Position numbers and translations under genes: made by a program
Shown here: in pieces, positions 1 through 64,000 of the stretch
Numbering within the stretch: the first letter of the stretch is position 1
Layout of the letters: each line of letters begins with the position of its first letter
The notes under the pieces: model-generated
Seen by the model: the letters and a program-made list of their open reading frames with translations, nothing else
Database searches by the model: none
What the model was told of the DNA's origin: nothing
Assembly (NCBI RefSeq): GCF_001861355.1
Contig: NZ_MASN01000001.1
Span: forward strand, 186,001-250,000
Reading direction: 5' to 3'
From: Natrialba sp. SSL1
GTDB lineage: Archaea; Halobacteriota; Halobacteria; Halobacteriales; Natrialbaceae
Length of the DNA: 64,000 nucleotides

Positions 1-2067
1 GATCGAGTCCGTCGATTGCCAGTCGATGACCGGAATTCCCGCCTGTTGGAGGTCGAACCGGCGAACGCGGCGAGCGGTCGCTGCGAGCTGGTGGCCGATC
101 GTCCGATCGGTCGTCGGATCCGGACTCACAACCGTCACGGCGTGACCGCGTGCGTCGAGTCGGCGGGCGATCGTCGGCGCCATCGAGTCACAGAGCGGCG
201 AGAGAAACACGATCTGGGTCTCCGCCGAGAGCCGGCGGCGAATCGTCCGCAACTGCGAGAGCCACCGGCTCTCCGCCGCGGGGGGCATCGTCTCGAACTG
301 CGGGTGTGTCGCGAGCAACTCCTGAAACCGAATCTCGTGGTCTCGACCCGATGCCGGAGCGAGCCAGCACGGCTCCGACATCGAGGCAGCCGACGTAGTT
401 CCGTCGCGGCCGACAGGGCCAATTCCCGCCAGCCCGACGGTGTCGCCCTCGGCAAGCAGCGAAGCGGCGATGCGGCCGGCTGCGGCAACCGAGCGATCGA
501 CGGCGTGGGCTGCGTCGGGTTCGGGCGCGAGAAACGACCGCTCCCGTGCGTCGACGAGAACGACGACGCGAGCCGCCCGCTCCTCGTGGAACGAGAGCGT
601 TGCAAGCTCGCCGGACTTCGCTCGCCGATTCCAGTCGATACGCGAGAGCGGGTCGTTCGGCCGATACTCCCGCACGGAGTGGAACGTCGTCCCGGTCCCG
701 CCCTCGGTGGTCGTCAACCGACCCGCGAACGAGGCTGCCGTCGTCCGGAGCGGCACCGGCGCGGCAACCGGCCGGAGTTCCGGCTCACAGACGACCGTTG
801 TCTCCGACCCAACGACGTACTCGTGCTCTGTCGACCGCGAGAGGTCTCGCACGAGCGCGAGCGCGGGATCGAACTCGTGTTTCCCCCGCTGGACAGTGAC
901 GGTGTACTCGAGTCCAACCGACTCGCCGGGCCGAAGCGCGGTGCCGAGGCGACTCGAGCCGTCGGTGACGGCGAGGCCAGGCGGGACGCCGTCGACGAAG
1001 CGGAGGTCGGGGACGAAGCGTGAACTCGTGTTCGTGATCGTGACGCGGACTTCGACCTCGTCGCCGGGGTCGGGTTCCTCGTTGCTCAGAGTGCGTTCGA
1101 TGGCGAGGTCGGGTTCGGGTGGCTCGAAGGCGCGAGCGAAGCCGGCGTAGCCGATGCCGACGACGCCGGCGAGGATGACGCCGGGTGCTTCCGCGAGCGT
1201 CCCGATTCCGACGGCAAGCAGGGCGACGGCACCGATGCCGGTCCAGTAGCCCGTCTGTCGGGTCCGGAGCGTCGAGATGCCGTCGATGGTGTTGTCTGTG
1301 GTTCGGCGTGGCGGGCCGTCGCTGTCGGTGCTGGTGGCCGAACGGGGCTGATAGACGTACGCCGGCAGCGATCGTTCTGGAGTGTTCCCGTCGGTGTTCG
1401 CTGCGGTATTGGCGCTCGAATCGGAACTGCTGTCGGCACCACGAGTACGCTCGGCGTCGCCTTCGTCTCCGCGTCCGCTCTCGGCACTGGCAGAAGCGGC
1501 GGCGCTCGTTCCATCGTATCCGACCGCCGCAATCGCGGCGACGGTGTGTCGAACACTGCGCTGAAAGCTCGGTTCCCGATCGACGGCCGTTCGGACCCGA
1601 TCCAGTATCGACCGCGACGGTACCTCGACCGAGTCCGAGAGGAAGGCAGCGGCAATCCGGTCGTCCGTCCAGTTCCCGCGCTCGATTCGGTCGGTCGCCT
1701 CCGCCACCGAATCACCGCGAAACCGCGTACAGACTGCGACGACCGCAGCCCGGAGGCCGTCGACCGTCCGTCGACCCTGGACCGCGTAGCCGTCCGTCAC
1801 CCGCTGGAAGGCAGCGAGCGACTGAGAAAACGACTCGCCCGGCGCCAGAACTGCCGCCCGCCGTTCAGGCTCGGCCCTCGCAGAGCCAGGCGAGCGCTCG
1901 AGTCCCCGGCGCAATCCGAGCGCCCGGAGCCCGATCAGCACTGCAAGCAACCCCACGCCCATAATCGCGGTCTCCGTGAGGGAGAACTCGAGTACCCCGA
2001 CTGAGACTGCAATCCCGACCGCAAGTGCGAGGAGGCCGAGCAGGAGTACCGTTCGACGCCTGTTCAT
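1..2067 (-). CDS. Fused DUF7269-DUF58 membrane protein, 3' end cut by window edge
   Basis: One open frame runs from an ATG at 2067 to base 1 with no stop (689 codons seen), so the C-terminus lies outside the window. Residues 1-50 hold two hydrophobic segments, and residues 1-190 look like the small haloarchaeal DUF7269 protein. An acidic, low-complexity linker (about 190-260) follows, then a membrane hairpin (about 276-310) and a DUF58 region with the hallmark REYRPNDPLSRIDW near residues 467-479. DUF58 proteins accompany MoxR ATPases and DUF4129 or transglutaminase-like proteins, and are thought to act in envelope or complex assembly. The ATG overlaps the stop of the upstream DUF4129 gene (ATGA), so the two are translationally coupled. 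In other haloarchaea I recall the two parts as separate genes; the fusion here is read directly. Confidence 0.8.
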   Translation of the reverse strand, partial: MNRRRTVLLLGLLALAVGIAVSVGVLEFSLTETAIMGVGLLAVLIGLRALGLRRGLERSPGSARAEPERRAAVLAPGESFSQSLAAFQRVTDGYAVQGRRTVDGLRAAVVAVCTRFRGDSVAEATDRIERGNWTDDRIAAAFLSDSVEVPSRSILDRVRTAVDREPSFQRSVRHTVAAIAAVGYDGTSAAASASAESGRGDEGDAERTRGADSSSDSSANTAANTDGNTPERSLPAYVYQPRSATSTDSDGPPRRTTDNTIDGISTLRTRQTGYWTGIGAVALLAVGIGTLAEAPGVILAGVVGIGYAGFARAFEPPEPDLAIERTLSNEEPDPGDEVEVRVTITNTSSRFVPDLRFVDGVPPGLAVTDGSSRLGTALRPGESVGLEYTVTVQRGKHEFDPALALVRDLSRSTEHEYVVGSETTVVCEPELRPVAAPVPLRTTAASFAGRLTTTEGGTGTTFHSVREYRPNDPLSRIDWNRRAKSGELATLSFHEERAARVVVLVDARERSFLAPEPDAAHAVDRSVAAAGRIAASLLAEGDTVGLAGIGPVGRDGTTSAASMSEPCWLAPASGRDHEIRFQELLATHPQFETMPPAAESRWLSQLRTIRRRLSAETQIVFLSPLCDSMAPTIARRLDARGHAVTVVSPDPTTDRTIGHQLAATARRVRRFDLQQAGIPVIDWQSTDSI

Positions 2068-3050
2068 TCGTCGGTCCCTCCGTCGGAGCGTGGGCCGGTC
2101 GTCCCCGTCTGGTGGCCGGCAGCCGCCGAACTGGGGCTGTCGTCGCCGTAGGCGGATTCGATTTCGCGGAGGATCGAGACGGCCCGGCTCTCGAGTTCGG
2201 GCGTCGTTTCGGTGGTCCCGTAGCGAACGTCCTCGAACAGGCGCGTGAGCTCGTCGACGTGCTGTCGGTTGAGTCCGGCGTCGGTGGCGGCGGTGGCGAA
2301 CTCACCGGGGGTACTCGACTCGGGTCGGTCGACATCGAGCGGTTGGGTCATCTCGCGCCAGGCGCGGTAGATTTCGTTGTCGACATCGTCCGTGTCGCCG
2401 ATCCGGTCTGCGGCCCGGCCGGCGGCGGAGCCGACGGCGAGGGCGTCTGCGGTCTGTTGCTGGCTGTCCTCGGCAACTGGTGGTTCCTCGCCTGGGTCGC
2501 GATCCTCGCCCGTGCCGCGCGTGAGAAATACACCGGCGACGAAGATGGCTGTGATAATCGCGAGGACGGCGACCAGTGCGTTCGGCGGGACGAGATCGGT
2601 TCGCTCGCCGTCGCCGCTGCCGGGAGCTGCGGGTTCGCCATTCTGGTCGCCTGGGATCATCTCATCGGGGAGGGATGGATCACCGGCTCCGAGGAACAGG
2701 TAGACGAGTGCCATTCCGATGAGCGCCATCACGAGCCCGATAGCGATCAGCTTCACCGCTTCGCGGCGGTTCGCGAGCAGGTACCAGACCGCTGCAATCA
2801 CGCCGATGATGACGATTGCATAGATGAGGTACTCGAGGAACGCCGGGATTTCAGGGGCGGTTGCGGGGTCGTCTGGAGGTGGCGGCTGCTCGATGGGATC
2901 ACCGCCGCCGTCGCCGTTGCCACTGCCGGGTGCGGAGCCGCCCGAGCCGCCGGTTTCGAACGGCGAATCGATCGTCGCAGCGACGAGGGCGACTGCGACG
3001 ATGCCGCCGATGGCGGCGAGCACTCGGACGAGGAGGTTGTTTCTAGACAC
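2064..3050 (-). CDS. DUF4129 domain membrane protein
   Basis: The protein has 328 aa when started at GTG 3050 (MSRNNLLVRVLAAIGG), which puts a hydrophobic helix at the N-terminus; an upstream ATG at 3140 would add 30 residues without membrane character. There are four membrane segments (about residues 5-22, 67-87, 95-115 and 145-165), separated by a Gly/Pro/Asp-rich loop. The C-terminal soluble part (about 220-295, motif YRAWREMTQPLDV) matches DUF4129. Its stop overlaps the ATG of the DUF58 fusion gene. The family has no firm biochemical role; the neighbourhood implies a MoxR/DUF58-type envelope system. The start codon is an inference. Confidence 0.75.
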   Translation of the reverse strand: MSRNNLLVRVLAAIGGIVAVALVAATIDSPFETGGSGGSAPGSGNGDGGGDPIEQPPPPDDPATAPEIPAFLEYLIYAIVIIGVIAAVWYLLANRREAVKLIAIGLVMALIGMALVYLFLGAGDPSLPDEMIPGDQNGEPAAPGSGDGERTDLVPPNALVAVLAIITAIFVAGVFLTRGTGEDRDPGEEPPVAEDSQQQTADALAVGSAAGRAADRIGDTDDVDNEIYRAWREMTQPLDVDRPESSTPGEFATAATDAGLNRQHVDELTRLFEDVRYGTTETTPELESRAVSILREIESAYGDDSPSSAAAGHQTGTTGPRSDGGTDE

Positions 3051-3239
3051 CGATTGTGCGGTTCTTGTGTCGCCTCGGTAATAAGTGAGTTCATGGCCCG
3101 TGTATGGGAATATCCCGCGAGGGAAGCGGTTCGTCGCCACCTTTCGTTGCGCTTAAGTACCCGACGGGGGTACCAACGAGTGCGATACGTGTAGGGGACG
3201 CAGTCCCCGAGTCCGAGAGGGCGATGATAGAGACACGGT

Positions 3240-3322
3240 GTCGTGGTAGCCAAGCGGCCCAAGGCGCATGGTTGCTAACCATGTGGCGTCAAGCCTCCGG
3301 GGTTCGAATCCCCGCCACGACG
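3240..3322 (+). tRNA. tRNA-Ser(GCT)
   Basis: A long-variable-arm cloverleaf. Acceptor GTCGTGG (3240-3246) pairs with CCACGAC (3315-3321), discriminator G 3322. The anticodon loop inside ATGGTTGCTAACCAT reads GCT. The T arm GGGGTTCGAATCCCC is perfect. No CCA is encoded, as usual in archaea. It lies just ahead of rps13 in the same direction, so it may be cotranscribed with and processed from the ribosomal operon transcript. Confidence 0.97.
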
Positions 3323-3336
3323 TCGGATATACCCGA

Positions 3337-3357
3337 GACTGGCGACCTTTGCCAGTC
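3337..3357 (+). promoter_or_regulatory. Perfect 7-bp hairpin between tRNA-Ser and rps13
   Basis: GACTGGC (3337-3343) and GCCAGTC (3351-3357) pair perfectly around a 7-nt loop. The hairpin lies 15 nt after the tRNA end and 38 nt before the rps13 ATG. It may be a processing or regulatory structure of the operon leader. It has no U-tract, so a terminator is less likely. Confidence 0.4.
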
Positions 3358-3395
3358 GATTGCACCGCCGCAGACCAGACACTGATACACGACAT

Positions 3396-3911
3396 ATGAG
3401 CGCGGAAGAACCCCAAGAGCAAGAGGACGAAGACCTGCAGTACTTCGTCCGCATCGGTCAAACCGACCTTGACGGGACGAAGTCCGTCGAGCGCTCGCTG
3501 TCGGAGATGAACGGGATCGGTCGCCGGACCGCCCGACTCATCGCCGAGAAAGCGGGTGTCGACCGAACGGCAACGTTCGGCCGACTCGACGAGGACGTCA
3601 TCGACGAGGTCGTTACACTCGTAGAGAACTACGCCGAGGAAGTTCCGGACTGGCTCAACAACCGCCAGAACGACTTCTACAGCGGCGAAACAACCCACGA
3701 GATCGGCAACGATCTCCAGCTGAGCCGTCAGCACGACATCAACCGGATGAAGATGATCGACTCCTACAAAGGTACTCGCCACAAGCGCGGCCAGAAGGTC
3801 CGCGGACAGCGTACCAAGTCCACCGGTCGTACGGAAGGGACTATCGGAGTCAACGTCGAAGAAATCCGCGAAGAGCAGGCTGAGGCCGGCGAAGAGGAGG
3901 GTGACGAATAA
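3396..3911 (+). CDS. rps13: 30S ribosomal protein uS13
   Basis: This 171-aa protein matches archaeal S13: helix-two-turn-helix region ([20 protein letters not shown], about residues 29-48) and the conserved C-terminal tail [19 protein letters not shown] (about 125-145), which reaches the 30S head and tRNA sites. Archaeal S13 carries acidic ends, as here. The ATG at 3396 is chosen over an upstream in-frame ATG at 3360 because it gives the family N-terminus MSAEEPQ. Its last bases contain a purine-rich GGAGGGTGA (3896-3904) that serves as ribosome binding site for rps4, and the stop overlaps the next ATG (TAATG). It is first of the S13-S4-S11-rpoD operon. Confidence 0.97.
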
Positions 3912-4432
3912 TGCCGCTTGGAACCGATACCAAGCAGTACGAGACGCCGAACCACCCATACCAGGGTGAACGGATCTCGACCGAGCACTCCCTGCTCGAC
4001 CGCTACGGCCTGTCGAACAAAGAAGAGCTCTGGCGAGCACAGTCCCAGCTTCGCTCCTACCGGCGCGAGGCACGTGACCTGCTCGGCCAGCCACAGGATG
4101 ACGAGGTAGTCCAGCGCCGCTCCGAGGAGTTCCTCGGACGCCTAAAGCGCGTCGGCATCCTCGATGAGGCGGACGAACTCGGCGACATTCTGTCGCTCGA
4201 AGTCGAGGACGTCCTCGAACGCCGCCTCCAGACGGTCGTCTACCGCAAGGGCCTCGCGAACACGCCACAGCAGGCGCGTCAGTTCATCATCCACGGCCAC
4301 GTGGTCGTTGGTGAGCAGCGCCACCGTGTTCCATCGTACGTCGTCGACGTCGACGAGGAAGACCTCGTCGCGTTCGACGAGACCAGCCCACTCGCGGACG
4401 ACCTCCACCCAGAGCGAGCGGAGGGTCAGTAA
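3911..4432 (+). CDS. rps4: 30S ribosomal protein uS4
   Basis: A 173-aa archaeal S4. The N-terminal part includes [15 protein letters not shown]. The S4 RNA-binding domain covers about residues 105-160 ([37 protein letters not shown] split across the alpha-L motif). S4 is a primary 16S rRNA binder that starts body assembly. The start overlaps the rps13 stop by one base. The order S13-S4-S11-rpoD is the standard archaeal one. Nothing odd in length or motifs. Confidence 0.97.
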
Positions 4433-4433
4433 C

Positions 4434-4823
4434 ATGAGTCAGGACGACGAAAAGTGGGGCGTAGCCCACGTGCACGCATCGTTTAACAACACCATCATGA
4501 CCGTGACGGACCTCACGGGCTCGGAGACGATCACGAAGTCCTCCGGCGGAACTGCCGTCAAGCAGAACCGCGACGAGGCGTCGCCATACGCTGCAATGCA
4601 GATGGCGGAGTCCGTCGCCGAAGAGGTCAAGGCTGCCGGCATCACGGGTCTGCACGTTCGCGTGCGTGGCCCCGGCGGTAACCTTCAGAAGTCCCCCGGT
4701 CCAGGCGCGCAGGCAACGATCCGCGCACTCGCCCGCTCGGGCATCGAGATCGGCCGCATCGAGGACGTCACGCCGATCCCACACGACGGATCGCGCGCAC
4801 CCAAAGGAAAGGGCGGCTACTAG
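4434..4823 (+). CDS. rps11: 30S ribosomal protein uS11
   Basis: This 129-aa protein starts at ATG 4434 after a GGAGG-type ribosome binding site inside the end of rps4. Typical S11 features are [20 protein letters not shown] (residues 7-26), the glycine-rich [12 protein letters not shown], and a basic C-terminus ending [10 protein letters not shown]11 sits on the 30S platform near the mRNA exit and binds helix 45-region rRNA with S7. It is one base from rps4 and 3 nt before rpoD. Confidence 0.97.
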
Positions 4824-4826
4824 ACC

Positions 4827-5576
4827 ATGAGTGCAGAGTACGACGTCGAGTTCGTCGAACGCGAGGATCGTGACGCACGATTCCTCGTCCAGGGCATCAC
4901 GCCCGCGTTCGCCAACGGGATTCGACGCGCGATGCTTGCAGACGTGCCGACGATGGCGATCGACACCGTTCGATTCGTCGAGAACTCGTCGGTCATGTTC
5001 GACGAGCAGCTCGCGCTTCGACTCGGGCTCGTTCCGCTGACGACCCCGCCTGTAGGCGAGTTCGTCGAGGACGACACCGTGACGCTCTCGATCGACGTCG
5101 AAGGGCCAGCAACCGCCTACTCGGGCGACCTCGTCTCGAGCGACGACCTCGTGCAGCCCGCAGACGAGAACGTCCCGATCATCGACCTCAAAGACGGACA
5201 GCGTCTCGAGGCCGAGGCGGACGCCGTACTCGACCGCGGCAAGGATCACGCGAAACACCAGGGCGGTGTCGCAGTCGGCTACCGCCACCTACAGCGTGTC
5301 GCCGCCGTCGAGGACCTTCCTGAATTCGAGGAGCCTGACCGCCGCATCGTTCGTGGCGTCATCGAAGAGGACGGCGAACTCGTTCCGACGAGCGAGTTCG
5401 ACCACGACCTCTCGAACCGGTATCCCGGAAAGGAAGTAACACTCGAGGACGTGCCGAACTCGTTCGTCTTCCACGTGGAGACGGACGGCTCGTTCTCGGT
5501 CGAGGAGCTGGTCACACGCGCCGCCGACACGATCGAATCGCGCGCGACTGAACTCGAAAACGCAGTACAGCTGTAA
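4827..5576 (+). CDS. rpoD: DNA-directed RNA polymerase subunit D
   Basis: This 249-aa homologue of eukaryotic RPB3/bacterial alpha forms the assembly platform with subunit L. The alpha-like dimerization motif [21 protein letters not shown] lies at about residues 24-44. The insert domain (about 60-170) contains no cysteine, so the [4Fe-4S] cluster found in subunit D of some archaea is absent. It is last in the S13-S4-S11-rpoD run, 3 nt after rps11. Confidence 0.96.
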
Positions 5577-5733
5577 CGACAGATGAACCCACGCCCCCGA
5601 TCCAACCGATACGACCGCGAGTTTGCGTTCAGCGGTGGTGCCGTGAGCGACGAGGCCGCTGCTGGCACTCGCGGACGCGGAGAAGCTGGAATCGAAAGGG
5701 GTTTGAAGGGGCGACGGGTAGACGGGAGTGCGA

Positions 5734-5818
5734 GCAGGGATAGCCAAGTCAGGCCAACGGCGCAGCGTTCAGGGCGCTGTCTCGTAGGAGTCCGCAGGTT
5801 CAAATCCTGCTCCCTGCA
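5734..5818 (+). tRNA. tRNA-Leu(CAG)
   Basis: A class II tRNA with a long variable arm. Acceptor GCAGGGA (5734-5740) pairs with TCCCTGC (5811-5817), discriminator A 5818. The anticodon stem CAGCG/CGCTG encloses TTCAGGG, anticodon CAG. The T arm is GCAGGTTCAAATCCTGC. No CCA is encoded. It lies between rpoD and rpl18e in operon direction. Confidence 0.97.
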
Positions 5819-5888
5819 TCACTTCTCGTCAGCAGCGTATCGGTCATCGCGTTCGACACACCGTCGAGTAGCGATCATCGATTCCACT

Positions 5889-5907
5889 CGACACGACTCT
5901 CGTGTCG
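5889..5907 (+). promoter_or_regulatory. Perfect 8-bp hairpin upstream of rpl18e
   Basis: CGACACGA (5889-5896) and TCGTGTCG (5900-5907) form an 8-bp stem with a 3-nt loop between tRNA-Leu and rpl18e. A strong GGAGG ribosome binding site follows at about 5921-5925, 7 nt before the ATG. The arrangement repeats that of tRNA-Ser/rps13: tRNA, hairpin, ribosomal gene. Confidence 0.4.
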
Positions 5908-5931
5908 ATCACGCAGATTTGGAGGAAACCA

Positions 5932-6285
5932 ATGAGTAGCAAGACCAATCCGAGGCTCAACGATCTTATCGCCGAGCTGAAGTCGACGTCCCGCGAAACG
6001 GACGCCGACGTCTGGCAGGATATTGCGGATCGTCTCGAAAAGCCCCGGCGCACCCACGCTGAGGTAAACCTGGGCCGTATCGAACGATACGCACGCGAGG
6101 AAGAGACTGTCGTCGTTCCCGGCAAGGTGCTGGGCTCCGGCGCACTACAGAAGAACGTTACCGTCGCCGCCGTCGATTTCTCCTCGTCCGCAGAGACGAA
6201 GATCGACCAGGTCGGCGAAACAGTACCGCTCGAGCACGTGCTCGAAGAGAACCCAGATGGGGCAAACGTACGGGTGATTCGATGA
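5932..6285 (+). CDS. rpl18e: 50S ribosomal protein eL18
   Basis: This 117-aa protein is started at ATG 5932, right after the GGAGG site; an in-frame ATG at 5902 would include the ribosome binding site. L18e hallmarks are [17 protein letters not shown] near the N-terminus, [11 protein letters not shown] and the [16 protein letters not shown] strand. It is a large-subunit protein related to bacterial L15. Its stop overlaps the rpl13 ATG (ATGA), which indicates translational coupling. Confidence 0.96.
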
Positions 6286-6737
6286 GCGCAAGCATCGCAG
6301 AGTTCGACGCAGACATCGTCGTCGACGCCGGCGACTGTATTCTCGGTCGCGTCGCCAGCCAGGTCGCCCAGCGCGCCCTGGATGGCGAGCGCGTCGCAAT
6401 CGTCAACGCTGAAGACGCCGTCATCACCGGCGACAAGGAAGACATCTTCGGCACCTACCGCAAGCGACTCCAACTGGGGTCCGACAGAGGTCCGTACTAC
6501 CCGAAGCGACCGGACACGATCTTCAAGCGCTCCGTCCGTGGCATGCTGCCGTACAAGAAGCCACGCGGTCGCGAAGCGCTCGACAACGTTCGTGTCTACG
6601 TCGGCAACCCGTACGAGGACGACGACGACCGCGAGGCCGAGATCCTCGACGATACGTCGCTGGACCGACTTTCGAACATCCGCTTCGTCCACCTGGGCGA
6701 AGTCTCCGACCAACTCGGTGCTAACGTTACATGGTAA
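6282..6737 (+). CDS. rpl13: 50S ribosomal protein uL13
   Basis: This 151-aa protein contains the L13 signatures: [19 protein letters not shown] near the N-terminus, [18 protein letters not shown] (about 88-105) and a C-terminus on the S9 junction. It binds 23S rRNA early in assembly. It overlaps rpl18e by 4 nt and rps9 by 7 nt. The L18e-L13-S9-rpoN-rpoK order is typical of archaea. Confidence 0.96.
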
Positions 6738-7129
6738 CCAACACGAGTGGCAAGAAGAAGACGGCCGTTGCCCGCGCAACCGTAAGCGAGGGCGAGGGTC
6801 GTGTCCGTATCAACTCGAAGCCAGTCGAACTGGTCGAACCCGAGATGTCCCGGCTCAAGATGCTCGAGCCGTTCCGCATCGCAGGCGACGAGCTGCGCGA
6901 CGGTGTGGACATCGACGTCCGCGTCGAAGGTGGCGGTATCAGCGGTCAGGCAGACGCCGTCCGCACCGCTATCGCACGCGGCATCGTCCAGCACTCGAAC
7001 GACGCCGAACTCCGCGACGCGTTCATGGAGTTCGACCGTTCGCTGCTGGTCAACGACGTTCGCCAGTCCGAACCAAAGAAGTGGGGCGGTCCCGGCGCTC
7101 GGGCCCGCTACCAGAAGTCCTACCGCTAA
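6731..7129 (+). CDS. rps9: 30S ribosomal protein uS9
   Basis: A 132-aa S9. Its N-terminus is [20 protein letters not shown] and it ends in the basic tail RARYQKSYR, which contacts P-site t[22 protein letters not shown] is the conserved core. The start ATG lies inside the last codons of rpl13 (7-nt overlap), so translation of the two is probably coupled. Confidence 0.96.
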
Positions 7130-7141
7130 GGTGATTCAACA

Positions 7142-7336
7142 ATGATGGTACCGGTTCGGTGTTTCACCTGTGGCACGGTCGTCGGCGAACACTGGGAAGA
7201 GTTCGACGAGCGAGCGAACGAGGGCGACGAGGACCCACAGGAGGTCCTCGACGAACTCGGTGTCGACCGCTACTGCTGTCGACGCATGCTCGTCAGTCAC
7301 ACTGACCTGGTCGATGTCGTCTCCCCGTACCAGTAA
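7142..7336 (+). CDS. rpoN: DNA-directed RNA polymerase subunit N
   Basis: This 64-aa zinc-binding subunit is the homologue of RPB10. It has the complete zinc motif: CFTCG at residues 8-11 and DRYCCRRML in the C-terminal half. RpoN stabilises the D-L assembly platform. The start is ATGATG; the second ATG at 7145 is equally possible and changes one residue. It lies 12 nt after rps9 and 20 nt before rpoK. Confidence 0.96.
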
Positions 7337-7356
7337 CAGCAACAGCAACTGTAACA

Positions 7357-7533
7357 ATGCAACAACAACGCCACAACCGCTACGAGAAAGCCCGTATCCT
7401 CGGCGCACGAGCGCTGCAGGTCTCCTACGGCGCACCGGTGCTAACCGAGTCCGATCAGACCGAGCCGATCCTGATCGCCGCCGAGGAGTACGACGCCGGC
7501 GTGTTGCCGTTTACGGTCAAGCGAGGCGAGTAA
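7357..7533 (+). CDS. rpoK: DNA-directed RNA polymerase subunit K
   Basis: This gene of only 58 codons is easily missed. The product starts [20 protein letters not shown] and contains the RPB6/omega core ([37 protein letters not shown]). RpoK helps fold and hold the largest subunit. It lies between rpoN and eno in the expected order, with 3 nt to the eno ATG. Length and motifs are typical of archaeal RpoK. Confidence 0.95.
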
Positions 7534-7536
7534 GCG

Positions 7537-8748
7537 ATGACGCTCATCACCGACGTTCGACTCCGACGTGTACTCGACTCGCGTGGGAACCCGACGGTCG
7601 AAGCCGACGTGCTCACCGAGAGCGGTGGCTTTGGCCGCGCCGCGGCACCGAGCGGTGCCAGCACCGGCGAGTACGAAGCCGTCGAGCGGCCGCCGTCCGA
7701 GGCGATCGCCGCGGCCCGCGAACACGCCGTTCCGCGACTCGTCGGTGAGGCCTACGCTGGCAACCAGCGCGAGGTCGACTCGATTCTCCACGCCGCAGAC
7801 GGCACGGACGACTTCTCGAAAATCGGTGCAAACAGCGCCGTCGCCATCTCGATGGCCGCCGCGAAGGCCGGTGCCGACGTGCTCGGTGCACCGCTGTTCC
7901 AGCACTTGGGTGGTGCCTTCCGCGGCGAGAACTTCCCGATTCCACTCGGCAACGTCATCGGCGGCGGCGAACACGCCGCAGACGCGACGGACATTCAGGA
8001 GTTCCTCGCAGCACCCGTCGGCGCACCAAGTGTCGCTGACGCCGTCTTCGCGAACGCCGCCGTCCACGGCGCTGTCGCAGACCTACTCGAGGAGCGTGAC
8101 GTTCCGTCGGGCAAGGGCGACGAGGGTGCGTGGGCACCGTCGATCGACGACGAGGCGGCCTTCGAAATCGTCGACGAGGCGGTTTCACAGGTCGAAGACG
8201 ACGTTGGTTTCGAGATCCGATTCGGACTCGACGTTGCTGCGGCCGAGATGTACGACGCCGACTCGGAAACGTACGAGTACGAGGCGGCAGGCATCAGCCG
8301 CGACACGGACGAGCAGATCGAGTACATCGCCGACCTCGTCGACGAGTACGATCTGGTCTACGTCGAGGATCCGCTCGACGAGAACGACTACGAGGCGTTT
8401 GCCGAGCTCACCGACACCGTTGGTGACCGGACGCTGATCTGCGGTGACGACCTGTTCGTGACGAACACGGACCGACTCGCCGACGGCATCGACCAGGGTG
8501 CGGCAAACAGCATTCTGATCAAGCCGAACCAGATCGGCACGCTGACCGACGCCTTCGACGCGATTGAACTCGCGACCGAGAACGGGTACGACTCGGTTGT
8601 CTCACACCGCTCGGGCGAAACGGAGGATACGACGATCGCACACCTCGCCGTCGCGACCGACGCACCGTTCATCAAGACGGGTGCCGTCGGCGGCGAGCGA
8701 ACTGCCAAGCTCAACGAGCTCATCAGAATCGCAGACGACGCGACATGA
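7537..8748 (+). CDS. eno: Phosphopyruvate hydratase (enolase)
   Basis: This 403-aa enolase interconverts 2-phosphoglycerate and phosphoenolpyruvate. Visible motifs are [14 protein letters not shown] at the N-terminus, the flexible-loop GASTGEYEA, metal ligands in [12 protein letters not shown] and [10 protein letters not shown], the catalytic lysine in [14 protein letters not shown] and SHRSGETED near the C-terminus. It belongs to the ribosomal/RNAP transcription unit, as in many haloarchaea, and its stop overlaps the rps2 ATG (ATGA). Confidence 0.97.
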
Positions 8749-9536
8749 CAGACGACAACGCAACCCAGGAAGGGCTCGACGCTGCCGAAGAGGAGATCGA
8801 CGAGGAGCCAGCAGAAGGTGCTGGCCCCGCCGCCGATCCCGAGGAAGACGTCGAGCCAGTTGACGAACAGTCCGCTGAGGCTGACGCCGAGGCAGAACCA
8901 GCTACGGAGGAAGACGCCGGTCCAACCCTCGACGACGACGTAATGTCCGACGAGGAGGCCGACCTGCTCATCCCCGTCGAGGACTACCTCGGTGCCGGTG
9001 TTCACATCGGTACCCAGCAGAAGACCAACGACATGGAGCGGTTCATTCACCGCGTCCGCACTGACGGTCTCTACGTCCTCGACGTTTCGAAGACCGACGG
9101 CCGTATCCGCACGGCCGCGGACTTCCTCTCGAACTACGATCCAGAACAGATTCTGGTCACGTCTTCGCGCCAGTACGGTCGCTTCCCGGCAGAGAAGTTC
9201 GCCGAGGCTGTGGGCGCTCGCGCCCGCACCGGCCGCTTCATCCCCGGAACGCTGACCAACCCCAAGTACGACGGCTACATCGAACCCGATGTCGTCGTCG
9301 TCACCGACCCGATCGGTGACGCCCAGGCAGTCAAAGAGGCGATCACGGTCGGAATCCCAGTTATCGCGATGTGTGACTCGAACAACCAGGTCAGTAACGT
9401 CGACCTCGTCGTCCCGACGAACAACAAGGGTCGCAAGGCCCTCTCGGTCGTCTACTGGCTACTCGCAAACGAGGTCCTCGACCGCCGCGGCGCAGAGCCG
9501 TCCTACTCGCTCGAGGACTTCGAGAGCGGCGTCTAA
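8745..9536 (+). CDS. rps2: 30S ribosomal protein uS2
   Basis: This 263-aa protein has an unusually acidic, disordered N-terminal extension of about 75 residues (Glu/Asp/Ala-rich) before the S2 core, which begins near [20 protein letters not shown]. Core signatures include [32 protein letters not shown] and [19 protein letters not shown]. Acidic extensions of S2 are known in haloarchaea. It overlaps eno by 4 nt and ends the main operon. Confidence 0.95.
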
Positions 9537-9735
9537 CGTAGTTTCGAGAGTTTCTCGTTCCAGCGTGTTGCTGGCCGTTTTCTTCGCCGTTCCAGTCCGT
9601 GTGCTGGCGGTTGTGCGCCGCGTAGCCGCTGTGATGTCGTATCCACACAGCGCAAGCCACCAGCGACTAACGGCGTTCGGTCGCAACTGACGAGCGAAGG
9701 AATTAGGTAGGGTCCACACCGAATACGCATATCAG

Positions 9736-9864
9736 ATGTACGACCTGCTGTTCTCCTTCGAGAAGGAACGACTTCCGCCCGCAGTCATCCTCGCGACCGG
9801 TGCGCTGATCGCCGTCTTCGTGCTCGGTCTGCTCTACCGCGGTGTGGCGTTCGCGCTGTTCTAG
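9736..9864 (+). CDS. Small (42-aa) single-pass membrane protein
   Basis: The frame starts ATG 9736 and encodes MYDLLFSFEKERLPPAVILA followed by a long hydrophobic stretch (about residues 15-42). A TATA-like AATTAGGT at about 9699-9706, roughly 33 nt upstream, would allow a leaderless or short-leader mRNA. It follows rps2 in the same direction after 199 nt. I do not recognise a family. High GC at third positions and the compact promoter support a real gene, but short hydrophobic frames can be chance. Confidence 0.5.
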   Translation: MYDLLFSFEKERLPPAVILATGALIAVFVLGLLYRGVAFALF

Positions 9865-9893
9865 TGTGCCGCCACGGGCCAGTATCGTACGGA

Positions 9894-10958
9894 TCAGTCT
9901 CCGTCCGAAAACGGGGACACTTCCGCCTGCTGTGGTGACTGACTGTTCCACCGTCCGCCCTCACCCGCAAGACACTGTTCGTACACCGTCCGAAGTCGCT
10001 CTCCCATCGTCTCCGCCGTATACGAAGCTAGTTTCTCCCGGCCGTCCGAGGGCTCGCCGGACTCGAGTACCTTCGCCAAGTCACGCACCAGATTATCCTC
10101 GCCGAGTGTGACTGGTGAGTTCGACACGTCCCCAAGCACGTCCCGCGCAAAGCCGACGTCACGCGCGACAACTGGTGTGTTGCACGCGGCGGCTTCCTTG
10201 ACGGTCATCGGACCGCTTTCGAAGCGCGAGGTGAGGATGACTGCGTCCGCGGCGTTCAGGTAGTATGGCATCTCCTCGTAGGGCTGGTTGGCGACGGTTT
10301 TGAGGGCGATGTCGGCGTCGGAGTCGGACTCGGACTCGAGTACCCCCGCTACGCCATCGACCACCCGTCTGGCGAGTGGGAAGTTCTTCTCGTCTCGCGA
10401 GGGTGCGTAGGGAAAGAGGACGATTTGCGTGTCCTGGTCCCAGCCGACGCGCTCGCGAGCCTCGGCGTTCGGAATTGGCCGGAACATCTCGGTGTCGACC
10501 GGGAACGGGACCACGTCACAGGGACGATCGACACGCTCGGCCATCGCGTTCGAGGGAACGATCACGCGGTCGGCGTGCGCAACGGCGCGTCTGATCAGGG
10601 GCTCGTAGGGATTCGAGCGGTACTCGCCACCCCAGAGTGTGCAGACGACGGGGAGTCGTCCGTTCGCTCGTCCCGTCCGACCGATACTCGCACATCTCGA
10701 CGCGGCCAGCGCAAAGGGAATCGTCAGCCCGTAATTCGCGTGAATCAGGTCGTACTCGCCGCGAGCCTCCTGGAGCACTTGCGGCAGGTATCGGGCGTAG
10801 TCGGCCACCGTCCGCTGGCGGACCTCGTCGTCGACCGCGCGGTGCTCGCCCGGGACGGGGAGAGTCGTGACCGAGACGCCGGCGGACTCGAGTGCAGTGA
10901 GCTGTGACTGATAGAAACTTCGCCAGGCGGTTGTGGTGAGGCTCAGGATGCGTATCAT
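9894..10958 (-). CDS. Glycosyltransferase family 4 (GT-B) protein
   Basis: This 354-aa protein has the two-domain GT-B plan. The N-terminal acceptor domain begins MIRILSLTTTAWRSFYQSQL and contains YDLIHANYGLT. The C-terminal GT4 donor domain has the E-x7-E signature in RFESGPMTVKEAAACNTPVV. It probably transfers a sugar from a nucleotide sugar onto a glycan or lipid in the cytoplasm. The neighbour at 11100-12305 is also glycosyltransferase-like, so the two may serve one glycoconjugate pathway. The acceptor is unknown. Confidence 0.8.
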   Translation of the reverse strand: MIRILSLTTTAWRSFYQSQLTALESAGVSVTTLPVPGEHRAVDDEVRQRTVADYARYLPQVLQEARGEYDLIHANYGLTIPFALAASRCASIGRTGRANGRLPVVCTLWGGEYRSNPYEPLIRRAVAHADRVIVPSNAMAERVDRPCDVVPFPVDTEMFRPIPNAEARERVGWDQDTQIVLFPYAPSRDEKNFPLARRVVDGVAGVLESESDSDADIALKTVANQPYEEMPYYLNAADAVILTSRFESGPMTVKEAAACNTPVVARDVGFARDVLGDVSNSPVTLGEDNLVRDLAKVLESGEPSDGREKLASYTAETMGERLRTVYEQCLAGEGGRWNSQSPQQAEVSPFSDGD

Positions 10959-11099
10959 GGTGTAGGAGTGGCGTGTGTGTAGTGTGCGAGTGATGTGTTG
11001 GTGGTGTGTGGGCGGTGTGTAGGTGGTATGTGAGTGGTATACGTGTGATATGTGAGTAGTGTCGGTGGGTGCAGGGACAGGGGGAAGTGCAGTGCAGGT
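10959..11099 (-). other. A/C-rich, G-poor tract between two genes
   Basis: On the coding (minus) strand this 141-nt gap consists almost entirely of A, C and T, with repeated CACACCACC-like words leading into the ATG at 10958. Similar tracts precede phnC, leuA and moxR. It is too degenerate to be a clean microsatellite. It may keep the start region unstructured. Confidence 0.5.
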
Positions 11100-12305
11100 T
11101 TACCGCCGGTTCACGGACGGACGGTCGGGCCGCGGCGGAGCGTCTTTGCCAGGGTGTGATCCAGGGTGGTGTGCCGACACCGAACCAGCATCGGTTCCCG
11201 AGTCGGGTCCAGAACCGGACGCTGCCAGCGTCGGTCCTGAATCTCGGTCCTCGGGCGTCGGCTCAGGTACGTCCGCGAGAATCTGGCTGAGAATATACTG
11301 CGTGACGTCGATTTTCGTCGCGAGCAGCGCCTCGCGTCTGTCTGCCCAGTTCGACGCGGCGCTCGGATCGCGGTAGAGTCGCGTCAGTTCGCGGATCGCC
11401 GTCGTCTCGTGATCCGTATGGAACGAGCGGACGAGGCCGTACTCCGCGAGTTCGCGGAACTTCCCCATCTCCGAGGAGCCGGCGAAGGGGCTGATCCGAA
11501 CGGTCGGCGTGCCGAGGAGGCCGGCCTCGAGTGTCGTCGTCGCGACCTCGCCGACGACGAGGTCGGCGAACGCGAGCAGGTGATGGAAGTCAGCCGGCGG
11601 GACGGGGAGCGGTTCCGCACCGGTCGGTAGCGGGCCGTCTCCCTCGTCGGCGACGAAGACGCGGCCGTCGGTGGCAAGTTCGTCGACGATTTCGTGTCGG
11701 CCGGCGGCCGAGATTCCTTGTTTCCCGATATCGTGGTTGCCGTTCCACGCACCAAGGCGGAGGACGGCGTACCGTTCGTCGGGGTCGACGCCGTGGGCGC
11801 GTAGCCGATCCGGATCGGGGTCGAACCGGTCGGGGTGGAGGTACGCCAGTTCGTGGTAGCCGGGATACCTGACGTGCTCGGCGTCGTACGTCTCGCGGAA
11901 GCTATCGGGCGTGTAGAGCACGTCCGTAAACGGAATCGTGAGTCGATTCCCGCCGTTGATTGCCGTCTCGGTGTCGATGTAGACGTGACTCTCCGCACCG
12001 ACCAGTGTCCCCACGTGGGTTGCGGCGATACCGTGGCTGGTCAGGATGTAGTCCGGGTCGATCGCTCGCGTTCGGCGGAGGAGACGAGCCTCGTAACAGA
12101 GCTGTGTCAGCCCGAGACCGAGCCATCCCCGTGGTTCCCCACAGAGCAGTTCGTGGTCGATCTCGTAGGCGTCGAGTAGCTCCCCCACCACGCCCTTCTC
12201 GCGGGCGAACACGAACACGTCGTGGCCCGCCGACTCGAGTTCCCCCACGACGTGCTTGAAGAAGTGCACGTTCGCCGCGTGCTGTATCGTGATCACGATG
12301 TCCAT
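11100..12305 (-). CDS. DUF354 family protein (glycosyltransferase-like)
   Basis: This 401-aa protein begins MDIVITIQHAANVHFFKHVV and has the GT-B fold pattern of DUF354 archaeal proteins, distantly related to UDP-GlcNAc epimerase/lipid-A-disaccharide synthases. Glycine-rich loops such as ADLVVGEVATTTLEAGLLGTP and RISPFAGSSEMGKF form the presumed nucleotide-sugar site. The last 60 residues are a Ser/Pro/Asp-rich tail of low complexity. It lies upstream of the GT4 gene on the same strand with a 141-nt A/C-rich gap. The actual substrate is unknown. Confidence 0.75.
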   Translation of the reverse strand: MDIVITIQHAANVHFFKHVVGELESAGHDVFVFAREKGVVGELLDAYEIDHELLCGEPRGWLGLGLTQLCYEARLLRRTRAIDPDYILTSHGIAATHVGTLVGAESHVYIDTETAINGGNRLTIPFTDVLYTPDSFRETYDAEHVRYPGYHELAYLHPDRFDPDPDRLRAHGVDPDERYAVLRLGAWNGNHDIGKQGISAAGRHEIVDELATDGRVFVADEGDGPLPTGAEPLPVPPADFHHLLAFADLVVGEVATTTLEAGLLGTPTVRISPFAGSSEMGKFRELAEYGLVRSFHTDHETTAIRELTRLYRDPSAASNWADRREALLATKIDVTQYILSQILADVPEPTPEDRDSGPTLAASGSGPDSGTDAGSVSAHHPGSHPGKDAPPRPDRPSVNRR

Positions 12306-12475
12306 CGTGTGTTCTCAGTTCAGCCGTCTCGCTCGGAGGCTATTACTAGCCACTCGATAGAACAGTCGCGTCTACTGAAACGGTTGTCAGGAGTGTGAAA
12401 CAGTCGTGAAACAGTGTCAAAACGAGGTGAACTGCGGTGTGGGTACCACCTCACCGTCGCCGTGACTCGACGCCA

Positions 12476-13405
12476 CTACTGTCCGTTCGCCGCTTCGTCG
12501 ACCAACTCACCGAGCAACGCGACTGCATCCTCGGCCGTGTTGCCGAACACGAACGTCGTCGGCTCGATTCCGAACGCGCCGCAGTGGTAGGCCACCCGTG
12601 GAACCGAGCCTCGCTCCGCGAACCGCTCCCGGAGGTGTGTGCCACGGTCTTCGTACTCCGCGTCGAACTCGAGTGGCTCGTAGCCACGCGCCTCGGCAGC
12701 GGCGAGCAGGTCGTCGTCCGTCGCAATGTTGAGCGCGCCGCGAACGTCGGGGTCGGTATCCTGTGCAGCGAGAACTGCTGTTGCGACGTGTTTCGATGCA
12801 CCGAACTCTGGATTTGCGGGAATTTCGATGCGCCCGCTCATCGCGTAGATACGGCCGGGAATGGCGGCGACGTCGGTTTCGTCGCGTGCTTCGGGAAGCG
12901 CCATGCCGATGTTCGTGCCGACGTTCGGGACGAGCGCTGCCATACCGGGCGTCGCGGCGAGCGTTCGGGCGGCCGTGCGGACGGTAGCGAGTACGTCCCG
13001 TTCGGTTCGTACGTCGGGGTCGAGCCCGCGAACGCAGAGGTCACAGCCAAGCCCCTGGAGTTCGGGCATCACCTCCTCGTGAAGTTCACAGATCGGGCCG
13101 CGGTCCTCGAGTGTGCGCACGAGCGAGAGCAGTTCGGCGAGTGCGTCGTAGCCGTCCATCTCGCCGCTCGCGAGGCCGTCGGCGATTCGATCGACCGTTG
13201 CGATCGTCTCGGGATCGTCACGAAAGCGGTCGTCGCCGCCGTTCTCGCCGCTGATGTATTTACTCACTGCCGCCTGGGTGACGCCGAGATTGGCGGCGAT
13301 TTCCTGCTGGGTCATCCCGCGTTCGGCGAGTTGGGTCGCGAGCATCGCACGAACCGTCGGCAGAAACCGGTCGACGACGAGTTCGCTCGGCAAGACGAGA
13401 GTCAT
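12476..13405 (-). CDS. thiR: HTH-ThiN transcriptional regulator of thiamine metabolism
   Basis: This 309-aa protein has an N-terminal helix-turn-helix of XRE type (RGMTQQEIAANLGVTQAAVS, about residues 29-48) and a C-terminal ThiN domain (about 135-305) with RPEF-like loops such as VPNVGTNIGMALP and RVAYHCGAFGIEP. This HTH-ThiN architecture is ThiR, the archaeal regulator that senses thiamine phosphate and controls thiamine synthesis and uptake genes. I chose ATG 13405, not GTG 13426, because AATTTAA at complement 13431-13437 is a TATA box placed for a leaderless start there. A thiamine-type ABC transporter lies at 40836-45194. Confidence 0.85.
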   Translation of the reverse strand: MTLVLPSELVVDRFLPTVRAMLATQLAERGMTQQEIAANLGVTQAAVSKYISGENGGDDRFRDDPETIATVDRIADGLASGEMDGYDALAELLSLVRTLEDRGPICELHEEVMPELQGLGCDLCVRGLDPDVRTERDVLATVRTAARTLAATPGMAALVPNVGTNIGMALPEARDETDVAAIPGRIYAMSGRIEIPANPEFGASKHVATAVLAAQDTDPDVRGALNIATDDDLLAAAEARGYEPLEFDAEYEDRGTHLRERFAERGSVPRVAYHCGAFGIEPTTFVFGNTAEDAVALLGELVDEAANGQ

Positions 13406-13503
13406 ACCACCGGGTTCGAACGTCACTGGCTTAAATTCGCCTCCACGGTTTCCGGTGCCCGAACTCCGGTCCCCGGTTCCAAGTCCTTACTCTTGCTTAC
13501 TCC

Positions 13504-14733
13504 CTACTCCGGAAGGCGGTCGCGCTGTGTGTGCTCAGCTGCCGGCTGGTATGCCGGCAGCGTAAACGAAAACGCAGAGCCGACACCAGGTTCGGACTCC
13601 ACCCAGAGCTCGCCGCCGTGGTATTCGACGATACGCTGACAAAGTGCGAGGCCGATCCCCGAGCCACTGTGGTCGTCGAGTGCATGTAGTCGCTGAAATA
13701 GTTCGAAAATCCGGCCCTGTGCCGCCGGCTCGATCCCGATCCCCTCGTCGCGAACCGTCACCTCCCACTCGGAACCTGCATCGTGCGGCGTCGCAGACAC
13801 GTGAATACGTGGCGGCTCGTCACCGCTGTACTCGATCGCGTTACTGAGCAGGTTCTGGAACAGTTGGCGGAGCTGGCTCGCATCGCCGTAGACCTCTGGC
13901 AACGATCCCGTCGTAATCTCCGCATCGCTCTCGTCGATCCGAACCTGCAGATCCGTCCGCACGTCCCGCACCGTCTGCTCGACATCGATCCGCTCGAACT
14001 GTCCGCCGTTCGCCTGCGTGTCGATCTTCGAGTACTCGAGTAACCCGGTAACCATCGCCTGCATTCGGTCTGCACCGTCGACGGCGAAGTCGATGAATTC
14101 GGTGGCGTCCTCGTCGAGCTCGTCGGCGTACCGCTCGTCGAGCAACTGGAGATAGCGCGAGATCATCCGAAGCGGTTCCTGCAGGTCGTGCGAGACGGTC
14201 GACGCGAAGTGGTCAAGTTGCTCGTTCGACGTCTCGAGTTGGCGGACGGTTCGGCGAAGTTCTTCACGGGTTTCGACCAGCGCTTCGTTTCGCTCTTTGA
14301 GTTCCTGCTGTATCGTGTGGAGTTCGTCGTTGCGCCGTTGTACCTCGCGCTGACGGGTGCGTGCCTGCGCATCGTGGATGCCGATTCCGAGGCCGGCAAT
14401 CGAGCCAAGTGCGAGCGCGAGCGCCCGCTCGCCGAATGTGAACGAGCCAGCGACACCAGGATGCACTGCCCGGAGAACGAGAAAGACGAACATGATGGCG
14501 ATGCCGGCGAGACACCAGCCGACGATTCGCGGATAGTCTTCCGGATCGAACTCCGACCGCGAGAGCCACCTGCCGAGTGAGAGAAACAACACGCCCGCGA
14601 ATCCGATCAGGGCGAAATCAATCGCTGCTTCGAGGGGTGCACCACCGCTGACGACTTTGAGGAGTGACTGCCCAGCCGCGATAAGAAGGAAGAGAACACC
14701 CAACAGGTAGATGTACCGGGACTGGCGGATCAT
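13504..14733 (-). CDS. Membrane-associated sensor histidine kinase
   Basis: The protein has 409 aa. Four hydrophobic segments (about residues 8-120) are followed by a coiled coil (about 125-175), then the kinase core: H-box FASTVSHDLQEPLRMISRYL with the phospho-accepting His, N-box QLFQNLLSNAIEYSG, G1 VRDEGIGIEP, F-box FELFQRLH and G2 GSGIGLALC. All ATP-binding boxes are intact. No sensory domain outside the membrane segments and no adjacent response regulator is seen, which is common for haloarchaeal orphan kinases. The stimulus is unknown. Confidence 0.88.
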   Translation of the reverse strand: MIRQSRYIYLLGVLFLLIAAGQSLLKVVSGGAPLEAAIDFALIGFAGVLFLSLGRWLSRSEFDPEDYPRIVGWCLAGIAIMFVFLVLRAVHPGVAGSFTFGERALALALGSIAGLGIGIHDAQARTRQREVQRRNDELHTIQQELKERNEALVETREELRRTVRQLETSNEQLDHFASTVSHDLQEPLRMISRYLQLLDERYADELDEDATEFIDFAVDGADRMQAMVTGLLEYSKIDTQANGGQFERIDVEQTVRDVRTDLQVRIDESDAEITTGSLPEVYGDASQLRQLFQNLLSNAIEYSGDEPPRIHVSATPHDAGSEWEVTVRDEGIGIEPAAQGRIFELFQRLHALDDHSGSGIGLALCQRIVEYHGGELWVESEPGVGSAFSFTLPAYQPAAEHTQRDRLPE

Positions 14734-14817
14734 GCCGTTCGAGTAGGCGACGATTGTATTTGAGGCGCGCGGTCAGTGTGATCTCGTGACCGCACGGACT
14801 ACCGTATCCCGTCCGGG

Positions 14818-15765
14818 CTACTGCGTCGACCGCCGGTCCGCGTCGAGGGCGTCTCTAACGCGGTTCGCGACGAGTTCGACGCTCACGACGAGAACGAGAA
14901 TCGCGACGATCGCTGCCATCACTCGCGTGTAGTTTCGTGCGTTGAACGCCATGATCAGCGGATACCCGATCCCGCCAGCGCCGACGATCCCAAGCACGGC
15001 GCTCTTTCGCGCGTTGATCTCGAGGTAGAACAACACCCAGGCGACGTACGCGGTTGCTACCTGTGGCACTCGAGCCGCGGCTGTCGTCGCAACCAACCCG
15101 CCACCGCTTGAGGCGACTGCCTCGACCGGCGTCGCATCGATCTCTTCCATCTCGTCGGCGAACAGCCGCCCCAAATCGCCGATCGTTCCCATCGCGATCG
15201 CCAGTGCCCCGGCAACTGGTCCGAGCCCGGCCAGAATCACGAACAGGAGTGCATACACCATGCTCGGCACCGCACGAACCCCGCCCAGGAACAGTCGTAC
15301 CGGTGCGTGTACCACCCGCGGCGTCACGTTACTCGCTGCGAGCAGTCCGAAACAGACGGCAAACGGCAACCCGATCGCCGTGCCGACGCCCGCAATTGCG
15401 AGCGTCTCGAGTGTCGCCGGGACGAGCGTCGGGGCATCACCCTGAAGTTGCGCCCAGAGCTGTGCCGGCGCGAGCATCTCTTCGACGAGGACATCGCGCA
15501 GATTGTCGCGATGGGCGTAAAGATAGGCGAGATCGAATCCCATCCACCGCGCGGTCGCGAGAACGACGGCGAGAAGCGAGACGACCACTGCGACCCGGCC
15601 GAGCAGTCGCCGCCGCCAGCGACGCTGAATTCGGTCGAACTCGCCGTCAACGGTGATTGCCTCCTCGCGGGCGGCGTCCGCATCTGACCGCAGCCCTGAA
15701 CCTGGTTTCCGGTCGACCGGGTCGACAGCGGACTCCGAACGACCGTCTGAACCGGACTCACCCAT
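14818..15765 (-). CDS. phnE: Phosphonate-type ABC transporter permease
   Basis: This 315-aa permease has a cytoplasmic N-terminus (about 60 residues), then six or so membrane segments and the coupling EAA-type loop (TPVEAVASSGGGLVATTAAA). The end, AVLGIVGAGGIGYPLIMAFN, is typical of PhnE. ATG 15765 was chosen because it overlaps the phnC stop by 8 nt; a longer frame upstream lies inside phnC. It is the third gene of phnD-phnC-phnE and would move phosphonate, phosphite or a similar phosphorus compound. No phosphonate-degrading gene is in the window. Confidence 0.85.
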   Translation of the reverse strand: MGESGSDGRSESAVDPVDRKPGSGLRSDADAAREEAITVDGEFDRIQRRWRRRLLGRVAVVVSLLAVVLATARWMGFDLAYLYAHRDNLRDVLVEEMLAPAQLWAQLQGDAPTLVPATLETLAIAGVGTAIGLPFAVCFGLLAASNVTPRVVHAPVRLFLGGVRAVPSMVYALLFVILAGLGPVAGALAIAMGTIGDLGRLFADEMEEIDATPVEAVASSGGGLVATTAAARVPQVATAYVAWVLFYLEINARKSAVLGIVGAGGIGYPLIMAFNARNYTRVMAAIVAILVLVVSVELVANRVRDALDADRRSTQ

Positions 15766-16459
15766 CGTACACCTCTGCGATTTGTTCCGGATCAACCTCG
15801 GCCGCTGGCGCATCGAGCGTGAGCCGACCGGACTCGAGTGCGAGGTAGCGATCCGCGACCTCCTGGGCGAGCCGTGGCTGATGGAGACTGACGAGTCCGA
15901 CGACCTGTTCCCGGCGAACGAGCGCCGCTAGCTGGTCGAGCACGTTGCGAGCTGTCGCTGGATCGAGCGATGCGACCGGTTCGTCTGCCAGAATCACCTG
16001 CGGTTCCTGATGGACTGCACGAGCGATACCGACGCGCTGGCGCTCACCGCCCGAGAGGTCGCCGACGCGTCGATCCGCGTCACCAGCCAATCCGACCGCA
16101 TGAAGTCGCTCGACTGCAGCTCGCTTCTCCGCCGGCGCGTGCCATCCGAACACCTCTCGCCAGACCGATTCCCGCCCGAGTCCGCCATCGAGGACGTTCT
16201 CGAGGGCGGACTTGCTGTCGAGGAGCGCACCTTCCTGAAAGACGAGCGCGATATCGGTCGGCTCCGGCGGCTCGTCCCCGAGCCGAATCGTGCCTGTGCT
16301 GGGGCGTTCGAGCCCGTTCAGACATCGCAACAAGGTCGTCTTGCCGGCACCTGACCGTCCGACGAGGATGGCGAGCTCACCAGGCGACAGCTCGAAGGAG
16401 ACGTTCTCGAGTGCCGTGGCGCTGTCGTAGCGTTTTTCGAGACCGATGACGGTGAGCAT
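15758..16459 (-). CDS. phnC: Phosphonate-type ABC transporter ATPase
   Basis: This 233-aa ATPase has Walker A GRSGAGKTTLLRCLNGLERP (about 33-52), ABC signature LSGGERQRVGIARAVHQEPQ, Walker B VILADEPVASLD and the H-loop LVSLHQPRLAQEVADRYLAL. It is slightly short for PhnC but complete. The gene is preceded by a 134-nt A/C-rich gap after phnD and overlaps phnE by 8 nt. Confidence 0.88.
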   Translation of the reverse strand: MLTVIGLEKRYDSATALENVSFELSPGELAILVGRSGAGKTTLLRCLNGLERPSTGTIRLGDEPPEPTDIALVFQEGALLDSKSALENVLDGGLGRESVWREVFGWHAPAEKRAAVERLHAVGLAGDADRRVGDLSGGERQRVGIARAVHQEPQVILADEPVASLDPATARNVLDQLAALVRREQVVGLVSLHQPRLAQEVADRYLALESGRLTLDAPAAEVDPEQIAEVYDG

Positions 16460-16593
16460 GGTGGTTGGTGGTGTGGTGATTGGGTGACCGTGGTAGCTGT
16501 GATGGCTGTGGTGGTTGTGGTCGGAAGCGCGCTGTAGGCCAGTGATTCTGGTCCTCGTCTGGTAGCGCTACAGTTCGTTTCCGTTTCGTCTGT
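16460..16593 (-). other. A/C-rich tract between phnD and phnC
   Basis: On the coding strand the gap is rich in ACC, CAC and CCA words up to the phnC ATG, with little G. No hairpin or promoter stands out. It resembles the tracts before the GT4, moxR and leuA genes. Confidence 0.45.
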
Positions 16594-17541
16594 CTACGAT
16601 TCGTCTTCGTCCTCGTCCTCGTCTCCTTCTTCCGTCTCCGCCGCATCCAGCGTCTCGATATCTACACCCATCTCTTCGGCAACGTCGCGAACCCCGTCGT
16701 ACAGGTCGGGATCGAACTCACCGTACTCGTCGACCCGGTGGTCCTCGAGTGCCTCCTCCGGCGTCGCGACCAGTCGCGCTGCGAGCTCGTCGCGCACATC
16801 CTCCGGCGTCTCGGGTTTGGCGACGACGACGTCGAACGGAATCGGGTCGCTCTCTGCAATCTTGACGATCTCGTCGCTCTCAGGGTGCTGGAAGTCACCG
16901 TACGCCGCGGCGTCGACGTGTCCGTTCTCGAGTGCGGTGAGTGCGGCGTCGTGGCCGAACGACCACTCGATATCGAAGTCTTCGGGCTCGGTTTCGAGGT
17001 CGCCTGCGTGGAGACCGGCTTCGCTGAGCGTGTATCGTGGGAACATGCCGCCGCTCGCGGACATCGGGTCGACCATCGCGATCGTTTTGCCCTCCAGGTC
17101 GTGGATCGAGTCGATGTCAGTCTCGGCTCTGGTTGCAATGTACGTGTGGTAGGAGTCGGAGCCGTGAGACCAGTTGATACCGAGTGGGTTGATGCCATCT
17201 TCCTGCGCGAGGACGAAGATGATTGGCGAGAGGTTCGCCAGTTCCGTGTGGCCGTAGACGACGCTCTCGACGACGCTGTTGTAGTCCGTCGTCGGCGTTC
17301 CCTCGACGGAATCGACGCCGTCGAACCCGTCCGCGAGCCACTCGAAGGTGCCGCCGTACTGCGTCCGCAGTTCTTCTGCGTCCTGGAACGGTGGCAGTCC
17401 GAACTCGATCGAGCCGTCTGCCCACGCGCCGACAGGGTGTTCTGCGTCGTCGATATCCGAGTCGCCGAAGTCGTCGAGACAGCCCGCACTGGTCGCTGCG
17501 AGTCCGCCCGCGACTGCGCCGAGATAGGTTCTCCGTTTCAT
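16594..17541 (-). CDS. phnD: Phosphonate-type ABC transporter binding lipoprotein
   Basis: This 315-aa secreted binding protein is started at ATG 17541 (MKRRTYLGAVAGGLAATSAG), which gives a Tat-like twin-arginine signal and a lipobox ending TSAGC; a frame 6 codons longer exists but would mask the signal. The PhnD fold is indicated by EFGLPPFQDAEEL, YHTYIATRAETDI and SASGGMFPRYTLSEAG. It ends in a run of Glu/Asp residues. It would capture phosphonate/phosphite outside the cell and deliver it to PhnE/PhnC. Confidence 0.87.
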   Translation of the reverse strand: MKRRTYLGAVAGGLAATSAGCLDDFGDSDIDDAEHPVGAWADGSIEFGLPPFQDAEELRTQYGGTFEWLADGFDGVDSVEGTPTTDYNSVVESVVYGHTELANLSPIIFVLAQEDGINPLGINWSHGSDSYHTYIATRAETDIDSIHDLEGKTIAMVDPMSASGGMFPRYTLSEAGLHAGDLETEPEDFDIEWSFGHDAALTALENGHVDAAAYGDFQHPESDEIVKIAESDPIPFDVVVAKPETPEDVRDELAARLVATPEEALEDHRVDEYGEFDPDLYDGVRDVAEEMGVDIETLDAAETEEGDEDEDEDES

Positions 17542-17676
17542 ACCGTCGCTCGGGACCACCCAGGGATAACAGTCACGAATAGTGCTGTGCGTGTCAATAG
17601 AATCGAACGAGGAGACGAACAGTTTCGATCGAAACGAGTGAATAGGTATTAATCATCGTCGGACGAACGGCCGGCT

Positions 17677-18663
17677 ATGACAGTCTCGAGCGCCCCCGGC
17701 AAAGTCTATCTCTTCGGGGAGCACGCGGTGGTCTACGGCGAACCGGCCGTCCCGTGTGCGATCGAGGTACGGGCACGCGTCGGCGTCGAACGACGCGACG
17801 ACAGCAAACTTCGCGTCCACGCGGACGACCTCAGTTTGGACGGCTTCACGGTCGAGTACGGCGGCGACGCCGGTGGACGTCCCGATATCGACGTCTCCGA
17901 GTCGCTGCTCGTCGCCGCGACGCAGTACGTCGACAGCGCGATCGAACAGGTCCGCGACGTGACCGGCGAGGAGGACGTCGGCTTCGACGTCACGATCGAG
18001 AGCGATATTCCACTGGGGGCCGGGCTCGGTTCCTCCGCAGCGGTAGTCGTCGCCGCGATTGACGCCGGCACTCGTGCACTCGGAACCACGCTGGAACCCG
18101 CAGAACTCGCCGAACGAGCCTATCGGACAGAACACGACGTACAGGACGGCCAGGCCTCGCGTGCGGACACCTTCTGCTCCGCGACGGGCGGGGCGGTCCG
18201 CGTCGAGGGCGACGACTGTCGCTCGCTCGACGCACCTGACCTGCCGATCGTGATCGGCTTCGATGGCGGCGCGGGTGAAACCGGCGAACTCGTCGCGGGC
18301 GTACGCGACTTGCGCGACGAGTACGAATTCGCCGCGGACACCGTTGGAGCGGTTGGAGACGTCGTTAGAAACGGCGAGCAAGCGCTCGCTGCCGGCGACA
18401 TCGAAGAGCTCGGCCGCCTCATGAACTTCAACCACGGCCTGCTTTCGGCGCTCGGCGTCTCCTCGCGCTCGCTCGATACGATGGTGTGGGCGGCCCGCGA
18501 CGCCGGAGCCTACGGCGCGAAACTTACGGGAGCCGGTGGCGGCGGCTGTATCGTCGCGCTGGACCCGACAGATGAAGCCGAGACGGCCCTCTCGTTCACG
18601 CCGGGCTGTGAGGACGCGTTCCGTGCCGAACTCGCCGAAGAGGGGGTGCGACGAATCGAATGA
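17677..18663 (+). CDS. mvk: Mevalonate kinase
   Basis: This 328-aa GHMP kinase phosphorylates mevalonate for archaeal isoprenoid lipids. It starts MTVSSAPGKVYLFGEHAVVY, has the ATP-binding GHMP motif PLGAGLGSSAAVVVAA (about 109-124) and the C-terminal KLTGAGGGGCIVALD. A TATA-like GTATTAAT at about 17646-17653, 27 nt upstream, supports a leaderless start at ATG 17677. The stop overlaps the ipk start (ATGA). Confidence 0.95.
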   Translation: MTVSSAPGKVYLFGEHAVVYGEPAVPCAIEVRARVGVERRDDSKLRVHADDLSLDGFTVEYGGDAGGRPDIDVSESLLVAATQYVDSAIEQVRDVTGEEDVGFDVTIESDIPLGAGLGSSAAVVVAAIDAGTRALGTTLEPAELAERAYRTEHDVQDGQASRADTFCSATGGAVRVEGDDCRSLDAPDLPIVIGFDGGAGETGELVAGVRDLRDEYEFAADTVGAVGDVVRNGEQALAAGDIEELGRLMNFNHGLLSALGVSSRSLDTMVWAARDAGAYGAKLTGAGGGGCIVALDPTDEAETALSFTPGCEDAFRAELAEEGVRRIE

Positions 18664-19424
18664 TCGTCCTGAAACTCGGCGGGAGTGCGATCACGGAGAA
18701 AGACCGCCCGGAAACCCTCGATGGGAAGTCGCTTGCGACGGCAGCGGCGGCCGTTTCGAGTGCGTTCGGACATGGACAGGGGGACAGCGACGGCGACGCT
18801 ATCGAGGACCTCGTCATCGTCCACGGCGGCGGCAGCTTCGGCCACCACAACGCAAGCGAACACGGCGTGACGACAACCGTTGGAAGCCACGACCCCGCAG
18901 CCGTCCACGACATCCACGGCGCGATGACGACGCTCAACGAGTTCGTCCTGAGCCGCCTACTCGAGTACGATGTCCCGGCAGTGCCGGTCCACCCCTTTTC
19001 CACCGCACACCGCGATGCAGACGGTAATCTCACACTGCCGAGCCAGCAGGTTGCCACGCTGGTCGAGGAGGGATTCGTCCCCGTCCTTCACGGTGATCTC
19101 GTCGCACACGCCGGCGAGGGCGTTACCGTTGTCAGCGGCGACGAACTGGTCGTCGACCTCGCGCGGAGCCTCGACGCGGACCGTATCGGCCTGTGTTCGA
19201 CGGTTCCCGGCGTTCTCGACGATGCCGAGGCGGTGGTGCCCGAAATCACGTCGTTCGATGCCGTTGCAGATCTTCTCGGTGAGAGCGAGGCGACCGACGT
19301 AACGGGCGGGATGGCCGCGAAGGTACAGGCGCTGCTCGCACTCGAGTCGGAGGCGTCTATTTTCGGCCTCACCGACATCGAGCCGTTCCTGGCGGGCGAC
19401 GAGCCTGGAACGACAGTTCGGTGA
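18660..19424 (+). CDS. ipk: Isopentenyl phosphate kinase
   Basis: This 254-aa amino-acid-kinase-fold enzyme phosphorylates isopentenyl phosphate to isopentenyl diphosphate in the archaeal mevalonate route. Motifs: MIVLKLGGSAITEKDRPE at the N-terminus, VHGGGSFGHHNA with the catalytic His, VLHGDLVAH, VVSGDELVVDLA and VTGGMAAKVQALLALE. It is coupled to mvk by a 4-nt overlap. It is convergent with the permease gene 18 bp downstream. Confidence 0.95.
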   Translation: MIVLKLGGSAITEKDRPETLDGKSLATAAAAVSSAFGHGQGDSDGDAIEDLVIVHGGGSFGHHNASEHGVTTTVGSHDPAAVHDIHGAMTTLNEFVLSRLLEYDVPAVPVHPFSTAHRDADGNLTLPSQQVATLVEEGFVPVLHGDLVAHAGEGVTVVSGDELVVDLARSLDADRIGLCSTVPGVLDDAEAVVPEITSFDAVADLLGESEATDVTGGMAAKVQALLALESEASIFGLTDIEPFLAGDEPGTTVR

Positions 19425-19442
19425 GGACTGAGAAGTTCGACC

Positions 19443-21665
19443 TCAGTCGAACAGCACCCGATCCAGAATCGGCCGCAGGAACGACCCACGGCGCGTTTTC
19501 TTCGAGTGAACCAGCAACACCGGCCCTTCAACTGAGGCTGCGATCCGGTCCGAACGTTGCTCGACGAGGAGGTCGGGGAGCCGCCGGTGGGTCATCGTAC
19601 TCAGCATGACGAGCTGGGCCGACTCGAGTTCAGTCGTCAGATCGCCGATCGAATTGTTCGTTCTGAGGATCGACGACGCGACGGGGACGGTGCAGAGGTC
19701 GTCGAGTTCGGCGTGGTACTCTTCGATCGTCTCCTCGAGTTCCTCGGGGGCGTCCTCGGAGACGGTAAAGACGAACCGGATGCGGGCGTCGAGGACATCG
19801 GCCATCGCGTTGGCGAGTTCGACTTTGAGGGGGTCGTTGAACGGACTGCGATCGGTGACGATTGCGATCTCCTCTAGTTCGATTGGCTGTTCGTGCTGGA
19901 CGAAGACCACGTCACAGGGGGCGTGTTCCATGATCCAGTCGGTATCGCGGCCGAAGAGCGTGTCGAGTCGACTCGTCGGTTTTTGCCGGGCGAGCACGAG
20001 GTCGGCACCGGTGCGGTCGGCGAAGTTGACGACCGCGTGGCGGGTGTCGTGGCTGACGATTTCGCCGACTTCGACGGGGACCTCGAGGTAGCGCACGAGG
20101 TCGTCGGTTCGCTCTTCGAACTCGGCGTCCTCGGGGGTGAGCTCCTCGGCGGCGGTGTCGAGGGGAACCTGGTCGGGGACTTCGTCGAAGCGGATCACGC
20201 GGATTCGGCCGCCCTGTTGGCGGACGATCGGTGCGGCGAGCTGGATCAGCGCGTCTTCTTGCTCTCTGGTCACGTCACGGCGAATCGGAATGAGGACCTC
20301 GTACCGGTCGTCGTCCGCGAGCTGTTCTTCGGTGTCCCGGACGAACTGTCGGCCGGCCTGTCGGCGTGCGAGGCCCTTGGCAACGCCCTCGCGTTCGACG
20401 CGTGATTCGGCGTACCATTTGTACCAGACGTAGCCGAAGATGACGATCCCGATCGAGCCCGCGATCGGCAGCAGATCCATCCAGCCGATGATGAACACCC
20501 CGGAGACGATACCGAAGAGCTGGACCCACGGATAGCCCGGCGTGTAGAAGTCGGGGTCGTACCACTCGAGATCGCGCTCGCGGAACGCGATCAGTGCGCC
20601 ACAGACGAGGATGTAGACGAGAATCTGGAACGCGCCGGCGGACTTCGCGATCTGTTCGACGTCGAGCGTGAGAATCGCGAAGATCATGAACGCGCCCGTG
20701 GTGACGATGGCGACGATCGGCGTCGCAAAGCGCGGGTGGATGTACTCGAAAACGTCGAGGAAGAGGTTGTCGCGGCTCAGGGCGAGCGGGTAGCGTGAGG
20801 CGGTCAGAATACCGGCGTTCGCGGTACTGACGAGTGCGAGCAGTGCGGCGAGGACGATCGCGAACAGGAACAGCTCACCGAAGAGGACGTCCACAGCTTC
20901 GGCCATCGGTGCTTCCTCACCGGCGAGGGTTTCGCCCTCGATGACGCCGACGAGGACGAAGACGAGCAGCGCGTAGAGGATCGAGGTCGCGACGAGTGAG
21001 GCGAGCAGCCCGAGCGGGAGGTTACGGCCGGGGTTCTCGATCTCCTCAGCAACGGCGGCGACCTTCGTGACACCGGCGTAGGAGACGAGCACAGTTGCAG
21101 TCGCGGTGAAGACGCCGCCCAGTCCCTCGGTAAAGAACGGATCGTAGTTCGTACCGTCGACGCGGATGATCGAACCGGCAACGAAGACAGAGAGGATGAG
21201 AAGCATGACGATGACCATAATCAGCTGCAGGCCGCCGGTCTGTTTGACGCCGATCAGGTTGACCGCGATCAAAATGAGCGCGAACGTCACCGCGACTGCC
21301 TCGATACTCGGGAGGGCGATCACGGCTTCGAGGTAGAACATGCCGCCGACGAGTGCGAGTGCGCCCTTTAGCATCAACATGAGCCAGGTGCCGAGGCCGG
21401 CGATAGTTCCCACAGCAGGCCCCATCCCGCGTTCAATGAAAACGTAGTCGCCGCCGGCCTCGGGCATCGCCGTTCCGAGTTCGGCGATGCTCAGTGCGGC
21501 CGGCACGACGAGAATCGCAGCGATCACGAACGAGAGGATAACCGCCGGCCCGGCCTCGGCCATCGCAATGCCAGGCAGGATGAAGATGCCGCTACCGATC
21601 ATCGCGCCCATACTGATTGCGATAACGGAGAACAGACCGAGATCACGTTCGAGATCCTTCGCCAT
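19443..21665 (-). CDS. APC amino-acid permease with C-terminal USP domains
   Basis: This 740-aa protein combines an APC-superfamily transporter (about residues 1-425, 12 membrane segments; IGSGIFILPGIAM in TM1 and YAGVTKVAAVAEEIENPGRN are typical) with two universal-stress-protein-like domains (about 455-590 and 600-725). Such fusions are common in haloarchaea; the USP part probably regulates transport by nucleotide binding. The gene lies opposite to its neighbours, between ipk and the RNase J gene. The substrate is unknown. Confidence 0.87.
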   Translation of the reverse strand: MAKDLERDLGLFSVIAISMGAMIGSGIFILPGIAMAEAGPAVILSFVIAAILVVPAALSIAELGTAMPEAGGDYVFIERGMGPAVGTIAGLGTWLMLMLKGALALVGGMFYLEAVIALPSIEAVAVTFALILIAVNLIGVKQTGGLQLIMVIVMLLILSVFVAGSIIRVDGTNYDPFFTEGLGGVFTATATVLVSYAGVTKVAAVAEEIENPGRNLPLGLLASLVATSILYALLVFVLVGVIEGETLAGEEAPMAEAVDVLFGELFLFAIVLAALLALVSTANAGILTASRYPLALSRDNLFLDVFEYIHPRFATPIVAIVTTGAFMIFAILTLDVEQIAKSAGAFQILVYILVCGALIAFRERDLEWYDPDFYTPGYPWVQLFGIVSGVFIIGWMDLLPIAGSIGIVIFGYVWYKWYAESRVEREGVAKGLARRQAGRQFVRDTEEQLADDDRYEVLIPIRRDVTREQEDALIQLAAPIVRQQGGRIRVIRFDEVPDQVPLDTAAEELTPEDAEFEERTDDLVRYLEVPVEVGEIVSHDTRHAVVNFADRTGADLVLARQKPTSRLDTLFGRDTDWIMEHAPCDVVFVQHEQPIELEEIAIVTDRSPFNDPLKVELANAMADVLDARIRFVFTVSEDAPEELEETIEEYHAELDDLCTVPVASSILRTNNSIGDLTTELESAQLVMLSTMTHRRLPDLLVEQRSDRIAASVEGPVLLVHSKKTRRGSFLRPILDRVLFD

Positions 21666-21859
21666 TACTCACGTATTCTGAACGGAAGGTTAGAAACCTT
21701 CGCATCTCGGAACCGAGTGGGCGATATTCCGAACGAGAACGGAAATATTGCCGTGAAAATAGCCACTCGCGTGACAGCCGTTCAGTTTCAGTGCAGTTCC
21801 CTCCCGGGGAGCAACTACTGGCATCGTGCCGAGTACGGGTGGGGTTCCAACCCACTGCG

Positions 21860-21867
21860 TTTTTAAC
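21860..21867 (+). promoter_or_regulatory. TATA-like box ahead of the RNase J leader
   Basis: TTTTTAAC lies about 210 nt upstream of the rnj ATG. By the usual archaeal spacing transcription would start near 21885-21892, which gives a leader of about 185 nt, long for a haloarchaeon. Confidence 0.5.
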
Positions 21868-21884
21868 ACCCGGGCGTGTAGATG

Positions 21885-22071
21885 GCAGTAGCGAAACCCG
21901 CGGGCAAGTGCGTCTCGGGGCGGTACTGGCGACGAACGGCGTCGTCACACCGCCACTATGCCGAACGCATAGCGGGATGGCCGACGCGCTGTAAGACGCC
22001 GGGGCCGTACGAGCAGGAGTCCGCGGACTGTTTCGGTGAGAGTCAATACGCGGCTTTCAGTGCTACGAACT
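21885..22071 (+). ncRNA. Structured RNase J leader or independent small RNA
   Basis: The region between the TATA box and rnj folds well by eye. GCGTCT (21910-21915) pairs with AGACGC (21994-21999) and encloses two hairpins: GGCGGT/ACCGCC with inner GACGA/TCGTC (21919-21954), and CTATGC/GCATAG around CGAAC (21956-21972). A perfect 12-bp palindrome AGTCCGCGGACT follows at 22018-22029. The rest of the 406-nt gap (21666-21859) shows no gene. It does not contain the GAGGAAAGTCC of RNase P RNA or SRP RNA landmarks. Function unknown; autoregulation of RNase J is one possibility. Confidence 0.45.
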
Positions 22072-23424
22072 ATGGAAATCGAAATCGCAACAATCGGCGG
22101 CTACGAAGAAGTTGGACGGCAGATGACTGCTGTCCGCGCCGGTGACGACGTCGTTATCTTCGACATGGGGCTGAACCTCTCGCAGGTTCTCATCCACGAC
22201 AACGTCGAAACCGAGCGGATGCACAGTCTCGACCTGATCGACATGGGCGCAATTCCGGACGACCGGATCATGAGCGACCTCGAAGGTGACGTGCAGGCCA
22301 TCGTGCCGACACACGGCCACCTGGACCACATCGGTGCCATCTCCAAGCTGGCCCACCGCTACGACGCACCCATCGTCGCGACGCCCTTTACGATCGAACT
22401 GGTCAAGCAACAGATCGAGGGCGAACAGAAGTTCGGCGTCGAGAACGACCTCGTCAAGATGGACGCCGGCGAAACGATGTCGATCGGCGACTCCGGTAAG
22501 GTCGACCTCGAATTCGTTAACGTCACCCACTCGATTATCGACGCAATCAACCCAGTCCTGCACACCCCAGAGGGTGCGGTCGTCTACGGACTGGACAAGC
22601 GCATGGACCACTCGCCGGTGCTCGGCGACCCGATCGACATGGAGCGCTTCCGGGAGATCGGTCGCGAAGGTGAAGGCGTCCTCTGTTACATCGAGGACTG
22701 TACCAACGCGAACAAGAAGGGCCGGACACCCTCCGAGAGCGTCGCCCGCGAACACCTCAAGGACGTCCTCTACAGCATGGAGGACTACGACGGCGGCATC
22801 GTCGCCACGACGTTCTCGAGTCACATCTCGCGTGTTACGAGCCTCGTCGAGTTCGCGAAGGACATCGGCCGACAGCCGGTCCTCCTCGGGCGCTCGATGG
22901 AGAAGTATTCCGGTACCGCAGAACGACTCGACTTCGTCGACTTCCCGGACGACCTCGGCATGTTCGGCCACCGCAAGTCCGTCGACCGCACGTTCAAGCG
23001 GATCATGAACGAGGGCAAGGAGAACTACCTGCCCGTCGTGACGGGCCACCAGGGCGAGCCACGCGCGATGCTCACCCGTATGGCCCGCGGCGAGACGCCG
23101 TACGAACTGGACGACGGCGACAAGGTCGTCTTCTCCGCTCGCGTGATCCCGGAGCCGACGAACGAGGGCCAGCGCTACCAGGCCGAAAAGCTGCTCGGCA
23201 TGCAGGGCGCTCGCGTCTACGACGACATCCACGTTTCCGGCCACCTCAACCAGGAAGGCCACTACGAGATGCTCGACGCACTGCAGCCCCAGAACATCAT
23301 TCCGGCCCACCAGGACCTGAAGGGACTGTCGGGCTACGTCAAGCTCTGTGAGAGCGAGGGGTACCAGATGGGACGGGACATCCACGTCTCGCGCAACGGC
23401 AACCTCATTCAGCTTGTCGAGTGA
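22072..23424 (+). CDS. rnj: Ribonuclease J (beta-CASP MBL RNase)
   Basis: This 450-aa metallo-beta-lactamase fold nuclease is archaeal RNase J, a 5'-3' exoribonuclease in mRNA turnover. The zinc motif HGHLDH is in [20 protein letters not shown]; beta-CASP motifs follow ([49 protein letters not shown]). The start at ATG 22072 gives the family N-terminus [18 protein letters not shown]; an earlier in-frame ATG lies in the structured leader. The prenyl synthase gene follows after 1 nt. Confidence 0.94.
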
Positions 23425-23425
23425 T

Positions 23426-24475
23426 ATGACGACTTCCAAGGCACGAGAAGAGACGGTACTCGAGGCGGTCCGAGCGCGACGGGAACTCGTCAACGAGGCG
23501 ATTCCCGACGAGCTACCGATCCAGGAGCCCGAACGGCTCTATGAAGCCTCGCGGTACCTGCTCGATGCGGGCGGCAAACGACTGCGTCCGGCCGTCCTGC
23601 TTGCGGCGGCGGAAGCACTCGCAGACGTCGAGCCACTGTCGACTGAGTACCGGTCGTTCCCGACACTGAACGGCGAGCAAATCGATATGATGGACGCCGC
23701 GGTCAGCGTCGAGGTCATCCAGTCGTTCACGCTGATCCACGACGACATCATGGACGACGACGACCTCCGACGCGGCGTTCCCGCTGTTCACCGCGAGTAC
23801 GACCTCGAAACGGCCATCCTGGCCGGCGACACGCTCTACTCGAAGGCGTTCGAGATCATGCTCGAGACGGGCGCGGAACCGTCCCGAACGGTCGACGCAC
23901 TCGGCGTGCTCGCGACGACCTGTACGAAGATCTGTGAGGGCCAGGCACTCGACGTTACCTTCGAGAAGCGCGACAACGTCGCGCCCGAGGAGTACCTCGA
24001 AATGGTCGAACAGAAGACCGCCGTCCTCTATGCGGCGTCGGCTTGCCTCCCCACAATCTTGCAGGGTGCCGACCAGGAGACGATCGACGCGCTGTACGGC
24101 TACGGCCTCGACATCGGCCGCGCGTTCCAGATTCAGGACGACGTGCTCGATCTGACCGTTCCGAGCGACAAACTCGGTAAACAGCGCGGCAGCGACCTCG
24201 TCGAGGAGAAACAGACCCTCATCACCGTTCACGCCCGCGAACAGGGTGTCGACATCGAGGGGCTCGTCGATACCGAAGACGTCGACGCCGTCACCGAGGC
24301 CGAAATCGACGACGCGCTCGCCGAACTCGAGAACGCTGGTTCGATCAGCTACGCCAACGAGACGGCTCGCGACCTGGTCGAACAGGGGAAAAACCGCCTC
24401 AGCGTCCTACCGGACAACGAAGCGCGCGAGTTGCTGTGTGAGATCGCGGATTACCTGATCGAACGCGGCTACTGA
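23426..24475 (+). CDS. idsA: Trans-prenyl diphosphate synthase (GGPP/farnesyl type)
   Basis: This 349-aa all-helical isoprenyl diphosphate synthase has the first Asp-rich motif in IHDDIMDDDDLRRGVPAVHR and the second in FQIQDDVLDLT, plus KRLRPAVLLAAAEAL. It condenses IPP with allylic diphosphates to make the C20 (or C25) chains of archaeal lipids. It follows rnj by 1 nt and works downstream of mvk and ipk. Product length cannot be read with certainty from the motif. Confidence 0.92.
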   Translation: MTTSKAREETVLEAVRARRELVNEAIPDELPIQEPERLYEASRYLLDAGGKRLRPAVLLAAAEALADVEPLSTEYRSFPTLNGEQIDMMDAAVSVEVIQSFTLIHDDIMDDDDLRRGVPAVHREYDLETAILAGDTLYSKAFEIMLETGAEPSRTVDALGVLATTCTKICEGQALDVTFEKRDNVAPEEYLEMVEQKTAVLYAASACLPTILQGADQETIDALYGYGLDIGRAFQIQDDVLDLTVPSDKLGKQRGSDLVEEKQTLITVHAREQGVDIEGLVDTEDVDAVTEAEIDDALAELENAGSISYANETARDLVEQGKNRLSVLPDNEARELLCEIADYLIERGY

Positions 24476-24533
24476 TTCGCCGGCTCGCATCGGCCAGCCA
24501 CAACCACACCACCGCTTTCGGTTCTGCTGTGTG

Positions 24534-25766
24534 CTACCTGTTCGTGACCTCCTGGTCTGTCTCTGACTCCGTCCGCTTCCCCCTCTCCGTCCGCTCCGTC
24601 TGCGACTCTCTCACGTCGGACTCGAGTTCATCGTCTCCGTCCATCGACTGCATCGACTCCATCGACGCCGTCGACGCCACCCGAAACCCACGATCCCCGC
24701 GCGCCTGATGCGTTCGCTGGGGGTACGGAATCGTAATCGCTTCCCGCTCGAACGCGTCCTTGATCGCGTCGATGACGGTCGTCTGGGCCTGCCAGACGCG
24801 TCGGCGCTTCGGGTCCTCGATCCAGAACTGTAACTCGAGTACGACCGCGGAGTCGCCGAAGCGTTTGGAGACGACCTGGGGCTCTTTGAGCGGGCTGATG
24901 ATGTCGATGTCGCTGACGGCGTCGCGAATGACGGTTCGGGCGCGGTGCAGGTCGGTGTCGTAGTCGACGCCGAGTTCGATGTCGACGCGGAGGCGGTTGC
25001 TTCGCGAGTAGTTGATAAGTTCGTTCGAGGTGAGTTCGTCGTTCGGGACGAGGACGTGTTCGTCGTTGAACGTCCGGATCTTCGTGTGTGAGATGGTGAT
25101 GTCCTGGACGATGCCGGCGGTTTTGCGTTCGTTCTGGTTTGCGACCTCGATCCAGTCGCCGGCCCGGAAGGGGCGCGTAAAGAGGAGGAGGAAGCCGGCG
25201 ACGAACGCGGCGACGGTCTTCTGGGCGGCCAGTCCGAAGATGGCGCTGACGACGCCCGCGCTGAGGATGAGATTCGTCAGTTCGAGTCCCCAGATCGACA
25301 TGATCACGAGGCCTGCAACGGCGAAGATGCCGGCGTCGGCGGTGTGGTAGGCGACCTCTTTCTGGTGGTTCGTGATGAGTTCCTCCCGGTAGAGTCGGTC
25401 GAACGAGCGGTTGACCATCCGAACGAGGAGGTAACTGGCGACGAGAATCGCGATCGACACCGCGCCACGGATGCCGGTGAAGCGGTCGACGAACACGGCG
25501 TCGAGGACCTCGCCGAAGACGAACGAGAGCGCCCAGATATCGGCGAGGACGTAGGCTGCGACGACCACGCTGCCAGCGAGGACGGCCATTTCGATCGCCT
25601 CGGCGGCGTTTCGTGTATAGCGGTCACCGAGCAGACTCCGGAGGCTTCGAATCAGTGCGAACAGGGCGACGAGTGCGACGATAACGGCGATGCTGGTCAG
25701 CAGTTGTAGTGGCGGAGAGCCGTAGAGTACATCCTGTATCCAGTCGCGGTAGAGGGAGAACGTCAT
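24534..25766 (-). CDS. MscS-family mechanosensitive channel
   Basis: This 410-aa protein has about five membrane segments, the last being the pore helix with its Gly/Ala pattern (LSAGVVSAIFGLAAQKTVAA), followed by the conserved MscS beta domain (TRPFRAGDWIEVANQN). The carboxyl end from about residue 355 is a low-complexity, charged tail. These channels release solutes on hypo-osmotic shock, relevant for a halophile. It is convergent with idsA. Confidence 0.88.
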   Translation of the reverse strand: MTFSLYRDWIQDVLYGSPPLQLLTSIAVIVALVALFALIRSLRSLLGDRYTRNAAEAIEMAVLAGSVVVAAYVLADIWALSFVFGEVLDAVFVDRFTGIRGAVSIAILVASYLLVRMVNRSFDRLYREELITNHQKEVAYHTADAGIFAVAGLVIMSIWGLELTNLILSAGVVSAIFGLAAQKTVAAFVAGFLLLFTRPFRAGDWIEVANQNERKTAGIVQDITISHTKIRTFNDEHVLVPNDELTSNELINYSRSNRLRVDIELGVDYDTDLHRARTVIRDAVSDIDIISPLKEPQVVSKRFGDSAVVLELQFWIEDPKRRRVWQAQTTVIDAIKDAFEREAITIPYPQRTHQARGDRGFRVASTASMESMQSMDGDDELESDVRESQTERTERGKRTESETDQEVTNR

Positions 25767-25969
25767 TTCGGATATGGCGCTCGTTGCCCTGCCGTTCTAA
25801 GGGTGTTACTTGCGTGCGACGGTACTGTGTTAGAGCCAGTGTGCGGCGGCCTCTCCCTGCACGATCCGTCCTGAACAGACCCGAACCAACCCGAACGAAC
25901 TGAACCCAACCCGAGTCACGCGACCCGACACCGCGGAGGTTTTGGTCCGTGCATGAATACCCCCCAGTA

Positions 25970-27688
25970 ATGAACGACGATCTCCGCGAACGGATCGAGC
26001 GCGAAGCCGAGAAACACGCGCTGTTGAACGCCGTCAAACACGAAAGCGACGCCAACGTCGGTGCCATCATGGGGCCGCTGATGGGCGAGAACCCCGATTT
26101 CCGCGAGCACGGCGACGAGATTCCGGGCGTCATCGGCGGCGTCATCGGCCGAGTCAACGACCTTTCTTACGACGAAAAGCGCGAGCGACTCGAGGACCTC
26201 GCACCCGAGGAACTCGCCGAAATCGAAGCCGAAGACGAGGAAGACGAACACGACCTGCCGTCGCTCCCCAATGCTGCGGAGTACGACGAGATCCGCATGC
26301 GATGTGCGCCGAACCCGAACGGCCCGTGGCACGTCGGCCACGCCCGCATGCCCGCCGTCATCGGCACCTACCGCGAGCGCTACGACGGCTGGTTCTGCGT
26401 GCGCTTCGACGACACCGACCCCGAGACGAAACGGCCTGATCTCGAGGCCTACGACGCGATCCTCGAGGATCTCGACTACCTCGGCTTCGAGCCGGACGAG
26501 ATCTTCCGCGCGAGCGATCGACTCGAGACGTACTACGAGCACGCCCGCGAACTGATCGATCTGGGCGGGGCCTACACCTGCTCTTGCTCGGGCGAGGAGT
26601 TCTCGGAACTGAAGAACTCGGGCGAGCCGTGTCCCCACCGCGACAAAGACGTTGAGACGGTTCGCGAGGAGTTCGAGGACATGGTCGCCGGCGAGTACGA
26701 GAGCGGCGAGATGGTCCTCCGTGTGAAGACCGACATCGAGCACAAGAACCCCGCGCTGCGTGACTGGGTCGCCTTCCGGATGATCGACACGCCCCACCCG
26801 CGCGAGGAGGCAAGCGAGTACCGCTGCTGGCCGATGCTCGACTTCCAGTCCGGCGTCGACGATCACCTCATCGGCATCACCCACATCATTCGCGGCATCG
26901 ACCTGCAGGACTCCGCCAAGCGCCAGCAGTTCGTCTACGACTACTTCGGCTGGGAGTACCCCGAAGTCGTCCACTGGGGTCACGTCCAGGTCGACGCCTA
27001 CGACGTGAAGGTGAGCACCTCCACGATTTCGGCACTCATTGAAGAGGGCGAACTCGACGGCTGGGACGACCCACGCGCACCGACGCTCAAGAGCCTCCGC
27101 CGGCGCGGCATCCGCGGTCAGGCAATCGTCGACGCGATGGTGGAACTCGGCACCTCGACCAGCGACGTCGACCTCGCGATGAGTTCCGTCTACGCGAACA
27201 ACCGCGACCTGATCGACGACGAGACCGACCGACGGTTCCTCGTCCGCGACGGCGTCGAACTCCCGCTCGGCGGCAGTCCGCCAGCAGAGGCCAACCCGCC
27301 GCTACACCCCAACCACGAGGAACGCGGCGTCCGGGAGATTCCCGTCGGCGACGCCGTGCTACTCGAGTCCGACGACCTGCCGGCCCGCGAGGAGCGCATC
27401 TGGCTCAAGGGGCTTGGCTGCTTCCAGTACACCCGCGATACGCTCCAGTACACCGGCGAGGATATCGACGTGGTTCGCGAGGGTGACGTCGACGTTATCC
27501 ACTGGGTGCCGGCAGCCGAGAGCGTCCCCGTCCGGCTGCGGACGATGACGGGTGACGTCTCCGGACAGGCAGAACCCGAGGTGGGTGCACTCGAGTCGGA
27601 CGAGCTGGTGCAGTTCGAGCGTGTTGGCTTCGCTCGGATCGACCGCCACGAGGACGACGAGACGGTCGCATACTATACGCACAGCTAG
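25970..27688 (+). CDS. gltX: Glutamate-tRNA ligase (archaeal type)
   Basis: This 572-aa class I synthetase is of the archaeal/eukaryotic GluRS type. The HIGH motif is in MRCAPNPNGPWHVGHARMPA (about residues 105-124) and the KMSKS equivalent is DVKVSTSTISA. An acidic N-terminal domain of about 100 residues precedes the catalytic domain, and the C-terminal part is the archaeal beta-barrel anticodon domain. In archaea it charges tRNA-Glu and usually tRNA-Gln for the amidotransferase. ATG 25970 gives MNDDLRERIEREAEKHALLN; an in-frame ATG 7 codons earlier is less family-like. Confidence 0.95.
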   Translation: MNDDLRERIEREAEKHALLNAVKHESDANVGAIMGPLMGENPDFREHGDEIPGVIGGVIGRVNDLSYDEKRERLEDLAPEELAEIEAEDEEDEHDLPSLPNAAEYDEIRMRCAPNPNGPWHVGHARMPAVIGTYRERYDGWFCVRFDDTDPETKRPDLEAYDAILEDLDYLGFEPDEIFRASDRLETYYEHARELIDLGGAYTCSCSGEEFSELKNSGEPCPHRDKDVETVREEFEDMVAGEYESGEMVLRVKTDIEHKNPALRDWVAFRMIDTPHPREEASEYRCWPMLDFQSGVDDHLIGITHIIRGIDLQDSAKRQQFVYDYFGWEYPEVVHWGHVQVDAYDVKVSTSTISALIEEGELDGWDDPRAPTLKSLRRRGIRGQAIVDAMVELGTSTSDVDLAMSSVYANNRDLIDDETDRRFLVRDGVELPLGGSPPAEANPPLHPNHEERGVREIPVGDAVLLESDDLPAREERIWLKGLGCFQYTRDTLQYTGEDIDVVREGDVDVIHWVPAAESVPVRLRTMTGDVSGQAEPEVGALESDELVQFERVGFARIDRHEDDETVAYYTHS

Positions 27689-27817
27689 ACGCTCACCTGC
27701 GTGAGCGCGATGTGCTGTGTATTTCGGCAGTGAAAATTGAGACGGTGGCGGCACAAAGCAGGTAGCGAGCGGTGGTGTGTCGGCGTTGCTGTGGGCTACC
27801 TGGTCGCGGGTGTGGCG

Positions 27818-28486
27818 TTAGTTGTCGTCGTTGCCGTTCTCCTCATCACCGTTGTCGTTGCCGTTGCCGTTCTCTTCGTCACCGTTTCCGTTATCCTCCT
27901 CGCCATTTTCTTCCTCACCGTTTTCTTCGTCTTCAGCGTCCTCGTCCGCTTCGCCGTTCTCTGCCTCTACGATTTCGATCGTGCCGCGCATCGTCCCCTC
28001 GTGCGGTCGGCAGACGTACTCCGCGATATCGTCGGTCGCTTCGAACTCGATGAACTGATCGTCGCCACCTTCGTCTGCTTCGTCGGTCTCGTAGTCATCG
28101 ACGACCTCGTCGTCTTCGTCGACGAGTTCGATGTTGTGGGTACTCCCGTCGCCTTCTTCCCATCCAATTTCGTACTGTGCACCATCCTCAAGCGTGAGTG
28201 TCGGGTTCTCCTCGTCTGCGATCTCTTCTGGTTCGATACCGACCCAGCCTGCCGTCTGCGCGTCGAGTTCGATGACGGTGTCAGGCTCAATCGCCTCTCC
28301 GTTCTCGTCATCCGGCTCGTCGTTGCCGTTCTCGTCGCCGTTCTCATCCGGCGCTGGCTCGTCGCCGTTGCCGTTCTCCTCGCCGTTCCCGTTATCGTCT
28401 GCACAGCCTGCGAGGAACGCTGTTGCACCGACAGCACCCGCCACCTTGAGGATTGTTCGCCGAGTCTTGGAATTGTTTTCTGCCAT
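27818..28486 (-). CDS. Halocyanin-like cupredoxin lipoprotein
   Basis: This 222-aa exported protein starts with a Tat-like signal (TRRTILKVAGAVGATAFLAG) and a lipobox Cys. An Asn/Gly/Glu/Asp linker leads to a cupredoxin domain (about residues 85-175). The type-1 copper ligands are visible: His in GSTHNIEL and Cys, His, Met in YVCRPHEGTMRG. It would carry electrons at the outer membrane face. A second low-complexity NG/EE-rich tail of about 40 residues follows the domain, which is unusual. The redox partner is unknown. Confidence 0.85.
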   Translation of the reverse strand: MAENNSKTRRTILKVAGAVGATAFLAGCADDNGNGEENGNGDEPAPDENGDENGNDEPDDENGEAIEPDTVIELDAQTAGWVGIEPEEIADEENPTLTLEDGAQYEIGWEEGDGSTHNIELVDEDDEVVDDYETDEADEGGDDQFIEFEATDDIAEYVCRPHEGTMRGTIEIVEAENGEADEDAEDEENGEEENGEEDNGNGDEENGNGNDNGDEENGNDDN

Positions 28487-28613
28487 ACCTGCCTCTACGT
28501 CGCCGAGAGATGTTAAATCAAATCCGGCAAACTGATGATATTCTCAGTTTTTGAGTCCATTTCTGGTTTACTTTTACAACATACGTTCAGTATACGACGA
28601 CTGTCCTCGAGGG

Positions 28614-28778
28614 CTACTCGAGTAACTCGTCCGCGCTGTCTGGACTGGGGTCGGCGACCACACCGTCTTGTCGACCGAGCACCCGGGCGTGTGCAGCACA
28701 GACGAGGCGGTTGTCGGCCCAGGGGATGTGTAACTCGACCGTGGCGGCCCGCTCACAGTCCGATTCGGCACATTCCAT
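28614..28778 (-). CDS. Small Cys/His protein, possible zinc binder
   Basis: The frame of 54 codons starts ATG 28778 (MECAESDCERAATVELHIPW) and ends TAG 28614. C3-x4-C8 and a later CAAHA suggest a C4/C3H-type zinc site. Codon usage is haloarchaeal (G/C at third positions). It is flanked by two minus-strand genes. I do not recognise a named family; similar short zinc proteins are frequent in haloarchaea. Confidence 0.6.
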   Translation of the reverse strand: MECAESDCERAATVELHIPWADNRLVCAAHARVLGRQDGVVADPSPDSADELLE

Positions 28779-28848
28779 AGCGGAGACACGACGGCGAGTG
28801 ACTCAGTCTTTTCGCGGCTTTCGCGGATTGGAATTGAACAAAACGGGA

Positions 28849-29334
28849 TTAAAAGACGAAGACGCCGATGAGGAACCCGAACAGGATCGACACTGTCAGG
28901 AGCGCCTGCACTGCCGTCGAGGCCAGAATACCGAGCGTCGCGTAGATCGCCGACCGGGTGCTCCGGTTGACATCGCCAACCCGGACGAACTCGACGACGA
29001 AGACGGTTCCGAACAGGCCGACGAGCAGACCGAGCGGGCCGGTGACGAGCATCAACAGGATGCCGACGACGGCGGCGAGACCGGTTGTAGTCCAGGAGGC
29101 ACCGCCCGCTCGCGCTGCGATCGACCCCGCGAAGAACTCGACGAACAGCGTCACGAGGCCGAGTATCGTCAACACGATCATCGTCCCCGTTCCCGGCTCT
29201 GCGAAGCCGGACTGCCACCAGTAGAAGTACAGGCCGGATAGCGAGAGTAAGCCGCCGGGAACGAGTGGGACGACCGTTCCGAGGACGCCGGCGGCGAGCA
29301 GCGCAACCGCGACCAGCAAGACCACGTCCACCAT
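28849..29334 (-). CDS. DUF456 family membrane protein
   Basis: This 161-aa protein starts at ATG 29334 (MVDVVLLVAVALLAAGVLG), which gives an N-terminal membrane helix; longer frames upstream lack membrane character. It has five or so hydrophobic segments, including VPLVPGGLLSLSGLYFYWW and a glycine-rich middle (ARAGGASWTTTGLAAVVG) typical of DUF456. Function unknown. It is divergent from the SDR gene at 29456. Confidence 0.8.
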   Translation of the reverse strand: MVDVVLLVAVALLAAGVLGTVVPLVPGGLLSLSGLYFYWWQSGFAEPGTGTMIVLTILGLVTLFVEFFAGSIAARAGGASWTTTGLAAVVGILLMLVTGPLGLLVGLFGTVFVVEFVRVGDVNRSTRSAIYATLGILASTAVQALLTVSILFGFLIGVFVF

Positions 29335-29455
29335 ACACCACTCGACACCCGCCCGCGTGAAAGCCGTACCGCCTCCCAACGCCAACAGCGCCGCTGGGTG
29401 CCACCATCCGTTTTCCTCCAGTACAGTTACGTACACTGGGTGACCAGCAGGTGAC

Positions 29456-30229
29456 ATGACAACAGCGCCAGCAGCCACGGACCACTCGGAACAGCCGCGA
29501 GGCGCCATCATCGTCGGTGCCTCGTCGGGCATCGGCGCGGCACTCGCCCACGAACTCGCCGCAGACGGCTACGAGGTCGGCCTCACAGCCCGTCGAACGG
29601 AGCAACTGAAAGCCGTCGGCGGCGAACTCCCGACGAAAGCCTACGTCGCCACCATGGACGTCACCGACACCGACACCGCTCGCGAGCACTTCTTCGAACT
29701 CGCCGACGCAATGCCGTCCGTCGACCTCGTCGTCATCAGCGCCGGTGTCGGCGACGCGAACTACGCACTCGAGTGGGAGTCCGAGCGCCAGACGGTCGAC
29801 GTCAACGTGCGCGGCTTTACGGCGATTGCGACGGCGGCGATGGAGTATTTCGAGTCTCGAACGGACGACAGTTCGGATCCACACGGACATCTCGTCGGAC
29901 TGTCCTCGGTCGCAGCCCACTTCGGCAACGGCGGCACGCAGGCCTACAACGCCTCGAAGGCGTACGTCTCGCGCTATCTCGAGGGGCTACGGAGTCGGCA
30001 GGCCGGCAACGACGCGAACGTGACGATCACGACCATCGAACCGGGGTTCGTCGACACCGATCTCTCGTACGGGTCGTTCTGGGAGTGCTCACCCGAGACC
30101 GCTGCGAGCCAGATCGCCGACGCGATCCGCGAGGAGCGTGACCACGCCTACGTCACCCGCCGCTGGCGGCTGGTCGCGTGGGTGTTGAAGGCACTTCCCG
30201 AGTCGGCGGTTCGACGGCTGTTCGCCTGA
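29456..30229 (+). CDS. Short-chain dehydrogenase/reductase
   Basis: This 257-aa Rossmann-fold oxidoreductase has the NAD(P)-binding motif GASSGIGAALAHELA (about residues 22-36), VISAGVGD, the catalytic Ser in LSSVAAHFG and YNASKAYVSRY (Y-x3-K). RR in LTARRTEQL after the second strand suggests NADP preference. The substrate cannot be told from sequence. It converges on a small membrane gene 10 bp downstream. Confidence 0.88.
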   Translation: MTTAPAATDHSEQPRGAIIVGASSGIGAALAHELAADGYEVGLTARRTEQLKAVGGELPTKAYVATMDVTDTDTAREHFFELADAMPSVDLVVISAGVGDANYALEWESERQTVDVNVRGFTAIATAAMEYFESRTDDSSDPHGHLVGLSSVAAHFGNGGTQAYNASKAYVSRYLEGLRSRQAGNDANVTITTIEPGFVDTDLSYGSFWECSPETAASQIADAIREERDHAYVTRRWRLVAWVLKALPESAVRRLFA

Positions 30230-30239
30230 CCGCTGTCGA

Positions 30240-30395
30240 TTAGTCTGCCGCAGAGGACGCGGTGCCGGAGCCGACGAACACGCCGGCTATGGAGACAAAG
30301 ACTCCGAGATACGCCACTCTCCAGGCACCTTCTCCGAGAAATATTGCGAGCAACACGAATGTAATGCCAAGCAGCCCGAGCCTCACACCTAACAT
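30240..30395 (-). CDS. Small (51-aa) two-helix membrane protein
   Basis: Started at ATG 30395 it encodes MLGVRLGLLGITFVLLAIFL, then a short polar turn and a second helix (YLGVFVSIAGVFVGSG). A longer frame to 30455 adds a non-hydrophobic head and is less likely. It lies between convergent SDR and co-directional tmcA, 85 nt after the latter. No family recognised. Confidence 0.5.
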   Translation of the reverse strand: MLGVRLGLLGITFVLLAIFLGEGAWRVAYLGVFVSIAGVFVGSGTASSAAD

Positions 30396-30480
30396 ACTCG
30401 TTGATCGGTCCGTACCAGAGATGATTGTTACTATTTCGTGATACTCGACACACATCTTCTACCGCATCTACCCCTTCTCT

Positions 30481-32835
30481 TCACCCGTCGGCAAACCGGT
30501 CCCGGACGTCCATCGCCACCTCGTCGCCGTACTCGTCGACCAGCGGCTGGAACGCCTCCCCGAGCGCGCGCATACACTGTCCGGCCGAGGGGTACTCGAG
30601 TCGGTCCGCCACAGCGGACCACTCCCGACCTTGCAACGCACGCAAGACGAGGAGCCGTTCCTCGCGTGCGGAGAGGGCCACGCTTGCCGGTTCCTCAAGG
30701 AAGTACCGAATCACCAGCTCGCGGAACGGGCCTGGATCTACGTCGAATAGGCCGGGGCCGTAGGCCGCGCCGGCAACGACGCGCCAGTCGTGCTCGCCGA
30801 GCGTCAACGGCGGTGCGGCCTCGCTCGCGGTCGCCCGCAGGATTGCCCGGGCAACGTCGGGATCCAGATCCGCGAGTGCGTCCGAACACAGCGCCGCGAA
30901 GCGGCGGGCGAACCACGCTGCGTGGCGCTCGTGTAACTCCTGCCCAGCCTCGCTCGTCGGGGCCAGCATGAGCGCCGAGTACTCCCCGCTCGCGTTGTTA
31001 CGCGTCGTCGAAACGTGCACTGCTCGGAAGCCGTTCGCCCGCCAGAACTCGAGTAGCCCCGGCGTCGCGCCGAAGCCGGTACCGAGCCAGTCCACCGTCG
31101 GGGCGAACTCGTCACGGATGGACTCGAGTAGCCGCGAGCCAAGCCCCCGCGCCCGAACCTCGTGGTGGGTCGCGATGCGAACGATGCGGATCCCGGCCGG
31201 CTTACTCGCGGATTCGTCGCGGAGCTGGCTCGTGAGCACGTCGGGGAGCATGTTCCCGCGGACGCGGCCGCCGTCGTACATCATCGCCCGTGTGTCGGCG
31301 TCCAGATTCCCCTCGCGAGCGAGCAGGGCAACGCTGACGACGTGGCCGTCTTGGACCAGCGCGCGTGCCTCGAGGTTCGGCGCGTCGAGCAACCGGGCGA
31401 GGTCGTTCGGCTCGGTCCGGTAGTGGGCGAGCACGAGCAGGCCAAAGGCTTCGCGAAGGAGTTGGTCGTCCGCGAGCAGGTCGTCGGGTTCGAGCGCGCG
31501 ATAGTCGACACTCTCGGGTGTGGCGTCGGCAACGAGCGAGGTGACTGGCGGCCGTGCGTCGAGCAAGAGCGCACGAAAGGCCCACACCTCGAGCGGGTCG
31601 CCTGCTGCGTACCGGATCGGCTCAGAGAGTGTGTAGTCGCTGACCTCGTGGGCGCTGTCCGTGAGTCGATCCCGAAACCGGACCGAGAATCCGCGGCCGG
31701 CTCCTTCGTAGCCGTGGACCGTCGTCGTGAACGCGACCCGGTCGGCGGCGAGGAACGACTCGAGTCGCGACACCGGGAGCGCGGCGGCTTCGTCAACGAT
31801 CACGATGTCGGCGGAGCCGAGTTCCGAGACCGCCTCGTCTGGGTCACGAAACCAGACGCGACCGCCCGCGCTCGTCGTGATCTCGCGAGGGGTTCCCTGT
31901 TGATCTGTCCGAACGTCAGCATCGGAATCACAGCTGGTGACGAGTTCGCCGGCGCGGGCGAACAGTTCCGTCGTGTTCCGGAACGCCGGTGCAGTGACGA
32001 GAACCGAGTTGCCGTCGAGCGCGAACCCCCCAGCAGCCAGTCCCGCGGCGCTCGACTTCCCCCGGCCGCGGTCTGCCTCTAAGACGACAGCCTGCTCGGA
32101 GTCCGAGAGCGCTTCGAACGTAGTGAGCGCCTCGCGTTGATCTCCGGTAAGACAGGCGTCGTAGGCGGCGTGGGGGAACGCTGCGTCCGACGGAGTGGTG
32201 CTTCTGTTACCGTTGTCGGTACCGCTATTGTTACTGCGACCGCCGTCGTCGGCTGGCTGCCAGACCGGTGCCGGATGCGTGAGTCCCGTGTCGGTAATTT
32301 CGTGCGCAACGAGTTCGGTCGGGTCGTCCGGAGCACCGGTCGAATCCGTTCCGTCGAACTCGACGATCCCAATCCCACGGTGTTCACGAAGCGTTTCGAT
32401 CAGTCGGGACCTGAAGCGGCCCGTCACGTCCGCCGTCGCAAACGGCGGCACCGCGAGCGACTCGTCGAACGTCGTGATCTGATCGGGCCAGTACTCGAGT
32501 TCGGGTGCGAGTACGATCAGGAGGCCGCCGCCGTCGATGGTGCCGACGATGCGGCCGAGCGCGTTCGGCTGGAGGTCTGCGTGTGCGTCGAGAACGAGTA
32601 GCTGGCGGGTGGTGCCGAGCAATTCTGCCGTGTGTACCTGTGAGAGCTGTTCGCAGCGAAGGCGGTCGTCGGGGCCGACGAGCGTCGTGTCGGTGATAGC
32701 GACCGGCAGTGTCGAGAGGATGGACTCGAGACAGGCGTAGCCGCGTTCGCGGTCGCCGCTGAGGACGAGGGCGCGCCGTTCGGTGGTGTCCTGGGCCTCG
32801 CGGTAGAGGTCGGTCGCGAGGGAGCCAACGTTCAT
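30481..32835 (-). CDS. tmcA: tRNA(Met) cytidine acetyltransferase
   Basis: This 784-aa enzyme matches TmcA/NAT10: an N-terminal DUF1726 region, an RNA-helicase-like ATPase core with Walker A EADRGRGKSSAAGLAAGGFA and Walker B IVIVDEAAALPVSRLESFLA, then a GNAT acetyltransferase domain (RIVRIATHHEVRARGLGSRL) and a C-terminal tRNA-binding region. It makes N4-acetylcytidine on tRNA using acetyl-CoA and ATP. It is divergent from the rpl7ae operon; I recall the same pairing in Haloferax. The family is full length. Confidence 0.93.
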   Translation of the reverse strand: MNVGSLATDLYREAQDTTERRALVLSGDRERGYACLESILSTLPVAITDTTLVGPDDRLRCEQLSQVHTAELLGTTRQLLVLDAHADLQPNALGRIVGTIDGGGLLIVLAPELEYWPDQITTFDESLAVPPFATADVTGRFRSRLIETLREHRGIGIVEFDGTDSTGAPDDPTELVAHEITDTGLTHPAPVWQPADDGGRSNNSGTDNGNRSTTPSDAAFPHAAYDACLTGDQREALTTFEALSDSEQAVVLEADRGRGKSSAAGLAAGGFALDGNSVLVTAPAFRNTTELFARAGELVTSCDSDADVRTDQQGTPREITTSAGGRVWFRDPDEAVSELGSADIVIVDEAAALPVSRLESFLAADRVAFTTTVHGYEGAGRGFSVRFRDRLTDSAHEVSDYTLSEPIRYAAGDPLEVWAFRALLLDARPPVTSLVADATPESVDYRALEPDDLLADDQLLREAFGLLVLAHYRTEPNDLARLLDAPNLEARALVQDGHVVSVALLAREGNLDADTRAMMYDGGRVRGNMLPDVLTSQLRDESASKPAGIRIVRIATHHEVRARGLGSRLLESIRDEFAPTVDWLGTGFGATPGLLEFWRANGFRAVHVSTTRNNASGEYSALMLAPTSEAGQELHERHAAWFARRFAALCSDALADLDPDVARAILRATASEAAPPLTLGEHDWRVVAGAAYGPGLFDVDPGPFRELVIRYFLEEPASVALSAREERLLVLRALQGREWSAVADRLEYPSAGQCMRALGEAFQPLVDEYGDEVAMDVRDRFADG

Positions 32836-33177
32836 AGTCGGTGTTCGGACGCGGGGCCGTAATACTGTGTGATCATCGGTCCGCTGTCACCGATCAACTG
32901 CTAGCCATCGAGGACTGTGCGTCCAGGTCACACTCGTCCAGCGTTTTGAACACGCTTTTAAGGGGGGCAACGCTACTGACGTAGTACACCCTACGCGGGG
33001 TTGATGATGCTCCTAGCCTTACAGGACCGCCGCCGGGCACAGCCCGGCCTGGGGTTCGGTTTCCGGAGCCGGAGTCGATGCCGAATTCACACCGAATTCG
33101 ATTCTGGGAACGGAACACAGGCCGAACCCTCGAGGGCAGGGGAGCGCGAGCCCACGTGTAGGAGAGGTGAACAACCA
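32836..33177 (+). promoter_or_regulatory. Long structured leader of the rpl7ae operon
   Basis: The 342-nt gap has no gene. A TATA-like CTTTTAAG (about 32954-32961) predicts a start near 32984 and a leader of about 195 nt. Visible structures are CGTAG/CTACG (32980-32984 with 32991-32995), flanked by CTGA (32976-32979) and TGATGA (33002-33007), and a perfect 7-bp hairpin GCCGGGC-ACA-GCCCGGC near 33031-33047. A purine-rich AGGAGAGGTGA ribosome binding site precedes the ATG. CTGA/TGATGA are the letters of box D/C, the target of L7Ae, so autoregulation is possible. Confidence 0.5.
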
Positions 33178-33540
33178 ATGTCAGTCTACGTCACAACCGA
33201 CATCCCAGCCGATCTCGCAGATGACGCCCTTGAGGCGCTCGAGGTCGCACGAGACACCGGCCGAGTAAAGAAAGGAACGAACGAAACCACGAAGGCGATC
33301 GAGCGCGGCAACGCCGAGCTCGTTTTCGTCGCTGAAGACGTCTCCCCTGAGGAGATCGTCATGCACCTCCCAGAACTCGCCGACGAGAAGGGTATTCCTG
33401 TCGTCTTTATCGAGACCCAGGACGACGTCGGCCACGCTGCGGGCCTCGAGGTCGGCTCGGCCGCCGCAGCTATCGTCGACACCGGAGAGGCCGAAGGCGA
33501 CGTCGAAGACATCGCCGGCAAGGTCGAGGACCTCGACTGA
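33178..33540 (+). CDS. rpl7ae: 50S ribosomal protein L7Ae
   Basis: This 120-aa kink-turn RNA-binding protein serves the ribosome, box C/D and H/ACA RNPs and RNase P. L7Ae motifs are [20 protein letters not shown] (about 28-47) and [19 protein letters not shown]. Acidic ends are as expected for haloarchaea. ATG 33178 follows a good ribosome binding site; a frame extended upstream into the leader is not credible. It leads rpl7ae-rps28e-rpl24e-ndk. Confidence 0.96.
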
Positions 33541-33551
33541 GGTGATCAGAG

Positions 33552-33776
33552 ATGAGTGCTGAAGAGGAAGAAAGCGGCTCCACGCCCGCCGAGGTCATCG
33601 AGATCGTCGGCAAAACCGGCATGCACGGAGAGGCCATGCAGGTCAAGTGCCGGATTCAAGAGGGCGAGAATCAGGGACGAATCATCACCCGTAACTGCCT
33701 CGGACCGGTCCGCGAAGGGGACGTACTCCAGCTTCGTGAGACCGCCCGCGAGGCGGACTCCATCGGAGGACAGTAA
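33552..33776 (+). CDS. rps28e: 30S ribosomal protein eS28
   Basis: This 74-aa protein has the S28e core: [20 protein letters not shown] followed by [20 protein letters not shown] and the C-terminal [10 protein letters not shown]. It binds near the mRNA exit channel. It lies 11 nt after rpl7ae and 3 nt before rpl24e. Confidence 0.96.
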
Positions 33777-33779
33777 CCA

Positions 33780-34193
33780 ATGGTCGAGAAACGCACCTGC
33801 GACTACACGGGCGAAGAGATCGAACCCGGCACGGGCATCATGTACGTCCGCAACGACGGTACCGTGCTTCACTTCGTCGACTCGAAAGCGGAGAAGAACT
33901 ACAAGCTCGGTCGCGAACCGCGCGATCTCGAGTGGACCGAGGAAGGACGTGCCGGCAAGGGCCCAGCCCAGGCCGACACGACCGCCGACGAGGAAGCCGA
34001 CCAGGACGAGGTCGTCGACGCAGACGAAGATGAGGACCTCGCAACCGAAGAAGACGTCGCCGACGACGAGGACGACGTTCCTGCCGGGGACGAGACGGTC
34101 GACGAGACCGAATCGGAATCGGATGCCGACGCTGAGGCCGACGCAGAAGCAGACGCCGACGCCGAGGCAGCCGACGAGGAGAGTGAGGCCTAA
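33780..34193 (+). CDS. rpl24e: 50S ribosomal protein eL24 with long acidic tail
   Basis: Residues 1-55 are L24e-like ([40 protein letters not shown]). In zinc-type L24e proteins such as that of Haloarcula, four cysteines bind zinc (CDYC and FCSSKC patterns). Here only C7 remains; the others are Thr, Val and Ala. The last 80 residues are an Asp/Glu/Ala tail with repeated DADAEA units, which makes the protein 137 aa, about twice the usual size. Its stop overlaps the ndk ATG (TAATG). Confidence 0.9.
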
Positions 34194-34657
34194 TGAGCGA
34201 GCACGAACGCACCTTCGTGATGGTCAAGCCCGACGCCTTCGCGCGTGGGCTCGTGGGCGAGGTCATCTCCCGACTCGAAGAGCGCGGACTCAAGCTCGTC
34301 GGCATCAAGGTCGAAACGATGCCTCGCGAACGTGCCGAGGAACACTACGGTGAACACGAGGACAAGCCGTTCTACGACGACCTCGTTGACTTCATCACCT
34401 CCGGCCCCGTCGTCCCGATGGTCTGGGAAGGACAGGACGCAACGCGTCAGGTCCGCCAGATGATCGGCGAGACGGACCCACTCGAGGCCGAACCAGGCAC
34501 GATCCGCGGCGATTACGCACTCGACCTCGGTCGGAACGTCGTTCACGCGGCAGACCACGAGGACGAGGGCGCAAACGAGCGCGAAATCGCAATCCACTTC
34601 GACGAAGACGAGCTGACGGACTACGAGCAACACGACGGCGAGTGGCTCTACGAGTAA
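34193..34657 (+). CDS. ndk: Nucleoside-diphosphate kinase
   Basis: This 154-aa enzyme transfers the gamma phosphate between NTPs and NDPs. It has TFVMVKPDAFARGLVGEVIS at the N-terminus, the MVWEGQDATRQVRQMIGETD region and the active-site His in NVVHAADHED. A short insertion and acidic tail are typical of haloarchaeal enzymes. It is the last gene of the L7Ae operon, overlapping rpl24e by one base. Confidence 0.96.
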   Translation: MSEHERTFVMVKPDAFARGLVGEVISRLEERGLKLVGIKVETMPRERAEEHYGEHEDKPFYDDLVDFITSGPVVPMVWEGQDATRQVRQMIGETDPLEAEPGTIRGDYALDLGRNVVHAADHEDEGANEREIAIHFDEDELTDYEQHDGEWLYE

Positions 34658-34918
34658 CGCTCGACAGCTCTCACTGCAGACATAACAGTCACTGACTGTT
34701 CTCCTGCTTCACTGACCGTGAGCTGTTGCGCTGCACGTTGCACGTTGGTTCGCTGTGGCGCTCCAACGTTGTGCCGCACATCTTGCCACGACCGGTTCTG
34801 TTATACAACCACCCTCGTTTCATTACCACCTGACAGAAATTTACGCCAGATAGTGAGACAGGTAGACGTAACATCTAATGTGACGGCTGCTGTAGAGAGC
34901 CGTGGTGGTTTCGAATGG

Positions 34919-34926
34919 TAATATAT
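34919..34926 (+). promoter_or_regulatory. TATA box deciding the start of the next gene
   Basis: TAATATAT lies 17-24 nt before ATG 34943, the usual geometry of a leaderless haloarchaeal promoter. An alternative in-frame ATG at 34925 is inside this box, so it cannot be the start of a transcript made from it. Confidence 0.6.
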
Positions 34927-34942
34927 GGTAGGTGGTCTGTGG

Positions 34943-35395
34943 ATGTGTAAAACAGGACGGGAGTCAACACAACATGCGGTCGAGGCGACGCCGTCACTCG
35001 ATCTCATCTTCGAACTCCTGTCGAATCAACGACGGCGATACGCGTTGTATACGCTCTACGAGCAATCAGACGGTGTTGCGACGGTCGAGGAGTTGACCGA
35101 CTCGATCGTCTCGTTCGAACGGCGATACGCCGAGTCAGCATCGAGCGCAGAGTCGCCGTCGACGGCGATACACCGCCAGCACTCGAGCCACGCCGATAGC
35201 CAAGTCGCTGGCGAAGACCAACACCAGATCGTCGAGACCGAACTCCAACACGTTCACCTACCGAAACTGGAAGAGGTGGGTGTGATCGAACACGACCGTC
35301 GCAGTCAGACGGTTCGGTACTGGTCCCAACCGTCGCTTGAGGAGTGGCTCGAACACGCCCACCACAAGGAACGACGCGCACGAACCGATCACTAA
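34943..35395 (+). CDS. Winged-helix regulator of the DUF7344 type
   Basis: This 150-aa protein carries LDLIFELLSNQRRRYALYTL, the opening helix pair of the haloarchaeal DUF7344 winged-helix domain, and LPKLEEVGVIEHDRRSQTVR, the recognition helix and wing. A His/Ser-rich insert (about 60-85) separates the two. Such proteins are presumed DNA-binding regulators without a known ligand. The start follows from the TATA box at 34919. No operon partner is near; sod follows after 331 nt. Confidence 0.75.
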   Translation: MCKTGRESTQHAVEATPSLDLIFELLSNQRRRYALYTLYEQSDGVATVEELTDSIVSFERRYAESASSAESPSTAIHRQHSSHADSQVAGEDQHQIVETELQHVHLPKLEEVGVIEHDRRSQTVRYWSQPSLEEWLEHAHHKERRARTDH

Positions 35396-35726
35396 CTGGC
35401 CGGCGAGGACGGGAAGGTGGGTGGACGGAAGGACAAGAGTACGGTACGGTTGGTCAGGAGTCGGGCGAATAGGGTGGTGCCGACGCCGGCTCATGGGTTC
35501 TGGGGAGACCGACGACTGTGTGGTGAGCGATAGGTCGGGTGCTCCACCCGGTCACTCTGTGACACTGTGTGACGAGCCACCGCTGAAAGGTTTAACACGT
35601 CGCCTGCTGACCACTCAGGTGGAGTCGGGGACAACCGGTTCCCGAACGCGATAGTGTGGTATGGTATCATTTCACTCCTGAACACTTAACAGGAGAGAAA
35701 CCTAACCACTCACTAGGTGTTTACCC
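35396..35726 (+). promoter_or_regulatory. Gene-free region with sod promoter and inverted repeats
   Basis: No credible gene is present. A TATA-like CTTAAC (35685-35690) is flanked by the inverted repeat TCCTG (35676-35680)/CAGGA (35690-35694). A second inverted repeat, ACCTA/TAGGT (35700-35704, 35714-35718), lies between it and the sod ATG. These could be operators. A further TTTAAC at 35591-35596 may be an upstream promoter. Confidence 0.4.
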
Positions 35727-36329
35727 ATGACTGACCACGAACTTCCACCACTTCCATACGATTACGACGCACTGGAACCGTCGATCTCCGAACAGGTCGT
35801 CACCTGGCACCACGACACGCACCATCAGGGCTACGTCAACGGGCTGAACTCGGCTGAGGAAACCCTCGCCGAAAACCGCGAGAGCGGCGAGTTCGACTCG
35901 ACGCCCGGTGCGCTCTCGAACGTCACCCACAACGGCAGTGGACACTACCTCCACACGCTGTTCTGGGAGAACATGTCGCCAAACGGTGGCGGCGAGCCGG
36001 AGGGCGACATCGCAGACCGTATCGAGGAGGACTTCGGCTCCTACGAGGGCTGGAAGGGCGAATTCGAGGCCGCTGCCGGCGCCGCCGGCGGCTGGGCGCT
36101 GCTGGTATACGACCCAGTTGCGAAGCAGCTTCGCAACGTCGCGGTCGACAAGCACGACCAGGGCGCACTCTGGGGCTCCCACCCGATCCTCGCACTCGAC
36201 GTCTGGGAGCACTCCTACTACTACGACTACGGTCCAGACCGCGGCAGCTTCATCGAGGGCTTCTTCGACGTGATCAACTGGGACTCGGTCGAGGACGAGT
36301 ACCAGAAGTGCCTCGACCACTTCGAGTAA
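35727..36329 (+). CDS. sod: Superoxide dismutase (Mn/Fe family)
   Basis: This 200-aa enzyme converts superoxide to peroxide and oxygen. It starts MTDHELPPLPYDYDALEPSI. Metal ligands are visible as His in VTWHHDTHHQGYV, His in NGSGHYLHTLFW, and Asp and His in LDVWEHSYYYDYG. Sequence resembles the manganese enzymes of haloarchaea. Length is normal. The promoter region contains two inverted repeats. Confidence 0.96.
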   Translation: MTDHELPPLPYDYDALEPSISEQVVTWHHDTHHQGYVNGLNSAEETLAENRESGEFDSTPGALSNVTHNGSGHYLHTLFWENMSPNGGGEPEGDIADRIEEDFGSYEGWKGEFEAAAGAAGGWALLVYDPVAKQLRNVAVDKHDQGALWGSHPILALDVWEHSYYYDYGPDRGSFIEGFFDVINWDSVEDEYQKCLDHFE

Positions 36330-36503
36330 GTCGCACCGAGACGAGTAGCTGAAGCCAGCGGGCTGTGCGGTCCAATCTCGTGTTTTTTGCATCACCAACG
36401 TGTGAGCGACTGCTATCGACACTGCTCGCCACCCCTCACTAAATCAAGCAAGTTGTGAACAAGCACCACAGTTTATCTTGCCGGACGATGACGCGGTCCG
36501 TAT

Positions 36504-39500
36504 ATGGCCGCCGAGGAGCGACCCGAGTCTCCGTCCGAATCCGAACCCAATTCCAAGTCTACGGTCGTCCCCGACCCCGACGCTGTACCACCTACATCCA
36601 CCGAGCCACCCACGGATACAGGAACCTCACAGACGAGGTTACTCGAGCGTGCACTCGAGTCCGCCTGTCGTGGCGACGTGCGCTTTGACGAGTACACCCG
36701 CATCCTCTACGCCACCGACGGCAGCATCTATCAGGCACAGCCGGCGGGTGTCGTCGTGCCGCGAGACGCGGCCGACGTACAGGCGGCAGTTCGCGTCGCA
36801 GCCGAACACGACGTGTCGGTCCTGCCACGCGGTGCGGGTTCGTCGCTCGCTGGACAGGCAGTCGGCCCCGGCTGCGTCGTCCTCGATCTGTCGCGGCACA
36901 TGGACGAGATTCGAGCCATCGATCCGGAGCGGCGACGCGCTACTGTCCAGCCCGGCGTCGTGCAGGATGATCTCGACGCCGCGCTTGAACCGCACGGGCT
37001 CAAGTTCGCGCCGGATCCAGCCTCCTCGAACCGTGCGACGATCGGTGGCGGCATCGGGAACAACTCGACGGGCGCACACTCTGTTCGGTACGGGATCACG
37101 GACGCCTACGTCGAGGCGTGCGAGGTCGTTCTCGCGGATGGCTCGCAGATCCGGACGCGGGACATCGTGTTGGACAGCCCTGAGTGGGACCAGATCGTCT
37201 CGAAAGATGATCGCGAGGCCGCAATTTATCAAACCATTCGGGCCGTCGTCGAGAACAATGCCGCCGAGATCGAGACGCGCTATCCAAACCTCAAGCGCAG
37301 CGTCAGCGGCTACAACCTCCAGAAGGTAATCAGGACCACAGAACAGGGCGAACGGGTGATCAACCTCTCGAAGCTCATCGTCGGCGCGGAAGGAACCCTC
37401 GGCGTCGTCGTCGAAGCCGACCTCTCGCTCGTCACCCGCCCCGAGGAGACCGCGCTCCTCGTCTGCTGTTACGACAATCTCATCGAGTCGCTCGCCGCTG
37501 TGCCCCGGGCACTCGAGTCCAACGCCAGCGCGGTCGAACTCATGGACGAGGACGTGTTTCGACTCGCCGCAGAATCGTCGGAGTACGCCGAGTTCGCTGA
37601 ACCGATTCCGGACGGGACTGTGGCAGCGCTCATGTTGGAGTTCGACTCGGAGGTGGTCGACGACTTGCCGGGCGCGGTCGAACGCGCCCGTGCGGAACTC
37701 GTCGGATCGGGGGCTGCAGTCGACTCACTCCGGGCGTTCGACGCCGACGAGCAGGATCGTCTCTGGAAGCTCCGAAAGGCTGCGATTCCGCTGTTGATGA
37801 GCATGGAAGGGGATCCGAAGCCGTACCCGTTCGTCGAGGACGCCTCGGTTCCGCCTGCGGAACTCGCCGAGTACGTCGCCGGTTTCGAGGACATCCTCGA
37901 CGAGCACGGGACGCGGGCGTCGTACTTCGCCCACGCGGGCGCGGGGACGCTGCACATCCGCCCCGTGCTGAACCTCAAAGCGGAGGACGGCGTCGAGACC
38001 ATGCGCTCGATCGCCGAGGACGTGACCTCGCTCGCACTCGAACACGGCGGCTCGTTCTCCGGGGAGCACGGCGACGGCCTCGCCCGGACCGAATTCAACC
38101 CAAAACTGTACGGTCCTGATCTCTGGGACGCGTTCAAGGAGGTCAAGTCCGCGTTCGATCCCGACTGGCGCATGAATCCGGGGAAGGTCGTCTACCGCGA
38201 TGAGGAGCCGACCGACATCCGCGACAATCTTCGCTACGGAGCCGATTATGCAACGCTCGAGCCCCAAACTGCACTCGAGTTCGAACCCGAAGGCGGCTTC
38301 TCCCACCTGGTCGAACTCTGTAACGGCTGTGGGACCTGTCGTCAGACCGACGGCGACGTGATGTGTCCGACCTACCGGGCGACCGGCGAGGAAATCGCGA
38401 CGACACGCGGCCGGGCTAATCTGCTCCGGGCGGCGATTAGCGGCGAACTCGACCCCGAGGAACTCTACGACGACCGGTTCCAGTCCGAGGTGCTGGATCT
38501 CTGCATCGGCTGCAAGGGCTGTCAGAGCGACTGCCCGACCGGCGTCGACCTGGCGAAGCTCAAAGCCGAGGTGAAACACCAGTATCACGACCGCGAGGGC
38601 GTCGGCCTGCGCGAGCGCCTGTTCGCGAACATCGACCGCCTCGCCGCGCTCGGAAGCGCCACCGCGCCGCTCGCGAACCGCGCCACGGCAGTGCCCGGCG
38701 CACGACGGGTACTCGAGAAGACCCTCGGAATCGCCCCCGAGCGAACGCTTCCCTCGTTCCGGCGCGAGTCGCTGGTCGACTGGTTTGCAGCCCGCGGGCC
38801 GCAAGTCGATCCCGGGGACGCCACAGCAGGGGTCGTCCTCTACCCGGATACGTATACGAACTACTCGAACCCCGAGCCCGGAAGAGCGGCCGTCGAGGTG
38901 CTGGAGGCCGCGGACGTGCACGTCCGTGTTCCGGCTCTCGGTTCAACGGGCAGGGCCGCCTACTCGCAGGGGCTGCTCGACAATGCCAACGGACGGGCCG
39001 AGACGCTGCTCGGGGACCTCGAGTCGTTCCTCGAACAGGGCTGGTCGGTGCTCTTTCTCGAACCGTCCGACGCGTCGATGGTGGTCGACGAGTACCGCTC
39101 GCTGCTCGGCGACGAGTACAGCGAGCGAGTCGACCGCCTCGCGGCGAACGCCTACGGCGTCTGCGAGTTCATCGACACGCAGCGGCTCGACGACAGGATC
39201 ACGTTCGACTCGAGTGCGACGGCCGAGCGGCTGACGTATCACGGTCACTGCCACCAGAAGGCGCGCGGTGCGGACCACCACGCCGTTGGCGTCCTCCGGC
39301 GGGCCGGCTACGCCGTGGATCCGGTCAACTCCGGCTGCTGTGGCATGGCCGGCAGTTTCGGCTACGAGGCCGAACACTACGACCTCTCGCGGGCAATTGG
39401 CTCGCTGCTACAGGACCAACTCGCCGACAGTGCGGGAACGGTCGTCGCCGCACCAGGGACCTCCTGTCGGACGCAGATCGGTGACTTCGAGGACACAGAA

Positions 39501-39548
39501 CGGCCGTCGCACCCGATCGAGTTGCTCGCTCGTGCGCTCACGGATTGA
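36504..39548 (+). CDS. FAD-linked and Fe-S oxidoreductase (D-lactate/glycolate type)
   Basis: This 1014-aa fusion has an N-terminal VAO-type FAD domain (VLPRGAGSSLAGQAVGPGCV; NRATIGGGIGNNSTGAHSVR), a GlcD-like C-terminal FAD-oxidase cap with HAGAGTLHIRPVLNL, then two ferredoxin-like cluster motifs (LCNGCGTCRQTDGDVMCP and LCIGCKGCQSDCPTG) and two CCG domains (YHGHCHQK; NSGCCGMAGSFGYE). It probably oxidises a 2-hydroxy acid such as D-lactate or glycolate and passes electrons to the quinone pool. A TATA-like AGTTTATC (about 36470-36477), 27 nt upstream, supports a leaderless ATG 36504. The substrate is an inference. Confidence 0.87.
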   Translation: MAAEERPESPSESEPNSKSTVVPDPDAVPPTSTEPPTDTGTSQTRLLERALESACRGDVRFDEYTRILYATDGSIYQAQPAGVVVPRDAADVQAAVRVAAEHDVSVLPRGAGSSLAGQAVGPGCVVLDLSRHMDEIRAIDPERRRATVQPGVVQDDLDAALEPHGLKFAPDPASSNRATIGGGIGNNSTGAHSVRYGITDAYVEACEVVLADGSQIRTRDIVLDSPEWDQIVSKDDREAAIYQTIRAVVENNAAEIETRYPNLKRSVSGYNLQKVIRTTEQGERVINLSKLIVGAEGTLGVVVEADLSLVTRPEETALLVCCYDNLIESLAAVPRALESNASAVELMDEDVFRLAAESSEYAEFAEPIPDGTVAALMLEFDSEVVDDLPGAVERARAELVGSGAAVDSLRAFDADEQDRLWKLRKAAIPLLMSMEGDPKPYPFVEDASVPPAELAEYVAGFEDILDEHGTRASYFAHAGAGTLHIRPVLNLKAEDGVETMRSIAEDVTSLALEHGGSFSGEHGDGLARTEFNPKLYGPDLWDAFKEVKSAFDPDWRMNPGKVVYRDEEPTDIRDNLRYGADYATLEPQTALEFEPEGGFSHLVELCNGCGTCRQTDGDVMCPTYRATGEEIATTRGRANLLRAAISGELDPEELYDDRFQSEVLDLCIGCKGCQSDCPTGVDLAKLKAEVKHQYHDREGVGLRERLFANIDRLAALGSATAPLANRATAVPGARRVLEKTLGIAPERTLPSFRRESLVDWFAARGPQVDPGDATAGVVLYPDTYTNYSNPEPGRAAVEVLEAADVHVRVPALGSTGRAAYSQGLLDNANGRAETLLGDLESFLEQGWSVLFLEPSDASMVVDEYRSLLGDEYSERVDRLAANAYGVCEFIDTQRLDDRITFDSSATAERLTYHGHCHQKARGADHHAVGVLRRAGYAVDPVNSGCCGMAGSFGYEAEHYDLSRAIGSLLQDQLADSAGTVVAAPGTSCRTQIGDFEDTERPSHPIELLARALTD

Positions 39549-39625
39549 TGTCGACGGTCGACACCCACAGCAGGCACGAGAACGAACGCTTTAGGCGTCT
39601 GACCGGTGTACGTGTGAGCGAACGA

Positions 39626-39898
39626 ATGCCCGTACCCAAATCCGAGTTCGACAGCCTGCCACCGTGTGACTTCTACACGCCCGCGGAGCTGCTCGAGGAC
39701 GATCAGATGTACACCGTCTACGAAATCGCCCGCATGCTCCAGGGGCTCGAAGCCGACGCCGAAATCGATCAGGAGACCGAAGCGATTCTGCTCGACTGGG
39801 CGATTCCGTGGATCATGACCAACGCGGCCGAACTCGTGGTCGCCGAACCGCGAACCGACGACGAACCCGGCTACTACGGGCTGAAGACGGACGAGTAG
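39626..39898 (+). CDS. DUF5827 family protein
   Basis: This 90-aa acidic protein starts at ATG 39626 (MPVPKSEFDSLPPCDFYTPA); a longer frame from 39545 overlaps the previous gene's stop and looks random. The rest (YTVYEIARMLQGLEADAEID, ILLDWAIPWIMTNAAEL) is a conserved haloarchaeal family without known role. Its stop is followed directly by the ATG of the next gene, so they are probably cotranscribed. Confidence 0.75.
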   Translation: MPVPKSEFDSLPPCDFYTPAELLEDDQMYTVYEIARMLQGLEADAEIDQETEAILLDWAIPWIMTNAAELVVAEPRTDDEPGYYGLKTDE

Positions 39899-40744
39899 AT
39901 GATTCTGCTCGTCGTTGGCACCGACCGAGTCGACGCCGGCAAGACCACGTTCTCGGTCGGCCTGCTCGAACGCACCGGCGCTCGCGGCTACAAACCCCGC
40001 GCGGGCAACGACTTCTGGTTCGATCACGACGACTGCCAGCGCGCGCTCGCAGACGGACGGCTCTACGGCAAGGACGCCGCTCGGCTGGCCACGGCCGAGA
40101 ACAGAGGTCGAAACCCCGAAACCCTCAACCCCGTCCATCGACTCTGGCGACCGACACCGGACGCGGGGGCCGGTCTCCTCGGCCGCCACGACCGCGAGTT
40201 CGTCGTCGATCGTATCGGACAGGGCGAGGACGCGACGTACGTCCGAAACGCGACCGCCGAGGTGCCCGCAGCCGTCTCCGAGGCGCTCCCGCTCGAGGAC
40301 GCGATTCCCGTCGAGACCGTCGAGGAGTTCAATACGGTCGCCGAAGAGCGCTACGTTCCAGCGTTTGCTGACCTCGCCGCGGAAATCGAGGCGACGGACA
40401 TCGCCGTCGTCGAATCCTACAGCGACATCGCCCAGCCGCTCCAGTCGCTCGACCCCGCAGCCGTCACAGCGGTCGCCGCCGTCGAGCCCGGCCGCGTCCG
40501 AATCTACCCCGGCGACCGCTACTGCCGGGCCTGCGAAATCGCCAGTTCCAGCCCGAAAGACGGCGCGCTCGAAAAACGCGTGCCGGACGTACTCGAGTAC
40601 CTCGACCCGCTCGATCGGGTGTCGTTGCCGCCACTCGAGAGTTCGGACCGTGACGACCCCGCGGCGATCGCCGACGCGTACAGCACGGCTTACAACGCGT
40701 TGCTGGCTGCGGCCCGTCAGGGTGGCCCGAAGCGAGCCGAGTGA
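39899..40744 (+). CDS. P-loop ATPase, dethiobiotin-synthase/CobQ-like
   Basis: This 281-aa protein starts MILLVVGTDRVDAGKTTFSV with a P-loop (GTDRVDAGKTT) like that of the BioD/CobB fold. Later parts include the conserved PRAGNDFWFDHDDCQRAL and YPGDRYCRACEIASSS with two cysteines (CRAC). It is a haloarchaeal family of unknown substrate. It starts on the base after the DUF5827 stop, which points to a joint function. Confidence 0.7.
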   Translation: MILLVVGTDRVDAGKTTFSVGLLERTGARGYKPRAGNDFWFDHDDCQRALADGRLYGKDAARLATAENRGRNPETLNPVHRLWRPTPDAGAGLLGRHDREFVVDRIGQGEDATYVRNATAEVPAAVSEALPLEDAIPVETVEEFNTVAEERYVPAFADLAAEIEATDIAVVESYSDIAQPLQSLDPAAVTAVAAVEPGRVRIYPGDRYCRACEIASSSPKDGALEKRVPDVLEYLDPLDRVSLPPLESSDRDDPAAIADAYSTAYNALLAAARQGGPKRAE

Positions 40745-40835
40745 GGGACCGCGTTCGGCCGCCTGACTGTGTGAGGGAGCGACACGCTGCTCGCGGAACG
40801 ATCAACTTACAACCACGGAGTGTAACCACTGGGTG

Positions 40836-41990
40836 ATGAGACGACGAACGTTCGTCGGCACACTCGGTGGGGGAGCGATCGCTGGCTTTGCAGGCTGTCT
40901 CTCTCGCGAGGATACCGGCGACGAGGACGAGGACGAGAACGAGAACGGCGACGCAAACGGTGACGAGACACCCGACCCAGCGCCCGAGAACCCCGATCTG
41001 GAGGGGACGCTCGAGGTCGTCACCTACGAGTCGATGATCGACGAGGAGACCGCGGCAGGTCCGTGGCTCAAGGAGGCCTTCGAGAGCGAGTTTCCAGACG
41101 CCGAACTCGAGTGGACGCTGCTGCCGGATCAGGGGATCAACTACTATATCAACAGTGCCGAGCAGGGCGAGGCAATCGACGCTGACGTCTACCTCGGGCT
41201 GAACATCGACGACCTGGTGAGCGTCGACGACAATCTCGCGGAGGGCGGCCTGTTCCGCGAACTCAACACGGACCGGATCGAGCGCTCAGGGCGCATCCGC
41301 GACGGCCTCGATATGGGCGACCCGCACGACCGCGTGCTTGCCTACGACACGGGCTACATCAGCCTCGTCTACGACGAGAACGAGGTCGACGAGCCACAGA
41401 CGTTCGAGGACCTCCTCGAATCGGACTACGAGGACGCGCTACTCGCCCAGAACGCACAGACCTCGGACCCGGGACAGGCGTTCTTGCTCTGGACTATCGA
41501 CGCCTTCGGCGAGGACGGGTACCTCGACTACTGGCGAGAGCTGCAGGACAACGGCGTGCGCGTGCTCGATAGCTGGAACGACTCCTACAACGGCGCGTAC
41601 ATGAACGAGGAGCGCCCAATGGTCGTTTCTTACTCGACGGACCAAGTGTTCGCCTCTATGTCGGGTCACGACCTTAGCCGTCACCAGGTCGGCTTCCTGA
41701 ACGACCAGGGCTACGCGAACCCCGAAGGGATGGCGATCTTCGAGGATGCGGAGCAGCTCGACCTCGCGTACGCCTTTCTCGACTTCGCGCTCTCGAACGA
41801 CGCACAGGCCGAAATCGCAGAACGGAACGTCCAGTTCCCGGCCGTCGAAGACGAGCACGTCGACCTTGACGAGGAGTTCGACCAGTACGCCTACGTGCCG
41901 CCGGAGGCCGTGACGCTCGGTTACGACGACCTCCGCGGAAACGTCGACGACTGGGTCGACGAGTGGGCGCGCGAAATCGCGAGCCAGTAG
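40836..41990 (+). CDS. Thiamine-type ABC transporter binding lipoprotein
   Basis: This 384-aa exported protein starts at ATG 40836 (MRRRTFVGTLGGGAIAGFAG) with a twin-arginine-like start and lipobox Cys, then an Asp/Glu/Asn linker. The mature part resembles ThiB/TbpA: LEVVTYESMIDE, VLAYDTGYISLVYDENE, SYSTDQVFASMSGHD. A TATA-like ACTTACAA about 30 nt upstream supports a leaderless start. It leads the operon with the permease (5 nt gap) and ATPase. Iron-binding FbpA-like function is the alternative. Confidence 0.8.
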   Translation: MRRRTFVGTLGGGAIAGFAGCLSREDTGDEDEDENENGDANGDETPDPAPENPDLEGTLEVVTYESMIDEETAAGPWLKEAFESEFPDAELEWTLLPDQGINYYINSAEQGEAIDADVYLGLNIDDLVSVDDNLAEGGLFRELNTDRIERSGRIRDGLDMGDPHDRVLAYDTGYISLVYDENEVDEPQTFEDLLESDYEDALLAQNAQTSDPGQAFLLWTIDAFGEDGYLDYWRELQDNGVRVLDSWNDSYNGAYMNEERPMVVSYSTDQVFASMSGHDLSRHQVGFLNDQGYANPEGMAIFEDAEQLDLAYAFLDFALSNDAQAEIAERNVQFPAVEDEHVDLDEEFDQYAYVPPEAVTLGYDDLRGNVDDWVDEWAREIASQ

Positions 41991-41994
41991 GCCC

Positions 41995-44037
41995 GTGTCT
42001 CGGTCGGGGGACGAGTCGCGGTCACAGCCGCCATCACAGGCTGCCAGCGAACGAGACCAGACTAGCAACAGCGACGGCGAGTGTCAGAACGAGTGCGACT
42101 GCGAGAGCGAGCACAACCACAACCACGAGCGCACGCTACCTTTCCCCGACTCCAGATCGCTCACAGGACTTCGACACTGGCTCGACAGCCACGCGCTCGC
42201 GCTGCTCGCCCTCGCCACCGCCGCCGTCCTCGCGGTCATGCTCTATCTCCCGACCGGCGTCGTCCTCGTCAACGCCATCGTCGAGGACGGCATCCCAACA
42301 CTCGCGCCGTTCGTCGATGTCCTCACAGACTCCTTCTACTTCGGCGTCCTGGCAGACATCTTCGCAGACCCGCTCGCGATCGGCGAGCACCTCCACGCAC
42401 TCGCCGGCTGGCTCGCAGCCATCTCGATTTCAGTCGGACTCGAGTACCGACTCCCACTGCCGTTCGTCCAGTTCGAGCTGCCGATCCCCTGGGTCGGCGT
42501 CGAGACCCCTGGCGTTCGGCAGGGACTGTTCGGCTTTACGGCGTACCAGGCCGCGCTGTCGACGATTGCGAGCGTTGCGATCGGGCTGCCGGCGGCGTAT
42601 ATCCTCGCGAACTACGAGTTCTACGGTCGGCGGACGCTGCGCTCGCTGACGATTCTGCCGTTCGTGCTGCCGGGGATCATGGTCGCGGTCGGCTTCTACG
42701 CGATGTTCGGCCAATCCGGAACGCTGAACACGATCCTTGGTGGAGTCGGTCTCGGCCCGTTCGCGTTCGTCGAGTCGAATCCGCTCGCGATCGTTATCCT
42801 GGCCCACGCCTTTTATAATGCGCCGCTGGTCGCCCGGATCACCGTCGCCGCCTGGGAGTCCGTCGACGTCCGGGCCGTCGAAACCGCTCGCAGCCTCGGT
42901 GCGAGTGAACGCCGCGCCTTCCGGGATGTCGTCGTCCCACAGCTCGCGCCGGCCGTACTCACCGGGGCGCTGTTGACGTTCATCTTCACGTTCATGACGT
43001 TCCCAATCGTGCTCGCGCTCGGTGGCCTGCAGCTTGCGACCGTCGAGGTCTGGATCTACGACCGCATCCAGCGCCTGGACTACACCGAGGCTGCGACGCT
43101 GGCCGTCCTCGAGACGATCCTCTCGCTCGGGTTGACCTACGCCTATCTCCGGTACGAGTCCGCCCAGACGGGGCTCTCGCAGGCGGCCTCGCCGCCGCCG
43201 AAGGAGGCGCTATTTCCCGATCTCCAGACGGTTCTCTCTCCGCGCCGGCTCGCCATCCTCGGCTACGGACTCGGCGCGCTCGTCCTCTTCGTCGGCCCGC
43301 TCGCGAGCCTCGTCGTCGGGAGCGTGACCGATGGGGGCGGCTTTACGCTGCGAAACTACGCCTTCCTGCTGGAGCGCCAACTCGAGGGCGAGAGCTTTCA
43401 GACCCAGCCGTGGCCGGCGATCCGGAACTCGCTGCTGTTCGGCGTTGCGACCCTCGCGGTCGCGGTGCCGATGGGTGTCGTCATCTCGGTGTTGACGGTT
43501 CGGGCAGGCCGGAGCGGAACGATCATCGACACCCTCGCAATGCTTCCGCTCGCGGTCAGCGGGGTCGTCTTCGGCATCGGACTGCTCCAGGGGCTCGTCT
43601 TCGGCATCTCGCTGCCCGGCGGCTGGCAGTTCCAGGTGACCGGTGCGGTCGCCATCGTCGTCGCGCACGCGGTCGCGGCCTACCCGTTCGTCACCCGGAA
43701 CGTCTCGCCGCTGCTCTCGAACCTCGATCCGGCGATGGTCGAATCCGCGCGTGCACTCGGCGCGTCGCGATTCCGTGCGCTGCTCGACGTGGAACTCCCG
43801 CTGGTCGCGAGCGGCATCGTCGCCGGCGCGGCATTCGCCTTCGCCATCTCGATCGGCGAGTTCTCTTCGACGGTGATTTTGGCCAGCGGGAGCGAGAGTT
43901 ACACGATGCCCGTCGCCGTCGAACGCTACCTCGGCCGTCGTTCCGGTCCTGCGATCGCAATGGGGACGCTCCTCCTGTGTGTCACGGCAGCCAGTTTCGT
44001 CGTCATCGACCGCGTCGGCGGGAGGTACGAACTGTGA
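41995..44037 (+). CDS. Two-module ABC transporter permease (ThiP/FbpB-like)
   Basis: This 680-aa protein starts at GTG 41995. Twelve or so membrane segments form two permease modules, each with an EAA loop (ETARSLGASERRAFRDVVVP and ESARALGASRFRALLDVELP). The doubled architecture matches ThiP and FbpB. The cytoplasmic N-terminus (about residues 1-60) is odd: it contains ECQNECDCESEHNHNHE with three Cys and three His, which could bind metal. The gene overlaps the ATPase start by 4 nt. Confidence 0.85.
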   Translation: MSRSGDESRSQPPSQAASERDQTSNSDGECQNECDCESEHNHNHERTLPFPDSRSLTGLRHWLDSHALALLALATAAVLAVMLYLPTGVVLVNAIVEDGIPTLAPFVDVLTDSFYFGVLADIFADPLAIGEHLHALAGWLAAISISVGLEYRLPLPFVQFELPIPWVGVETPGVRQGLFGFTAYQAALSTIASVAIGLPAAYILANYEFYGRRTLRSLTILPFVLPGIMVAVGFYAMFGQSGTLNTILGGVGLGPFAFVESNPLAIVILAHAFYNAPLVARITVAAWESVDVRAVETARSLGASERRAFRDVVVPQLAPAVLTGALLTFIFTFMTFPIVLALGGLQLATVEVWIYDRIQRLDYTEAATLAVLETILSLGLTYAYLRYESAQTGLSQAASPPPKEALFPDLQTVLSPRRLAILGYGLGALVLFVGPLASLVVGSVTDGGGFTLRNYAFLLERQLEGESFQTQPWPAIRNSLLFGVATLAVAVPMGVVISVLTVRAGRSGTIIDTLAMLPLAVSGVVFGIGLLQGLVFGISLPGGWQFQVTGAVAIVVAHAVAAYPFVTRNVSPLLSNLDPAMVESARALGASRFRALLDVELPLVASGIVAGAAFAFAISIGEFSSTVILASGSESYTMPVAVERYLGRRSGPAIAMGTLLLCVTAASFVVIDRVGGRYEL

Positions 44038-45194
44038 CCGAACTCCGACTTTCAGGCGTCTCGAAGCGCTACGGTGGCACAGAAACGAGCACCACGACTG
44101 ACGAAAGTGAATCTGAAGCGATCGCCCTGCAGAACGTCGACCTCACCGTCCGCGACGGCGAATTCTTCACGCTCGTCGGTCCCTCCGGCTGTGGCAAGAC
44201 GACCACGCTACGGACCATCGCCGGCTTCGAGGAGCCAACGACCGGCACCGTCACCTTCGACGACGACCCAATGACCGGTGTCCCACCAGAAGACCGGGAT
44301 GTCGGCGTCGTCTTCCAGAGCTACGCCCTTTTCCCACACCTCTCGGTCGCCGAGAACGTCGGCTACGGCCTCACATTTCGAGCGCCACCCGCAGGGCTGA
44401 CTGTGGATGAACGCGTGAGCGAGCTACTCGAGTTAGTCGACCTCGAGGGGATGGGTGAGCGCGATCCGGCGCAGCTCTCCGGCGGCCAGCAACAGCGGGT
44501 TGCGCTGGCTCGCGCACTCGCGCCGGCACCGGAGCTGCTCTTGCTCGACGAGCCGATGAGCGCACTCGACGCCAGACTGCGCGAGTCGCTTCGCCGCCAG
44601 CTCTCTCGGATTCAGTCCGAACTCGAGATTACGACGGTCTACGTCACGCACGATCAGGCGGAGGCGCTCGCGATTTCGGATCGCCTCGCAGTGATGCACG
44701 ACGGAGAAATCGAACAGATCGGCCGGCCGAAGGACGTCTACCGCGAGCCGGCGTCACGCTTTGTCGCCGAGTTTGTCGGCGACAACAACGTCTTCGACGG
44801 CCGGGTGGTCGATCACGACGGCGAGCATGCGACTGTCGTAGTTGGCGAGAGTGGGTCAGGGTCAGGGATAGGGACAGGGACAGGGACAGGGACGGGGTCA
44901 CAGACACAGAGACAGAAACGGGCACAGACGACGTTCACAATCGCTGGCGTTCCGACGGATGCGACGCACATCGCTATCTGTGTGCGGCCAGGTGCGCTCA
45001 GTCGCGAGACGGCGCAGAATCAGCTCACCGTCGACATCGAAACCACCGAGTTCCTCGGCGAACGCGTTCGCGTTCACGGCCACTGGAACGGTGTTCCGAT
45101 CGTTCTCCGACTCGCGGAGCCGCCCAGTGGTGAGACGTGTTCGGTCGGGTTCGAGCCCGCGGCGGCCCACGTGATCTCTTCGAGCAATGACTGA
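44034..45194 (+). CDS. ABC transporter ATPase (thiamine/iron type)
   Basis: This 386-aa ATPase starts at GTG 44034, overlapping the permease stop (GTGA). Walker A is GPSGCGKTTTLRTIAG, the signature LSGGQQQRVALARAL, Walker B LLLLDEPMSALD, H-loop YVTHDQAEALAI. A TOBE-like C-terminal domain follows, with an in-frame run of hexanucleotides (44854-44901) that encodes a Gly/Ser/Thr linker. It powers the permease at 41995. Substrate is thiamine or iron; the binding protein favours thiamine. Confidence 0.88.
   Translation: MTELRLSGVSKRYGGTETSTTTDESESEAIALQNVDLTVRDGEFFTLVGPSGCGKTTTLRTIAGFEEPTTGTVTFDDDPMTGVPPEDRDVGVVFQSYALFPHLSVAENVGYGLTFRAPPAGLTVDERVSELLELVDLEGMGERDPAQLSGGQQQRVALARALAPAPELLLLDEPMSALDARLRESLRRQLSRIQSELEITTVYVTHDQAEALAISDRLAVMHDGEIEQIGRPKDVYREPASRFVAEFVGDNNVFDGRVVDHDGEHATVVVGESGSGSGIGTGTGTGTGSQTQRQKRAQTTFTIAGVPTDATHIAICVRPGALSRETAQNQLTVDIETTEFLGERVRVHGHWNGVPIVLRLAEPPSGETCSVGFEPAAAHVISSSND
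44854..44901 (+). repeat. Eight tandem hexanucleotides inside the ABC ATPase gene
   Basis: Units GGTCAG, GGTCAG, GGATAG, GGACAG, GGACAG, GGACAG, GGACGG, GGTCAC run without a gap. They encode alternating Gly and Thr/Ser/Ile residues between the ATPase and TOBE parts. Units of 6 nt keep the reading frame when the copy number changes. Confidence 0.85.
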
Positions 45195-45246
45195 GCAGTC
45201 CGACGCTATGGGCCCCTCGTCCGTCGTCCGTGTCCGTCGTTCAAAC

Positions 45247-45825
45247 CTACGCTTGCCGCGCCATTCGTCCCGATAGCTCGACGTGATCGTACGGCTCACT
45301 CGTCACACTCGGGCCATGTCCCGTGTGCATCTCAGCGAGGTCAGTATCGATGGACTCGAGTACCCGGTCGATGCTCTCGATCAACGTCTGGCGGTCGCCC
45401 TCGGGCAGGTCCGTCCGCCCGAAGCTGCCGTTCTGGAAGACCAGATCGCCTGCGAAGAGGATGCCGGCGTCGGCGGCGTAGAAACAGAGGTGGTCGTCCT
45501 TGTGGCCGGGGGTGTGGAGGGCGGTGTACTCGTAGTCGCCGATCGTGAGGGTCTCGCCGTCCTCGATGGCGTGGTCGACGCCATCGATCGTCTCGTCGTA
45601 GCCCCAGACATCGACATCGAAGGCGTCGACCACGGCGCCGACGTTGCCGACGTGGTCGCGGTGGGTGTGTGTGAGGACGACGGCATCCAAGCCATCGACT
45701 CGCGACTGAATCGCGTCGACAACGTCGAAGTTCGCCCCGGTGTCGACTAGTACGGTTCGGTCACCTTCGACGAGAAAGACGTTGCTGGTGAACGCCTGCA
45801 CGCCCTGTGCGAGATTGTGGATCAT
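45247..45825 (-). CDS. MBL-fold metallohydrolase
   Basis: This 192-aa protein has the zinc motif HTHRDHVGN and further ligands in HTPGHKDDHLCFY and FAGDLVFQNGSFGRTDLPEG, with MHTGHGPS near the C-terminus. It is close to glyoxalase II or persulfide-dioxygenase-like proteins, but the exact substrate is open. It is convergent with the ABC transporter operon. Confidence 0.87.
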   Translation of the reverse strand: MIHNLAQGVQAFTSNVFLVEGDRTVLVDTGANFDVVDAIQSRVDGLDAVVLTHTHRDHVGNVGAVVDAFDVDVWGYDETIDGVDHAIEDGETLTIGDYEYTALHTPGHKDDHLCFYAADAGILFAGDLVFQNGSFGRTDLPEGDRQTLIESIDRVLESIDTDLAEMHTGHGPSVTSEPYDHVELSGRMARQA

Positions 45826-46016
45826 AGCGACCCCTACGAAGGCGAGGGGTTTGTGCGTATCGACACTCGCTGTCGTCGGCTAGAATCGCGACTCATGCTC
45901 AGTCCCGAGTGCGGTGAGTTGGAGGGTCTCAAACCTGCACAAAATCGAACAGGTCTCTTGACCATCGGTTCTCGTATTCACAAGCATTTTTAGCTCCGGC
46001 ACGTAGTGAGCAACGA

Positions 46017-47477
46017 ATGCATCGGCCGGTTTCCGTCGGACTTGTCGCCATCGGAGTTTTCCTCGTTGCACTCGGGATCGGCGCGACCGTCGCTTTGGGC
46101 GCGTCGGCGGGTGTCAGTGGCGATACCGGAACGACGGCCGATATTCAGCCCGGTGAGACGGCATCACAGTCGCTGTCCCCACAATCGCTGACAGCGTACT
46201 CGGCCTCGAATGCCGACACACAGCAGCCGATTCAGCAGACGACTCAACAGGCAGTGTCACCGACGCAGCAGGAGTACGTTCCCGACTCGCGTGAGTTCGA
46301 CTCGCGGACGTTCGAGATTACGGTCCACGAGAACGGAAGTGCGACCTGGACGTTCCGATACGAACAGCGACTCGATGCGACCGGGAACGAGACGGATCCG
46401 AACACACCGGAGAACTTCGAGGCGTTCGCCGAGGAGTTCGAAGCCGAGGAGACGGAATTCTACCAGCGGTTCGTCGAGCAGGCACACTCGCTCACGGACA
46501 GCGGCTCTGAGATTACCGATCGCGAGATGGAGGCGAGCGACTTTGACCGTCGTGCGACAGTCGAGGGACAGATCAACCCGATGGGCGTCGTCGAAATGTC
46601 CTTTACGTGGCACGAGTTTGCGGTCTCGGAGAACGGAACGCTCGTCATCGGTGACGTCTTCCAGAGTGTGTATCTCTCGAGCGATCAGTCGATTGACATC
46701 CAGCCTGGCGACGGCCTCGTCTTCGACCACGCCGAACCGGAACCCGAGTACGTCGGAACATCGCTGTCTGAGGCCGATATCGTCCAGTGGGAGGGTGAAC
46801 GCGAGTTCCTCGCAGGACATCCACGCGTCGTCTTCGAGTACGAAGACGGCGACTCAGGCGGGATTTTTGATACCGGCGTCCCGTCTCTCTTTGGCGAGCA
46901 GTCGACCGGGACAGGATTGGCCGCACTCGCACTCGTCCTTGTGGCCGTAGCCGGACTCGCTCTCGCCGGTCGCTGGTACCGTGCGCAGCGTCGGGCTGGT
47001 ACCAGTGCTGGTGTCGGTATGGGTGCTGACACTGACACTGACACGAACCAGGAATCGAACCGTACGTTCGCTATCCCTGGCTTCGGAGGAGGCACCGAGA
47101 ACGAGACAGATGCAGATAGCGGGCTGCAATCCGATGCCGACAGCGTCTCTCCCGGGGCGAACAACAACACGCCAACAGAAACCGGTGAACACACCGACAC
47201 TGGCAGTTCCGGACCGACGCCGGAGCCACTCTCCGAGGGCGATCTGTTGACGGACGAAGACCGGGTCGTCGAACTCATCCGCGAAAACGGCGGCCGAATG
47301 AAACAGGTCAACATCGTCGACGAAACCGGCTGGTCGAAATCCAAGGTGAGCATGCTGCTCTCGGAGATGGAAGACGAAGGAACAATCAGTAAGCTCCGCG
47401 TCGGTCGGGAGAACATTATCAGTCTCGAAGGATTCGAACCGGAGGCGACGAAATCACCGTTCGACGAGCAGCAGTGA
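46017..47477 (+). CDS. Membrane-bound helix-turn-helix regulator
   Basis: This 486-aa protein begins with a signal-anchor (VGLVAIGVFLVALGIGATVA), has an extracytoplasmic beta-rich domain (about residues 90-285, EITVHENGSATWTFRYEQRL), one membrane helix (GLAALALVLVAVAGLALAG, about 302-320), a low-complexity linker, and a C-terminal winged helix (LIRENGGRMKQVNIVDETGW, about 419-480). The plan is a one-component receptor whose cytoplasmic tail may bind DNA. ATTTTTA at 45986-45992, about 28 nt before the ATG, indicates leaderless mRNA. Similar haloarchaeal proteins carry DUF7345/DUF7343 domains; ligand unknown. Confidence 0.78.
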   Translation: MHRPVSVGLVAIGVFLVALGIGATVALGASAGVSGDTGTTADIQPGETASQSLSPQSLTAYSASNADTQQPIQQTTQQAVSPTQQEYVPDSREFDSRTFEITVHENGSATWTFRYEQRLDATGNETDPNTPENFEAFAEEFEAEETEFYQRFVEQAHSLTDSGSEITDREMEASDFDRRATVEGQINPMGVVEMSFTWHEFAVSENGTLVIGDVFQSVYLSSDQSIDIQPGDGLVFDHAEPEPEYVGTSLSEADIVQWEGEREFLAGHPRVVFEYEDGDSGGIFDTGVPSLFGEQSTGTGLAALALVLVAVAGLALAGRWYRAQRRAGTSAGVGMGADTDTDTNQESNRTFAIPGFGGGTENETDADSGLQSDADSVSPGANNNTPTETGEHTDTGSSGPTPEPLSEGDLLTDEDRVVELIRENGGRMKQVNIVDETGWSKSKVSMLLSEMEDEGTISKLRVGRENIISLEGFEPEATKSPFDEQQ

Positions 47478-47611
47478 CGTGGCAATCTTCGACTATCAAG
47501 CAGTGCTTGCCGCGTACTGTCGTGTGACTCACGCGCACTCCGCTGTCGAAACGGAATGCTTAAACATCGTAGCGCACTACGTGAAAGTACGTTCGCGACG
47601 AACCGCGACGG

Positions 47612-47686
47612 GCTCCGATGGTGTAGTCCGGCCAATCATATTGCCCTCTCACGGCAATGACCAGGGTTCGAATCCCTGTCGGAGCA
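47612..47686 (+). tRNA. tRNA-Glu(CTC)
   Basis: Acceptor GCTCCGA (47612-47618) pairs with TCGGAGC (47679-47685), discriminator A 47686. The anticodon stem TTGCC/GGCAA encloses CTCTCAC, anticodon CTC. The T arm is CAGGGTTCGAATCCCTG. A TATA-like GCTTAAACA about 45 nt upstream may be its promoter. No CCA is encoded. Confidence 0.97.
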
Positions 47687-47797
47687 TCCTACCCCTTCGT
47701 CTTCTTGTGGCTTTCACCGTATACTAGCTCATCTCTAGCCCGACAAGAGCTATCTGACAGTCTGTTACAGGCAACACGTATAGTCCGTACTATTCGA

Positions 47798-47817
47798 CAG
47801 TATACTGCGTTTAAATA
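47798..47817 (+). promoter_or_regulatory. Palindrome and TATA box upstream of hcp
   Basis: CAGTATACTG (47798-47807) is a perfect 10-bp palindrome that abuts TTTAAATA (47810-47817), a good TATA box. It lies where an archaeal activator or repressor would act at the BRE. The predicted leader is about 65 nt. Confidence 0.5.
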
Positions 47818-47903
47818 AATTCTTGGGTGAACGCCTTCCCGTAGATTACCGGACGTTGGGAAGCCTTCGAGGGGTTATCCTCGTGGCTTCACATTCGTCG
47901 GAT

Positions 47904-49241
47904 ATGGACTGTAATCAGTGTGAACAAACTCCCGACGGTGGCTGTACGACTGTTGGTGTTTGTGGGAAGGAACCTGACCTCAACGGAATGCAGGAACTCG
48001 TCGTTTACGGCCTGAAGGGCATTTCGGCGTATGCGACCCATGCTCGTGACATGGGCTACTACGACCGTGGTGTCGATGGATTCGTCCATGAGGCGCTGTA
48101 CTCGACGCTGACGAACGTCAACTTCAGCATGGACGATCACGTCGATCTCGCGATGCGAGCCGGCGACGCCGCTGTCGACGTGATGGAACTACTCGACGAG
48201 GCCCACACGCAGGAACTCGGCGTTCCGGAACCGACCGAGGTTCCACAGAACAACGTCGAAGGAAAATCCATCCTGATCACGGGCCACGACCTGTACGGTC
48301 TGAAACAACTTCTCGAGCAACTCGAGGATGTCGACGAGGAGATCAACGTCTACACGCACTCCGAAATGCTGCCCGCCCACGGCTACCCCGAACTCGAAAC
48401 CTACGATAGTCTGCAGGGGAACATCGGTGGTGCGTGGCACGACCAGCGCATCCTCTTTGCGGACTTCCCCGGTGCGATCATCGGGACGACGAATTGTGTC
48501 CAGCCGCCCCGTGAGGAGTACCGCGATCGGTTTTTCACGACCGGGCTCGCTGGATTGGAGGGTGTCGAATCGATCGACGACTACGACTTCGAGCCGGTCA
48601 TCGAAACGGCGAAATCGCTGCCGGCAGCCGACTGGGAGCAAGACGGTACGGTGACGACTGGTTTCCACCACGAACCCGTACTGGGCCAACTCGACGAGAT
48701 CGTCGACGCCGTCGAATCGGGCAAACTGCGGCACTTCTTCGTCGTCGCGGGCTGTGACGGTCCGACGCCGGGTCGGGACTACTACCGCGAACTGGTCAAA
48801 GAGATCCCTGAGGACTGTGTCGTCATGACGACTTCCTGTGGCAAGTTCCGGTTCAACGACCTCGAGATGGGGACCGTTCCCGGCACCGATATCCCGCGGT
48901 ACGTCGACCTCGGCCAGTGTAACAACTCGATCTCAACGGTGAAGATCGCGTTAGAGCTAGCTGACGCCTTCGACTGTGCGGTTAACGAACTCCCGCTGAA
49001 CGTCGTTCTTTCGTGGTTCGAGCAGAAAGCTATCGCCGTCTTGCTCGGTCTGCTCAGTCTCGGCGTCGAAGACATCCGTCTCGGCCCGACAGTTCCCGAG
49101 TTCCTCACTCCCGACATCGTCGAGTTGCTCAACGCTGAGTTCGGTCTCCAGCCGATCGGCGAGCCCAAAGGCGACCTCCGAGAGATGCTAGACGAACCGG
49201 TTTCTGCCGCGCCGACGGAACCGTCACCGGCCGACGACTGA
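47904..49241 (+). CDS. hcp: Hybrid-cluster protein (hydroxylamine reductase)
   Basis: This 445-aa protein contains an N-terminal cluster motif C3-x2-C6-x7-C14-x5-C20 and the ligands of the hybrid 4Fe-2S-2O cluster: His in ITGHDLYGLKQ, Glu in HSEMLPAHGYPE, Cys in IGTTNCVQP, VVAGCDGPTPG, TTSCGKFRFN and LGQCNNSIS, and Glu/Lys in SWFEQKAIAV. It reduces hydroxylamine or nitric oxide. It is about 100 residues shorter than the E. coli enzyme, as in class III proteins, which lack part of the helical region. ATG 47904 gives the cluster motif at once; upstream in-frame codons do not fit. Confidence 0.93.
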   Translation: MDCNQCEQTPDGGCTTVGVCGKEPDLNGMQELVVYGLKGISAYATHARDMGYYDRGVDGFVHEALYSTLTNVNFSMDDHVDLAMRAGDAAVDVMELLDEAHTQELGVPEPTEVPQNNVEGKSILITGHDLYGLKQLLEQLEDVDEEINVYTHSEMLPAHGYPELETYDSLQGNIGGAWHDQRILFADFPGAIIGTTNCVQPPREEYRDRFFTTGLAGLEGVESIDDYDFEPVIETAKSLPAADWEQDGTVTTGFHHEPVLGQLDEIVDAVESGKLRHFFVVAGCDGPTPGRDYYRELVKEIPEDCVVMTTSCGKFRFNDLEMGTVPGTDIPRYVDLGQCNNSISTVKIALELADAFDCAVNELPLNVVLSWFEQKAIAVLLGLLSLGVEDIRLGPTVPEFLTPDIVELLNAEFGLQPIGEPKGDLREMLDEPVSAAPTEPSPADD

Positions 49242-49263
49242 CTCGGGTCGTTGCGAACCCGAG
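49242..49263 (+). terminator. Hairpin directly after hcp
   Basis: CTCGGGT (49242-49248) pairs with ACCCGAG (49257-49263) immediately after the stop codon. There is no U-tract, so termination is only a guess; a 3' stability element is another reading. Confidence 0.3.
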
Positions 49264-49562
49264 GCGCGTCCTCGGTCACGCACCCTCGGCAAACCCTGGA
49301 CACACAAACTCGAAATTGAACGCTGGTAGGTCCGATTTATATACTCTATCAAGCTACCTCTATCCACCATAGTATTTCACACTGTAGTAAATTATTGCAT
49401 CCTATCGGCTGTTTACCCTGGCCTATCCTGTCGGCACAAATAAACTACCCGCCGTGTGCCAACAGTTCACCCGAACCATCGGTAACTATCACGGAAAACG
49501 ATGTTTGACGGCCGTCTAACGGCCTGCAAGGCTTTTTTACTATCCGACTACACGTCTTTGTT
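49264..49562 (+). promoter_or_regulatory. AT-richer gap with two TATA boxes and a palindrome before ppc
   Basis: No gene is seen. A strong TATA box TTTATATA lies at 49336-49343, 220 nt before ppc. A second, TTTTTTAC (49533-49540), sits 23-30 nt before the ppc ATG and would give a leaderless mRNA. The perfect palindrome GACGGCCGTC (49507-49516) lies just upstream of the second box and may be an operator. Confidence 0.5.
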
Positions 49563-52259
49563 ATGCAACTCCACAACAGGGATGTCCGACAGGACGTCCG
49601 AGAACTCGGTGCGCTACTCGGCGACGTTCTCGAGGACCAGACCTCGCGACAGGCCTTCGAGACGGTCGAGTCGTGTCGACGAGCGGCGATCGATTACCGG
49701 GCCGGCGAACTGGAGTCCCGTGACTCACTCATCGCCGAACTCGAGGGACTGTCGCCACACCAGCAGCGCATCGTCGCGCGGGGGTTCACCTCCTACTTCG
49801 AACTGATCAATCTGGCCGAAGAGCGCGAGCGGGTGCGCTCGATCCGTACCGAGTCCCAGGAAGGGACGCTCGAGGACAGCCTCGAAACGGCGGCGGCAGA
49901 ACTCGGCGAGGAGGACATCGAGACGGTACAGCAGGTACTCGAGGACGTGCTGATCGAGCCAACGTTTACCGCCCACCCAACCGAGGCACGACGCAAGACG
50001 GTCAAGTCGAAGCTACGCGCGATTTCGATGGCACTCGAGACGCTCGACGAGCGGCTGTTGACTGACAAGGAATCTGGACAGATTTGGGCGGACATCGATT
50101 CGGAGGTGACGAGTCTCTGGCAGACACCCCAGGTTCGCAACCGCCAGCCCGAACCGGAGGACGAGGCTCGAAACGTCCAGTGGTACCTGCAGAACACGCT
50201 GTTCGACGTGGTCGGCGAGATTTACGACGAGTTCGCCGACGCGATCGACGAGGAGGTAGCGAGCGACCTCGACATCCCCAAGCTGTTCGAGTTCCGCTCG
50301 TGGGCCGGCAGCGACCGGGACGGGAACCCCTACGTAACGCCGGATGTGACCGCGACGACGCTCGAACGCCAGCGGTCGGTCGTCCTCGAGCGCTATCGCG
50401 AACAACTCAAACGCCTCTCGGGCGTATTGAGTCAGGACGGCAGCCGAATCGATCCCGGCTCCGAATTTCAGGCCGCACTCGAGTCGGATCGCGAGCGATT
50501 GCCGGGAGCCGCCAGGACCGCGGCGGAACGCTACCCGGACGAGCCCTACCGCCAGAAGCTCAAGCTGATGCGCGAACGACTTGATCGCGTAGGTGACGTT
50601 CGACCGGGCGGCTACGACGACGCCGAGGAACTGCGAGCCGACCTCACGACTATCGCTACGAGCCTGCGGGACAACGACGCGGCGAGCGTCGTCGATGCCC
50701 ACGTCGACCCGATTCGGCGGCAGGTCGCCACGTTCGACTTCTCGCTCGCGAGTCTCGACCTGCGAGACCACCAGCAGAAACACACCGACGCGATCGCAGA
50801 GGCACTCGAGTCCGAGGGGATCGACTACCACGCCCTCTCTGAAGAGGAACGGACGGAGCTGTTGACCGACGCGATCTTGCAAGACGAGCCGGTGATCGAC
50901 CTGGCCGATGCCGTGAACGACGGACTGTCGGAAGACTCCGCACGCGTTCTGCGGCTGTTCGACAGTCTCGCGGACTGGCAACGCGAGTACGGCGTCGAAG
51001 CGATCGACACCTACTGCATCTCGATGACCGAGGAGCCGAGTCACGTCCTCGAGGTGCTGTTCCTGGCCGACCAGGCCGGTGTCGTCTCATTACCGGAGCA
51101 CTGTGGCATCGACGTCGTGCCGCTGCTCGAGACCGAGTACGCGCTCTCGGGGGCGCGTCGGATCATGGGCTCGCTGTTCGAGAACGAGGCCTACGTGCAG
51201 GCGCTCGAAGCGCGCGGGCGCACCCAGGAGATCATGCTCGGCTACTCCGACTCGAACAAGGAGAACGGCTTCCTGGCGGCGAACTGGTCGCTGTACAAGA
51301 ACCAGCGCCGACTCGGCGAGATCTGCGACGACCACGACGTGACGATGCGGCTGTTCCACGGCCGCGGTGGCTCCATCTCGCGGGGTGGCGGCCCGATGAA
51401 CGAAGCCCTACTTGCGCTGCCAAACAGCACCGTCACGGGCCAGGTCAAGTTCACCGAACAGGGCGAGGCGATCGCCGAGAAGTACGCTAACCCGCGCATC
51501 GCCGAGCGTAACATCGAACAGATGCTCAACGCCCAGCTTCGGGCGCGCCTGTACGCGAAGGACCAGCCCGAAGACGAGATTCGCGAAGAGTGGATCGAGG
51601 CCATGGAGACGATGGCCGACGTGGCCCGCCGCGAGTACCGCGATCTCTTGGAGAGCGACGGCTTCGTCCGGTACTTCGAACAGGCGACCCCGATCACCGT
51701 CATCGAGGACCTCGACCTCGGCTCGCGGCCCGCCTCGCGCTCCGGCGAGCGCACCGTCGAGGACCTGCGGGCGATTCCGTGGGTGTTCTCCTGGACCCAG
51801 TCCAGGTGTATCCTGCCGGGCTGGTACGCCATTGCGACGGGTATCGATGCGTACCTCGACGACGGTGGTGACGTGGAGACGCTCCAGACCATGTACGAGG
51901 AGTGGCCGTTCTTTCGAACCACGCTCGACAACGCCGCGCTCTCGCTCTCGCGGACCGAACTCGAGATCGCCGAGCAGTATGCGGACCTCGCGGACGAAGA
52001 CCTGCGCGAGCAGTTCTTCCCGCGGCTGACCGGTGAGTACGAGCGCGCAGCCGACCTGATCACCGAGATCGGCCAGCGCGACCAGCTTCACACTCGCGAC
52101 TGGCTCGGTGAGAACCTGGAGCGTCGAAACCCCTACGTCGACCCACTGAACCTGCTGCAGACGTACCTGCTCGACCGCACTCACCGGACTGACATCGAAG
52201 AACGGACGCTCCGGCTAACGGTGAAGGGGATTGCAGCGGGAATGAAGAACACTGGGTAA
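49563..52259 (+). CDS. ppc: Phosphoenolpyruvate carboxylase (bacterial type)
   Basis: This 898-aa enzyme carboxylates PEP to oxaloacetate. All signature regions are present: FTAHPTEARRKTVKSKL with the catalytic His, GYSDSNKENGFLAANWSLYK, FHGRGGSISRGGGP and the C-terminal AAGMKNTG. Size is that of bacterial-type Ppc, which haloarchaea share. It refills the citric acid cycle. A palindrome upstream of its TATA box hints at transcriptional control. Confidence 0.96.
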   Translation: MQLHNRDVRQDVRELGALLGDVLEDQTSRQAFETVESCRRAAIDYRAGELESRDSLIAELEGLSPHQQRIVARGFTSYFELINLAEERERVRSIRTESQEGTLEDSLETAAAELGEEDIETVQQVLEDVLIEPTFTAHPTEARRKTVKSKLRAISMALETLDERLLTDKESGQIWADIDSEVTSLWQTPQVRNRQPEPEDEARNVQWYLQNTLFDVVGEIYDEFADAIDEEVASDLDIPKLFEFRSWAGSDRDGNPYVTPDVTATTLERQRSVVLERYREQLKRLSGVLSQDGSRIDPGSEFQAALESDRERLPGAARTAAERYPDEPYRQKLKLMRERLDRVGDVRPGGYDDAEELRADLTTIATSLRDNDAASVVDAHVDPIRRQVATFDFSLASLDLRDHQQKHTDAIAEALESEGIDYHALSEEERTELLTDAILQDEPVIDLADAVNDGLSEDSARVLRLFDSLADWQREYGVEAIDTYCISMTEEPSHVLEVLFLADQAGVVSLPEHCGIDVVPLLETEYALSGARRIMGSLFENEAYVQALEARGRTQEIMLGYSDSNKENGFLAANWSLYKNQRRLGEICDDHDVTMRLFHGRGGSISRGGGPMNEALLALPNSTVTGQVKFTEQGEAIAEKYANPRIAERNIEQMLNAQLRARLYAKDQPEDEIREEWIEAMETMADVARREYRDLLESDGFVRYFEQATPITVIEDLDLGSRPASRSGERTVEDLRAIPWVFSWTQSRCILPGWYAIATGIDAYLDDGGDVETLQTMYEEWPFFRTTLDNAALSLSRTELEIAEQYADLADEDLREQFFPRLTGEYERAADLITEIGQRDQLHTRDWLGENLERRNPYVDPLNLLQTYLLDRTHRTDIEERTLRLTVKGIAAGMKNTG

Positions 52260-52364
52260 GCATACGTTCGACGGCGTACGGTACTCGAGTATGACCTCGC
52301 GTTACTCACGAACCGCTACTCGCCATCCACTACTTGCTATCTGCTACCCACTGCTCGGTGCTCG

Positions 52365-52526
52365 CTACTCGAGACGATGGAACTGATACAGTTCGAGCGC
52401 GAACCCAATGAGACCGACAGGGAGCGCTAGCAGCAAGAACACACCACCAAACTCGAGTGCCAGTTCGCCGAGGCCGCCGACGAGCGCGAGTACGAGTGCG
52501 AATCGCTGGAACGCAGCGCCGATCAT
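52365..52526 (-). CDS. Small (53-aa) membrane protein following moxR
   Basis: The frame runs from ATG 52526 (MIGAAFQRFALVLALVGGLG) to TAG 52365 and starts only 7 nt after the moxR stop on the same strand. Two hydrophobic segments (about residues 8-24 and 29-46) and the end QFHRLE are visible. The tight spacing suggests cotranslation and a role next to the MoxR ATPase. I do not recognise a family. Confidence 0.6.
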   Translation of the reverse strand: MIGAAFQRFALVLALVGGLGELALEFGGVFLLLALPVGLIGFALELYQFHRLE

Positions 52527-52533
52527 CTACTGT

Positions 52534-53487
52534 CTACTCCTCGACAGTCGGCACCGGCACCGACTCCAGCACCCCACTGACAACCTGCGATTTCGCGACG
52601 CCGTTAACCGTCGCGTCCGGCGTCAACACCAGCCTGTGGGCCAGCACCGGCTGGGCGACGCGCTTGATGTCGTCCGGCGTCACGTACGACCGACCGACGA
52701 TCGTCGCATACGCCCGCGCCGCCTCGAACAGCCGCTGGGTCCCGCGCGGCGACACACCCGTTTCGACGCGGCCATCCGCACGGGTTTCGCGGGCGAGCGC
52801 GGCGACGTACTCGAGTAGGTCTTCGTCTACCCGAACTGTCTCGGGAACCTCCCGGAGTTGTCCGACCTGCTGGGGTTCGAGGACGGCCTCGACGGACGGG
52901 CTGGTCGTCTCTCGGTCGGCGCGGCGGCGGAGGAGTTCGACCTCGCCGGCTTCGTCGGGGTAGCCCATCGACGTTTTAACGAGGAAGCGGTCGACCTGTG
53001 CTTCGGGGAGCGGGAAGGTCCCCTCCTGTTCGACGGGGTTCTGGGTGGCGATAACGACGAAGGGGTCGGGAAGCTGGCGGGTTTCGCCGTCGACGGTGAC
53101 CTGGCCTTCTTCCATGGCCTCGAGGAGGGCGGCCTGGGTCTTCGGCGGTGCGCGGTTGATTTCGTCGGCGAGGACGACGTTTGCGAAGATGGGGCCCTTG
53201 TTGAACTCGAAGGCGCGCTCGCGTTCGTTGAAGATGTGGGTGCCGGTGACGTCGGCGGGGAGCAGGTCGGGGGTGAACTGGATGCGTGAGAACGAGAGGC
53301 CGAGTGCGGTGGCGACGCTGCGGGCGGTGAGCGTCTTGCCGGTGCCGGGGACGTCCTCGACGAGGACGTGGCCGCGGCCGACGACGCCAACGAGGATGTC
53401 TTCGGGGAACGCGCGGTCGCAGATGACGGCATCGTCAATGGTCTGGAGGACGGCCGAACACTCGCTACTGGCCTGGGTGACGTCCAT
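52534..53487 (-). CDS. MoxR-family AAA+ ATPase
   Basis: This 317-aa ATPase has Walker A EDVPGTGKTLTARS, Walker B VVLADEINRAPPKTQAALLE, sensor 1 IATQNPVEQEGTFPLPEAQ with the arginine finger region DRFLVK and sensor 2 SPRGTQRLFEAARAY. MoxR proteins act as chaperones that remodel partners, usually DUF58/VWA proteins. The start is ATG 53487; a frame nine codons longer begins with TTG. No DUF58 gene is adjacent; the DUF58 fusion lies 50 kb away at 1-2067. Its leader is A/C-rich. Confidence 0.9.
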   Translation of the reverse strand: MDVTQASSECSAVLQTIDDAVICDRAFPEDILVGVVGRGHVLVEDVPGTGKTLTARSVATALGLSFSRIQFTPDLLPADVTGTHIFNERERAFEFNKGPIFANVVLADEINRAPPKTQAALLEAMEEGQVTVDGETRQLPDPFVVIATQNPVEQEGTFPLPEAQVDRFLVKTSMGYPDEAGEVELLRRRADRETTSPSVEAVLEPQQVGQLREVPETVRVDEDLLEYVAALARETRADGRVETGVSPRGTQRLFEAARAYATIVGRSYVTPDDIKRVAQPVLAHRLVLTPDATVNGVAKSQVVSGVLESVPVPTVEE

Positions 53488-53689
53488 GGAAACGCCGTCG
53501 GTCGCTCGTGTCAAATGAGTTTCGCTCCCGGTGAGTTCCGTCGTGTGTGGGCGGTGGCTATGTCGGTGTGTGTCCGTCTGTGTTCGTGGTAGTTCGATCG
53601 CTGACGCTCTGCAACGTGCCCGTGAACCGCTCCCACCCTGCGAAACAGATCGAAACCGGTAAAAACGATACCCGAGTACAAACAGGTGA

Positions 53690-53774
53690 GCCGAGATAGC
53701 CTAGCCCGGCCAAGGCGGCAGATTCGAAATCTGCTGTCCTCACGGACTCGGGAGTTCAAATCTCCCTCTCGGCG
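53690..53774 (+). tRNA. tRNA-Ser(CGA)
   Basis: Acceptor GCCGAGA (53690-53696) pairs with TCTCGGC (53767-53773), discriminator G 53774. The anticodon stem GCAGA/TCTGC encloses TTCGAAA, anticodon CGA. A long variable arm and the T arm GGGAGTTCAAATCTCCC confirm a class II Ser tRNA. Its last 21 bases plus four Ts are repeated at 53897-53921. Confidence 0.97.
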
Positions 53775-53778
53775 TTTT
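53754..53778 (+). repeat. Direct repeat copy 1 covering the tRNA-Ser 3' end (att-like)
   Basis: The 25-nt stretch begins GTTCAAATCTCC and ends GGCGTTTT. It spans the T loop to just beyond the tRNA. The second exact copy starts at 53897. Such duplications are produced when elements integrate at tRNA genes. Confidence 0.8.
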
Positions 53779-54287
53779 CCGCGAACTAACACCACTGAGC
53801 ACCGCGTAGCGTGTACTCAGAATCCGTGAGCGGAAACGCTCACGGGAATTTGAACGAGGACAGACGCGCGCAACGAAGTGAGCACGTCTGGGCGTTGTTC
53901 AAATCTCCCTCTCGGCGTTTTTGGAGCAACAAATCGATGAGCGATGCGTGGCGTAAAGCGCCACGATGATCGAGCGGTGAAACCGCGAGACGCGTGGCGG
54001 CACGAGTCACGCTTCGGCATGCTCGCCGGGATTTTCTTCCACACCTCGAGCACACAGCGCCATCACTCCCACTCACGTTTGTGCTCCAAGGCAGGGTACT
54101 CGAGTACCGATTTCACATCTGGCCATCCTCGGTCCTTGTGAGAACGGCGATCAGCCGTCCCTCGACTGTGCTGTCGCCGTCACCTGCAGGGTAACGCCTT
54201 ATTCGCGTTCGTCTGGTCGATGGTTGTGTCAGTGAGTACCAATGGGAACGGCTGTATTCGACCGACGACGGGAGGTGAGCGACGGCA
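53779..54287 (+). other. Gene-free, hairpin-rich region after tRNA-Ser
   Basis: This 513-nt gap (with the repeat above) has no credible gene. Perfect small hairpins occur in series: CCGTGAGCG-GAAA-CGCTCACGG near 53825, GTGGCG-TAAAG-CGCCAC near 53957 and GCGGT-GAA-ACCGC near 53975, plus the tRNA-end inverted repeat at about 53843-53909. The last 20 nt carry a perfect GGAGGTGA ribosome binding site (54271-54278) for the next gene. Confidence 0.6.
53897..53921 (+). repeat. Direct repeat copy 2 of the tRNA-Ser 3' end (att-like)
   Basis: It is an exact 25-nt copy of 53754-53778, 143 bp downstream. The DNA between (53779-53896) is too short for an integrase gene, so this would be a scar of a lost element. 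It forms the right arm of an imperfect inverted repeat whose left arm GGGAATTTGAAC lies near 53843-53855. Confidence 0.8.
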
Positions 54288-55784
54288 ATGACTGACGCTG
54301 ATGAGCGAGACGACGAGCAGCCACGTGACATCGAGTCTACTGCCGATCGGACTGGGGCCGGCGAGGAGACGCCATCACCGGAGGAGGTGACCGACACCGG
54401 TGAACTGTTCCATCCGCTCGGGGAGGACGTCCAGACCGACTTCCGGGATATGCTCGAGGACACCGAGTACGACGCAGATCTCGGGATGGAGATGGCTCGA
54501 GACGCGATGCGGCTCACGAAAGGCGAACTCTCCGAGGAGGAGTTCTACGACCGCTACCACGAGGACGTGGTCGAGGAGTTCGGCGAGGACGACCGGCCGA
54601 TGGCCGAACGAATCGAAGAAGCCCGAGAGAACGGCACCCTCGACGATGCGCTGTCACGGTTTGGCACGGATGACGAATCCCGTCGCGATGTGATCAAGAA
54701 GATGGGCGTCGGCGCGGGTGCGTTCGGGCTTACAGCCTGGGGTGCGACCAACGGTGACGAGCGCGAGCCAGCCATCGGTGCGGCACAGGACGACAACGGC
54801 GACGAAAACGGTGCAGACGGGGACGGAGACGGGATTCAGTGGGGAATGGTTCTCGACCTCGAGACGTGCGACGGCTGTCTCTCCTGTGTCGTCGCCTGCA
54901 ACGACGAGCACAACTGGGACGAGGGCGCGAACTGGATGTACATCCTCGCTTACGAGGATGGGACCGTCGAATCGCCGGACGAAGAGGAGTTCGACGACAC
55001 GCGTGATTTCAACTACCTGATTCGGCCGTGCCAGCACTGCACCGACGCTCCCTGCGAGAAGGTCTGTCCGACGACGGCGCGTCACACCCGCGAGAACGGC
55101 GGCCTCGTTCTCACGGATTACGACATCTGTATCGGCTGTCGGTACTGTCAGGTCGCCTGCCCCTACGGCGTGAACTACTTCCAGTGGGAAACCCCCGACA
55201 CCGAAGCGCCATCGGAGGAACTCGAGGAGGACATGATGTTCGACGAGCGGGGTCGCTGGGTGAGCGGGCGCGGCCCACGCGGCGTCATGGAGAAGTGCAT
55301 CTTCGACCCGGCCCGGCAGGACGGGCAGATGGGCGAGGATATGGTGGGGACGACCGCCTGCGAGGACGCCTGCCCGCCGGGTGCGATCCAGTTTGGGGAC
55401 ATGAACGATCCCGAGAGCGATCCCCAGCAGTACATCCAGAACGTACCGCTCGCGAGGGCACAGGAACACGATCCCGACGACGAAGAGCTTCAGGAGGCCA
55501 TCGCAATCGTCGAGGGTGAAGAGGAGGGTGCCGACGAGGATGATGACGATGGCATGACCGAGGAGGACGCGATCCGACTGCTTCGCGGCGAGTACGGCGA
55601 CAACGACTCCTCGTTCAAGCTGTTAGAGGAGTTTGGGACCAATCCGAACGTCATCTACCTCGGCAACGAGCCAGGACCCAACGCCGAGCAAGTTCCCGGA
55701 CCGGTCGCCTACGAAGACGTTGGGCAGATCAACAACCGGATGGAGGTCACCGACGAGCGGACATTGGATGGCCTCGAACTCTGA
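54288..55784 (+). CDS. Orphan four-cluster Fe-S protein with N-terminal domain
   Basis: The protein has 498 aa. Residues 130-160 hold an internal Tat-like motif (SRRDVIKKMGVGAGAFGLTA) that follows an acidic N-terminal domain of about 125 residues. The C-terminal half is a DMSO-reductase-type beta subunit with cysteine sets CDGCLSCVVAC, CQHCTDAPCEKVCP, CIGCRYCQVACP and a fourth split between MEKCIFD and CEDACPPGA, enough for four clusters. No catalytic molybdoprotein or NrfD-type anchor is near. The start is fixed by GGAGGTGA at 54271-54278. It presumably moves electrons at the membrane; partner unknown. Confidence 0.82.
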   Translation: MTDADERDDEQPRDIESTADRTGAGEETPSPEEVTDTGELFHPLGEDVQTDFRDMLEDTEYDADLGMEMARDAMRLTKGELSEEEFYDRYHEDVVEEFGEDDRPMAERIEEARENGTLDDALSRFGTDDESRRDVIKKMGVGAGAFGLTAWGATNGDEREPAIGAAQDDNGDENGADGDGDGIQWGMVLDLETCDGCLSCVVACNDEHNWDEGANWMYILAYEDGTVESPDEEEFDDTRDFNYLIRPCQHCTDAPCEKVCPTTARHTRENGGLVLTDYDICIGCRYCQVACPYGVNYFQWETPDTEAPSEELEEDMMFDERGRWVSGRGPRGVMEKCIFDPARQDGQMGEDMVGTTACEDACPPGAIQFGDMNDPESDPQQYIQNVPLARAQEHDPDDEELQEAIAIVEGEEEGADEDDDDGMTEEDAIRLLRGEYGDNDSSFKLLEEFGTNPNVIYLGNEPGPNAEQVPGPVAYEDVGQINNRMEVTDERTLDGLEL

Positions 55785-55871
55785 GGCACTGGGTGACCGT
55801 CTCCGTTCCCTTCTTCTCTCCCAGTCGCTCGGACTCGTGGCGTTCATAATGATTCACTCGTAGGGATTCGT

Positions 55872-56075
55872 ATGAACTCTCGTGGCCGCCTTTTCGTCGG
55901 CCTCCTCTGGCTCGGTGTTGCTGGTTTGATGGCGACGACAATCCTCGTCGAACCCGGCTTTTCGGCATCGGCGAGCGAACTCGCTCGACTGTTCGTAGTT
56001 GCACTCGCGCTCTTCTTGGCCGTTGTCTACCTGTTCGATCCGTGGGGTGTGCTGAGCCGGCAACCGTTCCATTGA
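55872..56075 (+). CDS. Small (67-aa) two-helix membrane protein
   Basis: The frame starts ATG 55872 (MNSRGRLFVGLLWLGVAGLM) and has two hydrophobic segments (about 7-24 and 37-55) with a polar loop. It is 87 nt after the Fe-S gene in the same direction and converges with leuA. It could anchor the Fe-S protein, but nothing proves it. No family recognised. Confidence 0.55.
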   Translation: MNSRGRLFVGLLWLGVAGLMATTILVEPGFSASASELARLFVVALALFLAVVYLFDPWGVLSRQPFH

Positions 56076-56111
56076 GACCGAGATTGGCCAACACTGACGA
56101 CTCCGTCTCGC

Positions 56112-57647
56112 TCAGTCGTCTGCCGGCGCGAGCGGCCGCTGATCGACTGCAAGCAACCGATCGAGCGCATCGACCATCGCCTCGACGCTCGCTCGCGTGA
56201 TGTCCGCCTCGCTGCGGGCAACCGTCACCGAGCGATCGTTTCGCACCATCGTTACCTCGACAGTGACAACTGCATCCGTTCCGCCCGTCACCGCGTCGAC
56301 GTGGTAGGACTCGAGTTCGGCGTCGGCTGAGGAGCCAAGCGCCTCCCGGATCGCGGAGACGGCCGCGTCGACGGGACCTGAGCCAGTGCCGCTCGCGACC
56401 CGTTCCTCGCCGTCGACATCGAGACGGATGCTGGCCGTTGGGACGGCCCCACCGCTCGTCGCTGTCAGGTCGAGCAGGTCGACGACGCGCTCGCGGTCGT
56501 CGCCAGTCACGTCCTCGGCGATGGCGAGCAGGTCGGCGTCGGTAACGCGTCGGCCGCGGTCGCCGAGTTCGGTAACCCGCGTTGCGATTTCTGCCACTTC
56601 GTCGTCGCCGGCCTCAACGTCGTGCTCCTCGAGTGTGGCTGCGACGCCGGCCCGGCCAGTGTGCTTGCCGAGGGCGAGGCGGCGCTCGCGGCCGACGGTT
56701 TCGGGCGCGTAGGGCTCGTACATCTTGTCGTCTTTGAGGGTCCCGTCCGTGTGGATGCCGCTCTCATGGGTGAACGCGTTCTCGCCGATGACGGCCTTGT
56801 TCGGCGGGAGGTCGACACCGGTCGCCCGCGAGACGCGCTGTGCGAGGCCGTACAGCGACTCGAGGTCGGCGGTCTCCACGTCGTACACGTGCGACAGCGC
56901 GATGGCGACCTCCTCGAGTGCGACGTTGCCGGCGCGCTCGCCGAGGCCGTTGACCGTACAGTGGACGAGGTCCGCGCCGGCCGAGACGGCGGCGAGCGCG
57001 TTCGCCACGCCGAGGCCGAGGTCGTCGTGCGTGTGCGCGCTGACCGGCCCGAGTTCGGCGAGCCGGGAGACGGCCGCCGTCGTGTGTTCCGGGCCGGTGT
57101 GGCCGACCGTGTCGGCGAAACAGAACCGATCCGCACCCGCCTCGAACGAGGTTTCGGCGAGCTCCGCGAGGTAGTCGAGATCCGCGCGGGAACCGTCCTC
57201 ACCGATCACCTCGACCCAGAGGTCGTGCTCGGTTGCGTACTCGACCAGTTCGGCCGTCGTCGCGAGGTTATCCTCGCGTGAGGTGCCGACCTTCCCCTCG
57301 ACGTGGCGGTCACTCGAGGGCACGACGATGTGAACGCCGTCGACGCCGCACTCGAGTGCCTTGTCGACGTCGGCGCGGATGCCGCGACAGAAGCTGGTGA
57401 CGAGCGCGTCGAGGTCGAGGTCGGTGACGCGGGAGATGGCGCGGCGTTCGCCGGCACCGGTGCAGGCGCTACCGGCTTCGATGACGCTGACGCCGGCGTG
57501 CTCGAGGGAACGGGCGAGTTCGACCTTTTCGTCGGGCGAGAGCGAGACGCCGGGGGCCTGTTCGCCGTCGCGGAGGGTGGTATCGAGGAGTTGAACGGTG
57601 CGGTCTGGATCGATCGTCTGGTCGGGGGTTGGGGTTTGTGAGTGCAT
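56112..57647 (-). CDS. leuA: 2-isopropylmalate/(R)-citramalate synthase
   Basis: This 511-aa enzyme has the DRE-TIM metallolyase start LLDTTLRDGEQAPGVSLSPD, metal ligands in AHTHDDLGLGVANALAA, GLGERAGNVALEEVA and HESGIHTDG, and the C-terminal LeuA regulatory dimer domain (about 380-500). It condenses acetyl-CoA with 2-oxoisovalerate (leucine) or pyruvate (citramalate, isoleucine route); these are not separable by eye. ATG 57647 is the only start: the frame continues open upstream but has no start codon. A long leader precedes it. Confidence 0.9.
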   Translation of the reverse strand: MHSQTPTPDQTIDPDRTVQLLDTTLRDGEQAPGVSLSPDEKVELARSLEHAGVSVIEAGSACTGAGERRAISRVTDLDLDALVTSFCRGIRADVDKALECGVDGVHIVVPSSDRHVEGKVGTSREDNLATTAELVEYATEHDLWVEVIGEDGSRADLDYLAELAETSFEAGADRFCFADTVGHTGPEHTTAAVSRLAELGPVSAHTHDDLGLGVANALAAVSAGADLVHCTVNGLGERAGNVALEEVAIALSHVYDVETADLESLYGLAQRVSRATGVDLPPNKAVIGENAFTHESGIHTDGTLKDDKMYEPYAPETVGRERRLALGKHTGRAGVAATLEEHDVEAGDDEVAEIATRVTELGDRGRRVTDADLLAIAEDVTGDDRERVVDLLDLTATSGGAVPTASIRLDVDGEERVASGTGSGPVDAAVSAIREALGSSADAELESYHVDAVTGGTDAVVTVEVTMVRNDRSVTVARSEADITRASVEAMVDALDRLLAVDQRPLAPADD

Positions 57648-58079
57648 TGGTGTGGTGGTGTCTGTGGGTGTTGGCCTGGCTGTGGCTGTGGTTGTGTCCG
57701 AGGCCGTAGCTGCGGTCGTGTTCGTCTCTGTTGGTCCGTCGCTGTCGGCGTCGTCGCCGGTGCTAGCGCTGGCGTCGTTGGCAGCGCTGGCAGCGTCGGA
57801 CCCAGTATCAGTTACTGTCGATGCAGATGAAACAGAAGCAGTGGCAGCGTCAGTTTCAGGAGCAATCTCAGTCTCAGTACTATCGCGAAGGACCGAGGCA
57901 AGACTACGTGTGCCGTATAATTTCGCGTCCAGCCGGATCGCTCCGACTTCCTCTATCCTCCGGCGATGAGACCGTATCAGAATCTCGTGCCATTGTACCT
58001 CGGTCTACTGTGACACACCGTCTTAAGCACGTCGGCGACGGTACTTTCTGCGCTGTCGCCTCAACCAGTTTGCACGACG
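57648..58079 (-). promoter_or_regulatory. Gene-free leader and promoter region of leuA
   Basis: On the minus strand a TATA-like AAATTATAC lies near 57924-57916, giving a predicted leader of about 240 nt. The leader is A/C-rich close to the ATG. The leuA frame stays open without a start codon up to a stop near 58005 and would encode Thr/Ala/Asp/Ser-rich sequence. No hairpin stands out. An opposite-strand frame here looks like a shadow. Confidence 0.5.
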
Positions 58080-58448
58080 TTAGCTCTCGATCAACGCAAT
58101 CTCGTCACCCGGCTCGACGCCAGCCGCAGCGCCGGCGGGTAACTCGAGTATCGTGTCTGCATGTTCACGGGCGAAGCCACGCCACGGTTTGAGTTGCTCG
58201 ACGCGCTGGACGACGCCGTCGGCGACCCAGATGACATCGAGCGGGACGAAGACGAACAGCATGTGGACATCGCGGATGCTCGCGTCATCGAAGCGGAAGG
58301 CGAGCGCGAAGTTCTCGGGGAGCGAGCGCCGGAACATGAGCCCGCGGGTCTGTGCGAGCAGGGAGTCTGCGAGGTCGATCTGGGTGGCGAGCGTCGTCCG
58401 GTCGTCTGGGGATGCAACTGAGCCGTCGGCGGCGTGAACGAGGCGCAC
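58080..58448 (-). CDS. DUF192 family protein
   Basis: This 122-aa protein is started at GTG 58448 (MRLVHAADGSVASPDDRTTL), which fits family N-termini better than a TTG nine codons earlier. DUF192 signatures are LAQTRGLMFRRSLPENFALA, DVHMLFVFVPLDVIWV and LELPAGAAAGVEPGDEI. The function is unknown; related bacterial proteins are secreted, but this one has no signal peptide. Confidence 0.8.
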   Translation of the reverse strand: MRLVHAADGSVASPDDRTTLATQIDLADSLLAQTRGLMFRRSLPENFALAFRFDDASIRDVHMLFVFVPLDVIWVADGVVQRVEQLKPWRGFAREHADTILELPAGAAAGVEPGDEIALIES

Positions 58449-58586
58449 GACTGGGCGTCGGCGTGCGACGAGCAAAAAGACTGTTAAAACGGCGGCTGCT
58501 GACTGTTGGCCGTCATCTCCAGCGGCCGCTGGCTGTGGTCCGTCCTATCCGTGGCCGTTGGTGGAGCTATGAGGTGACGGAGACCG

Positions 58587-61145
58587 TTATTCCGCTTGAT
58601 CGCCGGTGAATTCGAAGACGTCGGCTTCGGCGTCAGTGTCTTCGTCGCTGTTGGCAGTGGTTTCTTCGTCGCCGCTGCCTTCGCCATCTTCGGTATCGTC
58701 GGTATCGTCGCTGCCGTCCGTCATGCCAGCGGATTCAGACGTAATGGCGCTTTCACCCTCACCAGCTACCGTCGCATCGAGCAACGCCGCATCTTCGGTG
58801 TCTGCAGCCGCGTCGGTCTCGAATCGGTCGAGTGCAGCCGAAAGCGTCGTCGCCTGCTGGCTCAGTTGCTGGGCCGAGCCGGTCACTTCCGTCAGCGCGC
58901 TCGTCTGCTCCTCGGCGGCCGCGGCGACCGTCTCGGCCTCCGCGGTCGTCTCCTCGGAAATCGAGGCGACTTTGTCGACCATCGCAACGACCTCCTGGGT
59001 CGAGGCCGCCTGCTGCTCCGTCGCCGCCGAAATCTCCTGCACGCCGTCGTTCGTCTCCTGGGCGTACGTGGCGATCTCTTCGAGGTCGTCGACGACAGTC
59101 GTCACGAGGTCGTTCACGCGCTCGATTTCGTCGGTCGTCTGGTCGACTTCCGTCGCAGAGCGCGCCGTCTGGGACTCGACCGCCTCGAGTCGCTCGTCGA
59201 TCTGCTCTGCGGCCTCCTTGACGTCCTGGGAGAGTTCCTTGACCTCCTCGGCAACCGTGCTGAAGCCGCCCGTATCGCCGTCGCTTGCCGAGCGCGAGGC
59301 CTCGATGGAGGCGTTCAGCGCGAGCATATTCGTCTGCGCCGCAATCTCGGTAATCGTCTCCGTGAGTTCTGCAATCTGGTCGACCTGCGTCTCGAGTTCC
59401 TCGAACTCCTCGACGACCGCCTGGTGTTCGTCTTCGAGATCCTCACAGGCGTCGATCGCTTCCTGTGCGGTGTCGCTGCCGTCGCGGCTCGTGGTGGCCG
59501 TCCGCTCGGCGAGCGTCGCGACCTGACTCGAGGAGGCCGCGATTTCCTCGGTCGTCGTCGAGAGCGTGTTGAGTTCGCTGTCGATCGACTGCAGCGACTG
59601 ATGCTGGCGGTCCGCACCGTCGGAGATCTCCTGCACCGAAGTGCTGACCTCCGCGCTCGCAGTCTGGACCTCCTCGCTGGAGGCGGTCACTTGCTCGGAC
59701 GCCGTAGCCACGTCGGTCGCGAACTGCGAGAGTTGGTCGACGGTCGTCTCGAGTTCCCCGAGCATCTCGTTGAACTCGGTGGCGATGTCGGCCATCGCCT
59801 CGTTCTCGCTTTCGGGGTCCATGCGAGTAGTGAGGTCGCCGTCGGCTGCGGCCTGCATCACCGTGCTGTACTCGTCTGCTTTCTGCTCGAGATGGGTGTT
59901 GATGCGGTTGACCCGCTCGCGCTCGGCTTCGGCCTCGTCACGCGCGTCTTCGGCCTCCTGAATCGTGTTCTTGAGTTCAACGCGCATGGAGTCGAACCCG
60001 TCGTAGAGCTGGCCGATGTTGTCGATCCGGTTGCTCTCGAGTTCGACGTCGAGATCACCGGCTTCCATCTGCCGTGCCTTCTCTGTCAGGCGATCGATCG
60101 AGGCGGCGGTGTTGCGCCCGATGATAGCCCCGAGGACGGCGATGATGAGCACGCTGGCGAGCGTGATCAGCGCGCCGAACTGGCCGATCGAGTCGACGAC
60201 GCCGAGGGCCTGGTCCTCAGTGGTGTGGACGAGAACGGTCCAGTCCTCACCGGTCGTGTAGTAGCCGACGACGTAGCCGCCCGGTGAGAAGTCGTACGGC
60301 TCCTGCTGGAGTGCGTCGGTCGGTGCCTCATCGAAGCGGAGGGCACCGAGTGAGTTCTCCTCGGCCGTGTCGAGGAGTTCCGCGTTGCCGTATGTCTCGC
60401 CGAACGAGACGTTGTCCGGATCGCTGCCGTAGCCGAGGTAGGCGTCGTCCGCGATGATCTGTCCCTCGTCGTCGACGATTGTGACGACGGTTTCAGACTG
60501 CCAGACGGTCGGCGAGTTCGACGAGCGGTCGGCCAGATCGAACGTCAGCACGACCGCCCGATCAGTCCCGGGAATGCCGACATAGTACGAGCGAACGGGC
60601 CGCTCATCGAACACGAGCGAAACATCGTCCTCGATCAGGTACGGATCAGTCCGCTGGACCGCGTAGGCCGAGGCCGACTCGAGTTCGTCCGTTTCTGGGA
60701 ACGCGAGTTCCTCGAGGGACTCCGCACCACCGGTACCCGCGAGAATGTCACCAGAGTCGGTGCTGGTGTCGACGTACAGTGCATTTACTCGGGTGTTTTC
60801 GGGGAGTTCGCTGTAGACATCCTCGAGATAGCCGTCTATCGCCGCAAGATCCTCGCCATCACCGCCCTGTCCCTCGTCTTGAACGGCCGAGAAGATGGGT
60901 GCCTGTGCGGTCGAGAGCAAGAGTTGGTCGTTTCGGTCGTTCCAGTTCTCGATTTCGGTGGCCTCCTGGACGGCCTGGTCCTGTTGTTCGTTGAGGACCG
61001 TCTGCTCGACGGTGTCGGTGATCATCGACGTCTCGACGATGCCGATGGCACCGACTGAGAGTCCGATGACGAGCAGTACAATGCCAAACTTGAGCGCGTA
61101 TCGTCGCCTGATAAATGACGGGACGAGTCGCCGTAATCTACTCAT
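58587..61145 (-). CDS. Methyl-accepting chemotaxis transducer
   Basis: This 852-aa transducer has TM1 (about residues 18-40), an extracellular dCache-like domain (about 45-300), TM2 (about 318-342), two HAMP-like linkers (GRNTAASIDRLTEKARQMEA and AAADGDLTTRM) and a signalling domain with the hairpin tip ITEIAAQTNMLALNASIEAS. The tail after about residue 780 is acidic. It signals to CheA/CheW; none is in the window. The dCache domain suggests a small-molecule ligand, unidentified. Confidence 0.92.
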   Translation of the reverse strand: MSRLRRLVPSFIRRRYALKFGIVLLVIGLSVGAIGIVETSMITDTVEQTVLNEQQDQAVQEATEIENWNDRNDQLLLSTAQAPIFSAVQDEGQGGDGEDLAAIDGYLEDVYSELPENTRVNALYVDTSTDSGDILAGTGGAESLEELAFPETDELESASAYAVQRTDPYLIEDDVSLVFDERPVRSYYVGIPGTDRAVVLTFDLADRSSNSPTVWQSETVVTIVDDEGQIIADDAYLGYGSDPDNVSFGETYGNAELLDTAEENSLGALRFDEAPTDALQQEPYDFSPGGYVVGYYTTGEDWTVLVHTTEDQALGVVDSIGQFGALITLASVLIIAVLGAIIGRNTAASIDRLTEKARQMEAGDLDVELESNRIDNIGQLYDGFDSMRVELKNTIQEAEDARDEAEAERERVNRINTHLEQKADEYSTVMQAAADGDLTTRMDPESENEAMADIATEFNEMLGELETTVDQLSQFATDVATASEQVTASSEEVQTASAEVSTSVQEISDGADRQHQSLQSIDSELNTLSTTTEEIAASSSQVATLAERTATTSRDGSDTAQEAIDACEDLEDEHQAVVEEFEELETQVDQIAELTETITEIAAQTNMLALNASIEASRSASDGDTGGFSTVAEEVKELSQDVKEAAEQIDERLEAVESQTARSATEVDQTTDEIERVNDLVTTVVDDLEEIATYAQETNDGVQEISAATEQQAASTQEVVAMVDKVASISEETTAEAETVAAAAEEQTSALTEVTGSAQQLSQQATTLSAALDRFETDAAADTEDAALLDATVAGEGESAITSESAGMTDGSDDTDDTEDGEGSGDEETTANSDEDTDAEADVFEFTGDQAE

Positions 61146-61288
61146 TGTGCACCCCTTCTTCTAACAATTCTTATGTCTGACGAAGCTACTGTCTGTAGAT
61201 ATGATATGTGTTCGCACTCACCGTTCGACACGTCCCCACGTGGCCTCCGGTGGCTTCAAACCGATTGCAACCCTCTAATGCAGTGAGA

Positions 61289-61840
61289 ATGGAGCGAACA
61301 CCAAACGGCACTCCCGTCGGTGTCGACGACCCCTACGAGTTCGTGGGTGTCTGTGACTACCTTACCGGTGAGGGGACGTGTCGGTACGCTTTTAATCACT
61401 ACGAGCACGATCCCGAGTTCGCCCGCGAGCGCGCACAGGAGGACTACGAGTGCCCGATCGTCGACCCTGAGACGGACGATACCTGGGCGGACTGTCCGCA
61501 CTTTCGTGCGCGAAACAAAGAGCGCGAGTGCGTCCGCTGTGGCCTCGCCGAAAAGCGCCTCGCTCACGACGACGAGCGACCACTACTCGAGGAACACCAC
61601 CTGTCCTACGCCCGCGACGGCGAGACGCTCTCCCACGAGATTACGATCTACCTCTGTCGGTGGTGTCACGCGAAAGTCCACAACTCCTGGGCGCGGATCA
61701 CCGACGACGCCGCGCCGGACCCCGAGGCGCTGGCCGAACTCGAAGGTCGACGCAGCCAGGAACTCGAGGAGTTGAGCTTCGAGTCAGCAGCGGAGCGATA
61801 CGACCGAGACGAACGAAACGATCGAGGCGAGGGCGGTTAG
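61289..61840 (+). CDS. DUF7097-type protein with HNH-like zinc motif
   Basis: This 183-aa protein contains ERECVRCGLAEKRL, LEEHHLSYARDGET and IYLCRWCHAKVHNS, a C-x2-C ... HH ... C-x2-C-H pattern like that of HNH endonucleases or treble-clef zinc proteins. An upstream part has further Cys/His residues (CDYLTGEGTCRYAFNH, CPHFRAR). ATG 61289 is the first good start. The next gene is convergent and overlaps by 4 nt. Nuclease activity is unproven. Confidence 0.7.
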   Translation: MERTPNGTPVGVDDPYEFVGVCDYLTGEGTCRYAFNHYEHDPEFARERAQEDYECPIVDPETDDTWADCPHFRARNKERECVRCGLAEKRLAHDDERPLLEEHHLSYARDGETLSHEITIYLCRWCHAKVHNSWARITDDAAPDPEALAELEGRRSQELEELSFESAAERYDRDERNDRGEGG

Positions 61841-62034
61841 TCGAGAATATCGCCGACGCGACGCGGTTCGCCCTGCAGGTTCGGCTGGTCGGCGACGATT
61901 TTGAGGACCTCGTGGTCTGTGACGTCGTAGTAGGATTTCTCCGTCGCTTCCTCGATGAGTTCTCGTTCGAGGCGAAATTCGGTGCCTTCGTAGACGACCT
62001 CGACGCCGTCGTCGTCGAACGCGAGCGTTGTCAT
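61837..62034 (-). CDS. DUF5800 family small protein
   Basis: This 65-aa acidic protein starts at ATG 62034 (MTTLAFDDDGVEVVYEGTEF) and continues LERELIEEATEKSYYDVTDH. It is a conserved haloarchaeal family of unknown function, probably soluble. Its end overlaps the convergent DUF7097 gene by 4 nt. Longer frames upstream are not credible. Confidence 0.75.
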   Translation of the reverse strand: MTTLAFDDDGVEVVYEGTEFRLERELIEEATEKSYYDVTDHEVLKIVADQPNLQGEPRRVGDILD

Positions 62035-62159
62035 GATCTGCCCTATGCCGTGGGGGGTGTAAAAGGAACCGGACCGACGGCCTCCGGTTCGTACTGCCAG
62101 TCCGCCTCGGAGTGATGGCACACAGACAGGAGTCAGACGGGCGGCAGACGACGCGCGAG

Positions 62160-62166
62160 GTTTATT
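62160..62166 (+). promoter_or_regulatory. TATA-like box deciding the start of the bactofilin-like gene
   Basis: TTTATTA lies 21-27 nt upstream of GTG 62187. With normal archaeal spacing transcription starts at or near that codon, so the in-frame ATG at 62112, upstream of the box, would not be used. Confidence 0.5.
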
Positions 62167-62186
62167 ACCGGCCACCCATATTGGAT

Positions 62187-63056
62187 GTGAGTGTGGCCGG
62201 ACATAGGGATCCGCTCGACGAACTCGTCGTCCCTGACGGGACCGAAGCCAAGGAAGTCGCCCTCGAGACCGACGGAGACGTGCTTATCGGGAGTCGCTCG
62301 ACGATCGAGTTCGGCGTGCGCGGACGCAACGTGCTCGCCGGCGAAAACGTCACCGTCGAAGGCGAGATCGAAGCCGAAGGCGACTGCCGACTCGACATGT
62401 GGTGTGACGTTGCGGAGAACGTCCTCGTCGGACAGGACGCCTACATCGGCGAGCGGGTCCACATCGCCGGCGAACTGAAGGTTGCAGGCGACCTGGACAT
62501 CGGCGACGACGTCGACATCGAGGAGGGCTTCGAAGCCAACGGCTGGATCGTCATCCGAAATCCGATGCCGACGATCGTCCTCATGTTCGTCTACCTCAAA
62601 CACCTGCTTTTGATCGGCGAAGAGGATACCGCCCAGCGACTCATCTCGGAACTCGTCGACGGAGACGACGACGAGGACGACCCCGAGACCGACCCGCTCG
62701 TCATCCCGCGCAACGCGACCGTCGGCGACGACGCCTGGCGCGTCTCGACGCCCGCAACGCTCGGTGACGACTGTCGACTCCACGGCAACGTCCGCGCCGA
62801 AACGATCGACGTTGGCAGCAACTGCAACGTGTTCGGCAGCCTGCGCGCCCGCGGCGACGTCACCGTCGGCGAAGAAACACGCATCCACGGCGACCTGACG
62901 ACCCGCGACGGCGACGTGGTACTCACCAACGACGCGCGGGTGCTCGGCGATGTCTCCTGTGCCAACCTCGAACTCGGCCCCGGTGCCGAAATCGACGGCA
63001 CGATTCGCGCCGACGGCGAGATCACGATGGACACTGGCGAACGCGAACTCGAGTAA
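62187..63056 (+). CDS. Polymer-forming cytoskeletal (bactofilin-like) protein
   Basis: The 289-aa product consists of beta-helix-like repeats with regular G-D-V spacing (NVLAGENVTVEGEIEAEGDC, GELKVAGDLDIGDDVDIEEG, RGDVTVGEETRIHGDLTTRD). A hydrophobic segment NPMPTIVLMFVYLKHLLLIG interrupts the repeats and may touch the membrane. Bactofilins build filaments; a haloarchaeal role in cell shape has been proposed for relatives. The GTG start was chosen from the TATA box at 62160. Confidence 0.75.
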   Translation: MSVAGHRDPLDELVVPDGTEAKEVALETDGDVLIGSRSTIEFGVRGRNVLAGENVTVEGEIEAEGDCRLDMWCDVAENVLVGQDAYIGERVHIAGELKVAGDLDIGDDVDIEEGFEANGWIVIRNPMPTIVLMFVYLKHLLLIGEEDTAQRLISELVDGDDDEDDPETDPLVIPRNATVGDDAWRVSTPATLGDDCRLHGNVRAETIDVGSNCNVFGSLRARGDVTVGEETRIHGDLTTRDGDVVLTNDARVLGDVSCANLELGPGAEIDGTIRADGEITMDTGERELE

Positions 63057-63202
63057 GGTCCGTCCAGCCAGCCTGGATTCTCCAGCCCGCGGTCGACGGA
63101 CTGTCTCGCAGACGGATTCTCACCCCCAGTCTTAATAGCAGCACTGTGGATACGCGAGATGAGCATGCGAATGACAATCATACAACAGAGACGGAGGCGC
63201 GT

Positions 63203-64000
63203 ATGCGGTCCATCGTCCTGACCAAGGGCGTCCCGGACTTCTCAGATGGCGCCGTCTCCTTCAACGAGGAGGGTCATCTGGAGCGCGGGAAGACACCGAC
63301 GGTGATGAACCCGAACGACGCGTTCGCACTCGAGGCGGCCCTGCAGACGCGGGTCCGCCACGGCGGCCACGTCTCGGGGATGAGCATGGGCCCGCCGGGC
63401 TATGCGGCAGTACTCGAGGAGGCGATGGAAGCGGTGTACACCGACGACAGCTATCTCCTTTCGGACCGGGAACTCGCCGCCTCGGACACGTGGGCGACGG
63501 CGATTACGCTCAGTGCGGGTATCGAGACCTACCAGGAGGAGATCGGCAATGTCGACCTGCTCTTTGCGGGATTCAAAACGGCGGACGGCGAAACGGGCCA
63601 GACTGGGCCGCAGACGGCGTGGGCGCTCGACTGGCCGATCGTCACGCACGTCATCGCGCTCGATATCGATCCGGACGAGCGTCTGCTCCGCGCGAAGCGA
63701 CTGGTCGAAGGCGACGTGGACGAAATCGAGACGGTTGAGGCACCGCTGCCCTGCATGGTCGTCACGGATCCCGAGTTCGAGCCGACCTACCGGAAGGCCT
63801 CTCACCGACTGACCCACAAACGGCTTCGCGAGGAGACCCAGAACCGTGCGGCCGCCCACGATCGACACCTGACGACGTGGGATCACGAGGACCTGAATCT
63901 GGACCCGGACTACATCGGCCTCGACGGCTCGCCGACGATCGTCTCCTCGGTCGACCCGATCCCGAAGGCACCCTCAGAGCGGGAGGCGACGATGGTCGAT
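63203..64000 (+). CDS. fixA: Electron transfer flavoprotein beta subunit, 3' end cut by window edge
   Basis: 266 codons are seen from ATG 63203 (MRSIVLTKGVPDFSDGAVSF) to the last base. ETF beta features are NPNDAFALEAALQTRVRHGG, SMGPPGYAAVLEEAM, DLLFAGFKTADGETGQTGPQ and the AMP-binding region around it. It pairs with an alpha subunit (FixB/EtfA), expected just outside the window, to pass electrons from dehydrogenases to quinone via FixC/X. Whether this is the bifurcating FixABCX kind cannot be decided here. Confidence 0.9.
   Translation, partial: MRSIVLTKGVPDFSDGAVSFNEEGHLERGKTPTVMNPNDAFALEAALQTRVRHGGHVSGMSMGPPGYAAVLEEAMEAVYTDDSYLLSDRELAASDTWATAITLSAGIETYQEEIGNVDLLFAGFKTADGETGQTGPQTAWALDWPIVTHVIALDIDPDERLLRAKRLVEGDVDEIETVEAPLPCMVVTDPEFEPTYRKASHRLTHKRLREETQNRAAAHDRHLTTWDHEDLNLDPDYIGLDGSPTIVSSVDPIPKAPSEREATMVD

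Follow-up and report, generated by a model that had tools for sequence, protein, structure and literature searches.

What is the non-coding, structured stretch of approximately 180 nt that lies between a TATA box and the ATG of the rnj gene, on the same strand, in the haloarchaeon Natrialba sp. SSL1? In Haloferax volcanii 72% of the protein-coding transcripts are leaderless, only 97 5' UTRs are longer than 150 nt, and control by structured leaders has been judged not typical (PMC4983044). The locus was analysed within a stretch of 64,000 nt (hereafter, the window), in which rnj forms a divergent pair with an APC-type transporter gene (19443-21665, minus strand) and is followed by the gene of geranylfarnesyl diphosphate synthase (NF040789). 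The rnj protein matches the RNase J family TIGR00649 above the cutoff (E 4e-126), and the RNase J proteins of N. hulunbeirensis and N. chahannaoensis are 99% identical to it.

The features of the region are listed in Table 1. The TATA box, enclosing stem, hairpins and 12-bp palindrome that the initial annotation had described upstream of the RNase J gene are all present. A second 6-bp helix, missed at that time, extends the enclosing 6-bp stem (CGAAAC/GTTTCG) by pairing CCGCGG (element P) with the CCGCGG of the palindrome (element D). The folding energy of the leader corresponds to z = -3.9, a value as low being obtained in 0/150 dinucleotide shuffles; a slightly different leader span yielded z = -2.4, and across leaders z ranged from +0.2 to -5.5, several of them being unremarkable. 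The loop of hairpin 2 (21990-21997; CUGUAAGA, UGUAAGAC, TGTAAGAC) is near-invariant across families while the stems of this hairpin vary, and it is a putative binding site of some partner.

Table 1. Promoter, leader elements and coding region of rnj (positions in the window).
Feature	Position	Strand	Basis
Promoter: AACCCACTGCG and TATA box TTTTTAA (21860-21866)	21849-21866	+	Sequence, conservation
Predicted transcription start region, ~30 nt after first T of TATA	21888-21891	+	Constant distance between TATA and helix, leader types A, B and C
Closing helix, 5' strand: CGAAAC (21892-21897) and CCGCGG (element P, 21898-21903)	21892-21903	+	Pairs with 22030-22035 and 22021-22026
Hairpin 1: basal stem GTGCGT../..ACGCAT conserved, distal arm highly variable	21908-21970	+	Covariation in A2
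Hairpin 2: GGCC-GAC-GCG[CUGUAAGA]CGC-CGG-GGCC	21979-22006	+	Alignments A2, A4; covariance model R1
12-bp palindrome AGTCCGCGGACT holding CCGCGG (element D, 22021-22026)	22018-22029	+	Sequence; TCCGCGG invariant in Natrialbaceae
GTTTCG, 3' strand of outer closing stem	22030-22035	+	AU to GU changes in A2
Hairpin 3: GAGAGTC/GGCTTTC, 13 nt before start codon	22038-22058	+	Compensatory variants
rnj, RNase J family beta-CASP ribonuclease, 450 aa + stop	22072-23424	+	NCBIfam TIGR00649

In a DNA search of 61 genomes, cross-genus conservation set in sharply at the promoter, at ca. 21846-21850 (mostly query position 147-150), and continued to the ATG; upstream of 21848, matches came from close congeners only. 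Base pairing was then assessed in an alignment of 30 Natrialbaceae leaders (A2), in which 97.3% of the base-pair cells are retained, a value reached by 0/500 shuffles. Two-sided changes were observed in 7 pairs of this alignment (shuffled mean 1.9; 0/500 shuffles had as many), and shifting the partner by 1-3 columns caused pairing to fall to 27-50%. The closing helices CGAAAC/GUUUCG and CCGCGG/CCGCGG are 96.7% and 100% paired in A2, hairpin 1 holds four pairs with two-sided changes, and hairpin 3 occurs in the compensatory variants GAGTGCC/GGCACTC and GAGTGCG/CGCGCTC. As the P.D core is without variation among the Natrialbaceae of A2, covariation in this family rests on the flanking helices, together with other families.

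Variation of the core itself was found in 16 Halorussus-type leaders (alignment A3), in which the homologous P.D helix reads GCUCGCGG/CCGCGAGC, GCUCGGGG/CCCCGAGC, GCUUGGAG/CUCCGAGC or CCUCGCGG/CCGCGAGG. At one of its pairs 8 sequences have CG and 7 have GC, and this exchange is direct evidence for the long-range P.D helix. Pairing in A3 is 96.5%; the number of two-sided pairs was reached by 2/500 shuffles and the other measures by 0/500. Covariation of the stems, by which the initial annotation had proposed to judge its reading, is therefore present both in A2 and in Halorussus, and on this comparative evidence it supports hairpin 1, hairpin 3 and, most clearly in Halorussus, the predicted closing helix. 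In the Halorussus relatives (L175-L188) hairpin 3 has grown into tandem GC-rich hairpins such as GGCGTGGCTTTGCCACGGAA, whose number differs between species.

We searched 116 genomes of the class with a covariance model spanning hairpin 2 to the ATG (R1; mainly sequence, with 8 base pairs). It matched in 71 of them, with one copy per genome, and 71 of its 73 matches lie on the rnj strand within approximately 300 nt upstream of the rnj start, most of them abutting the gene. The two matches located away from rnj are both weak (E 0.004 in G110 and E 0.005 in G087:C1). A search with a degenerate DNA pattern, whose permitted spacers were longer than those of most members, found only 3. At one locus (L081; G069:C3:2302490-2302867) the leader appears interrupted or partly duplicated, with two matches approximately 200 nt apart and AT-rich sequence between them. 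Because 71 of the 73 matches are directly 5' of rnj, the leader is a cis element of one gene rather than a dispersed small RNA. The initial annotation had offered both a structured RNase J leader and an unannotated small RNA: the former is borne out by covariation, class-wide conservation, TATA spacing and linkage to rnj, and the latter is made less likely by the strict cis linkage, a small RNA being possible as a processed by-product of the leader.

The architecture described above (type A) is one of at least three found at haloarchaeal rnj genes. Most haloarchaea without it have a type B leader at rnj (families f4, f6, f8 and f10 and one Natrialbaceae genome). In type B, ACCGAG, located ca. 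31 nt after the TATA start, forms the closing stem with a CTCGG situated 13-16 nt upstream of the ATG; a hairpin of this leader covaries (CGGTCGCC/GGCGACCG, CGGCCGCC/GGCGGCCG, CGGCCGTC/GACGGCCG, CGGTCGCTC/GAGCGACCG). Many haloarchaea also carry a second rnj paralogue with a type C leader (L152, L154, L169, L199-L206), in which AACCGAAAGACGCGCUGUC is found approximately 31 nt after the TATA box and GATCGG shortly 5' of the ATG. A few genomes (e.g., those of L093 and L092) have no clear leader of type A, B or C.

Type A leaders almost all keep the promoter sequence, as do many of type B. Many rnj promoters have in common the conserved segment AACCCACTGCG (21849-21859), located 5' of the TATA box. 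This segment departs from the haloarchaeal BRE consensus, CGAAA, and is possibly a strong-promoter or regulator site. The distance from the TATA box to the 5' strand of the closing helix is 30-32 nt in 76/86 type A leaders; it is likewise fixed in 35/35 leaders of type B, and is 31 nt in 7/7 of type C. In archaea, transcription starts at a roughly constant distance from the TATA box; with the helix spacing fixed as well, the first nucleotides of the mRNA should lie in the closing helix, and these spacings predict an rnj mRNA whose 5' end is tucked into that helix in all three types. In the literature accessible to us, no published transcription start or leader was found for HVO_2724 (Haloferax volcanii), and RNase J is not named in the Halobacterium atlas.

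The whole window and 16 type A, B and C loci were also compared with Rfam at the gathering threshold, and no match was found at the leader; nor was a published description of an rnj leader found in a literature search confined to main texts outside subscription journals. An H/ACA or C/D guide RNA was considered and rejected, no Rfam guide family matching at the gathering threshold and the only hit (sR1, 10.9 bits) falling within the rnj coding frame. The strict cis linkage to rnj and the conservation up to the ATG also speak against an H/ACA guide RNA of the sR-h45 kind.

A two-state switch was considered as well. At the foot of hairpin 1 lies AGCGGGA (element L), an alternative pairing partner for element P, and in L191-L198 the three elements P, L and D vary in concert; in many families, L pairs with element M, which follows hairpin 2. 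P.L was not supported by a swap test, in which the native sequences scored worse than the permuted ones; the test backed P.D weakly, and the P.D core is nearly invariant. In the structure ensembles P.D with L.M is far above P.L, with approximately zero P.L pairs (anchors were misplaced in L190, L198, L174, L179 and L086). Because the ensembles so strongly favour P.D with L.M, the switch was downgraded to unproven.

Taken together, these results support a conserved, structured, cis-linked element standing between the promoter and the start codon of rnj, which we infer to be the 5' UTR of the rnj mRNA, with a regulatory role. The explanation that we prefer, to which we assign a probability of roughly 0.5, is that this 5' UTR protects the mRNA at its 5' end and governs rnj expression by way of RNase J feedback. 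A cis-acting leader of approximately 180 nt would be made from its own TATA promoter, placing the 5' strand of the long-range closing helix at the predicted transcript start, with two internal hairpins and a third before the start codon. Homologues of RNase J work in the 5'-to-3' direction, and with its 5' end buried in the helix the rnj mRNA would be shielded from 5'-dependent decay; when abundant, RNase J would bind, open or endonucleolytically cut the leader, and rnj expression would go down, in a negative feedback loop.

That RNase J is the probable effector is suggested by the gene specificity of the leader, by the several folds in which the 5' end is predicted to be buried, by the frequent action of ribonucleases on their own mRNA (PMC3997798), and by the properties of the enzyme in Haloferax volcanii, where it is essential and has endonuclease activity, in an organism without an exosome (PMC10470531). 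As the RNase J complexes of Haloferax also work 3' to 5' (PMC10470531), shielding of the 5' end alone may be insufficient. The presence of three different folds on one gene suggests that the leader responds to the gene product or its activity. More tentatively, the leader folds, at least three in number, which would clamp the outermost 5' nucleotides to the sequence just preceding either the start codon or the last hairpin, might be an accessibility device sensed by RNase J, convergent with the control of RNase E in bacteria.

One possible alternative, which we consider rather doubtful, is a regulatory UTR that responds to something other than RNase J, i.e., a riboswitch for a small molecule, a sensor of salt or temperature, or a site bound by another RNA-binding protein, e.g., L7Ae or an Lsm/Sm protein. 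The near-invariant loop of hairpin 2 (UGUAAGAC) across many families does resemble a specific recognition site, and alternative P.L pairings are possible in several families; however, most riboswitches are not confined to a single gene in each genome as this leader is, in other families rnj carries another fold, and one folding state is strongly favoured. An unlikely scenario is a passive 5' UTR, in which the helix and hairpins protect the mRNA or set its translation rate with no feedback. The predicted sequestration of the 5' end in all three leader types would agree with it, as would the stabilization of mRNA by 5' roadblocks where RNase J is present (PMC3997798), but the conserved internal hairpins and the exact loop sequence exceed what a simple barrier would need.

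An independent small RNA gene that adjoins rnj by chance is very improbable. Its own strong promoter, its compact fold and the rarity of long leaders in haloarchaea (PMC4983044) could be cited in its favour, yet nearly all model matches are directly 5' of rnj, conservation reaches the ATG, no separate copy was found among the 116 genomes, and no terminator was identified. Chance structure of GC-rich DNA, or a coding sequence (an N-terminal extension or upstream ORF, for which an in-frame GTG start 36 nt 5' of the ATG might be invoked), can practically be dismissed, as it is contradicted by the compensatory changes, by a distance from element D to the ATG that is spread over all three frames in Natrialbaceae (22/10/5), and by loops of variable length.

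With RNase J feedback as the preferred reading, the closest parallels are bacterial. The E. coli rne (RNase E), pnp and rnc leaders likewise belong to ribonuclease genes, and the rne hairpin is bound by the enzyme (PMC3997798). Both enzyme and sequence are unrelated to those of rnj, whose leader would differ from that of rne in having its 5' end buried in a closing helix, the feedback being proposed by analogy. In B. subtilis another decay ribonuclease, RNase Y, controls its own mRNA (rny); the cleavages reported include the early ORF, and the abstract of that report mentions no conserved helix closing the 5' end (PMC10303841). Within the window, the leuA-Halobacteria RNA (Rfam RF03001; 57915-57967, minus strand, 69.3 bits) is also a known, conserved haloarchaeal cis-regulatory RNA, but it is 53 nt long and belongs to another gene, and the rnj leader has no match to it. 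A structured leader on a ribonuclease gene is of a kind known in bacteria, and the rnj leader family is without an Rfam entry.

The conservation of the leader suggests that RNase J production is controlled through its own mRNA. A leader that covaries and spans the class, placed at so central a gene as that of an essential enzyme of RNA decay, would clearly be exceptional among haloarchaea, and would provide both a case of post-transcriptional control, possibly by enzyme feedback, in archaea lacking an exosome and an RNA family to annotate. Control of RNase J dosage would be valuable where the enzyme is essential and the exosome is absent.
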